Position numbers and translations under genes: made by a program. A stretch of 34,585 bases of DNA from a virus, in the IMG/VR virus record IMGVR_UViG_3300012036_000009, positions 1 through 34,585 of that record; one strand, 5' to 3'. The notes beneath the pieces are model-generated. The model did no database searches. It had not been told where the DNA came from and worked only from the letters and a program-made list of their open reading frames with translations. Each line of letters opens with the position of its first letter. The stretch's first letter is position 1. This document shows positions 1-34,585 of the stretch, piece by piece.

Positions 1-449
1 TCACGCAGTCCAACGTCAATGTAAGCGGCAACAGCACGCGGGAGTACGTTGGGGCCTTCGGTCCGGGGGGTGCTGTGTTCACGCTCAACATCGGGGGCAA
101 TAACGGCGAGCGGTGGACCGTGCGGGCAGATAACGGCAATCTGCGTATCGAGATCAAGGGCAGCGCGTATGTCTCCGGCCTCTCATCAGACGGCGTAGTT
201 GGTATCCGCCTTCCGGATGGGGGCACATTGGGCGACCATGTCCTGTCCAGCGGCACAACGGACGAGAGCGCCTCGGGGTCAAATACCGTGAACACTGGTA
301 TCGGCCCGCTCTACATCGGACAGATCAACGACAATGCTTGGGGCAGTGCCAAGTTCTACGGCTGCACCTTCATCGACAAGATACTGACGGCACAACAGCG
401 TAGTGATGCCCGGCAATACTACGCAGAAAAAAGAGGCGTTGTGCTGTGA
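1..449 (+). CDS. C-terminal part of a LamG/concanavalin A-like phage protein (5' partial)
   Basis: The frame is open to the left edge of the window; in-frame codons begin at base 3, so the GTG at 75 is an internal valine and not the real start. The visible 148 residues are rich in Gly, Asn and beta-strand-like patches. The ending, with LYIGQINDNAWG, then a short strand and ILTAQQRSDARQYYAEKRG, is the usual close of LamG-like jelly-roll domains in phage structural proteins, where a final strand is followed by a helix. By position, just before the head-tail connectors, it may be a capsid decoration, minor head or adhesin protein. The family call is by pattern only; the N-terminal part lies outside the window. 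Confidence 0.75.
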   Translation, partial: TQSNVNVSGNSTREYVGAFGPGGAVFTLNIGGNNGERWTVRADNGNLRIEIKGSAYVSGLSSDGVVGIRLPDGGTLGDHVLSSGTTDESASGSNTVNTGIGPLYIGQINDNAWGSAKFYGCTFIDKILTAQQRSDARQYYAEKRGVVL

Positions 450-511
450 GCGTGACAGCGATCACCGCCAGCGACAAGCTGACTGCAGCTGAGGAGGTTG
501 TTATCACATGA
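446..511 (+). CDS. possible 21-residue coupled mini-ORF
   Basis: A GTG at 446 overlaps the stop of the preceding gene, and the mini-ORF ends in a TGA overlapping the ATG at 508. It would encode a 21-residue peptide beginning MSVTAITASDK. Both junctions are of the translational-coupling type, but its 3' part also holds the GAGGAGG ribosome binding site of the next gene. It may be a leader peptide, a decayed 3' extension of the upstream gene, or chance. No family is recognised. Confidence 0.2.
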   Translation: MSVTAITASDKLTAAEEVVIT

Positions 512-1080
512 CCATTACTGTTGAAGATGGCACAGGTCTTCCAGCGGCCAACTCTTTCACCTCGGTGGCGTTCGCAGATACCTTCTTTGCGGATATTGGC
601 GAAGCCACTTGGGCCGCCGCTCTCGCAGCGCTGAAAGAAGAAAAGCTTATCCTAGCTACTCGTTACATGAGCAAGCGTTATGGAACGCGGCTCAAGGGTA
701 TTATCTCCAGCTCAACGCAAGGCGTCGAGTTTCCGCGGGACTATATTTATGACGAGCGCGGAACGCTTATCACTGGAGTGCCAGTCAAGTGGCAACAGGC
801 GTGCTGCTGGTATGCCCGCTATGCCTTGACCAATGACCTCATTCCGCCGATCATCTATCCAGTTGCAGACGGCGCGCCAGTTCCATTTGGGCGGATCAAC
901 CGCAAGGTGGAAAAAGTTGGCCCTGTCTACGAAGAGACCTACTACGCCACAGGTGGTGCCAATGCCTCACGTGTGAGTTCAGGAAGTGCACTGGTCGACG
1001 CAGACCGGGTCGTCCAGTATCCAGAGGCTGACCTCCTTGTTGGCCCCTTCCTGCGCAGCACGAAAGGGGTAAGTCGTTGA
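508..1080 (+). CDS. head-tail adaptor, DnaT-like/Ad1 type
   Basis: A 190-residue protein with the hallmarks of the phage family often annotated as putative DnaT-like ssDNA-binding protein and now regarded as a head-tail connector adaptor. It opens with TITVEDGTGLPAANSF, continues with an aromatic-rich helix, then LILATRYMSKRYGTRLKG, then a FPRDYIYDERG segment, and a helix VKWQQACCWYARYAL. A GAGGAGG Shine-Dalgarno at about 490-496 supports the ATG at 508. It is the first of four compact genes before the tail tube gene, the normal position for neck proteins. The stop overlaps the next start. The replication-like name of the family is probably misleading; the role here is inferred to be structural. 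Confidence 0.85.
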   Translation: MTITVEDGTGLPAANSFTSVAFADTFFADIGEATWAAALAALKEEKLILATRYMSKRYGTRLKGIISSSTQGVEFPRDYIYDERGTLITGVPVKWQQACCWYARYALTNDLIPPIIYPVADGAPVPFGRINRKVEKVGPVYEETYYATGGANASRVSSGSALVDADRVVQYPEADLLVGPFLRSTKGVSR

Positions 1081-1466
1081 GCCTAGCCACTCGTCTTCAG
1101 GGAACAGCTGCCCGCTTGATTGACAAGCACGGTGCCGATATGATCGTCACCGCCCGTGCAGCTACGCCTGAACGCGAGGCCGGTAAGCCCTGGCGTGGTT
1201 CAACTGGAACGACCACTGTGACAGTGCGTGCTATCCAATACGACTACGAGGCTGAAGAGGTTAAGGATGCCACTTGGCGCCGGAACAACACCCGCTTTTT
1301 GGTGGCCGAGAAGGATACGGATGGAAATCCGCAGTTCACCACCGTCGACATTACTACCGCGACTGACCTGGAGGACACCTCAGGCGATGTTTGGAGCATT
1401 GACCTTGTGGATATTGTTGAGCCTGGGAATGACCGGGTTATCTACATTCTGAACGCGGCGAGGTAA
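1077..1466 (+). CDS. putative head closure/neck protein
   Basis: A 129-residue protein starting at TTG 1077, which overlaps the TGA of the adaptor gene. It has a basic N-terminal helix (LATRLQGTAARLIDKHG) followed by mostly beta-strand sequence containing TVTVRAIQYDYEAEEV and ending VIYILNAAR. That architecture, with a size near 130 residues and a position between an adaptor and a tail terminator, fits phage head-closure or stopper proteins. No specific family is recognised with confidence. The TTG start is chosen because the frame has no better upstream initiator and the overlap matches neighbouring junctions. Confidence 0.75.
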   Translation: MSLATRLQGTAARLIDKHGADMIVTARAATPEREAGKPWRGSTGTTTVTVRAIQYDYEAEEVKDATWRRNNTRFLVAEKDTDGNPQFTTVDITTATDLEDTSGDVWSIDLVDIVEPGNDRVIYILNAAR

Positions 1467-1468
1467 CC

Positions 1469-1897
1469 ATGTCCCTAACACGCGCACAGGCAAGAGACGA
1501 AATGATGTCAGTGGCCAATACGGCCTTCGCTGGCTATGATGCCAATTTTCCTGTTCAATGGTATGACGACGACAGCAAGAAGCCTCCCAAGAACCGGAAC
1601 GCCTTCGCTGAAGTTGGGGTATACCATACTGCTGGCCATCAGGCCACAATGGGCAGTATTTCAACGGGGCGAACCTTTCGCCGCTATGGATACTTCGAAG
1701 TGCTGGTGCATACCCCCGAAGGTGACGGGTTGACGCTGGCCGACGAACTGGCTACGATCATGCACAATGCCCTTGAAGGCGTTACCACCGTTGGTGGGGT
1801 CATCTTCAGGAACGTGCGTGCTACGGAGGAAGGGAAGTCCGGCTCCTTCCGTATTACTAACGTTAGTGCGGACTTTGAGTATGACCAGATTAAATAG
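1469..1897 (+). CDS. tail terminator/completion protein (DUF4128-like)
   Basis: 142 residues. An N-terminal helix (LTRAQARDEMMSVANTAF) is followed by a strand with FPVQWYDDD, then FAEVGVYHTAGHQATMG and RRYGYFEVLVHTPEGDG. A helix LADELATIMHNALEG and closing strands follow. This helix-sheet-helix order matches the gpU-like/DUF4128 tail terminator group, which caps the tail tube and joins it to the head. The gene sits three bases after the previous stop, with GAGG upstream of the ATG, and directly precedes the tail tube gene, which is the standard place for a terminator. The exact family is inferred from pattern and position. Confidence 0.75.
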   Translation: MSLTRAQARDEMMSVANTAFAGYDANFPVQWYDDDSKKPPKNRNAFAEVGVYHTAGHQATMGSISTGRTFRRYGYFEVLVHTPEGDGLTLADELATIMHNALEGVTTVGGVIFRNVRATEEGKSGSFRITNVSADFEYDQIK

Positions 1898-1909
1898 GAG
1901 GCCTTAAAC

Positions 1910-3427
1910 ATGGCACAGGTCAGCAAGATCGACAGCAATGTGACGGGGCTCCGTTACTGCGTTGAAACCTCTCTCGGGAACGCAGGTTCCGTATGGTATG
2001 CCCTCGACCCGAACTCGTATAACGATTTCGGCGGGAACTTCACCAAGACGGCTCGCACCCCGATCAACAACCGCCGTTCGCGTTACAAGGGTGTCCTGAC
2101 GGACCTCGAGAGCGCTGGCGGTTTCAACATCGACATGACCCAGTCGAATATCCAGGACCTGTTTCAGGGCTTCGTGTTTGACCAGTTCGAAGAAAAGGGC
2201 ACCCAAGCTCCGTCGGCTGTCACTGGCACTGCCTACACGGTGGCGTCCAGCGCTGACTTCCTGGCCAACGACCTGGTCTTTGCCTCCGGGTTTGCCCTGG
2301 CGGCGAACAACGGGCTGAAGGTCGTGACCAGTATCTCTGGTGGCACCTCGGTTGCGGTCTCGGGTCTCAGTGCTGAAGCTTCACCACCGGCGGCAGCCAA
2401 GATCGTCCGTGTGGGCCATCAGTTTGCCTCCGGCGATTGCGAGATTGATGCCTCTGGCGACCTGCCGATCATCTCCACTACCGCCAAGGACCTCACGGAA
2501 CTCGGACTGGTTGACGGCGAGCTTATCTTCATTGGCGGCGACACTGCTGCCACCGAATTTGGCACGGCGACAGACAACGGCTGGTGCCGGGTGCGGAATA
2601 CCGACGGGGCCAACTCGGTCACCCTCGACAAGGCTTCCGGCCAGATGGTGACTGACGCGGGCGGTTCCAAAACCATCCAGGTCTTCTTTGGGCGCACCCT
2701 GAAAAACCAGGAAGGCGCGGCAGTCACCCGCACGACCTACCAGCTGGAACGTGTGCTTGGTGCTCCCGACGATGCCTCCCCGGCGCAAATCCAGGGTGAA
2801 TACATCGTGGGTGCCGTGCCCAACGAAATGACTATGTCCATCGATACGGCGGACAAGATCATGGTTGACATGGGTTTCATGGGCATTGACTATGAAACCA
2901 ACGATGCTGCGACTGGTCTGAAAGCGGGCACTCGTCCTTCTCTCGGCACCGGCAAGGCGTTCAATACCTCCACTCACGTCACGCGCATTCGCATGGGCCT
3001 GACCAGCGACGTGGACGAATATGTGGACGCCCTGTTCGCCTATGTGACGGAAGTTCGGCTGTCCATCAACAACAACCTTACCATCAACAAGGCTGTTGGG
3101 ACACTCGGCGGGTTTGAGGTTAGCTCGGGCACCTTTGAGGTTGGCGGGAACATCACTGCCTACTTCCAGAACACATCGGCGCTTGAAGCCCTGCGTGCCA
3201 ACTCGGACGTCACCCTCGACGTCTGTGTGGTCAAGGACAACGCTGGCTTCTCCTTCGATCTGCCTCTGCTGTCCCTGGACGACGGGCGACTGAATGTGGA
3301 ACTCAACCAGGCGATCACCATCCCGCTGGGCCTCATGGCTGCAGACGGCGAGGACGTGAACTCCAACCTGGCGCACACCATCGTGATGAGCTTCTACGAT
3401 TACCTTCCAGATGCCGCCGAAGCCTAA
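1910..3427 (+). CDS. major tail tube protein (phage_tail_tube_2-like)
   Basis: 505 residues preceded by a strong AGGAGG 9 bases before the ATG, as expected for an abundant structural protein. The N-terminus resembles the large tail-tube family of siphophages: SVWYALDPNSYNDFGGNF, TPINNRRSRYKGVLTDL and then a FQGFVFDQFEEKG segment. Ig-like or inserted domains occupy the middle, around residues 100-270. The C-terminal half, with VRLSINNNLTINKAVG and a region of VGGNITAYFQN, resembles the second tube-fold half. It polymerises to form the tail lumen. GC-rich composition and codon bias towards C/G endings fit high expression. A long open frame on the opposite strand here is a by-product of that bias. 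Confidence 0.88.
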   Translation: MAQVSKIDSNVTGLRYCVETSLGNAGSVWYALDPNSYNDFGGNFTKTARTPINNRRSRYKGVLTDLESAGGFNIDMTQSNIQDLFQGFVFDQFEEKGTQAPSAVTGTAYTVASSADFLANDLVFASGFALAANNGLKVVTSISGGTSVAVSGLSAEASPPAAAKIVRVGHQFASGDCEIDASGDLPIISTTAKDLTELGLVDGELIFIGGDTAATEFGTATDNGWCRVRNTDGANSVTLDKASGQMVTDAGGSKTIQVFFGRTLKNQEGAAVTRTTYQLERVLGAPDDASPAQIQGEYIVGAVPNEMTMSIDTADKIMVDMGFMGIDYETNDAATGLKAGTRPSLGTGKAFNTSTHVTRIRMGLTSDVDEYVDALFAYVTEVRLSINNNLTINKAVGTLGGFEVSSGTFEVGGNITAYFQNTSALEALRANSDVTLDVCVVKDNAGFSFDLPLLSLDDGRLNVELNQAITIPLGLMAADGEDVNSNLAHTIVMSFYDYLPDAAEA

Positions 3428-3507
3428 AAAGCGGGGCGCATGGCAACCGCCGTAAAAAGGTGACAGCCCGGAGAGACGGGCAACAAACCTTGCTGAGGAG
3501 CAAACAA

Positions 3508-3990
3508 ATGGCCAAGACGAAGAAAAAGGGTGGCTACGGTTCATTCCGTTCCGACACCGCTGCAGAACAAGAAGGCGTTGAACTGGACTATGGTCCCTTC
3601 CGTGTCACGATCGCTCGTGCTGGTGGGGCCAACAAGTCCTATGAGCGCATTCTGGAAGCGCTGACCAAGCCTTATCGCCGTGCGATCCAGCTCGAAACCC
3701 TCGATCAGAAAATCTCTGAAAAGATCATGAAGGAAGCACTGGCGAAGGCTGTGGTTCTGAATTGGGAAGTTCTGGTCGACGCCAAAGGCAACCCTGACAG
3801 CGGCGGCACTGACTGGCGCCAAGGTCTGGAAGACCCTGACACCGGCGAACTGCTGGAGTTCACCTGGGAGAATGTGCTGAAGGTTCTCCAGCACAAAGAA
3901 ATCCAGAACCTCTACAACGACCTGCGCATCCAGTCCGGCAAGGAAGCTCTGTTCCTCCAGACGCGTCGGGAAACGGAGGGAAACGACTAA
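3508..3990 (+). CDS. tail assembly chaperone, upstream (gpG-like) part
   Basis: 160 residues starting at ATG 3508, chosen over the GTG at 3460 because GAGGAG lies about ten bases upstream and the protein then begins with a typical lysine-rich MAKTKKKGG. The helical body (YERILEALTKPYRRAIQLE, then ISEKIMKEALAKAVVLNW) and the C-terminal helix ending KEALFLQTRRETEGND fit tail-assembly chaperones that coat the tape measure during tail assembly, as lambda gpG does. The last codons contain a slippery heptamer, and the -1 frame continues open through the stop, so a longer gpGT-like form is predicted. Position between tail tube and tape measure genes supports this. Confidence 0.85.
   Translation: MAKTKKKGGYGSFRSDTAAEQEGVELDYGPFRVTIARAGGANKSYERILEALTKPYRRAIQLETLDQKISEKIMKEALAKAVVLNWEVLVDAKGNPDSGGTDWRQGLEDPDTGELLEFTWENVLKVLQHKEIQNLYNDLRIQSGKEALFLQTRRETEGND
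3978..3984 (+). promoter_or_regulatory. predicted -1 ribosomal frameshift site GGGAAAC
   Basis: The sequence G GGA AAC lies in the zero frame as X XXY YYZ, two codons before the TAA stop at 3988-3990. After a -1 slip the frame is open until 4325. The downstream ATG at 4053 has no Shine-Dalgarno sequence, so frameshifting is the more likely way to make this segment. No obvious stimulatory hairpin or pseudoknot was identified by eye. Confidence 0.75.
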
Positions 3991-4325
3991 CTCTGTTCCT
4001 CATCTACCAACTGGAACAAGGGCCAGTAGAGGAACAGATCATCAAAATTGCGATGAGGTCCAACCAGCCTCTTCCGGACCCCATCGCAAACGCTCCTGAG
4101 ATACCCCTTGGCTTGGGGTTTTTCTACAAAGTCTTTCAGGAGCTTTCCTCGGAACGAATGGATGGGCCCATACCTGGTTCAGCGATCAGGTCCTACAATC
4201 GGGACGAGAATATAACGGGAGAGCTGGCTGACGATGTGAAGTATCACGTGAGGAACTTGGATAACGCGCTGCTGGAATACCGGCGAAAGAAAGCAGCGCA
4301 GGAAAGTGGGGGAGGTAAGAAATAG
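3984..4325 (+). CDS. tail assembly chaperone, frameshifted (T-like) extension
   Basis: Read in the -1 frame from the slippery site, this adds 113 residues to the first 159 residues of the chaperone, giving a fusion of about 272 residues. The extension begins RLTLFLIYQLEQGPVEEQI, continues through the ATG at 4053, and ends in a helix EYRRKKAAQESGGGKK. In lambda-like phages the equivalent gpGT product binds the tape measure and recruits tail tube subunits. The frame has no stop between 3963 and the TAG at 4323-4325. An independent start at 4053 cannot be excluded but has no ribosome binding site. Confidence 0.75.
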   Translation, partial: RLTLFLIYQLEQGPVEEQIIKIAMRSNQPLPDPIANAPEIPLGLGFFYKVFQELSSERMDGPIPGSAIRSYNRDENITGELADDVKYHVRNLDNALLEYRRKKAAQESGGGKK

Positions 4326-4831
4326 TGGCTGATGGTTTCAACGAACTTGGTAGGAGACTGCGTGTTCGCGCCTATCAGGTCGGTCGTTGGAGCCACGCCA
4401 CTCCCCGCAAGGCAACCAAAGTCCTTGTTAGCTCGCTAATCCGTTCAACGCCTGTTGACAAGGGCGTGGCACGATCAAACTGGCAGGTCGCAACAGGAGC
4501 TTCCCTGGCAACTGTGCGATCTGCCTTTGCTCCTGGGAGCCGGTTGGGTCTCGGTGAAACTCGGAACGCCGCAGCAGCCATCGCCGCTGCCTATGCTCGT
4601 ATCGACAATGCTCCTAGTTTTGGGTTTTTGCGGGGCTTTGTGAACGCGGGCATCCCTGAGGCTGCGGGCGGGACATCCTTCTATGTCTCCAACCCGGTCC
4701 ACTATATTGAGGCTCTTGACCAAGGGCACTCCAGACAACAAGCGGCCGGCTGGGTTCGTAGGGCAATTGACCAAGCCCGCATCGAAGTTCGCCGGAACAA
4801 GATTTTTGATGACTTTGGCGGGAACCCGTAA
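4325..4831 (+). CDS. HK97 gp10-like neck/tail completion protein
   Basis: 168 residues from a GTG that overlaps the previous TAG. The core has a helix (KATKVLVSSLIRSTPVDKG) followed by ARSNWQVATG and later FYVSNPVHYIEALDQGHS. This is the pattern of HK97 gp10-type proteins, in which a helix ending in TPVDTG is followed by a beta-sheet and a V-x-Y-A-x-xx-E-xG segment. These proteins act in tail completion at the neck. It is usually found upstream of the terminator gene, but here it lies between the chaperone and the tape measure gene. The stop overlaps the tape measure ATG, so the genes are probably translationally coupled. Confidence 0.75.
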   Translation: MADGFNELGRRLRVRAYQVGRWSHATPRKATKVLVSSLIRSTPVDKGVARSNWQVATGASLATVRSAFAPGSRLGLGETRNAAAAIAAAYARIDNAPSFGFLRGFVNAGIPEAAGGTSFYVSNPVHYIEALDQGHSRQQAAGWVRRAIDQARIEVRRNKIFDDFGGNP

Positions 4832-7800
4832 TGCCTACTGAACGCATAGACATTATTGTCACGGAACGTGGCACCCGCCAAGTCAAGCGGAACATTGAGG
4901 GCCTAGCGTCAGCTTCGGACCGCGCCGGAAATGAGCTTGGAGACCTTCGTCGGACCCTCAACAATATCTCCCCCACTGCCCAGCTCAACCGGACACTTGA
5001 ACAAATCCAATCACTGCGTCGAGCCCTTGCGGCTCCGCGGTCCCGTTCAGCTTGGCTGAGCACTCCAATTGCAGAAGCCAACGCTGGCCTGGTCCAGATT
5101 GGCACCAATCTCCGTGCCGCCCGTCGTGAGATGGGAACTAACGTTGAATGGGATGCGGTCAACGAGTTCCGCCAGGCCGAGGCAGAGCTGGATGACATTA
5201 TGCGCAAGTTGCGGGCAGTCCGTGCCATGCAAACGGACTTTGTGTCCCGCAACAATGTGCGAGATAGGACGACGGGCCTCTCGCCAGTTATTCCACCAGT
5301 TGTTTCACTCCCGGAGGTGAACCGATACGCCGACGATGTGGAACGTGCGGCCCGTGGGTCTCACGATTTGGCCGACGGGGTCGATCGTGTAGGTGCCTCG
5401 GCCCGGGGCGCCAACAGACCGTTCATGCTCCTCAGTCGGTATGTTGGCGTCTTCGGTGCAAGTATCGTAGCCATGGAACTCATGCGCCTGTCTGACAGCG
5501 CAACAGTAGTGGCCAACCGGATCGACATCGTAAGCGAGAGCACCGGGGAGGCTGCATCTTCGATGGATTCCCTGTATGCTATTGCCCGTCGGACCAGAAC
5601 GCCGATCGAGGCAATGGCGCAGTTGTTCCAAAAAGGTATGATGGCTGCAAGTGAACTCGGCGTCGACCAGAAACAGGTCCTGCAATTTGTGGAAGCTGTT
5701 GGTATGGGCCTCGCGGTTCAAGGCTCCAGTGCAAATACTGCTCGAGGCGCTCTGATCCAGCTCTCGCAATCAATCGGCACAGACATTGTGCGGGCTGAAG
5801 AATTCAACTCCATTCTTGAGGGTGCTTACCCAATTGCTTTGGCCGCTGCCCGCGGTATTGACGAGGCTGGTGGTTCGGTTGCTCGCCTGCGCCGCATGGT
5901 TATTGAGGGCGAGATTTCCTCTGAGCAGTTCTTCCACGCCATCATGTCCCAGTATCCAATGATTGCGGATATGTTCGCCCAAACGACGCCGACAATCAGC
6001 CAGGCGTTTGTGGTGCTCAGGAACAAGATGACTGAATACATCTCGACTTCCGAAGAGGCACAGGCCATCTCAAAAGCGGTTGCGGATAGTATTATTCTCA
6101 TGGCAGACAACATTGAACCTCTGGCGGACCTTCTGTTCTCCTTGGGTATCGCTTGGGGCGTTGCCTTTACTGCCGGCAAAATCGCTCTTGTTGGTCGGAT
6201 GGCCACCAATGCCGGTTTGCTTGGCACTGCTATGACCCTTCTCAAGACTGCCATGGGCTTTATGGGTGGACCGATCGTCGGTGGACTGGCCTTGCTTGCT
6301 GGTGCGGCGTTCTTTGTCTACCAGAACACCGATAAGGCGGCAGATAAAATCCAGCGACTTCGCGAGGTCATGGACGACGGTGTTGATGCCCTCCAAAAAT
6401 ACAACGAGCACGTCCAAATTGCGGCGGAGGAGCAGGAAGAACTTGGTGGAGTTATCAACCTGGCCACTGAAGCTATGCTCCGTCAGTCTCGTGCTGAACT
6501 GCAAGCTTCCCTCGGCACGCTGCAAGACGAAATTCGTGGTATGGAGCGCGAAATTGGGGGTGAAGGTCTTAACCCGTTCAACCTTGACAATATCCGCACG
6601 GCTATGAGCGAGCTTACTTCTAAGGGTGGGTTCCGTGACTTTGACAGCACTAGCGGGGATATGTGGTCTTTCCGCAATGCAGATATTGAAAACCTGTATG
6701 ACTTGCTTGCAGCTATTAAGGACGGCACTGGGTCAGTTAATGACTTTTATGCGGCCATTGAACGTGTGCGCGGCGTAGGCCCTGAGGTGTCCGCGGCGGC
6801 AGCTGATTTGGCCACTGCTTTGGAAGCGCTGCCTGAAAACCTTAGTGAGGAGCCCTCGGCTCAAGCTCAACTTTGGATGCAACAAGCCGAGGAACAGCTA
6901 GCCAATATCGCCACAGCCATTGGCGGACTTGACGCTGAAATTGAGGCCGCAGCCAACGCTCAAAGCCTTCCGGAGAAGGTTAAAGCTCTGCAGGCTCTAC
7001 AAGCAGGACTTGAGTCTGCTCAAATGGCAGGGCAACTTGTTCGTGGCTCCAGCTGGATTTCCGATACTGCTGACCTGCTAAAGGCATTGCAAGATGCCCG
7101 TGACTTGGAAAGCTCCATGATGGAAGCTTTGGGCGCCAACACTGAACGCCTGAAGGAACTTGCCACTGAGGCTAAGCGGTTCCGCCAGCCTGTTCAGGGA
7201 GCTTCTGATGCTAGCCTTGAAACTGAGGCGACACTTGACCGGATCAATTTCACCCCGCTGGAAGAAGGGGCACGAGGGTTTGCGGACCAGCTTATCCGGG
7301 CTGCAGCAGCGGCCTCCATTATCAATAACATGGAGGCCCCTGCTGCCAACAACAATGGTCCTATCATGGCGTCGTATAGCCCTGGCGTAACGCGCGACCA
7401 GATGGGAACCAATGGACTTGCCACGCTCAACTCTGGTGGCTCGTTCACCGTTGGTGGCAATGGGGGTATCGATCAGAACCTCATCTCCTTCTGGGCATCC
7501 AAGGGGGAACAAGTCTCTGTAACTCCGCGTGGCCAAGGCGGCTTGATGGGAGCAGATCGCACGGGCCAGTCTGAGGAATACCTCAGCGTTATCCAGCTAA
7601 TCAACCAAGAGCTTGAAACCCGTTACAACAACCTCATGCGGAACAACCAGGGTATGCAGGAACAGCAAATCCTGCAAGACGCTCTGCAGATTGCCCAGCG
7701 TGAAGGTGCTGTCCTGGCTCAACAGGATATTGAACTCATCCGTGAGCAGGCCAACGCTTTGGCCCAGCTCGAGCAACGCATGGAGCTTATCGATGACATC

Positions 7801-8247
7801 ACCGATGCGGTGTTCAACAATATGGAGACGGCCCTTAACAACTTTGTAGAGACCGGGACCTTCAACTTCAATGAGTTCGCGACCTCCGTCATTAAGGACC
7901 TTGCCCAAATCGGCATCCAAATGATGATTATCGCGCCACTGAAGAACTTCTTTGGAGGCATTCTGGATGGGTTGCTTCCAGGGGCTGCTGCTCTGCCAGG
8001 GCACAACGAGGGCGCCGACTTTATGGTTGGTGGCACTGGTGGCGTGGACAAGAACGTCGTTGCCTTCCGGGCCTCTCGCGGCGAACGTGTGCAGGTTACT
8101 CCTGCAGGCGAGGCTTCCTCGAGCGGCGGTGGCAACACGGTGGTCTTCAATATCAGCACTCCGGACGTCGAGGGCTTCCGTAAGTCTGAGAGCCAGATGG
8201 CAGCCCGAGCCCAGCGTATGCTGGCACGTGGACAAAGGAGTAGCTAA
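4831..8247 (+). CDS. tail tape measure protein
   Basis: 1138 residues, the second-longest gene in the window. Residues about 195-395 carry the tape_meas_nterm-type domain (MDSLYAIARRTRTPIEAMAQ, GSSANTARGALIQLSQSIG and the helix around GEISSEQFFHAIMSQ). Hydrophobic, glycine-rich segments at about 433-500 could insert into the host membrane. Long helical regions then follow, from about 505 to 830. The C-terminal part (helix ending LNNFVETGTFNFNEFATS) resembles lambda-type tape measure C-termini. It sets tail length and helps DNA passage. A motif of about 30 residues is present twice, near residues 871-901 and 1064-1093. The ATG overlaps the upstream stop, and the TAA overlaps the next ATG. Confidence 0.93.
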   Translation: MPTERIDIIVTERGTRQVKRNIEGLASASDRAGNELGDLRRTLNNISPTAQLNRTLEQIQSLRRALAAPRSRSAWLSTPIAEANAGLVQIGTNLRAARREMGTNVEWDAVNEFRQAEAELDDIMRKLRAVRAMQTDFVSRNNVRDRTTGLSPVIPPVVSLPEVNRYADDVERAARGSHDLADGVDRVGASARGANRPFMLLSRYVGVFGASIVAMELMRLSDSATVVANRIDIVSESTGEAASSMDSLYAIARRTRTPIEAMAQLFQKGMMAASELGVDQKQVLQFVEAVGMGLAVQGSSANTARGALIQLSQSIGTDIVRAEEFNSILEGAYPIALAAARGIDEAGGSVARLRRMVIEGEISSEQFFHAIMSQYPMIADMFAQTTPTISQAFVVLRNKMTEYISTSEEAQAISKAVADSIILMADNIEPLADLLFSLGIAWGVAFTAGKIALVGRMATNAGLLGTAMTLLKTAMGFMGGPIVGGLALLAGAAFFVYQNTDKAADKIQRLREVMDDGVDALQKYNEHVQIAAEEQEELGGVINLATEAMLRQSRAELQASLGTLQDEIRGMEREIGGEGLNPFNLDNIRTAMSELTSKGGFRDFDSTSGDMWSFRNADIENLYDLLAAIKDGTGSVNDFYAAIERVRGVGPEVSAAAADLATALEALPENLSEEPSAQAQLWMQQAEEQLANIATAIGGLDAEIEAAANAQSLPEKVKALQALQAGLESAQMAGQLVRGSSWISDTADLLKALQDARDLESSMMEALGANTERLKELATEAKRFRQPVQGASDASLETEATLDRINFTPLEEGARGFADQLIRAAAAASIINNMEAPAANNNGPIMASYSPGVTRDQMGTNGLATLNSGGSFTVGGNGGIDQNLISFWASKGEQVSVTPRGQGGLMGADRTGQSEEYLSVIQLINQELETRYNNLMRNNQGMQEQQILQDALQIAQREGAVLAQQDIELIREQANALAQLEQRMELIDDITDAVFNNMETALNNFVETGTFNFNEFATSVIKDLAQIGIQMMIIAPLKNFFGGILDGLLPGAAALPGHNEGADFMVGGTGGVDKNVVAFRASRGERVQVTPAGEASSSGGGNTVVFNISTPDVEGFRKSESQMAARAQRMLARGQRSS

Positions 8248-8879
8248 TGGCTGATTTTCACGAGGTTCAGTTCCCAACATCAATCAGCCGTGGGTCCTCA
8301 GGGGGTCCACGGCGTCGCACTGATATTGTGACCCTGCGTTCAGGCTATGAAGAGCGGAACTCGGTGTGGGCGGACAGCCGTCGTGAATACGACGCTGGCT
8401 TGGGCATTCGCGACATTGACGACCTGCACGATGTCCTTGCCTTCTTTGAAGCTCGCTTGGGCCGTCTGTATGGCTTCCGGTGGAAAGACTGGGCTGACTA
8501 CAAGTCCTGTGCACCCAACAAGAACCCGAAGCGTGACGATCAAGTGATTGGAACAGGTGACGGAACTGAAACAGCCTTCCAGCTACTCAAGGGTTATACC
8601 TCGGGGCCAACTACCTATACCCGCACCATCAAGAAACCGGTCAGTGGAACGGTCTTGGTCGAAGTGAACGGAGCCCTTATTGACGGTGCTGACTACTCTA
8701 TCAACACTGAAACCGGGATCATCACTTTCGACACAGCCCCGACCAATACACACGTGATCAAGGCTGGATACGAATTTGATGTTCCAGTCCGGTTTGCCAA
8801 TGACCATATCGATGTGACCGTGGACTTGTTCCATGCTGGTCAAATTCCGCAGGTCAACGTAATTGAGGTGAAAGTCTAA
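8247..8879 (+). CDS. distal tail protein, DUF2460/TIGR02217 (GTA gp12-like)
   Basis: 210 residues, the usual size of this family. Diagnostic segments are the N-terminal FHEVQFPTSISRGSSGGPRR, then DIVTLRSGYEERNSVWADSR, EYDAGLGIRDIDDLHDVLAF and FEARLGRLYGFRWKDWADY. The C-terminal half has two beta-rich stretches ending VDLFHAGQIPQVNVIEVKV, which match the family. In the Rhodobacter GTA the homologue forms the distal tail ring beneath the tail tube. It is the first gene of a four-gene GTA-like tip block, joined to its neighbours by overlapping stop and start codons. Confidence 0.92.
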   Translation: MADFHEVQFPTSISRGSSGGPRRRTDIVTLRSGYEERNSVWADSRREYDAGLGIRDIDDLHDVLAFFEARLGRLYGFRWKDWADYKSCAPNKNPKRDDQVIGTGDGTETAFQLLKGYTSGPTTYTRTIKKPVSGTVLVEVNGALIDGADYSINTETGIITFDTAPTNTHVIKAGYEFDVPVRFANDHIDVTVDLFHAGQIPQVNVIEVKV

Positions 8880-9775
8880 TGCCCAAGTCTCTTTCAACCG
8901 GGTTGCAAACCCACCTTGACGGCCGTGCCACCAAAATGGTCTACTGCTGGAAAATCACCCGTAACGACGGGCTGGTCCAGGGCTTCACCGACCATGACAA
9001 CGATCTGACCTTTGACGGGGTGACCTACGAGGCGGCAACCGGGTTCACTGCCTCGCAGTTTGCCTCCAGCATGGGCCTTGCAGTGGACAACTTCGAGGTT
9101 GAGGGTGCTTTGTCCTCCAGCAATATCAACGAGGCTGACTTGGCTGCGGGTCACTATGACAATGCCACCGTGGAAGTCTACTGGGTGAACTGGGGCAATG
9201 TAGCTGAGAGGCATATCAGCAGCAAGGGCTTCATTGGTGAAGTCAAGCGTCATGGGGTTATGTTCTCCGCAGAGATGCGCGGTCTGTCCAATGCCCTTCA
9301 GCAGAAAGTGGGTAGAAAGTATCAGCGCTATTGCAATGCCATTATCGGTGATGCCCGCTGTGGCGTAGACCTCAACAACGCTGCCTATAAAGGAACGGGC
9401 ACCGTTGACAGCGTAAGCAGCAACCGAGTATTCACCGCGACAGGCCTGACGGGCTTTAACGACGATTGGTTCACTGCTGGTATGCTGAATTGGACTGCAG
9501 GAGCCAATGATACAGCCGGCATGGAGGTCAAACTTCATGACTTTACGAGCGGGGTGGTTACCATTGAGCTTTGGCAGCCCATGCCTTCCACCATCGCTGT
9601 CTCAGACACCTTTACCATTACAGTGGGCTGCAAGCAAGACGCAGCGACCTGCAACGAGAAGTTTGACAACATTGCCAACTTCAGGGGCTTTCCGCTTATC
9701 CCTGGACCGGACATGCTGCTGTTCTATCCAAAACTTGGCGACGACAACCTTGACGGGGGCTCGCTGTTTAACTGA
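8879..9775 (+). CDS. baseplate hub, DUF2163/TIGR02218 (GTA gp13-like)
   Basis: 298 residues, typical of the family. Recognisable segments are WKITRNDGLVQGFTDHDND, then VTYEAATGFTASQFAS and FEVEGALSSSNINEADLAAG. The central YQRYCNAIIGDARCGVDL and the C-terminal CKQDAATCNEKFDNIANFRG and GFPLIPGPDMLL also match; the last is the family signature. Paired cysteines in the middle and C-terminal parts are conserved in the family and may bind metal or an iron-sulfur cluster, as reported for the GTA hub; this is inference here. It links the distal tail ring to the tip. The start ATG overlaps the previous stop. Confidence 0.93.
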   Translation: MPKSLSTGLQTHLDGRATKMVYCWKITRNDGLVQGFTDHDNDLTFDGVTYEAATGFTASQFASSMGLAVDNFEVEGALSSSNINEADLAAGHYDNATVEVYWVNWGNVAERHISSKGFIGEVKRHGVMFSAEMRGLSNALQQKVGRKYQRYCNAIIGDARCGVDLNNAAYKGTGTVDSVSSNRVFTATGLTGFNDDWFTAGMLNWTAGANDTAGMEVKLHDFTSGVVTIELWQPMPSTIAVSDTFTITVGCKQDAATCNEKFDNIANFRGFPLIPGPDMLLFYPKLGDDNLDGGSLFN

Positions 9776-9786
9776 GGAGGCCCTAA

Positions 9787-10218
9787 ATGCAAGCGCCGAA
9801 GATCGTAACACTGGCTCGCTCTTGGATCGGCACACCGTATCATAACATGACAGCTGTTAAGGGTCGTGGATGCGATTGCTTGGGACTTCTCCGCGGGGTT
9901 CATGCAGAGGCTTATGGCGATATGGTTGAAGCTCCAAGCTATCGGAGCCGGCCACCTCGCAAAACCTCTGGGCAAGAGACCATGCTTGAGGCAGCAAGAC
10001 ATTACTTGGTCGAGGCCCCCGTTGAGACACGTGGGCCCGCTGTCGTTTTGGTGTTCAGAACCCATCCTAAGCTGGTGGCATGGCATTGCGGCATCATGAC
10101 CACAGAAACGGAGATGGTTCATTCCCATAGCGGCCGCGAGGTCTATGAGGTGACCCTGGGTGAAAGGTGGGAGCCTAAGGTTGTTGCGGCCTTCAAGTTT
10201 CCTGGTATTGAGGACTAA
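9787..10218 (+). CDS. NlpC/P60 peptidase of the tail tip (GTA gp14-like, TIGR02219)
   Basis: 143 residues. The N-terminus IVTLARSWIGTPYHNMTAV leads to the catalytic motif GCDCLGLLRG, in which Cys31 of D-C-x-G is the likely nucleophile. His100 in AWHCGIM is the likely general base and His112 the third polar residue. These are the family's expected catalytic positions. In GTA and related phages the protein is a tail-associated cell-wall peptidase that cuts peptide cross-links when DNA enters the periplasm. An AGGAGG precedes the ATG at 9787. The gene lies between the hub and tip genes, as in GTA clusters. Confidence 0.93.
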   Translation: MQAPKIVTLARSWIGTPYHNMTAVKGRGCDCLGLLRGVHAEAYGDMVEAPSYRSRPPRKTSGQETMLEAARHYLVEAPVETRGPAVVLVFRTHPKLVAWHCGIMTTETEMVHSHSGREVYEVTLGERWEPKVVAAFKFPGIED

Positions 10219-10221
10219 AGC

Positions 10222-13200
10222 ATGGCTACTCTTGCCCTTGGACTTGTAGGCACGGCGATTGGCGCTGGTATTGGCGGGGGTATCACCGTCCTTGGCGCCA
10301 CCCTGACTGCAGCGTCCATTGGCGGTTCGATCGGTGCCTTTGTTGGTGGTATGGTGGACAACATGATTATCGCCGCTCTCACGCCGGCGATCAGAAATGA
10401 GGGTCCTCGACTTCAAGAGATTACCGTGATGCAATCCACAGAGGGGGCCGTAGTGGGCCGTCTCTATGGTATCATGAGAGTTGGTGGCAACCTCATCTGG
10501 TCTTCCCGTTTCAAAGAAACCAAGGCTACTGAAACAGAGAAAGTTGGCGGTAAAGGCGGAGGTGGCGGCGGCGGCCAGAAGGTTGAAACCACTACCTACA
10601 CCTATACTGCATCCTTTGCCGTGGCCTTTGGTGAGGGCAATGGGCGTGTTCAGCTTGGGCGTCTCTGGATGGACGGCAAAGAGGTTGACTTGTCCCTCGT
10701 TTCCACCACATTCTACCAGGGCACTGAAACCCAGTCGCCTGACGCTGTTATTCAGGGCGTAGAAGGCGCTGGCAATACTCCCGGCTTCCGTGGCACAACC
10801 TACATTGTCTTTGAAGACTTTGTCCTAACAGACTATAGCAACCGTATCCCTCAGGTGACAGCCGAAATTATCTCGCCCATTGAAACGCCTGATCCCAATG
10901 ACATCTCCAACATTGGCCGTTCGTTCTGCTTGATCCCTGGCTCTGGCGAGTTCATTTATGGGACAGACGTCTATACTGTTCAGAACGCCTCCGACAACAT
11001 TTTGGGCAATTTCTTTCCCGGCAATTCGTTTACCAACCAAATCGGCGACAGCATTGGCCTGCCTTCGCGTGACGGGGACAAAATTCCAGCCAAATTCATG
11101 AATATGCACAACCAGCAGGGCAATACTGACTTCGTCCGCTCCATGACCCAGCTAGAACTGTTCCAACCTAATCTGGACGCAATCACGCTGGTGGTCGGCT
11201 GGTTTGGGGACGACCTCCGTATTGGCGAATGCGAAATTAAGCCCTACGTTGAGTTCAAAAACAGGAATGGCGTTGTCACTCCTCGCGAATGGAACGTTGA
11301 CGGCTTTGTCCGCTCTGACACGGCAATCCCTGAAGTGGGCCGAGACGACGAGGGCAGTCCCATCTATGGCGGCACACCCTCAGACGACGTTGTGGTTGAA
11401 GCCATTCGATGGCTGAAGGCACGTGGCCATAGGGTCGTGTTTTACCCCTTTGTGTTCATGCACGTTGAAGAGGGTAACACGCTGCCTGATCCGTATAGTG
11501 ACAACGCAGCCGATGTCGGTCAACCAGTCTTCCCCTGGCGCGGCAGGATCACCTGTAGCCCGGCGGCGGGCTTTGCCGGGTCAGTCGATAAGACTGCCGC
11601 CGCAGGCACACAGGTCACTGATTTCTTCACGAGAACTTGGGGCTTCAACCGCATGGTTGAGCACTATGCCCAGCTTTGCGACGATGCTGGCGGAGTTGAC
11701 GCATTCATTATTGGCACTGAGATGGTTGGCACAACGACCATCAGATCGGCTGCCGGAACCTATCCTGCGGTAAGCCGACTGAAGACCCTGGCGGCTACGG
11801 TCAAAGGTATCGTGGGCAGTGGAACCAAGGTGTCGTATGCTGCAGACTGGTCGGAATACCATTCTCATCGCCCGTCTGATGGCTCCAATGATGTATACTT
11901 CCATCTTGATCCACTTTGGGAAGACGCCAACATTGACTTCATTGGGATTGATAACTACCTGCCTGTCTCTGATTGGCGGGATGGTTCTTCGCATTTGGAC
12001 TATGACGCGGACAACGGGGTTGTAACTCCCCACAACATAGACTACCTTAAGTCAAATATCGAAGGCGGTGAACTTTACGACTGGTTCTATGCTAGTCCTG
12101 CTGATCGAGACAGCCAAACGCGCACGCCCATTATTGATAGCTCCGGCAAGCCCTGGGTATTCCGTCAGAAGGACATTCGCAACTGGTGGAGCAATGACCA
12201 TTACAACCGCCCTGGCGGAACAGAAAGTGGTTCTCCGACGGCATACACTCCAAGCACCAAACCCATTTGGTTCACAGAGTTTGGTTGTCCCTGTGTAGAC
12301 AAGGGCACAAACCAGCCCAACGTTTTCTACGATCCCAAGTCTTCTGAGAGCTTCTTCCCGCATTACTCCAACGGATTGCAGGATGAGTATATCTCGCGGG
12401 TCTACGCGGAAGCCATGCTCCAATACTGGCGTGACAACTCTCCTCCGGGTATGCTGGACATTGACAACATGTTCATCTGGTGCTGGGATGCTCGCCCTTA
12501 TCCAGACTACCCCAATCGTCTCGACGTCTGGAGTGACGGGGCGTTATGGCGTTACGGGCACTGGATGACAGGCCGAATTGCTTATCCAGCGCTCCCTCGC
12601 CTGGTTGAGCGGCTCTGTGCCGAAGTCGGCATAACGGACGTTGACACTGAGCGGCTGAACGGCACCCAAGGTCTTGTGAAAGGCTACTTTATCGATGGGC
12701 TTATGGCTCCTCGTGATGCCATTGCGTCTCTGATGACTGGCTTCCAATTCGATGCCTTTGAAAGCGAGGGCAAGGTTAAGTTTGCCCTCAAATCGACAAC
12801 CAGCCTCACTGCCCTGGTTACGGATGATTTTGTCTCCTCTGACAGTGACCCTCTTGGGTTCACGATTACCCGCACCCAAGACACGGAATTGCCCAAGAGC
12901 ATCATTGTGGACTTCATTGATGCGGACAACGACTATGAGGTCTCTTCGCTGGATGCCAAGCGCCACCAAACCACCAATAAGGAAGTGTCGTCCATTCGTC
13001 TGCCTCAGTCGCTGGCTCCGGACTATGTTAAAGGGCTTGCAGACAGTATCCTGCACCAAGCCTGGGTTGCTCGTGAGAGTGGTGCACTGAACTTGCCGCC
13101 TTCATTTTTCAGACTTGACCCAGGTGATGGCATTACGTTCCCGGTCGGCGATCGTGTGGGCCAAGCTCGTATCAGCTCCATTGATACTGGCGAGTTCCGC

Positions 13201-14283
13201 GAGTTGTCTTTCCAGTCGTTTGACCTCAGCCTGTATCAGCTGCCGGTCTATCCGCCACAAACCAAGTCTAGCATTGTTACTCAAGTGCCCGGCTTCCCTG
13301 AGCTTTACGTTCTGGACATTCCGCTCTATTCGGGTAATGAACCGTCTCACTGGTCGCCGAGGCTGGCAGCTTTTGCATCTCCCTGGCCTGGCACCGTTGC
13401 TGTCTACAAGGATGAGGACCCAACTGCCACGCAGGACTGGTTGCTTGCTCGCAGCTTGAACCTCGAAAATGTGATGGGCAACTTGGTGTCTGCAGTCGGC
13501 ACGGGCAAAACGGGCGTGTGGCTTAGGAACCAAACGATCACCGTAAGTCTGCTGGGCGGCACCTTGCCCTCTGAGGACAATGATGTTCGTATCCTCAATG
13601 GCGATCATATCTGTGCAATGCAGAATGATAGCGGGCACTGGGAATTGTTTCAATACAAGACGGCCACTCTCGATGGCAATGGGGACTATGTTCTGTCGGA
13701 CCTTATTCGTGGACAGCTTGGCACTGAATGGGTTATGCACGAGGATGGTTTTTCTGTTGGCAATCCTTTTGTCCTCCTGGAGAACCAGTTTTCCATCAAT
13801 CCGTCTTCGGCGCCTTACCTGCCTCTTACTGCTGGCGATCGTGATGTGCCCCATGACCTTCGGTTCGGCAGCGCCTACAAATCTGTGGACGATGATGCTG
13901 CCTACTTGGAAACCACCTTCACGCACGAAGCCATGGCCAAGAAGCCCTATGCTCCGGCCCAGCTGAAAGCCAAATGGAACCTGGACGTGGACAATGACAT
14001 TGCCATTAGCTGGTTCCGCCGCACTCGCTTTGATGGTGATCCGTGGGAACTGGCTAGCGTGCCCCTCAACGAAGAAGTTGAGGAGTATGAGCTTGAAATT
14101 CTCAACGGTTCGACCGTCGTTCGCGAGGTTACAGGCCTTGCAACGCCGGCGTATACTTACACTGACGCAATGCAGGTGACTGACTTTGGCTCCGCTCAGA
14201 CGACATCTATCAAGTATAGGGTCTACCAGATGAGCTCGGCTGTTGGGCGCGGCATTCCTGCAGAGGAGACGATTGTAAGATGA
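10222..14283 (+). CDS. tail tip/host specificity protein with GTA TIM-barrel domain
   Basis: 1353 residues, like the GTA gp15 megatron. It begins with a glycine-rich hydrophobic segment (about residues 1-50) and a bridging hub-like domain with a GGKGGGGGGG linker near residue 115. A GTA TIM-barrel-like domain spans about 300-770, recognisable by VDAFIIGTEMVGTT, VSYAADWSEYH and NIDFIGIDNYLPVSDW, with WFTEFGCPCVDKG later. A Phage-tail_3-like domain covers roughly 830-990 (YFIDGLMAPRDAIASLM). A C-terminal receptor-binding-like beta region ends with a fibronectin-like segment. It probably closes the tail tube and contacts the cell surface. The stop overlaps the next ATG. Confidence 0.93.
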   Translation: MATLALGLVGTAIGAGIGGGITVLGATLTAASIGGSIGAFVGGMVDNMIIAALTPAIRNEGPRLQEITVMQSTEGAVVGRLYGIMRVGGNLIWSSRFKETKATETEKVGGKGGGGGGGQKVETTTYTYTASFAVAFGEGNGRVQLGRLWMDGKEVDLSLVSTTFYQGTETQSPDAVIQGVEGAGNTPGFRGTTYIVFEDFVLTDYSNRIPQVTAEIISPIETPDPNDISNIGRSFCLIPGSGEFIYGTDVYTVQNASDNILGNFFPGNSFTNQIGDSIGLPSRDGDKIPAKFMNMHNQQGNTDFVRSMTQLELFQPNLDAITLVVGWFGDDLRIGECEIKPYVEFKNRNGVVTPREWNVDGFVRSDTAIPEVGRDDEGSPIYGGTPSDDVVVEAIRWLKARGHRVVFYPFVFMHVEEGNTLPDPYSDNAADVGQPVFPWRGRITCSPAAGFAGSVDKTAAAGTQVTDFFTRTWGFNRMVEHYAQLCDDAGGVDAFIIGTEMVGTTTIRSAAGTYPAVSRLKTLAATVKGIVGSGTKVSYAADWSEYHSHRPSDGSNDVYFHLDPLWEDANIDFIGIDNYLPVSDWRDGSSHLDYDADNGVVTPHNIDYLKSNIEGGELYDWFYASPADRDSQTRTPIIDSSGKPWVFRQKDIRNWWSNDHYNRPGGTESGSPTAYTPSTKPIWFTEFGCPCVDKGTNQPNVFYDPKSSESFFPHYSNGLQDEYISRVYAEAMLQYWRDNSPPGMLDIDNMFIWCWDARPYPDYPNRLDVWSDGALWRYGHWMTGRIAYPALPRLVERLCAEVGITDVDTERLNGTQGLVKGYFIDGLMAPRDAIASLMTGFQFDAFESEGKVKFALKSTTSLTALVTDDFVSSDSDPLGFTITRTQDTELPKSIIVDFIDADNDYEVSSLDAKRHQTTNKEVSSIRLPQSLAPDYVKGLADSILHQAWVARESGALNLPPSFFRLDPGDGITFPVGDRVGQARISSIDTGEFRELSFQSFDLSLYQLPVYPPQTKSSIVTQVPGFPELYVLDIPLYSGNEPSHWSPRLAAFASPWPGTVAVYKDEDPTATQDWLLARSLNLENVMGNLVSAVGTGKTGVWLRNQTITVSLLGGTLPSEDNDVRILNGDHICAMQNDSGHWELFQYKTATLDGNGDYVLSDLIRGQLGTEWVMHEDGFSVGNPFVLLENQFSINPSSAPYLPLTAGDRDVPHDLRFGSAYKSVDDDAAYLETTFTHEAMAKKPYAPAQLKAKWNLDVDNDIAISWFRRTRFDGDPWELASVPLNEEVEEYELEILNGSTVVREVTGLATPAYTYTDAMQVTDFGSAQTTSIKYRVYQMSSAVGRGIPAEETIVR

Positions 14284-14993
14284 CCACTACCAAGCTACTC
14301 ATTCCGGAAATGACCGCCAGTCAGTCCCAGAAGCATGTGACCTTTAACGAGGCTCTGTTCACTCTGGATACTCTGGTTCAACTTGCTGTGCTGGACAAAG
14401 ACTTGTCTGCACCTCCTGGCAGCCCTACGTTGGGCGACAGCTATATTGTGGGTGGCTCTGCCACAGGCAGCTGGCTTGGCAAAGAGAACCAAGTAACCAC
14501 CTATGACGGTGACGGCTGGATTTTCTTTCCACCAAATAACGGCTGGCTTTGCTGGGTCGAAGACGAGGGCGAAGCGTATCGCTACTCCAGTTCGACCTGG
14601 GCAATTTTGTCTGCTACTCCTCGTGTTACCAGTGCGGCAGGCGCGGTATTAGAAATGGGCATTGTTGAGGAAGAACTGACCGGGCTATCAGGTTCGTCAG
14701 TAGATACGACAATTGTTATTCCCAACAGGTGTGTCCTGCTAGGCGTTGCGACCAGAACAACAACGCTTATTACTGGGGCTACTTCCTATGATTGTGGGCC
14801 AACTGGTGGAACAGTAAATGCTTATGGAGGAACACTAGGCGTGGCAGCCACGTCTACAAATATTGGGGTAATAGGGCCCACAGCCTTTTACTCTGACACT
14901 ACTGTCACTCTCACAGCAAACGGAGGCGACTTTACTGCTGGCGCCGTTAGGGTATCCATTCAGTATATCCAGCTTGGCGCAGCAACATCATAG
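14280..14993 (+). CDS. DUF2793 tail-tip accessory/receptor-binding protein
   Basis: 237 residues. Residues 1-110 match DUF2793: LLIPEMTASQSQKHVTFNEA, then LDTLVQLAVLDKDLSAPPG, then GDSYIVGG and GWIFFPPNNGWLCWVED. The family regularly follows GTA-like tip proteins in alphaproteobacterial phages. The C-terminal 90 residues (starting near EMGIVEEELTGLSG) are Gly/Thr/Ser-rich beta sequence with noticeably more A and T in the DNA than the preceding genes. That suggests a separately evolving, perhaps host-range, domain. The ATG overlaps the stop of the tip gene, with GAGGAGA upstream. A carbohydrate- or receptor-binding role is inferred. Confidence 0.85.
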   Translation: MTTTKLLIPEMTASQSQKHVTFNEALFTLDTLVQLAVLDKDLSAPPGSPTLGDSYIVGGSATGSWLGKENQVTTYDGDGWIFFPPNNGWLCWVEDEGEAYRYSSSTWAILSATPRVTSAAGAVLEMGIVEEELTGLSGSSVDTTIVIPNRCVLLGVATRTTTLITGATSYDCGPTGGTVNAYGGTLGVAATSTNIGVIGPTAFYSDTTVTLTANGGDFTAGAVRVSIQYIQLGAATS

Positions 14994-15002
14994 GAGAGCA
15001 AC

Positions 15003-15731
15003 ATGCCCTTTACTGCCTTAGACAACTCCGCCCTTACAAGTTCAGAAGTGCGATCCATTCAAACGCAGCTTCATCAGCTTGGGTTTGATCCCGGGCCGAT
15101 TGATGGTGACTATGGCCCGCACACTGCCTCGGCAATTATCGCCTTCAAGCGTTCGATGGGTCTTCGGGCACGGGCATATGTTGGGCCAAAAACTTGGGAA
15201 ATGCTGCACCAGGGCGAACTCGACTTGGGCAATCAGCACGGCGTCAAAGAGCTTCCCTGGATGGAAGAAATTCGTCGTATGATGAATATGCACGAAGTTT
15301 ATGACAACGACGGCCTTCGCCGCTGGCTAGCTTCAGATGGCCATGCCCTTGGAGACCCGTCGGTTTACCCCTGGTGCGGTGACGCAGTGGAAACGCCCAT
15401 TCGTCTTGCCTTGCCTGACGAGCCAATTCCTAAAAACCCTTACTGGGCTCTAAACTGGCAGAAGTGGGGCATTAGCACCGAGCCCACTTACGGGTGCGTT
15501 ATTTCGATCAAGCGCCCAAGTGGTGGTGGGCACGTTGCGTTCCTGGTCGGCCAAGACAGCTCTCGCTATTACTGCTTGGGTGGCAACCAGTCCAACCGCA
15601 TCCGGGTTTCCCCAATCGAGAAGTCCCGTTTCACGCCGGCAAGCTTCCGCTGGCCCTCCACCTACGACCGTGAGCCAATTGTCCTGCACTGGATGACTTC
15701 GGCAGAGGCAGCAAGCCAGAACGAGGCCTGA
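15003..15731 (+). CDS. endolysin: peptidoglycan-binding plus TIGR02594/CHAP-like domain
   Basis: 242 residues with no signal peptide. Residues about 14-62 form a PG_binding_1 domain (VRSIQTQLHQLGFDPGPIDG, then YGPHTASAIIAFKRS). Residues about 85-230 resemble TIGR02594, a CHAP/NlpC-related hydrolase. Cys125 in YPWCGDAVET is the probable nucleophile and His177 in GGGHVAFLVGQD the probable base. YYCLGGNQSNRIRVSPI is the family's closing segment. It should cut peptidoglycan after holin opens the inner membrane. AGGAGAG precedes the ATG. The adjacent holin and spanin genes support a lysis role. Confidence 0.9.
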   Translation: MPFTALDNSALTSSEVRSIQTQLHQLGFDPGPIDGDYGPHTASAIIAFKRSMGLRARAYVGPKTWEMLHQGELDLGNQHGVKELPWMEEIRRMMNMHEVYDNDGLRRWLASDGHALGDPSVYPWCGDAVETPIRLALPDEPIPKNPYWALNWQKWGISTEPTYGCVISIKRPSGGGHVAFLVGQDSSRYYCLGGNQSNRIRVSPIEKSRFTPASFRWPSTYDREPIVLHWMTSAEAASQNEA

Positions 15732-15732
15732 A

Positions 15733-15993
15733 ATGTCAAAGCCAACAAAGACCTACAAAAGGGAAATTGCGTCGGTTCAGCTGGTTCTGCACTGGATGCT
15801 GGTGATGGGCATTGTCTATGTGGCCATCAACCAAAACGATCGTGACCTCTCTGATCTGGTTACCCTCGCCACTGGCTTGGCTGTGTGGGTCTATGGCTTT
15901 GCTGCCGCGGCCTTTGGTATGGACAGCTGGGCGAAACAGGTACAGCCCCAGCTTCCGCCACAACAGCGACCGCAGAAGGTATTCGATGAATAG
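15733..15993 (+). CDS. putative holin, two transmembrane segments
   Basis: 86 residues. Hydrophobic helices lie at about 14-32 (VQLVLHWMLVMGIVYVAI) and 42-62 (LVTLATGLAVWVYGFAAAAF), separated by a short charged loop. The N-terminus is basic and the C-terminus is polar and proline-rich. Size, topology and position between endolysin and spanin genes match class II holins. It would form the inner-membrane lesion that releases the endolysin. The ATG follows the endolysin stop by one base. The ATG of the Rz-like gene lies in its last codons. No specific holin family is recognised. Confidence 0.8.
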   Translation: MSKPTKTYKREIASVQLVLHWMLVMGIVYVAINQNDRDLSDLVTLATGLAVWVYGFAAAAFGMDSWAKQVQPQLPPQQRPQKVFDE

Positions 15994-16297
15994 GATTTAT
16001 ATCCTTTTGGCTGCTCTGGCCATTATCGGCACGATCACAGGTGGTGCATACCTGAAAGGACGTGCCGACGGCAAATCGGTAGAGCGTGCTGCTCAACAGG
16101 AAGCCATTGATGATCTGAATGCTGACCTGCGAGAGGCTCAAGCTGAACTTGCCGCCCTTGAAACTCAACGGCTCGCAGAAATGGAGGAACTCAACTTGGA
16201 AGTTGACGAACTGAGGAGACTTGCAAATGAAGACCCTGATGCTGATCGCCCTGCCCTTGGTGTTGGGAGCGTGCAGCGCCTCAACTCCCTCCGTTGA
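15986..16297 (+). CDS. Rz-like inner-membrane spanin
   Basis: 103 residues from ATG 15986, which overlaps the holin end and has AGAAGG eight bases upstream. The longer open frame starts inside the holin gene and is not needed. An N-terminal signal anchor (IYILLAALAIIGTITGGAYL) is followed by a long charged coiled coil (AQQEAIDDLNADLREAQAEL onward). This is the Rz layout: type II anchor with a periplasmic coiled coil. It pairs with the lipoprotein encoded in an overlapping frame to fuse inner and outer membranes at lysis. Confidence 0.85.
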   Translation: MNRIYILLAALAIIGTITGGAYLKGRADGKSVERAAQQEAIDDLNADLREAQAELAALETQRLAEMEELNLEVDELRRLANEDPDADRPALGVGSVQRLNSLR

Positions 16298-16517
16298 GGA
16301 ACTGAACATACAGCGGGCGCCAGCATCTCTTTTGCAACCGTGTCCGCGCCCTGTCAACTTGCCTAACCGCGAACTCTCCCAGTCTGAAGTGGAAGACTTC
16401 TGGTTGGTCGACAGGCGGAACCTATTGAACTGCCGAAGCCGTCATGCTGGCTTGGTGAACGAGCACAACGCCACGCTTGACGTTGTATTGGGTCAAAACG
16501 TTGGTTTACCCCGGTAG
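16227..16517 (+). CDS. Rz1-like outer-membrane spanin lipoprotein
   Basis: 96 residues from ATG 16227, supported by GAGGAGA about nine bases upstream. MKTLMLIALPLVLGACSAS is a lipoprotein signal peptide with lipobox L-G-A-C, giving Cys16 as the lipidated residue. A short proline-containing segment (LLQPCPRPVNLP) follows, as in Rz1 proteins. The gene overlaps the 3' end of the Rz-like gene by 71 bases in another frame, the classic overlapping spanin arrangement. The C-terminal half is helical. It should sit in the outer membrane and contact the Rz coiled coil. Confidence 0.88.
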   Translation: MKTLMLIALPLVLGACSASTPSVEELNIQRAPASLLQPCPRPVNLPNRELSQSEVEDFWLVDRRNLLNCRSRHAGLVNEHNATLDVVLGQNVGLPR

Positions 16518-16564
16518 CCTTTTAAGTTACCTATACAATAACCAGCAATGCCGGAGTAACTATC

Positions 16565-16906
16565 TTGTCTGATGAAATAACCTGGATTGTTGGAGTGGCA
16601 TTTACTCTAATCACTATAATTGGAGGCATTATCGCCCGCGACCGCTACATTTTAGGACTTATTTCAAAAAGTCACGAAGACACCGTCCGCGAGGCTCAGC
16701 GCGCAGCAGACAAGCTTGATGATCGCTTAAACCGAGTTAAGGACGACTACGTGCGCCGGGTTGATTTAGATGCACATATTGGACGACTGGACAATAGCGT
16801 TCAAAGTCTTACTAGCGAAATGCGTTCTTCATCCGCCCAAACAAACCAAAGACTTGATGCAATTTTGGCTCATTTTTCAAAAAGTAATTCTACGCCATTG
16901 TCTTAA
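16565..16906 (+). CDS. small membrane-anchored coiled-coil protein
   Basis: 113 residues from TTG 16565, with GGAGT eight bases upstream supporting this start. A transmembrane helix at about 6-23 (WIVGVAFTLITIIGGIIA) is followed by a charged amphipathic region to about residue 105 (REAQRAADKLDDRLNRVKDD and later QTNQRLDAILAHF). The layout resembles small phage membrane proteins placed with lysis genes, such as XhlA-like holin accessories, but no family is confidently recognised. It is the last rightward gene and is somewhat AT-richer than the tail genes, so it may be a recent addition. Confidence 0.7.
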   Translation: MSDEITWIVGVAFTLITIIGGIIARDRYILGLISKSHEDTVREAQRAADKLDDRLNRVKDDYVRRVDLDAHIGRLDNSVQSLTSEMRSSSAQTNQRLDAILAHFSKSNSTPLS

Positions 16907-16986
16907 GCCGCCTGTGAGTTACTCGGCTCCGGAACAGCGCTTAACCGCCTAGGCCACGTGCACCGAAGCTGCACAGATAAGATGCA

Positions 16987-17021
16987 GAAGCCCGGGGGAC
17001 TATGGAAGTCGCCCGGGCTTC
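16987..17021. terminator. hairpin between convergent operons
   Basis: Two 15-base arms starting GAAGCCCGGG pair with a single mismatch around a five-base loop. The hairpin lies between the end of the rightward late genes (16906) and the end of the leftward nrdJ gene (17041). Neither strand has a long U-tract, so termination could be hairpin-dominated or protein-assisted, but the position suggests a bidirectional terminator. The rest of the 134-base gap holds no convincing gene. Confidence 0.65.
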
Positions 17022-17040
17022 GCTCATTCGGCGTCGGCGA

Positions 17041-19359
17041 TTAGCTGCACTTGCTGGAACCACAGTCCTTGCACACCTCGCAACCGCCTTCCTTCTTGAT
17101 ATTGAAGGACTGACAGTCTTTGCACTGGTAGCGCGGAGGCATAACTGCCTCAGGCCCATTGGCACCAGCCATATGAACTTGGACCTCAATTGGGCCGCCC
17201 GTGCGTTCTTGGTCGACGATGACTCCCTTGAAATCGCCATAGCCAATCTCAGTCATGTGGTCCGCCACGATATTCCCAATGGCTGCCAACAGAGACGGAA
17301 CATAACTTCCGCTCATCCAAGCACCACCCTTGGGATCGAAGACCTCGCGAAGCTCGCCAGCAACGAACGACACATTGCCTCCCCTACGGAACACGGCCGA
17401 GACCATGCGGGTCAGAGCAACAATCCACTGGTAGTGCTCCACGTTCTTGGAGTTGATGAATACCTCAAACGGGCGACGCTGTCCAGTCTTCATGTCCACC
17501 TTGTCAGTGAAGGTGATATAGAAGGCATGGGGCTCGTTTGGCCACTTCAGCTTGTAGGTTTCGCCAGTAAGGACTTTTGGCCGTTCTTCCTGCTGGCTGA
17601 TGCTGGTTGACCGTCCCGGCTCTTTGGTCACCTCGGGCTTCTTGACCTCCAAGATTGACCCGGTCACGTCATTGGGGCGGTAAGTCGTGCAGCCCTTACA
17701 ACCTAAACGATAGGCCTCTTCATAGACGTCGCGAAAGTCCTCGAAGTCAATATCCTTGGGGACGTTGATGGTCTTTGAGATGGAACTGTCAACCCAATGC
17801 TGAGCGGCCGCCTGCATACGGAGGTGAGCTTCAGGATTGAGTTCCTGTGCGTTGGTGAAATAGTCCGGAAGCTCTTCACCGGGATACATCTCCTGGTAAA
17901 GGGCAACGGCGTAGTCCACCACTTCCTCTTCCACTCGACTGCCATCCGCCTGTGTGACCTTGCGAGTGTAGCCATAGGCGAAGATAGGCTCAATACCCGA
18001 CGAGACGTTACCAGCATAGAGGCTGATTGTCCCGGTCGGCGCAATGGACGTCAGGAGGGCATTGCGAATACCATGCTCCCGAATGTCGTCTTGCATTTCA
18101 AGGGGAAGTCTTTCTGCCGCAAATGACCCTTTGAGCAGGAAGCCATCAGCATTGAAAAGCGGAAACGGGCCTTTCTCTTTGGCCAGTTCAATCGAAGCAG
18201 AGTAGGCTGACAGAGCGATTGCCTCCATCCACTCGTTGATTGTGGCGACCGCTTTGTCGGAGCCATACTTGATTTGGCACATCGCCAAGGCGTCTGCAAC
18301 GCCAGTCACACCGAGACCAATACGGCGTTTGGCGATGGCTTCCTCTTTCTGCTGAGGCACTGGGAATAGAGAAACGTCGACCACGTTATCCATCATCCGC
18401 ACGGCTGTCGCGACCAACTTGTCAAGGTGGTCGAGGTCCAGGAACGCTTGAGTGGTAAATGCCGCCGAGATGATGCGGGACAGATTGACTGATCCTAGCA
18501 GACATGCACCGTACGGTGGAAGGGGTTGTTCGCCGCAAGGATTGGTGGCTGAGATGGTTTCGCAGTATCCCAAGTTGTTGAGGTTGTTGATGCGATCGAT
18601 GAAGATAACGCCAGGCTCCGCAACTTCGTAGGTGGTGCGGATGATCTTGTTCCACAGGTCGCGAGCGTTGACAGTCTTTTCCATCAGCGTCTTGCCGTGC
18701 CAGTTGTCAAAGTAGAGACGCCAGTCCCCGCCAACGCGAACAGCTTCCATGAAGTCGTCGGTCACCAGCACTGAGAGGTTGAACATGCGGAGGCGAGCGC
18801 TATCCTTCTTGGCATTGATGAAGTCCTCAATGTCAGGGTGATTGCAACGCATGGTTGCCATCATAGCACCGCGCCGTTCGCCAGCGCTCATGACTGTCCG
18901 GCACATTGCATCCCACACGTCCATGAACGTCAGAGGTCCCGAGGCATCGGCTGCCACACCTTTCACCTCAGCGCCTTTCGGGCGGAGCGTGGAGAAGTCA
19001 TAGCCGATCCCACCACCTTGCTGCATGGTCAGAGCAGCTTCCCGCAGCATCGAGAAGATGCCGTCCATGCTGTCTGGGATAGTGCCCATGACATAGCAGT
19101 TGAATAGGGTAACTTGACGGCCGGTCCCGGCGCCTGCGGTGATGCGGCCAGCAGGAAGGTATTGATACTCGTCCAGGGCAAAGTAAAACTGGGAAAAGTA
19201 TTTAGCCACAACTTCAGGGTCGTCGCTTTCGACTTCTGCTAGGGCCTGCGCTATACGCGCCCAAGTATCATGAACTGAGATGTCGATTGGAGTTCCGTCC
19301 GCTTGCTTGAAGCGGTATTTCTTATCCCAGATTTGGGATGCAATTGCAGGATGTTCCAT
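17041..19359 (-). CDS. nrdJ: adenosylcobalamin-dependent ribonucleotide reductase, class II
   Basis: 772 residues. The start at 19359 is chosen over ATG 19371 because TGAGGA then sits seven bases upstream. The family signature is clear: Cys88 in FNCYVMGTIPDS and Cys275 in TNPCGEQPLPPYGACLLGS, where NPCGE holds the thiyl-radical cysteine. A C-terminal zinc-ribbon/redox tail carries paired cysteines (CKDC, CEVCKDCGSSKC). The enzyme reduces ribonucleotides to deoxyribonucleotides using coenzyme B12, without oxygen or a separate radical subunit. It supplies precursors for phage replication. It is the last leftward gene and is separated from upstream genes by a terminator-like hairpin, so it is probably transcribed separately or by read-through. 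Confidence 0.96.
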   Translation of the reverse strand: MEHPAIASQIWDKKYRFKQADGTPIDISVHDTWARIAQALAEVESDDPEVVAKYFSQFYFALDEYQYLPAGRITAGAGTGRQVTLFNCYVMGTIPDSMDGIFSMLREAALTMQQGGGIGYDFSTLRPKGAEVKGVAADASGPLTFMDVWDAMCRTVMSAGERRGAMMATMRCNHPDIEDFINAKKDSARLRMFNLSVLVTDDFMEAVRVGGDWRLYFDNWHGKTLMEKTVNARDLWNKIIRTTYEVAEPGVIFIDRINNLNNLGYCETISATNPCGEQPLPPYGACLLGSVNLSRIISAAFTTQAFLDLDHLDKLVATAVRMMDNVVDVSLFPVPQQKEEAIAKRRIGLGVTGVADALAMCQIKYGSDKAVATINEWMEAIALSAYSASIELAKEKGPFPLFNADGFLLKGSFAAERLPLEMQDDIREHGIRNALLTSIAPTGTISLYAGNVSSGIEPIFAYGYTRKVTQADGSRVEEEVVDYAVALYQEMYPGEELPDYFTNAQELNPEAHLRMQAAAQHWVDSSISKTINVPKDIDFEDFRDVYEEAYRLGCKGCTTYRPNDVTGSILEVKKPEVTKEPGRSTSISQQEERPKVLTGETYKLKWPNEPHAFYITFTDKVDMKTGQRRPFEVFINSKNVEHYQWIVALTRMVSAVFRRGGNVSFVAGELREVFDPKGGAWMSGSYVPSLLAAIGNIVADHMTEIGYGDFKGVIVDQERTGGPIEVQVHMAGANGPEAVMPPRYQCKDCQSFNIKKEGGCEVCKDCGSSKCS

Positions 19360-19411
19360 GGATTTCCTCATACTGTGGAGACGCTTAGACTAGCGCATAT
19401 CGTTAACAGGG

Positions 19412-19439
19412 AAAACCGGCAGTGCTACCTGCCGGCTTT
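19412..19439 (-). terminator. rho-independent-type terminator upstream of nrdJ
   Basis: Read leftward, a stem with GCCGGCAG and CTGCCGGT arms, extended by A-U pairs and one G-U, encloses a six-base loop and is followed by TTTTCCC. It ends the small-gene operon above nrdJ. The remaining leader to the nrdJ start is about 50 bases. Confidence 0.65.
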
Positions 19440-19444
19440 ACAAT

Positions 19445-19633
19445 TTACCCGTAGTAGGTCTCTGTCACCGATTTCCAGCCATCAACGGTCTTGCCAGTCT
19501 CAGGATGGATGACCTTGCACTCAAAGACCCCTTTGCCGTAGACTTCGCTATAGCCGGGAGTGCCTCGGACCTTCTGGGCCGCGTCAGCGGAGACGCGGTC
19601 CAGGTGGAAGGTTTCATTCGTGCGATGGCCCAT
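19445..19633 (-). CDS. hypothetical protein, 62 residues
   Basis: A small, mostly beta-like protein with a basic N-terminus (MGHRTNETFHLDRVSADAAQ) and a C-terminal HPETGKTVDGWKSVTETYYG. No family is recognised. The ATG shares its first base with the stop of the upstream gene, so it is probably translationally coupled. It is followed at once by a terminator hairpin and is the last gene of its unit. Confidence 0.65.
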   Translation of the reverse strand: MGHRTNETFHLDRVSADAAQKVRGTPGYSEVYGKGVFECKVIHPETGKTVDGWKSVTETYYG

Positions 19634-20028
19634 CAGTGAATGACCGGCTCGACTTCGTCCTCGCGCTCTTCGCCTGTCATAAGGCGACGAAGCTGGCAGG
19701 CGAGACAGTCACAGTCGTCGCTCTTGCGGGACGGGTCTTCGTCATAGACCAGCGAGACCGATCCGTCGGCGAGGTTCTCGATGTCCAGGGCCCAGTCTTT
19801 GCCGTCACCCCAGTCGTCAGCCGGAACGCCAAGCGAGGTGCTGAGTTCATTGAAGACGGTGGACTGCTCGACCTGCATTTCATCAGTAAGCGCTTCCGAC
19901 TTGGCCTTGTATTCCTTCATCAGCTTGTGCTGGCGCATTTCATGGGTCTCGGTCAGCCGCTTCAGCTTCCAAGCAGTTTCGACCGCCTCGTTGGTCGTTG
20001 CAGTGTAGAGGGTGGTTTTGATGGACAT
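19633..20028 (-). CDS. hypothetical protein with coiled coil and Cys cluster
   Basis: 131 residues. Residues about 10-65 form a charged helix likely to be a coiled coil (AWKLKRLTETHEMRQHKLMK and following). The C-terminal part is acidic and contains a CDCLAC motif that could bind a metal. AAAGGA upstream of the ATG and a good promoter at 20057-20085 support the start. The function is unknown. It heads a short two-gene unit with the 62-residue gene. Confidence 0.75.
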   Translation of the reverse strand: MSIKTTLYTATTNEAVETAWKLKRLTETHEMRQHKLMKEYKAKSEALTDEMQVEQSTVFNELSTSLGVPADDWGDGKDWALDIENLADGSVSLVYDEDPSRKSDDCDCLACQLRRLMTGEEREDEVEPVIH

Positions 20029-20056
20029 GGTAGTTCCTTTCTCTGTTCATACATAT

Positions 20057-20085
20057 ACTATATCAGGAATGAGCTTCAGTGTGAA
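20057..20085 (-). promoter_or_regulatory. sigma70-like promoter
   Basis: Read leftward: TTCACA, 17 bases, TATAGT. It lies in the gap between leftward genes and would start transcription shortly before the gene at 20028. The spacing is ideal and each hexamer differs from consensus at one position. Confidence 0.6.
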
Positions 20086-20088
20086 CCT

Positions 20089-20409
20089 TTATTCCTCAGG
20101 TTCGATCCAAATGTAATAGCCAACACCATCTGCCATACCAGAGATGCGGCGTTCAACAACTTTGCCCTTACGCCGGCGCTCATAACGGAGCAAGCCGTTT
20201 CGCACGCCCTGGTTGAGGTAAGCCCGGGCGCTCTCTTCAGAGACCCAGGCGTAAGGCAAGTTCCATGGGCGGGCAACATTCTTATACTTGGCCCGGACTT
20301 CGACCAACGTAGCCTCTCCATATAGCTTGACAATCCCACAAAGAATGTTATAGGTTGTGGCTTTCGCCTTCATCTCATCAGCTACCTTGGGAGTGACGGC
20401 GTTAGCCAT
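20089..20409 (-). CDS. hypothetical protein, possible winged-helix-like
   Basis: 106 residues. The first half is helical (ADEMKAKATTYNILCGIVKL, then ATLVEVRAKY). Then comes SEESARAYLNQGVRNGLLRY followed by basic strand sequence and a final GYYIWIEPEE. The order of helices, a recognition-like helix and a basic hairpin suggests a winged-helix fold, but this is inference and no family is recognised. The start overlaps the DenV-like gene by eight bases, implying coupled translation. Confidence 0.7.
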   Translation of the reverse strand: MANAVTPKVADEMKAKATTYNILCGIVKLYGEATLVEVRAKYKNVARPWNLPYAWVSEESARAYLNQGVRNGLLRYERRRKGKVVERRISGMADGVGYYIWIEPEE

Positions 20410-20785
20410 TCAGGCGCTCCTCAATTCGGGCCCGTGATATGGCCATGGCGCGTTCGTCAGGAGACCAGGAGTTATACCAGTCTTTTGGTATGCCAATATC
20501 GCGCAAGCTTTCAGGGTCAGTGTGTTTGGGCTGGTATCCACGGCTTAGCATCTCATCAACCAGCGCTCGCTGCCGTTGCACGAGATACTCCAGCTTGTCG
20601 CAGAAGAACTTCATATGCCCCGTGCTCATGCGATACGTCGGCGGAATTTTGGCTTGCGCAGGGGAAGTTACCCCGCGCTCAACCATACCGAGCACCATGC
20701 CAAAGATGCGAGGAAGCTCACGGTATTCGGCCACCAGGTGCTGCCGAGTAAGCTCAGAAGGCGGGATGCAGTTGATACGGGTCAT
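20402..20785 (-). CDS. denV: pyrimidine dimer DNA glycosylase/endonuclease V (T4 DenV-like)
   Basis: 127 residues, clearly homologous to T4 endonuclease V (138 residues). Matching segments are MTRINCIPPSELTRQHLVAE, YRELPRIFGMVLGMVERG, IPPTYRMSTGHMKFFCDKLE and ISRARIEERL. Thr2, which becomes the N-terminal nucleophile after Met removal, Arg3 and the catalytic Glu23 are all present. The enzyme removes cyclobutane pyrimidine dimers and nicks the abasic site. The aromatic C-terminal segment of T4 EndoV (around WYKYYGK) is missing, so dimer contact may differ. The start overlaps the upstream stop as ATGA. Confidence 0.92.
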   Translation of the reverse strand: MTRINCIPPSELTRQHLVAEYRELPRIFGMVLGMVERGVTSPAQAKIPPTYRMSTGHMKFFCDKLEYLVQRQRALVDEMLSRGYQPKHTDPESLRDIGIPKDWYNSWSPDERAMAISRARIEERLNG

Positions 20786-20991
20786 TGTTTTTCAACTCCG
20801 CTAGCTAGCCATCGAGCGGGCTTTTGGGTTTCAAGGCAAAGTCCATCAAGGTAGACTTCGCTCGGGCGAACATCTATACTGGAAATTACCATACGGCGTT
20901 TGCCAGAATGCTGGCCTTGGCGACATAGAACAGTGTCGCCAATGCTTAGTTTTTTCCCGTTACGGTCAAAGGAGTCATTTCCAGGGTTCAT
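20782..20991 (-). CDS. hypothetical protein, 69 residues
   Basis: A small basic protein that looks beta-rich (LSIGDTVLCRQGQHSGKRRM, then SSIDVRPSEVYLDGLC). The GDTV...G pattern recalls small SH3-like or KOW-like barrels, but that is only a resemblance. GGAG lies six bases before the ATG, which overlaps the upstream TGA. It is translationally linked to the DenV-like gene below it. No function is assigned. Confidence 0.65.
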   Translation of the reverse strand: MNPGNDSFDRNGKKLSIGDTVLCRQGQHSGKRRMVISSIDVRPSEVYLDGLCLETQKPARWLASGVEKQ

Positions 20992-21458
20992 GTGGCGCTC
21001 CGGCCAAGGCGGCGAACAGAGGCCATGCCTTCAGAACCATAGAACAGACCGTCGGACCCGCGAAGATACTTCTGAGCGAACCCAGTGCCAATACGCCCGC
21101 AACCGTAGCGCGTCCAGCTCTGCTCATCCATAATTGCCCACTGGCCATTGCGGTCATTGACTTTTCCGTCATACATGACGTCTCCCAGCTCACGCTGCGA
21201 AATGTCGCATTTGGTGGGTGTCGGCACGTAGGTGAGAGGCTTGGCAACGCGATACCAGAGCGACGAGCCAGTTCCGCGAATTTCAGAGCCATTGCCCAGA
21301 GACATCAGGGCAGCATCTTGACTTGCCTGGCTCCCAGGCTTCGCCGTGGCTTCCAGGAAGAGGTCCAGCACTTCGGGAGTGGCTTCGTAGACTGTGCGAT
21401 CGCCATTCGGGTTTGTCTCCGAAGGCATTTGGCGGCAAATGAACATTGGGGTCTCCAT
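20988..21458 (-). CDS. hypothetical protein, 156 residues
   Basis: The start at ATG 21458 (METPMFICRQMPSE) is chosen because AAGGAG lies nine bases upstream; an in-frame ATG at 21485 precedes that site and has none. The protein is mixed alpha/beta, with TPEVLDLFLEATAKPGSQAS in the first half and a C-terminal segment containing DEQSWTRYGCGRIGTGFAQK. No family is recognised. It is the first gene after a TTGACA-type promoter and heads a run of overlapping genes down to 20089. Confidence 0.72.
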   Translation of the reverse strand: METPMFICRQMPSETNPNGDRTVYEATPEVLDLFLEATAKPGSQASQDAALMSLGNGSEIRGTGSSLWYRVAKPLTYVPTPTKCDISQRELGDVMYDGKVNDRNGQWAIMDEQSWTRYGCGRIGTGFAQKYLRGSDGLFYGSEGMASVRRLGRSAT

Positions 21459-21500
21459 ACTATGTTTCTCCTTATAGTGTATCATGGAAGTGATAATAAT

Positions 21501-21529
21501 ATACTAAAGTGGATCCGCTGTTATGTCAA
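21501..21529 (-). promoter_or_regulatory. sigma70-like promoter with consensus -35
   Basis: Read leftward: TTGACA, 17 bases, TAGTAT, in an AT-rich setting. The -35 lies in the last codons of the HIRAN gene. The start point would be about 35 bases before ATG 21458. Confidence 0.6.
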
Positions 21530-21833
21530 CCCACGAAATGGAAATAGTTCCCCAGTTATTGTCTCTTTTCACTGCCCAAACGTGAAGCTGGTTGTTTTTC
21601 AGGGCTGCGGACACGGTGCCTGACCATTTGCGCGGGACATAGCCTAGATGGTAAGTCCGCGGTTTGCGCCGCCCGTATTGATAATCTTCAACCAGCACTT
21701 TGACCGCGTTAGGGTCATGCGGGTTAGAAGGCTCACGTTCCAAATGATAACGCTGGCCAACAGGAAGACCCGTGACAATCTCAGTCCCTTCTTCGCGGAA
21801 GGTAGCACCAGCTATGGCCGCATCAATTCTCAT
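21504..21833 (-). CDS. HIRAN domain protein
   Basis: 109 residues from ATG 21833, chosen because GGAGG lies upstream and the start overlaps the end of the nuclease gene; the longer frame from 21884 is not needed. The whole protein is one HIRAN domain: AAIAGATFREEGTEIVTGL, then VGQRYHLEREPSNPHDPNAV and HLGYVPRKWSGTVSAAL. HIRAN domains bind DNA ends, notably 3' single-stranded ends in HLTF-type helicases. Coupling with a PD-(D/E)XK nuclease gene suggests they act together in replication or repair. A second HIRAN gene lies at 31220. Confidence 0.85.
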   Translation of the reverse strand: MRIDAAIAGATFREEGTEIVTGLPVGQRYHLEREPSNPHDPNAVKVLVEDYQYGRRKPRTYHLGYVPRKWSGTVSAALKNNQLHVWAVKRDNNWGTISISWVDITADPL

Positions 21834-22287
21834 CCAGCCACCTCCAGGTGCACCCGATCCGCACGATGCGATCCAATGGATCATCAGGCAGACAGACTGA
21901 GCGCTCTACAAACCAGTCTTCCGGTTTGCCTTCCTCGGCAAGACCAGCGAGGTCACCAGAGATCAGGTATCGTGCCAAGTCCTTGCCGGAACCGACTTGA
22001 ACCAAAAGCCATGCAGAGCCTCGCACATTCCAGCGCTTTTTTAGCCAGCGAACTTGACCAGGGCGAACATGGACGGGAACCGGAGTTTCAAAGTGCACTG
22101 GTCGACTTGCCGTCTTCAACTCAAAGGTTGCCCCATAGCTGACTTTCTGCCAAAGCAGGGAAACCTCAACATCAGGGTAACTGTCTGAGACAGAGTTCTC
22201 AATGCGGGTATAGTGGACGTCGGCGCGGAAGACCCTCATAGCCTCCCGCATCCGGTTCCACAGGTTCTTCTCTGCAGTTTTAACCAT
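21823..22287 (-). CDS. PD-(D/E)XK nuclease, VRR-NUC/resolvase-like
   Basis: 154 residues from ATG 22287, which overlaps the end of the DHFR-like gene and has a GGGGG stretch upstream. The much longer frame to 22539 runs antisense-like through that gene and is rejected. Catalytic pattern: Glu30 in the first helix, Pro38-Asp39 in DSYPDVEVSL, Glu56-x-Lys58 in ATFELKTA, then VRPGQVRWLKKRWNVRG. This is the core of phage nucleases of the VRR-NUC/Holliday-junction-resolvase-like group. It probably processes branched or recombination intermediates. The HIRAN gene starts inside its last codons. Confidence 0.8.
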   Translation of the reverse strand: MVKTAEKNLWNRMREAMRVFRADVHYTRIENSVSDSYPDVEVSLLWQKVSYGATFELKTASRPVHFETPVPVHVRPGQVRWLKKRWNVRGSAWLLVQVGSGKDLARYLISGDLAGLAEEGKPEDWFVERSVCLPDDPLDRIVRIGCTWRWLDEN

Positions 22288-22843
22288 CGACTGCTGACCC
22301 CCGCTCATACACTTCGACCAGAAGATCTTCCAGAAGATCTTCCATCTTGACCTGCATAACCTGATCCCACCAAGCGCCTCGGCCCTTGGCATAGCGCCGG
22401 CGGGCAAAGTAGTCGGTGAGCTTGTCAGGGATACGCGTATCGACAGGCGGTTCTTCCATTGGCTCGGAAGCAAGGTGTTCTGGTCCAGCACTAACCAGCA
22501 TCGAAGACATGGCTCGACAGATATAGGCTTTGTCCACAAACCCGTTCTTCATTGCGTAAAGGGCAAGTTCTTGACCGCCTAGCAACCACGCGTCAGGGAA
22601 CATGGCGGCAAAGTCTTCCAGAGGCACTCCACGAGCCGGGTTGGTTGACAATCCATAGAGCTTGCCCCGTCCGGGAAGCTCTTTTGGCATATATTGCAAG
22701 GTCTTAGCCGATACGGCAAGAATGTCGCTCGTGCTTGTCAGCAGTTTGAACACCGCTTTGTCGATCGGTCCAGTCCAGGACATATCATCATCTTCGCCAG
22801 TGGCAACAAAGCCATTGCCACTGACTGCCATTATGAGTTTCAT
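22280..22843 (-). CDS. dihydrofolate reductase-like protein with C-terminal extension
   Basis: 187 residues. The first 115 resemble DHFR: KLIMAVSGNGFVATGEDDD, then MSWTGPIDKAVFK (compare the MPW...D substrate region). DILAVSAKTLQYMP and LPGRGKLYGLST follow, then the WLLGGQELALYAM glycine pair and VDKAYICR. DHFR regenerates tetrahydrofolate after thymidylate-synthase-type methyl transfer, which fits its place beside such an enzyme and dCMP deaminase. The last 60-70 residues are an acidic/basic helical extension of unknown role containing EDLLEDLL, encoded by an exact tandem repeat. Function is likely but not certain, because phage DHFR-like proteins vary. Confidence 0.78.
   Translation of the reverse strand: MKLIMAVSGNGFVATGEDDDMSWTGPIDKAVFKLLTSTSDILAVSAKTLQYMPKELPGRGKLYGLSTNPARGVPLEDFAAMFPDAWLLGGQELALYAMKNGFVDKAYICRAMSSMLVSAGPEHLASEPMEEPPVDTRIPDKLTDYFARRRYAKGRGAWWDQVMQVKMEDLLEDLLVEVYERGSAVDG
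22321..22344. repeat. tandem 12-base repeat, each unit a palindrome
   Basis: GAAGATCTTCCA occurs twice in succession. Each unit contains the perfect 10-base palindrome GAAGATCTTC. It encodes EDLLEDLL in the DHFR-like C-terminus. The array lies 34 bases upstream of the nuclease start, so it could also affect that mRNA region. Confidence 0.8.
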
Positions 22844-22844
22844 A

Positions 22845-23336
22845 TCAAGTGCTCCAAACCTGCACGCCCGACTTCAGCGGACCTGTTGTGTCAACAATGA
22901 GACCAGCCTCGCGCATGGTCTCACGGCCTTCCAGCTGCGATCGATGCCAGCTTGAGTCCCGCCGAGGCGGTCCGGTCACTGCTCGCTTGATGCCAGACCG
23001 CACAATAGCGTTGGAGCAATCATGACACGGGGCTTCCGTCACATAGATTGTCCAGCCTTCTACCGAGCAGCGGGCATTGAGGATAGCGTTGAGTTCCGCA
23101 TGGACCGTGTGATACATGCGGAACTCTGGGTCAGCAAGACGTTCAGGGTTGTCGTCGATACCCTGCGGAAAGCCAGCGTAACCGAGCGAGAACTGGTGAC
23201 GGTTCGGAGAGACAACGCAAGCGCCAACTCCCCGATCAACACCAGCGCCAAGGCCCTTTGTCCACGACCGAGCTTCCAGGGCCAGCCGCATGAAGCGGCT
23301 GTCCCATTTGTCCATGAAAGAGGACTGATCTTCCAT
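22845..23336 (-). CDS. dCMP deaminase
   Basis: 163 residues with the full zinc-dependent cytidine/deoxycytidylate deaminase signature. His79-Ala-Glu81 lies in YHTVHAELNAI, where His is a zinc ligand and Glu the proton shuttle. Cys104 and Cys107 lie in EAPCHDCSNAI. GAGVDRGVGACVVSPNRHQF and GYAGFPQGIDDN are typical of phage and bacterial dCMP deaminases. It converts dCMP to dUMP. The ATG overlaps the stop of the thymidylate-synthase-like gene, and the DHFR-like gene follows two bases later, so the three are one translational unit. Confidence 0.93.
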   Translation of the reverse strand: MEDQSSFMDKWDSRFMRLALEARSWTKGLGAGVDRGVGACVVSPNRHQFSLGYAGFPQGIDDNPERLADPEFRMYHTVHAELNAILNARCSVEGWTIYVTEAPCHDCSNAIVRSGIKRAVTGPPRRDSSWHRSQLEGRETMREAGLIVDTTGPLKSGVQVWST

Positions 23337-24238
23337 TATTCAATCACCTCCGGAATTGGATTGAATGGGTGCCGCGGAATGTTTTCCATGGCTTCAAGAT
23401 AAGCTTCCACAAAGCCGTCAGCTGGGTTGTGCCCATCAGTCATGTCGAGCCATATCCAGTCAACGATTTTTGGCTGGTCATAGATCGGTTCCTGCTGAAG
23501 CATTTCTTCTGCCATGTCATAGTGCACGGAGTAAAGATGTGGATGCGCCAGGGTGACGGTCATGGTGCCGAGGTCAACTTTGAGGGTGTGCGCCACGACA
23601 CCCATAACCATTGCATGACTGGCGACGTCGTAGGGCAATCCCACAAAGACATCCGACGAACGGATTGTCAGAGTGGAATGGAGTTTGCCGCCGACAACTG
23701 ACAGGGTGAAACCAAGCGGGCAAGGCGCGTTCTTTTGGTTGGGTGCGCCAAGGCCGTCATAGCTCGGGTCCCAATTCGAGACATACACCCGCCGGTCAGA
23801 CTTGTTGGTATAAAGCGCACCAAGTGCACTTGCCATTTGATCGCGCCCGAACTGGTGACGCCAGCGATAGCCGTAAGCAGCATAAATGGTTCGGCCGTCG
23901 TCTTCCACGAACTTGTTCCACAATGGTGCATATTTGCGGAGCCAATCGATGTCCCGCTTGCCATTGAAGAACCACGCCACTTCGGCCGCGGCCGATTTTA
24001 TATGAAACCGGCGCCACCCAGGCATCGGCACTTCACCATTTGACAGATCAAGCTTGAAAGACGTGGCGCCGAGGAGCGCCGAGACTTCCACGCCTGTCCG
24101 TTCATTCATCTCGACTGCTGTGTGCTCAGGACTTTTGTCCCAAAGCACTTCAACAAGATCAGAATAGACGTCGGCAAACTGGACAGCTGGCATCAAAATG
24201 GTATGCTGGCCCAAAGCCAGCGAGTTTGAAAAGCTCAT
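23336..24238 (-). CDS. thymidylate synthase family enzyme, predicted dCMP (hydroxy)methyltransferase
   Basis: 300 residues of the ThyA fold. Arg in NERTGVEVSALLG binds phosphate, Glu in AEVAWFFNG is the general acid/base, and Trp is kept in APLWNKF. AAYGYRWR, the paired Arg in SDRRVYVSNWD and Cys173 in NAPCPLGF (the nucleophile) follow. RSSDVFVGLPYDVASH and HPHLYSVH complete the site. Asp204 replaces the Asn of the ThyA motif RSxDxFLGLPFN. That Asn reads the uracil ring; Asp at this place is found in T4 dCMP hydroxymethylase (Asp179), and N229D in Lactobacillus casei ThyA gives a dCMP methylase. The substrate is therefore predicted to be dCMP. Whether the product is methyl or hydroxymethyl is open. 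Overlaps its neighbours on both sides. Confidence 0.9.
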   Translation of the reverse strand: MSFSNSLALGQHTILMPAVQFADVYSDLVEVLWDKSPEHTAVEMNERTGVEVSALLGATSFKLDLSNGEVPMPGWRRFHIKSAAAEVAWFFNGKRDIDWLRKYAPLWNKFVEDDGRTIYAAYGYRWRHQFGRDQMASALGALYTNKSDRRVYVSNWDPSYDGLGAPNQKNAPCPLGFTLSVVGGKLHSTLTIRSSDVFVGLPYDVASHAMVMGVVAHTLKVDLGTMTVTLAHPHLYSVHYDMAEEMLQQEPIYDQPKIVDWIWLDMTDGHNPADGFVEAYLEAMENIPRHPFNPIPEVIE

Positions 24239-25332
24239 TTTGTAATCCTTTCAAAGCCAAGGTTGGCCATCAGTTGGTGCACGTTGCGGTGCAGGTCTTC
24301 TTCAGTTCCGTTGTTGTCGATGATCCAGTTGGACATCCAGGGCTCGACAGTGCAGGAGCCATAAGCCTCGGGCTTGTGGCGCTCGCTGGCATCAACCCAA
24401 ATCACACCGTCGACGGCACCGGAGTTGGCAATGGCATAGTATTCCCGCTTGTTGCGGACGCCAACATAAATGTCATTCTCAGCGAAGATTTCCCGCGCAA
24501 GCCGTTCCTTCTCAGGATAGCAATAGGCGGCAATTAGGGAGAACCAAGCTGTGCGGAAATTGCTCCGGTCTTCAAAGCAGGCCTCCGCATCAGCATAGTG
24601 ACGGTTGAGCATCATGTCCAGCTCATCAGCAAGCTTATCTGCGGACATACCTGGGCTCCCGGCTTCAGTGTGCCGATCGACGGCGCCATGGGTATCCTGC
24701 AGTGCGGCCCAGATAACCTTCTCCGCGCAGAACAGTGAGGAGGACATGAACTGGAAGCCGTATTCCGCTTGGAGGATTTCCGCCACGGTGTCCTTGCCGT
24801 GCCGCGCATGACCGAGCACGAGCAACTTCGGCTTTCCAATGCTCACCGGCTCGTTCTGAGGCGTCTGTGTGGCTTCGGTAGCCTCTCGCTCAGAGAGTGC
24901 TGTTTCATACGCAGCACGCACCTGTCGGCGATCCAGAGCGAGATACGGAAGCAGGTTCGGAGGCTGCCATCCATCTGGCTTGATCGCATCAAAGCCCTTG
25001 GCATTCGGTCGCTTGGATAGCTCGCCACGAACCTTGGCCATATTGGCAGCATGGACTTCTTCGAATGCCGCCCCAGGAACGACGCCCATCTCGATCACGC
25101 GACCCAAAGCAAAGTATACAAGGTCCAACAGAGCGTCGACTTCATCTTCCAGCTCGGCGGCGTCCATGAACTCGGTAAGCTCTTCAGACAAGGCGCCACT
25201 GGCCCACTTCTTGCGCTCAGGATCGAGACGGCTCGGTTGCTCGGGGATTGGTAGCCCGATAATATCTTGGTTGAACTGGAGGACAAGATCGAGATACTTC
25301 TCCATCCAAGTTGCTGTGGTTTTAAGTTCCAT
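24235..25332 (-). CDS. fusion: MazG-like NTP pyrophosphatase and P-loop dNMP kinase
   Basis: 365 residues, GAGGAG upstream. Residues 1-125 are an all-alpha NTP pyrophosphatase: LSEELTEF (Glu50, Glu51, Glu54), then LEDEVDALLDLVYFALG with Asp66 and Asp70 (EExxE and ExxD motifs), then FEEVHAANMAKV and KPDGWQPPNL. Residues about 165-365 are a nucleoside monophosphate kinase with the P-loop GHARHGKDT (Lys180), YVGVRNKREYYAI and IDNNGTEEDLHRNV. One chain would thus hydrolyse a dNTP to dNMP and phosphorylate a dNMP. In T4 these steps are separate proteins (gp56 dCTPase, gp1 kinase) around dCMP hydroxymethylase. Coupling to the enzyme with Asp204 supports a modified-dCMP role; substrates are inferred. 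Confidence 0.85.
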   Translation of the reverse strand: MELKTTATWMEKYLDLVLQFNQDIIGLPIPEQPSRLDPERKKWASGALSEELTEFMDAAELEDEVDALLDLVYFALGRVIEMGVVPGAAFEEVHAANMAKVRGELSKRPNAKGFDAIKPDGWQPPNLLPYLALDRRQVRAAYETALSEREATEATQTPQNEPVSIGKPKLLVLGHARHGKDTVAEILQAEYGFQFMSSSLFCAEKVIWAALQDTHGAVDRHTEAGSPGMSADKLADELDMMLNRHYADAEACFEDRSNFRTAWFSLIAAYCYPEKERLAREIFAENDIYVGVRNKREYYAIANSGAVDGVIWVDASERHKPEAYGSCTVEPWMSNWIIDNNGTEEDLHRNVHQLMANLGFERITK

Positions 25333-25341
25333 GAGTGCTCC

Positions 25342-26409
25342 TCAGGCTAATGGGTCAAGTTCGTCGGGATCGTAGTCTGGTGTCCATCCCTCCGGTGCGA
25401 TCAGTTTACCACGAGATTTGTCTGAGGACAACGCATAACCGAACCCGTGTTTTGTATGCAGGTCGTGGAGGTGCGATCGCACGGAATTGACGGTGCACCC
25501 GACCTTTTCTGCGACTTCCTCGATTGAGCCCTCTTCGACCAGTGACAAGGCGACTTCCCGACGCTTGCCTTTCTTGGGGAGAGCCGTGACGGTCGGCTTG
25601 CATGGTTTGCCTGCCTTTTGTGCAGCCGAGGTAGCGACGGCAGCTTGGTGCTCTTTGGCTTGAGCACCGTCAAGCATCGGGTCCGTGCATCCTTGTGGCA
25701 ACATGAGAGTGACCATATCACCCTGGAGCACATAGCCAAGGCCGTGGTCCTTGTGAAGACCGTGCAGGTGGGTGAGGACGCCTGAGCGGGACATATCGAA
25801 CTTGGCCATGGCTTCACGAATAGACCCGGCTCCGTCTTCCATGAAGAACCCGCATACTTGGCCCCGCTTGCTCGAGGCGTTCACTGGTCGCAGCAGGCTT
25901 CCAGCAACTGGCTTGCCGTGGCGATTGGGAACATTCTCCTCGTCATATTCCAGGTTCTCCAGCTTGGGAGACATATGGTTTGGAACGGACTTGCCAAGGC
26001 GGGTCAACACCAGGGCGGCAACATCATAGGCTTTCTGGAACCCCAAGCCGGCATACATCTTCCAGTTGCGGCCGATGATCGCTTCCAGCTTGTCAATCAA
26101 TTCGGGTGTGAGAGGGTATGCCTTCTGCTGAGCAACTTCACGGGCGGTGAACCGCACCTGATAGGCACTCAGGGTGTATGGGCAGAAGATCGTGACCCGC
26201 TTGGCCGCCTTCTTTTTGCGCTTGGAATTGGTTTCGGGTTGGTTGTCTTCAGGCCACACAACCAGGGCACGAGACCAGCCGGTGTTTGGTGGGTCTTTGA
26301 CTTCGTAGAGGCCTTTGCTGTCTGCGCCCATGCTTTTTGTCATTTGCTGGTAATAGACGTTCTGGTAGAAGACCCCGTTCATTTCAAGAGGTGCTGCGAC
26401 TGTGGTCAT
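25342..26409 (-). CDS. protein with two helix-turn-helix-like repeats
   Basis: 355 residues, AAGGAG upstream. An N-terminal domain of about 170 residues (VFYQNVYYQQMTKSMGADSK, then RVTIFCPYTLSAYQVRF) is unrecognised. Residues 181-240 and 282-341 are two copies of one unit. The copies share KRxxV, a helix, (G)SIxEAxxKxxxxxxxVxxHLHxLHxxHGxGYxL and a closing (L)xxPxG. Each copy looks like a winged helix-turn-helix domain. The linker is Ala/Lys-rich. This suggests DNA binding or regulation of phage transcription. The gene is first after a strong terminator, a 22-base palindrome and a promoter, so it may control, or be controlled by, that palindrome. Confidence 0.75.
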   Translation of the reverse strand: MTTVAAPLEMNGVFYQNVYYQQMTKSMGADSKGLYEVKDPPNTGWSRALVVWPEDNQPETNSKRKKKAAKRVTIFCPYTLSAYQVRFTAREVAQQKAYPLTPELIDKLEAIIGRNWKMYAGLGFQKAYDVAALVLTRLGKSVPNHMSPKLENLEYDEENVPNRHGKPVAGSLLRPVNASSKRGQVCGFFMEDGAGSIREAMAKFDMSRSGVLTHLHGLHKDHGLGYVLQGDMVTLMLPQGCTDPMLDGAQAKEHQAAVATSAAQKAGKPCKPTVTALPKKGKRREVALSLVEEGSIEEVAEKVGCTVNSVRSHLHDLHTKHGFGYALSSDKSRGKLIAPEGWTPDYDPDELDPLA

Positions 26410-26432
26410 GGTTTTCTCCTTAAGCTATAAAT

Positions 26433-26461
26433 AGAATATCACAGTGCAGCTAGAGATGAAA
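26433..26461 (-). promoter_or_regulatory. promoter with TTTCATCTCT motif
   Basis: Read leftward: TTTCAT, 17 bases, TATTCT. The ten bases TTTCATCTCT and the later GCTGCAC-GTG are shared with the promoter at 32626-32654. It lies between a terminator and the gene starting at 26409. Confidence 0.55.
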
Positions 26462-26469
26462 CCAGTAAG

Positions 26470-26491
26470 TTTATAGGACGCGTCCTATAAA
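26470..26491. promoter_or_regulatory. 22-base perfect palindrome, candidate operator
   Basis: Both half-sites are TTTATAGGACG, meeting at a central ACGCGT. It lies just upstream of the TTTCAT -35 element and directly abuts the U-tract side of the terminator. Such position and symmetry fit a repressor or activator dimer site. No equal copy was seen elsewhere in the window. Confidence 0.5.
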
Positions 26492-26523
26492 GAAAAAGAC
26501 CCAGACAGTTTCCTGTCTGGGCC
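26492..26523 (-). terminator. rho-independent terminator after the signal-peptide gene
   Basis: Read leftward, CCCAGACAG pairs perfectly with CTGTCTGGG around a four-base loop, extended by one G-U and one more pair, and is followed by TCTTTTTCTTT. It ends transcription of the gene at 26552-27022. Confidence 0.88.
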
Positions 26524-26551
26524 TTCTCCCGTGAGTGGTAGGCTGTTCCGC

Positions 26552-27022
26552 TTACGCGGTCGGATCGCCACCAGCGGTCGGCTTGTTGTCGCCGGCCTTG
26601 GCTTTGTCGGCATCCTTGCCTTCCTGGGCAGCCTTCGTGGCTTTCGCCATTTCGCGGGCGTTCGGCACGGGCTTGCCCTTCCAGGCGCCGCCGGTCGACG
26701 TGGCCCCGTCCTTGCGCAGCTTGTTCCGATACCAGTTGATCGAAGCCTTCGTGGTATTGGCGTCCGGGAACTCCTTGCGGACGGCGGCCAGCGCTTCTTC
26801 GTTGGTGGCGCCGTTCAGGATCGCTTCCATTGCCACGGTGCCGACGCCACGCTTCGGAGCTTTGGGCTCCTTGTCTTCGGCTTTGGCGGCTTTCGCGCCA
26901 GCAGCTTCAGTGGGCTCCTTCTTGTCTTCGGCAGCGCCGGACTTGGCGCCGGACTTGGCATCGGGTGCAGCGTATGCAATCAGGGGCAGAATGCCCGCGG
27001 TCAGTGCGATGATCGATTTCAT
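26552..27022 (-). CDS. secreted/periplasmic Ala-Lys-rich phage protein
   Basis: 156 residues from ATG 27022, supported by GAGGAG; the longer frame from 27067 would hide the signal peptide. MKSIIALTAGILPLIAYAA is a good Sec signal with cleavage likely after A-Y-A. A low-complexity Ala/Lys/Glu linker (about 21-58) leads to a folded-looking domain at about 59-106 (GTVAMEAILNGATNEEALAA, then TKASINWYRNKLRKDG). A second Ala/Lys-rich tail closes the chain. I recall similar NEEALAAV...SINWYRNKLR segments in bacterial proteins of unknown role, but assign no family. Its own promoter and terminator make it a one-gene unit. It may act in the host periplasm, or the domain may bind DNA and the signal be misleading. 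Confidence 0.75.
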   Translation of the reverse strand: MKSIIALTAGILPLIAYAAPDAKSGAKSGAAEDKKEPTEAAGAKAAKAEDKEPKAPKRGVGTVAMEAILNGATNEEALAAVRKEFPDANTTKASINWYRNKLRKDGATSTGGAWKGKPVPNAREMAKATKAAQEGKDADKAKAGDNKPTAGGDPTA

Positions 27023-27072
27023 TGTTTGGCTCCTCATTTGACCTGGTTTGTTCTTCTCAGCGAACAAAATTG

Positions 27073-27100
27073 AAGATATGCTGTGGTTGAAGAGATGTAA
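27073..27100 (-). promoter_or_regulatory. promoter with TTACATCTCT motif
   Basis: Read leftward: TTACAT, 16 bases, TATCTT, about 50 bases before the gene at 27022. It shares CATCTCT after the -35 hexamer with two other leftward promoters. Weaker than those by consensus. Confidence 0.45.
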
Positions 27101-27129
27101 GCCAGCAAAAGAGTGTGTTTAACCAGCGC

Positions 27130-28644
27130 TCAGTTGCTGCTTAAATTTGCTTTCCATTCTTTGAGTTTGTCTCTAAGGCCACTTCCAGACACCCAGTCAC
27201 CGGTTCGAACTTTACCCTCGGCCGAAGCGATGATGTCGTCGTGAACAGTTCCCGGCGTAGCGAGCGTGACGATGGAAACAGAGCGCCCACCCATAACGGT
27301 TCCTCGCTCGTTGGCTTGGTTTCTGATAATCGCGTCATAAGTGCTGGAATACCAGATGATAGTGTCAGCGGGAAGCTCAAGTCCTCGGCCACCAGCTTGG
27401 GGTTGCCCGACAAAACCAACTGTTCCAGGGTCGTTATTGAACTGGTCGACATTGGTAGCCCGAAGGCCTTGTGGCACTCCTCCATGATACTCAACAATGG
27501 TATGCCCAAGCTCCCGAAGCGCGATACATACTCTTCTAATATCCTCGCGGAAACGGCACCATACGATGTATTTGGGGGTGTCACTTACTTGTCTCCTTAA
27601 TTCCTGCATCAATGGCGGGTTATCGTCTATATTCTGAATGTCCCCAAAGTCATCAATGGCAAAACCAGAAACAATCTGGTGGAACTTGATAGCTCGCTTG
27701 CCACCTTCTAGGGCATCAATCTCGGCGCCATTGTCGAACTCTAGCAGATACTTCTCAAGCAACTCCAGATAGGCGTCTTTCTGTGCTTGAGACATTTCCA
27801 CTGGCACATCGATTGGCAGAAGCTCAGGCATATCGTCACAGTCCTCACGGAGCACCACTGAAGCATAGTCGCCAATGTTCTCGCGCAAGGTCTCCAGATT
27901 GGTGAAGTGGTCAAGAGCAGGGTAGTATCTGCCGCTCTTGGTTCTTTGCTGTTTCCAGACGGAGTGGTATCCCTTGAACTCCTCGAAGGTTCTGAACCCA
28001 AGGGCTCCTGGCTCCAGAAGCTCAAATTGGCTGAACGCGTGCAAGGGGTTGTTCATCAAAGCTGTGCCGTCCAGGATGCGGCGATAGGGAAGCTTCTTGA
28101 ACAGCCCCCTTGCCGCTTTAGTGCGCTTGGAACCAGGTGTGCGGAAGTCCACGCTCTCGTCAGCAATGGCAATCACTTCCCCCTGCATCTTGTCCAGGAA
28201 GTCGCTGATGGCCTTCTTTACCTTTGGCATGATTAGGCTCTCTGAATTGACAGTGAGCCAGCGCATGTCCGCGCTCGAGTTAAGCAGGGCATTGAACTTC
28301 TCCGACCAGAGACGAGGATTTTCCCGCGCAAAGTTCGAGGACCAATACTGTGCTTCCCACGTCATTCCTGGCCAGAAGTGGAAGGGTATCTGCTTGAGCA
28401 CCCAGTTCATGTGCACACCATTCGGTGCAAAGACTAGGCCACCACGTATTCGGTTGCCTGAGCGCAGAGCACAAGCGCTGTCAACTATGACGCGGCTCTT
28501 ACCGGTGCGCATACCCCACAGAAGGCCACGGGATTTGTCCGTGCCAAAGCTCTCTAGCTCTTCGGCTTGGTGGTCCCACCGCGGTTTGCTCGGATCAACA
28601 AGTGGCCAATTTGCCACGCCTGATTTGAGGTAGGTCACCGTCAT
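27130..28644 (-). CDS. SNF2-like superfamily 2 helicase/ATPase
   Basis: 504 residues. Walker A is LLWGMRTGKS (Lys49). Walker B is AIADES (Asp162, Glu163). Motif III-like DGTALMNNPLHAFSQ follows. The second RecA domain has YIVWCRFREDIRRV, EYHGGVPQ, then QAGGRGLELPADTIIWYSST and the arginine-finger motif RNQANERG. The set matches compact phage SNF2/DEAD-like helicases found next to family A polymerases. It probably remodels DNA during replication or recombination. Its start overlaps the polymerase stop by four bases, so the two are coupled. HIRAN domains, fused to SNF2 helicases in other organisms, are here encoded separately. Confidence 0.9.
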   Translation of the reverse strand: MTVTYLKSGVANWPLVDPSKPRWDHQAEELESFGTDKSRGLLWGMRTGKSRVIVDSACALRSGNRIRGGLVFAPNGVHMNWVLKQIPFHFWPGMTWEAQYWSSNFARENPRLWSEKFNALLNSSADMRWLTVNSESLIMPKVKKAISDFLDKMQGEVIAIADESVDFRTPGSKRTKAARGLFKKLPYRRILDGTALMNNPLHAFSQFELLEPGALGFRTFEEFKGYHSVWKQQRTKSGRYYPALDHFTNLETLRENIGDYASVVLREDCDDMPELLPIDVPVEMSQAQKDAYLELLEKYLLEFDNGAEIDALEGGKRAIKFHQIVSGFAIDDFGDIQNIDDNPPLMQELRRQVSDTPKYIVWCRFREDIRRVCIALRELGHTIVEYHGGVPQGLRATNVDQFNNDPGTVGFVGQPQAGGRGLELPADTIIWYSSTYDAIIRNQANERGTVMGGRSVSIVTLATPGTVHDDIIASAEGKVRTGDWVSGSGLRDKLKEWKANLSSN

Positions 28645-30917
28645 TTTCTATACCTGTTGCCCATCCAGCCTTCGGCGTCCACTGGACAGCCTTCTGCCCA
28701 TATCGGCAGTTCTTCCATCATACGCTCAAAATCATAGACGGCTTTTTCCTCATCGTCAACCAGTTCTTCATCTATCTCAGCAATCTCTTCATCGTGCACT
28801 GATAGGAGCAAGTCATAATCTGGATGCTGGTCGACGCGGAGCATTGCTTCTGCCATCAAGTCCCGAGCTGTTGCCTGTGTGGCATTCTCAACAAGCTCTC
28901 CGCCGTAGGTCTCTTTGCGTTCCCACTGACGTGTTTTGGAGTTCTCGTGCATGAAGGTAAGTGTCTCGTTGGTGAAGACATTTGGCTTACCGTTAGGGAT
29001 CAGTTTCTTGTTGGCGATCTTAGCCAAGCGTAGAGCCATCTTGCGGCCCTGGGCTTCTGTCAGGTCTGCTGGCCCATTGATTGTCACAGTGCATTCATGC
29101 CCACGCTCATTGATCGCCGGAAAGAGCATAGACGTCCGCACCTTAATCATTGGGCGGAAGTAGGATAGCAGACGACCGGAGGGCAATTCCATATGCAGGA
29201 ATTGGCCCCACATAAACCAGGTGAGCTTGCGGCACTCTACCCGGGGGCCCTTGGCACTCTTCTTCGGGTCATACTTCTTGACCGCTAGGATTGCAGCCTC
29301 TTCAAGATCATACCAGAAGGACGAGACTTCAGGGAACCGCTCTTTGCGATAGACGCGGACAACCTCTTTGAAGAACTTGGGCTCCTGATCGGTGATGCTG
29401 TTCTTGTTCCGGCATTCGTCTTCGAACTTCTCCCAGCCCATTTGATAGCCCAGGCCAAGGATAGCAGCTTTGCCAACTTTGCGCTCAAATGGGAAGTCGT
29501 CTTTGTTGGTGCACGGATATGCGAAGACGGAAGTAGCCATATCCAAGTAGATGTCTTCTCCACGATAGAAGACCTGCAGAGCTTCAGTTGCATTGGCAAG
29601 CCACAGAAGGACCCGAGCTTCAATGGCCGCGAAGTCTGCTACCATCAGCTTCTTGCCCTTTGAGGCAATCAGAGCACCTCGTGTGGCTTTGGACAGGACT
29701 TCCAGAACCGAGCCACCATAGAGCAAGGCCAGCAATTCAGGATCAGCGCGGAGAATGTCATTGCAGACTTCCTCCATAATCTCGGAATACCCACGAATGA
29801 AGTTGTGGGGTTGAGTTCCCTTGCCCGACCAGCGACCTGTTCTCGAAGCCCCGCAATAGAGCATCATGTCCCGCAGACGATTGCCGTCTGAGAGCTGGAT
29901 TAACATCTGCTTATACTTGGCTAGAGACGATCGGTTGCCATCCCGCACAATCTCACAGGCTCGTCGGGTCTTTTCATTCAGGACAATGCCCTGCAACTCT
30001 GCCTTAAGCTCGTTGGTGGCTTCTTCGTCGTCGTGGTCATGGCCCAACAGAATATCGAGCACCGCGCCCTGAGTATTCGGAATGGGCGAACCACTGTCTT
30101 CCATCCACTGCTTAAATTTAACCCGGCCCGTTGTCTTCTGAACAGCCCCGTCGGTAAGCTCCTGCAGTTCACTATTTAGCCGATCCTTCTCCGCCTCGGC
30201 AATCTCAATGGCAATCTCAACCAGCTCAACATCGCAGGTTATCCCACGCAAGTTCATACGCAGGTCCATCTGCCAAAACTCAAACTCTCGTGGCGTGAGG
30301 TCGCGCAGAACTGAGGATAGTCCGTGCTCTGCTCGAACGTCTTGCTGGCAGTAAACCGTGTTGCGGAGAATGTCTGGTTTGTTCTCATGCCAGAAGGTCA
30401 TGTTGTCTGGGTTCTTGCCCAGCACTCGAAGCTCCTTCTTTTCGGCGACGGTTGGCTTGCGAGGCTTGGCTAGTTTCTTCATGTTGGCTGAGCCGTCCAT
30501 ATCCTTCTTCTGTGGAAGGCCGAGCGCCGAGATGGCTTTATCCAGAGCGCGAGGCAAGGCAAATGCTGCCGCTTTGGCTGCAGAGCATCTGATTTGGCTC
30601 AGCTTAAGCTCAGGAAGCTGGGGATACACTTTGCGCCAGACGTGGTTCCATATACAAAATTCGAAGAACGCATTGTGGGCTTCCAGGATTTCTCCTGCGG
30701 CCACACGGTCTGCCAGCTCTTGAGGATATTCTGACTGGTCGATGCCAAGATGTGGAAAGCCTGCTTGCCAGGCATATACTTTTTCAATTGGGTCTCCAGC
30801 AAAATGCCAACAAGCACACATGACTGAAGTCGTCGGGTGTTTTGAGTAGGCGTATGCTCCAGCCTTCAATAGATCGCAGGCCGATCGTGTTTCGAAGTCT
30901 AAGATCATGTCTACCAT
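28641..30917 (-). CDS. family A DNA polymerase with 3'-5' exonuclease domain
   Basis: 758 residues, lacking a 5' nuclease domain. The N-terminus is a DnaQ-like exonuclease (Asp7 and Glu9 in LDFETRSA; EAHNAFFEFCIWNH as Exo II). Polymerase motif A is VADFAAIEAR with Asp428. Motif B is ERKVGKAAILGLGYQMGW. Motif C is VHDEE with Asp709. In motif B the residue aligned with Phe762 of E. coli Pol I is Leu487, a variant noted in many environmental phage polymerases. It is the likely replicative polymerase. ATG 30917 has GAGAGG a little close upstream; ATG 30908 is an alternative. It follows a 302-base structured non-coding stretch. Confidence 0.95.
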   Translation of the reverse strand: MVDMILDFETRSACDLLKAGAYAYSKHPTTSVMCACWHFAGDPIEKVYAWQAGFPHLGIDQSEYPQELADRVAAGEILEAHNAFFEFCIWNHVWRKVYPQLPELKLSQIRCSAAKAAAFALPRALDKAISALGLPQKKDMDGSANMKKLAKPRKPTVAEKKELRVLGKNPDNMTFWHENKPDILRNTVYCQQDVRAEHGLSSVLRDLTPREFEFWQMDLRMNLRGITCDVELVEIAIEIAEAEKDRLNSELQELTDGAVQKTTGRVKFKQWMEDSGSPIPNTQGAVLDILLGHDHDDEEATNELKAELQGIVLNEKTRRACEIVRDGNRSSLAKYKQMLIQLSDGNRLRDMMLYCGASRTGRWSGKGTQPHNFIRGYSEIMEEVCNDILRADPELLALLYGGSVLEVLSKATRGALIASKGKKLMVADFAAIEARVLLWLANATEALQVFYRGEDIYLDMATSVFAYPCTNKDDFPFERKVGKAAILGLGYQMGWEKFEDECRNKNSITDQEPKFFKEVVRVYRKERFPEVSSFWYDLEEAAILAVKKYDPKKSAKGPRVECRKLTWFMWGQFLHMELPSGRLLSYFRPMIKVRTSMLFPAINERGHECTVTINGPADLTEAQGRKMALRLAKIANKKLIPNGKPNVFTNETLTFMHENSKTRQWERKETYGGELVENATQATARDLMAEAMLRVDQHPDYDLLLSVHDEEIAEIDEELVDDEEKAVYDFERMMEELPIWAEGCPVDAEGWMGNRYRK

Positions 30918-30933
30918 GAGGCCTCTCAGAGTT

Positions 30934-31211
30934 TGCAGAACACGTTCTGCATATAAAGCGGGGCCAGGTGCACCACGTCCACAACACCTGACCCCAGAGC
31001 GCGATAGTATCGGGGGAGAAAACCCAGTGCGCTCTTAGAAGACCCGCCGGCGGAGCCAGACGCCATGAACCTCATGGCGGCCCTTCCCACAGACTATTTG
31101 AACCCTTGCGGAGTTGCCTGCTTAATTGACCCGGGCGCGTATGGAGGCTGAGCCCGGCGGGTCATCTAAAGTCGCTCTGTCAGTTTACGCGACAGGGACT
31201 GCCGCGTAAAC
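30934..31211 (-). other. structured non-coding region upstream of the polymerase gene
   Basis: No gene is seen between 30918 and 31219. Six paired elements were found by hand. (1) 31183-31191 with 31203-31211, 9 bp. (2) 31035-31050 with 31154-31169, 15 of 16 bp. (3) Inside it, 31061-31068 with 31072-31079, 8 bp and a three-base loop. (4) 30997-31002 with 31029-31034, 6 bp. (5) 30960-30970 with 30985-30995, fully paired with a G-U only when read leftward. (6) 30934-30951, a dyad with GCAGAAC/GTTCTGC arms, just before the polymerase ribosome binding site. The leftward G-U suggests the RNA of the polymerase operon strand matters. It could be a structured leader, an independent RNA or a replication origin. 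It matches no riboswitch or RNA family I know. Confidence 0.6.
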
Positions 31212-31219
31212 CAATCTTA

Positions 31220-31945
31220 TCACTCAACGAAGTAATTCCGGAAGGACCCCTCGATGACAACCGCAGGATTGCGTTCTTGACCAGGATGCCCCACAAGACG
31301 ACCCTCGCCGACCAAGAGACGGCCTTGATAACGGGGCCACACCTTAGCCAGTTCCTTCGCTTGACCACGCGGGATATATCCAACGTGCGTCCAGATAAAG
31401 GAACTTTGCGATATCCCCTTAGCCACAAGAACGGCCATGGCATAATGGTCTTTTGGGTTCCCAGGTTCCGGCACGAAGAGCACGCGGTTACCGGGGTTCT
31501 TGTTCCTGAACGCCGACTGCTGGGCTCTGTCCATATAGCTGTTGCCAACAACCGTTGACTTGAGCGGAAACATCTTAGCCGGACTGTCCTTTTCAAAACC
31601 GCCAAAGTTGGCAAGATCATCGTCGGTGACGTGCATCTCGATTTCGGCGGGTGCATTGAACTCATGCGTATCAAAGGAACCGGCACCTTGGGTCGTCAGA
31701 GGCTTCAGATAATCCCAGGTCTTGGCCGCAAGGACTTCATCACCCTTAAGGATCGCCGCCAATCCGTCAGCACAGTTGGGAGTGCTCTTTATGGTGGCTT
31801 TGCGGGTAACAGGCAGACAGTCGGGACAGGGCACGATGCCTGCCGTAGGTCCACCACCAAGACGCTCGTATACTTCACCAGTGTCTTGGCAAGTCTCACA
31901 GGTAACGCTCGGTTGGTCTTCCTCCCAAAAGTGCGGGAAAACCAA
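31220..31945 (-). CDS. zinc-binding plus HIRAN domain protein
   Basis: 241 residues from TTG 31945, with GAAAGG a few bases upstream. The N-terminus has a DnaJ-like zinc site (Cys16 and Cys19 in CETC, Cys40 and Cys43 in CPDC). The middle (about 55-125) is unrecognised. The C-terminal about 110 residues form a HIRAN domain: KSTVVGNSYMDRAQQSAFRN, then LFVPEPGNPKDHYAMAVLVA and THVGYIPRGQAKELAKVW. HIRAN binds DNA ends; the zinc site may add DNA or protein binding. With the nuclease-linked HIRAN gene at 21504 it gives two HIRAN proteins in one genome. It is the last gene before the structured region upstream of the polymerase. Confidence 0.78.
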   Translation of the reverse strand: MVFPHFWEEDQPSVTCETCQDTGEVYERLGGGPTAGIVPCPDCLPVTRKATIKSTPNCADGLAAILKGDEVLAAKTWDYLKPLTTQGAGSFDTHEFNAPAEIEMHVTDDDLANFGGFEKDSPAKMFPLKSTVVGNSYMDRAQQSAFRNKNPGNRVLFVPEPGNPKDHYAMAVLVAKGISQSSFIWTHVGYIPRGQAKELAKVWPRYQGRLLVGEGRLVGHPGQERNPAVVIEGSFRNYFVE

Positions 31946-31959
31946 CCGGCCTTTCGGCG

Positions 31960-32589
31960 TTACCGGCGCGGAAAATCCGGCTTGTCATCTCCGCCCAGGA
32001 GCATCATCAGCATCATCGGGTTCATGCCCGCCATGCCTCCGCCACCGCTGCCGCCCATTCCGCCCATCATGGACATGAGGGCCAGGGTCTTGCCGTCGAT
32101 GCCACCAGAACCGCCCTTGTCGCCCATCAGCATCAGCATCGGAAGCATGGAGGCCATGCCTTCGGCACCAGTGCCTTCTTTGCCGCCAAAGTTGAACGGC
32201 GAGCGAACAACAGTGATCCCGTTGTCGATGCCCATCATGGACACTTTCTTCGGACGGAACCGGGTCTGGTGACCCTGGAAGGACAGCGCCTGGATGGAGG
32301 TCTTCTCCTTCGTGGACGTGGCCTCGAGGACCCAGCCGGTCGGCTTGCCGCCAGAGACGAGGACATCGCCTTTGTTCACCTGGTCGATCGGGACCAACTG
32401 GCTGAAGGCCGGCAATTCCATTGCAAAGCTGTCGAACGGGTTCAACTCGACCTGATCGTCCTTCGACAGGGTATAGATGCCGTCGTCCCGCTTGATGCCA
32501 GTCTGGTTCGACATGATGTCCCAGACGACGCCGTCGATCTGAGCAAATACGTGGCCCATCAGTTTGGCCATTGTTCCTTGCAGTTTCAT
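31960..32589 (-). CDS. unknown protein with Met/Gly-rich tail
   Basis: 209 residues, AAGGAG upstream. Residues 1-135 look like a folded, beta-rich domain (GHVFAQIDGVVWDIMSNQT, then YTLSKDDQVELNPFDSFAME, and TGWVLEATSTKEKTSIQAL). Residues about 144-200 are almost wholly Met, Gly, Leu and Ser, with runs such as MLPMLMLMGDKGG and MNPMMLMMLLGG. The tail may self-associate, touch membranes or form a condensate. No family is recognised. The gene has its own promoter and sits between the SSB and the zinc-HIRAN genes, so a replication-associated or early host-takeover role is possible. Frame choice is supported by the Shine-Dalgarno and promoter; another open frame on this strand is Arg/His-rich nonsense. 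Confidence 0.72.
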   Translation of the reverse strand: MKLQGTMAKLMGHVFAQIDGVVWDIMSNQTGIKRDDGIYTLSKDDQVELNPFDSFAMELPAFSQLVPIDQVNKGDVLVSGGKPTGWVLEATSTKEKTSIQALSFQGHQTRFRPKKVSMMGIDNGITVVRSPFNFGGKEGTGAEGMASMLPMLMLMGDKGGSGGIDGKTLALMSMMGGMGGSGGGGMAGMNPMMLMMLLGGDDKPDFPRR

Positions 32590-32625
32590 TGTTCATCTCC
32601 TTGGTTGAACGTGGTTGATATGATT

Positions 32626-32654
32626 AGAATGCACTGTGCAGCACAGAGATGAAA
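32626..32654 (-). promoter_or_regulatory. promoter with TTTCATCTCT motif
   Basis: Read leftward: TTTCAT, 17 bases, CATTCT. It includes the dyad CTGTGCTGCACAG. It is followed by the gene at 32589 and preceded by a strong terminator, repeating the arrangement at 26433-26523. Confidence 0.55.
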
Positions 32655-32663
32655 CCTACGAAG

Positions 32664-32699
32664 CAAAGAAAAAGGCCAGCAGATTTCTCCGCTGGCCTT
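32664..32699 (-). terminator. rho-independent terminator after the SSB gene
   Basis: Read leftward, AAGGCCAGC pairs with GCTGGCCTT around a ten-base loop and runs into TTTTTCTTT. It ends the SSB transcript. The U-tract TTTTTCTTT is identical to that of the terminator at 26492. Confidence 0.88.
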
Positions 32700-32729
32700 C
32701 CTTCACCCGAGGTGGAGAGGCTCCTCGAG

Positions 32730-33311
32730 TTATGCCGTGGGATCGTCCTGAGGGGCGATGTCGGCGCCTTCCCAGACCTGGTCAGCATCATTGCCAAAGT
32801 CGTCTTCAGCAGCCATGCGACCGGTGAAGTTCTCGTCGTTGCCCAGTTTCTGCAGGTTGTGCAGACCGAAGGCCACGCCTTTGCCGACGTTGTCGTAGGG
32901 GTATGCCGTGATGGTGGCACGAGCCCAGCAACCGGGGTAGAACTCCTCTTCGGTGAGGATGGGTTGCTTGTTGCGATCCACCAGACCCGGACGCTGCTTA
33001 GACGAAGCCGTCCCAAACATCATCCCTTCGCCGTAGCCATCGAGATGCGCCTTTTCAGCGCCGTCACGAAGAGGCTTTTTGAAGTTGCCCGGCAGGTCCT
33101 TGATCAGCTTTTTGAACTTGTCCTTCGAAGCCTCGTCGGCGATCGCCTGCATGGTCTTCCATGCTTTCTTGTCCGCGTCGGTGAACTTCTCGGGATAGAA
33201 GAGCATCACCACAGAATACTTCGGATTGCTGCCCTGGTAGGACGAGGCTTCGAATACTGAGGGGAAACTCACTCGGAAAGGCGGGGTTACCGCTTTCAAA
33301 CGTTCGGCCAT
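32730..33311 (-). CDS. single-stranded DNA-binding protein, Enc34/DUF2815 type
   Basis: 193 residues with AAGGAG upstream. Family segments are FRVSFPSVFEA, then PKYSVVMLFYPEKF and a lysine-rich helix KDKFKKLIKDLP. SSKQRPGLVDRNKQPILTEE, FYPGCWARATITAYPYD and VGKGVAFGLHNLQKLGNDE follow, then AAEDDFGND. The Enc34-type OB-fold protein coats single-stranded DNA during phage replication. The acidic C-terminal tail (WEGADIAPQDDPTA) is like those used by SSBs to contact partner proteins. It forms its own unit ahead of a strong terminator. Its promoter was not clearly identified in the 190-base leader. Confidence 0.92.
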   Translation of the reverse strand: MAERLKAVTPPFRVSFPSVFEASSYQGSNPKYSVVMLFYPEKFTDADKKAWKTMQAIADEASKDKFKKLIKDLPGNFKKPLRDGAEKAHLDGYGEGMMFGTASSKQRPGLVDRNKQPILTEEEFYPGCWARATITAYPYDNVGKGVAFGLHNLQKLGNDENFTGRMAAEDDFGNDADQVWEGADIAPQDDPTA

Positions 33312-33354
33312 TTGGTGTCTCCTTGACTACCTAGATACTTGACACTTTGAATGA

Positions 33355-33381
33355 TCGAGCCCTTGTGGCCTGGGGGCTCGA
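33355..33381. other. hairpin in the SSB leader
   Basis: TCGAGCCC pairs with GGGCTCGA around an 11-base loop. It lies 44 bases upstream of the SSB start in the 190-base gap 33312-33501. It has no U-tract in the leftward direction, so it may be a leader structure rather than a terminator. Confidence 0.45.
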
Positions 33382-33467
33382 CCGTTTTGATCCCGTCCTA
33401 AGCCAGACAGTCCTGCGCTGAAGATTACCTTCGGACTATACGCCTGGCAAGTGCCATGGGATTTAAT

Positions 33468-33502
33468 AACATTACCCCGAACTTAGTCGGCGGGGAAATG
33501 TT
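33468..33502 (-). terminator. hairpin after the HNH gene
   Basis: AACATT and CCCCG arms, separated by an A-A mismatch, pair with CGGGG and AATGTT around an 11-base loop. The arms begin within the HNH stop codon. Only a weak ATTAAAT follows leftward, so termination is plausible but not certain. Confidence 0.5.
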
Positions 33503-33978
33503 TACTTAGGTGGCTGGCGCCGGTATACGTCGAAATTCTGTTTAGCCCTATTTCTAGCTTTTACAGCTTGGCCAAAACATTTATGAAACCCAAGCTGGTA
33601 TTGCTTAGTTTCAAATCTTAGCGATATTTTCCAGCGCTTCACTCCTTTCATCCAATTTACACCACCAAAGCCCCGGTTTTGCTGATTTTGAGACTTTGTA
33701 GCCTCCCGCAAATTTGTCCAAACGTTATTATCCCTAGTTCGGTCTTTATGGTCCACGTCTAATACAGGCCACGATCCCGTCATATACAGCCAAGCAAGCC
33801 TATGCGCTAAATAGCCTTTGCCCTTAATGACTATAGTTCTGTACCCATCAGGCTTAACTGATCCAGCCTCTTTACCCTGGACAGCCGTATGAACTTTTTC
33901 ACCAAAGAGCCATTGGAAGGCACCCGTGGCGGGGTCATAGGTTAAAAGCTCCTTAAGACTTCTTTGATCTATACACAT
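33502..33978 (-). CDS. HNH endonuclease, probably homing-type
   Basis: 158 residues from ATG 33978; a TTG at 33996 is possible. The pattern LTYDPATGAFQWLF, then GYLAHRLAWLYMTGSWP and VLDVDHKDRTRDNNVWTNLR, then ATKSQNQQNRG, is the HNH_3 core found in free-standing phage HNH endonucleases. The His of HRLAW and the DHKDxxxxNN segment are the metal-site residues. A C-terminal AP2-like part (KGVKRWKISLRFETKQYQLG and FHKCFGQAVKARNRAK) would bind DNA. The gene is visibly AT-richer than its neighbours, and its start overlaps the previous gene, consistent with an inserted selfish gene. Confidence 0.85.
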   Translation of the reverse strand: MCIDQRSLKELLTYDPATGAFQWLFGEKVHTAVQGKEAGSVKPDGYRTIVIKGKGYLAHRLAWLYMTGSWPVLDVDHKDRTRDNNVWTNLREATKSQNQQNRGFGGVNWMKGVKRWKISLRFETKQYQLGFHKCFGQAVKARNRAKQNFDVYRRQPPK

Positions 33979-34141
33979 CTTGGATAACTTTCTCAAGGGC
34001 AGCTGACTGAAGATAGGCTTCGCCGACCAACAGAGCGATTGCTCTCATCTTAAGGGGGTCCTGGTCAGGACAAGCCTCTTCTACTTTTGCTTGCACTGTC
34101 TTTGCCAATGCAAGCAGCTCTGCTGGATCACCGCTCGCCAT
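33953..34141 (-). CDS. hypothetical protein, 62 residues
   Basis: A small helical acidic protein (MASGDPAELLALAKTVQAKV, then DPLKMRAIALLVGEAYLQSA). No family is recognised. The start overlaps the upstream gene by 14 bases and the end overlaps the HNH gene by 26 bases. The overlap suggests that the HNH gene arrived at its 3' end and may have replaced part of it. Confidence 0.6.
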   Translation of the reverse strand: MASGDPAELLALAKTVQAKVEEACPDQDPLKMRAIALLVGEAYLQSAALEKVIQDVYRSKKS

Positions 34142-34463
34142 GTTTGTCCCGGTGCTTGCTCAGGATTTCCACAACTTCAGACACTGGATAGCCCAGGAAG
34201 GTGTTACGCGCTTCCAAGTCATCAGTTACTGCAAACCCTGGTGGGGCGTTGTCAAGATAGAACGCCTCCAATAAGGGTAAACGCCGTAAACGACGAGCCA
34301 ACTGAGTTGATTTCTCAAGCTCAGGGTAACAGTGCTGAACGTCAAAGCCTCCCTGCTCTGGATGCGGGAGCAGCACGATCGTCGGTTTGTCTGTGCTGCT
34401 GAAAGGCCTGGCGTCATGGTCCCGAGCGAGCTGCCGGAAGTCAATCCCCGTTGTTTGTGCCAT
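34128..34463 (-). CDS. hypothetical protein, 111 residues
   Basis: Mixed alpha/beta. The N-terminus IDFRQLARDHDARPFSSTDK is followed by TIVLLPHPEQGGFDV and a helix LEKSTQLARRLRRLPLLEAF. The C-terminus has DDLEARNTFLGYPVSEVVEI. No family is recognised. AAAGGAGG precedes the ATG, and the start overlaps the gene entering from the right by 23 bases, so it belongs to the same leftward operon. Confidence 0.68.
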   Translation of the reverse strand: MAQTTGIDFRQLARDHDARPFSSTDKPTIVLLPHPEQGGFDVQHCYPELEKSTQLARRLRRLPLLEAFYLDNAPPGFAVTDDLEARNTFLGYPVSEVVEILSKHRDKHGER

Positions 34464-34585
34464 TGGCTTCCTCCTTTCGGGCGCGAGCCCAAGTGATGAT
34501 TACGTTGTAGTCCCCAAACATGGTTTCAGGGACCTCGATCCAAGAAGCGCTGGCCGGGTTGAACTTGGTAAGCTCGTTGGCGCCA
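34441..34585 (-). CDS. C-terminal end of an unidentified protein (5' partial)
   Basis: An open leftward frame enters from the right edge and ends with TGA at 34441-34443, giving the last 47 residues. It includes FNPASASWIEVPETMFGDYN and a basic end WARARKEEANG. It overlaps the start of the next gene and holds that gene's ribosome binding site. Too little is visible to name it. Confidence 0.6.
   Translation of the reverse strand, partial: GANELTKFNPASASWIEVPETMFGDYNVIITWARARKEEANGTNNGD

Follow-up and report, generated by a model that had tools for sequence, protein, structure and literature searches.

In phage Xp12, a member of the genus Bosavirus (PMC11946847), cytosine was found by LC-MS to be 100% 5-methylcytosine (PMC7653180). 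Cells infected with Xp12 contain a deoxycytidylate (dCMP) methyltransferase that uses tetrahydrofolate (PMC8543423), and a deaminase of the phage converts 5-methyl-dCTP to dTTP (PMC12088426). In thymidylate synthase (TS) itself, Liu and Santi (1992, as cited in PMC8670742) are credited with turning ThyA of L. casei into a dCMP methylase by an Asn-to-Asp change, and a metagenomic selection has linked the corresponding N177D to phage contigs with modified DNA (PMC8670742). Other members of the family hydroxymethylate their substrate, and these carry a two-part signature: an acidic residue (Asp or Glu) at the third position ahead of the catalytic Cys (Cys-3), which activates the attacking water, and a Ser or Thr at the second position ahead of the active-site Tyr. 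The dCMP hydroxymethylase (dCH) of T4 yields no 5-hydroxymethyl-dCMP when mutated to D145N, and it is without the tail with which ThyA closes at its C-terminus (PMC6400193).

The window analysed here is a virus fragment of 34,585 bases. It is a roseophage-type siphovirus, with ~82% DNA identity to Roseobacter phage RDJL3 in its right part and ~80% in its left part, the tail module. The known dCMP methyltransferase type of Xp12, and the known link between N177D and modified phage DNA, are extended here to marine roseophages, since the product of a minus-strand gene of the window is most probably an Xp12-type dCMP methyltransferase, predicted from its residues, its modelled structure and its relatives to make 5-methyl-dCMP. 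This reading rests on the TS fold, the catalytic residues, Asp204, Asn170, the C-terminal tail and a clade to which Bosavirus, the Xp12 genus, also belongs. The relevant features are as follows.

22280..22843, minus strand: dihydrofolate reductase (DHFR) homologue (phrog_13578, E 2.4e-34; weak PDB DHFR match, E 3e-4)
22845..23336, minus strand: member of the Zn-dependent deoxycytidylate deaminase family (PF00383, phrog_174, clade alignment)
23313..24245, minus strand: stretch over the TS gene in which DNA similarity to RDJL3 and IMG/VR loci L045 and L059 is lost (dc-megablast gaps at the gene ends)
23336..24238, minus strand: gene for a TS-family protein of 300 aa, predicted to be a dCMP methyltransferase (5-methyl-dCMP synthase) (PF00303; tree clade D; model)
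23339..23362, minus strand: C-terminal tail NPIPEVIE, ThyA-like and putatively cofactor-closing (clade conservation; model aligned to E. coli TS residue 264)
23627..23629, minus strand: codon GAC of Asp204, base-selecting, in the column of ThyA Asn177 and T4 dCH Asp179 (alignment)
23720..23722, minus strand: codon TGC of the catalytic Cys173 (alignment)
23729..23731, minus strand: codon AAC of Asn170, at Cys-3, where hydroxymethylases have Asp and ThyA has Leu (alignment; PMC6400193)
24235..25332, minus strand: fusion of a MazG-like (DR2231-type) pyrophosphohydrolase and a P-loop nucleoside-monophosphate-kinase fold (PF01503, DR2231 profile match, weak phrog_139)

The TS-family gene and its active site

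The open reading frame at 23336-24238 has 300 codons and an ATG start, and it overlaps the upstream gene by 4 bases and the downstream deaminase gene by 1 base. Its product matches the Pfam family Thymidylat_synt (PF00303) with 146.8 bits (E 8.5e-43; cut-off 24.3), and its AlphaFold model (pLDDT 92) superposes on closed E. coli TS with a Z of 30.3 and an rmsd of 2.0 over 256 aligned residues. This alignment extends as far as residue 300 of the model and the final residue (264) of the E. coli enzyme. The original prediction had placed Asp204, in the motif GLPYDVAS, at the base-selecting Asn of ThyA with the remaining catalytic residues kept, and both points are borne out; in a 17-member alignment Asp204 (GAC) shares its column with Asn177 of E. 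coli ThyA and Asp179 of T4 gp42, and Cys173, Glu86 (ThyA Glu58), Arg193 (R166), Asp196 (D169), His234 and Tyr236 are all retained. The alignment also revealed further active-site changes relative to ThyA, namely L143 to Asn170, H147 to Pro174 and W83 to Phe.

Relatives were gathered by tblastn of phage records and by an alignment-based scan of IMG/VR, and 50 dereplicated relatives were counted, with the reference sets read in the same alignment. At the ThyA-177 column, Asp occurs in 50/50 members of the clade and in all 34 T4-like dCMP hydroxymethylases, while Asn occurs in 64/64 ThyA and 5/5 dUMP hydroxymethylases. Given this invariance in the clade, Asp204 is no chance substitution. At Cys-3, Asn is found in 48 of the 50 clade members, including the window, as against Leu in every ThyA (64/64) and Asp in every hydroxymethylase of either base type (39/39). 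Pro stands in place of ThyA His147 throughout the Asp-type clade. Two residues before the active-site Tyr, the window has Ala and the clade varies among A, T, S, G and N, whereas Ser is found in 34/34 T4-like enzymes. Finally, the tail PEVIE is conserved across the Asp-type clade, although its sequence stops a few residues short of the ThyA tail.

Read as a pair (177/Cys-3), these columns give Asn/Leu for enzymes making dTMP, Asn/Asp for hmdUMP, Asp/Asp for hmdCMP and Asp/Asn for the clade of the window, a putative two-residue rule by which the four products known from TS-family enzymes (T, hmU, hmC and mC) can be told apart. A dUMP hydroxymethylase, which needs Asn at 177 and Asp at Cys-3, was considered and rejected; the window has the reverse. 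The role of the Asn at Cys-3, which differs from the Leu of ThyA, is putative. Nonetheless, this Asn, the retained tail, and a sister lineage that combines Asp and Asn with a ThyA-type end (see below) together favour hydride transfer, and hence a methyl product, as the predicted last step of the reaction.

Relatives, tree position and allele exchange

The Asp-type clade takes in Bosavirus and Pamexvirus phages of Xanthomonas, Stenotrophomonas and Pseudomonas, as well as the Janthinobacterium phage Donnerlittchen, RDJL1, RDJL2, RDJL3, the Ruegeria phage Tedan, the Rhodobacter phage RcRudolph and the Achromobacter phage JWX. A single-sequence search of viral_contigs returned no relative, but an alignment search of the same collection did; no relatives of SPO1 gp29 were found there. 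The Xp12 protein is represented in the alignment and tree by its genus mates AXL1, DLP4, DoCa6 and DoCa10, which fall in the same TS clade as the window protein. The published Xp12 reverse qPCR primer (PMC8670742) matches exactly in all four, and the forward primer has no match in viral_contigs. The original prediction of a cytosine nucleotide as substrate is thus supported by the Asp column and by kin that include Bosavirus.

The original prediction had also proposed a ThyA-family tree as a check. In the free tree, the clade and a sister lineage adjoin ThyA, apart from the T4 hydroxymethylases, with support of 98/92 for the two together (D plus D2) and 89/70 for the clade itself (D). A shared origin of the Asp with T4 dCMP hydroxymethylase was also tested. 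In an AU test on a smaller set, both groupings stood, the one joining the clade to the T4-like enzymes (p 0.35) and the one joining it to ThyA (p 0.40), and convergence is therefore not claimed; the Asp may have arisen once or twice, both being compatible with the test. The sister lineage consists of three IMG/VR loci (L068, L069 and L070) whose TS proteins carry Asp at position 177 and Trp at position 83 and end in VAI, as in ThyA. Two of these, L068 and L070, possess Asp and Asn at the two columns together with the VAI tail; their loci have a MazG-like gene, and a nearby deaminase or DHFR was sought and not found. It may be that this lineage is an early-branching dCMP methylase.

Annotation of the TS genes as thymidylate synthase in most relatives, together with ThyA being the closest branch of the tree, could be taken to mean that the enzyme is a normal thymidylate synthase which, in spite of its Asp, works mainly on dUMP. 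This is extremely unlikely, as the same Asn-to-Asp change is reported to make L. casei ThyA methylate dCMP (Liu and Santi 1992, as cited in PMC8670742), the Asp and the replacement of His147 by Pro hold throughout the clade, and the genus of Xp12 lies within it. An enzyme of the Xp12 kind is the better fit to these observations. For the Bradleyvirinae examined (Bosavirus, PaMx74 and Donnerlittchen) and for AAT-1, the residues likewise argue against the name given in a 2025 family-wide study, where TS homologues of the Mesyanzhinovviridae were called deoxyuridylate hydroxymethyltransferases (PMC11946847).

Within the window, the TS gene stands apart from its surroundings. On either side of 23313-24245 the DNA resembles that of RDJL3, L045 and L059 without a break, and the flanking proteins are roughly 70-93% identical to theirs, but the TS proteins share only 36-45% identity. 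The tree places the window TS beside those of IMG/VR loci L020 and L021, and that of RDJL3 with the RDJL1 type. The sequences indicate that the TS gene alone was exchanged for a diverged allele, one Asp-type gene replacing another with the Asp kept. Such a swap fits selection for a cytosine-acting function, perhaps with different kinetics.

Several other genes of the window were also identified. These include, on the minus strand, an adenosylcobalamin-dependent class II ribonucleotide reductase (17041-19371; TIGR02504), a pyrimidine-dimer DNA glycosylase of the T4 endonuclease V kind (20402-20785; PF03013) and two HIRAN-type genes, one 84% identical to an RDJL3 gene annotated HIRAN (21504-21884) and one matching the Pfam family (31220-31945). 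A tail protein with a gene-transfer-agent TIM-barrel domain (PF13547) is encoded on the plus strand at 10222-14283. An HNH endonuclease gene (33502-33996, minus strand; PF13392), possibly a homing endonuclease, looks inserted, as similarity to RDJL3 DNA ends at 33328 and restarts at 33999.

Operon neighbours and the proposed pathway

Genes of nucleotide metabolism surround the TS gene in the window and in its relatives. Among 51 IMG/VR loci, a MazG-like gene is present in 48/51, a deaminase in 46/51 and DHFR in 37/51, and 22 have a MazG-fused kinase-like domain. In the window, the model of the fusion protein (24235..25332) matches DR2231 with a Z of 10.8 and T4 dNMP kinase (1dek) with a Z of 11.5, the latter tied with other P-loop kinases; no identity for the kinase domain was obtained from sequence alone, so its assignment rests on the model. 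To judge from these folds, the fusion protein likely removes dCTP and dUTP, and modified dCMP is the putative substrate of its kinase domain. The 'Cof hydrolase' annotation that it bears in RDJL phages was considered and is not supported by the domain evidence.

A kinase similar in fold to T4 dNMP kinase, fused to the upstream protein, would also be at home beside a dCMP hydroxymethylase of the T4 kind, in which water adds to the methylene intermediate to give 5-hydroxymethyl-dCMP and then 5hmC DNA, possibly further decorated. The same Asp is found in T4 gp42, and the AU test allows union with the T4-like enzymes. Such an enzyme is unlikely here, as the window has Asn170 and Ala in place of the published signature (PMC6400193) and keeps its C-terminal tail. 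Moreover, ten related genomes possess neither a carbamoyltransferase of the 5hmC kind nor a T4 beta-glucosyltransferase (with T4 as positive control), and no sugar transferase or other known 5hmC-decorating enzyme was found among 33 RDJL3 proteins scanned with Pfam, most of them hypothetical or vaguely annotated. Other modifying genes may lie outside the 34.6 kb fragment.

The DHFR homologue (22280..22843) is 87% identical to an RDJL3 gene annotated DHFR, and its match to Pfam DHFR_1 is under that family's cut-off. The original prediction had argued from this gene that methyl transfer, which consumes reduced folate, was a real possibility. Taken alone the argument is weak, because T4 encodes both DHFR and a hydroxymethylase, but it gains force because the Asp-type enzyme is the sole TS-family member in the ten genomes tested. 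Each of these related genomes has exactly one TS gene (10/10), and ThyX was found in none of them. The operon DHFR is best explained by dihydrofolate arising from the Asp-type enzyme, there being no second TS in the phage. The case for a methyl product is thus stronger than first proposed, through the Asn at Cys-3, the kept tail and the single TS.

The deaminase (22845..23336) is possibly a 5-methyl-dCTP/dCMP deaminase giving thymidine nucleotides, by analogy with Xp12. Its motif reads GYAG in the window, GFAG in RDJL3 and GYSG in RDJL1 and Tedan, and Bosavirus keeps GYNG; the allosteric motif of dCMP deaminases is G(Y/W)N(A/G) (PMC12088426). The change of motif in the roseophage deaminases suggests that control by dCTP and dTTP has been lost.

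With a deaminase adjoining the TS gene in most loci, ten genomes that lack both ThyX and a further TS, and an Xp12 deaminase that makes dTTP from 5-methyl-dCTP (PMC12088426), it is conceivable that 5-methyl-dCMP serves thymidine supply only, being wholly deaminated so that DNA cytosine stays unmodified. This is very unlikely, since Xp12 does both and yet has 100% 5-methylcytosine (PMC7653180), the pyrophosphohydrolase fits dCTP removal, and DNA of AXL1 resists nearly all tested enzymes with G or C in their sites (PMC9206674). Thymidine supply is likely an addition to methylation of DNA cytosine, not a replacement for it.

In the pathway proposed for the Xp12-kind enzyme, Asp204 would bind the cytosine edge of dCMP, Cys173 would attack C6, and the methylene of methylene-tetrahydrofolate would be moved to C5, after which the folate would donate a hydride to give 5-methyl-dCMP and dihydrofolate, the latter being recycled by the adjacent DHFR. 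Drawing down dCTP (and dUTP) would fall to the MazG-like domain, and the kinase domain would assist in forming 5-methyl-dCTP, which the phage polymerase would incorporate instead of dCTP and the deaminase would in part turn into dTTP, by analogy with Xp12. Most or all of the cytosine in virion DNA would then be 5-methylcytosine, and the DNA would resist many restriction enzymes. As a more tentative proposal, which we hold to be plausible but short of probable, a lineage of marine roseophages could derive both its 5-methylcytosine and all its thymine from dCMP, through one TS-family enzyme and a 5-methyl-dCTP/dCMP deaminase freed from dCTP/dTTP control (GYAG for GYNG), with no need for a dUMP-to-dTMP step.

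Implications and comparison with known systems

By analogy with Xp12, cytosine is probably methylated in the DNA of the window phage and of the relatives in culture, which would protect that DNA against restriction by the host. DNA in which 5-methylcytosine replaces cytosine is predicted for RDJL1, RDJL2, RDJL3, Tedan and the Rhodobacter phages, which is directly testable with cultured phages. Full-text literature searches found no roseophage with a measured modified cytosine, and no purified enzyme of the Asp-type clade for which both sequence and product have been reported. In the paper on AXL1, the mechanism of the suspected modification is listed as unknown (PMC9206674), and the Asp-type TS gene is the obvious candidate for it. 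Modified DNA would also affect sequencing, restriction and defence tests with RDJL-type and related phages.

Among known systems, the dUMP hydroxymethylases of SPO1 (gp29) and Pseudomonas phage M6 are likewise phage TS homologues engaged in pre-replicative base modification, but they carry Asn at 177 and Asp at Cys-3, and identity to the SPO1 protein is 17%. T4 gp42 (19% identity) shares the TS fold, the catalytic Cys and Glu and the cytosine-selecting Asp, but differs in its Cys-3 Asp, its Ser two residues before the Tyr, its Thr after the Cys and its want of a C-terminal tail. E. coli ThyA (28% identity) is alike in fold (Z 30), tail, catalytic residues and nearest tree branch, but its Asn177, Leu143, His147 and Trp83 are Asp, Asn, Pro and Phe in the window. 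The dCMP methyltransferase of Xp12, compared through its genus mates AXL1, DLP4, DoCa6 and DoCa10, belongs to the same clade at 44-49% identity, with the same Asp/Asn/Pro residue set and C-terminal tail, and the gene order pyrophosphohydrolase-TS-deaminase-DHFR is shared. The window differs from the Xp12 kind in belonging to a marine alphaproteobacterial phage lineage, in the separate subclade that its TS forms with L020 and L021, in the kinase-fold domain attached to its pyrophosphohydrolase, for which the Bosavirus gene shows no counterpart, and in a deaminase without the Asn of the GYNG allosteric motif.
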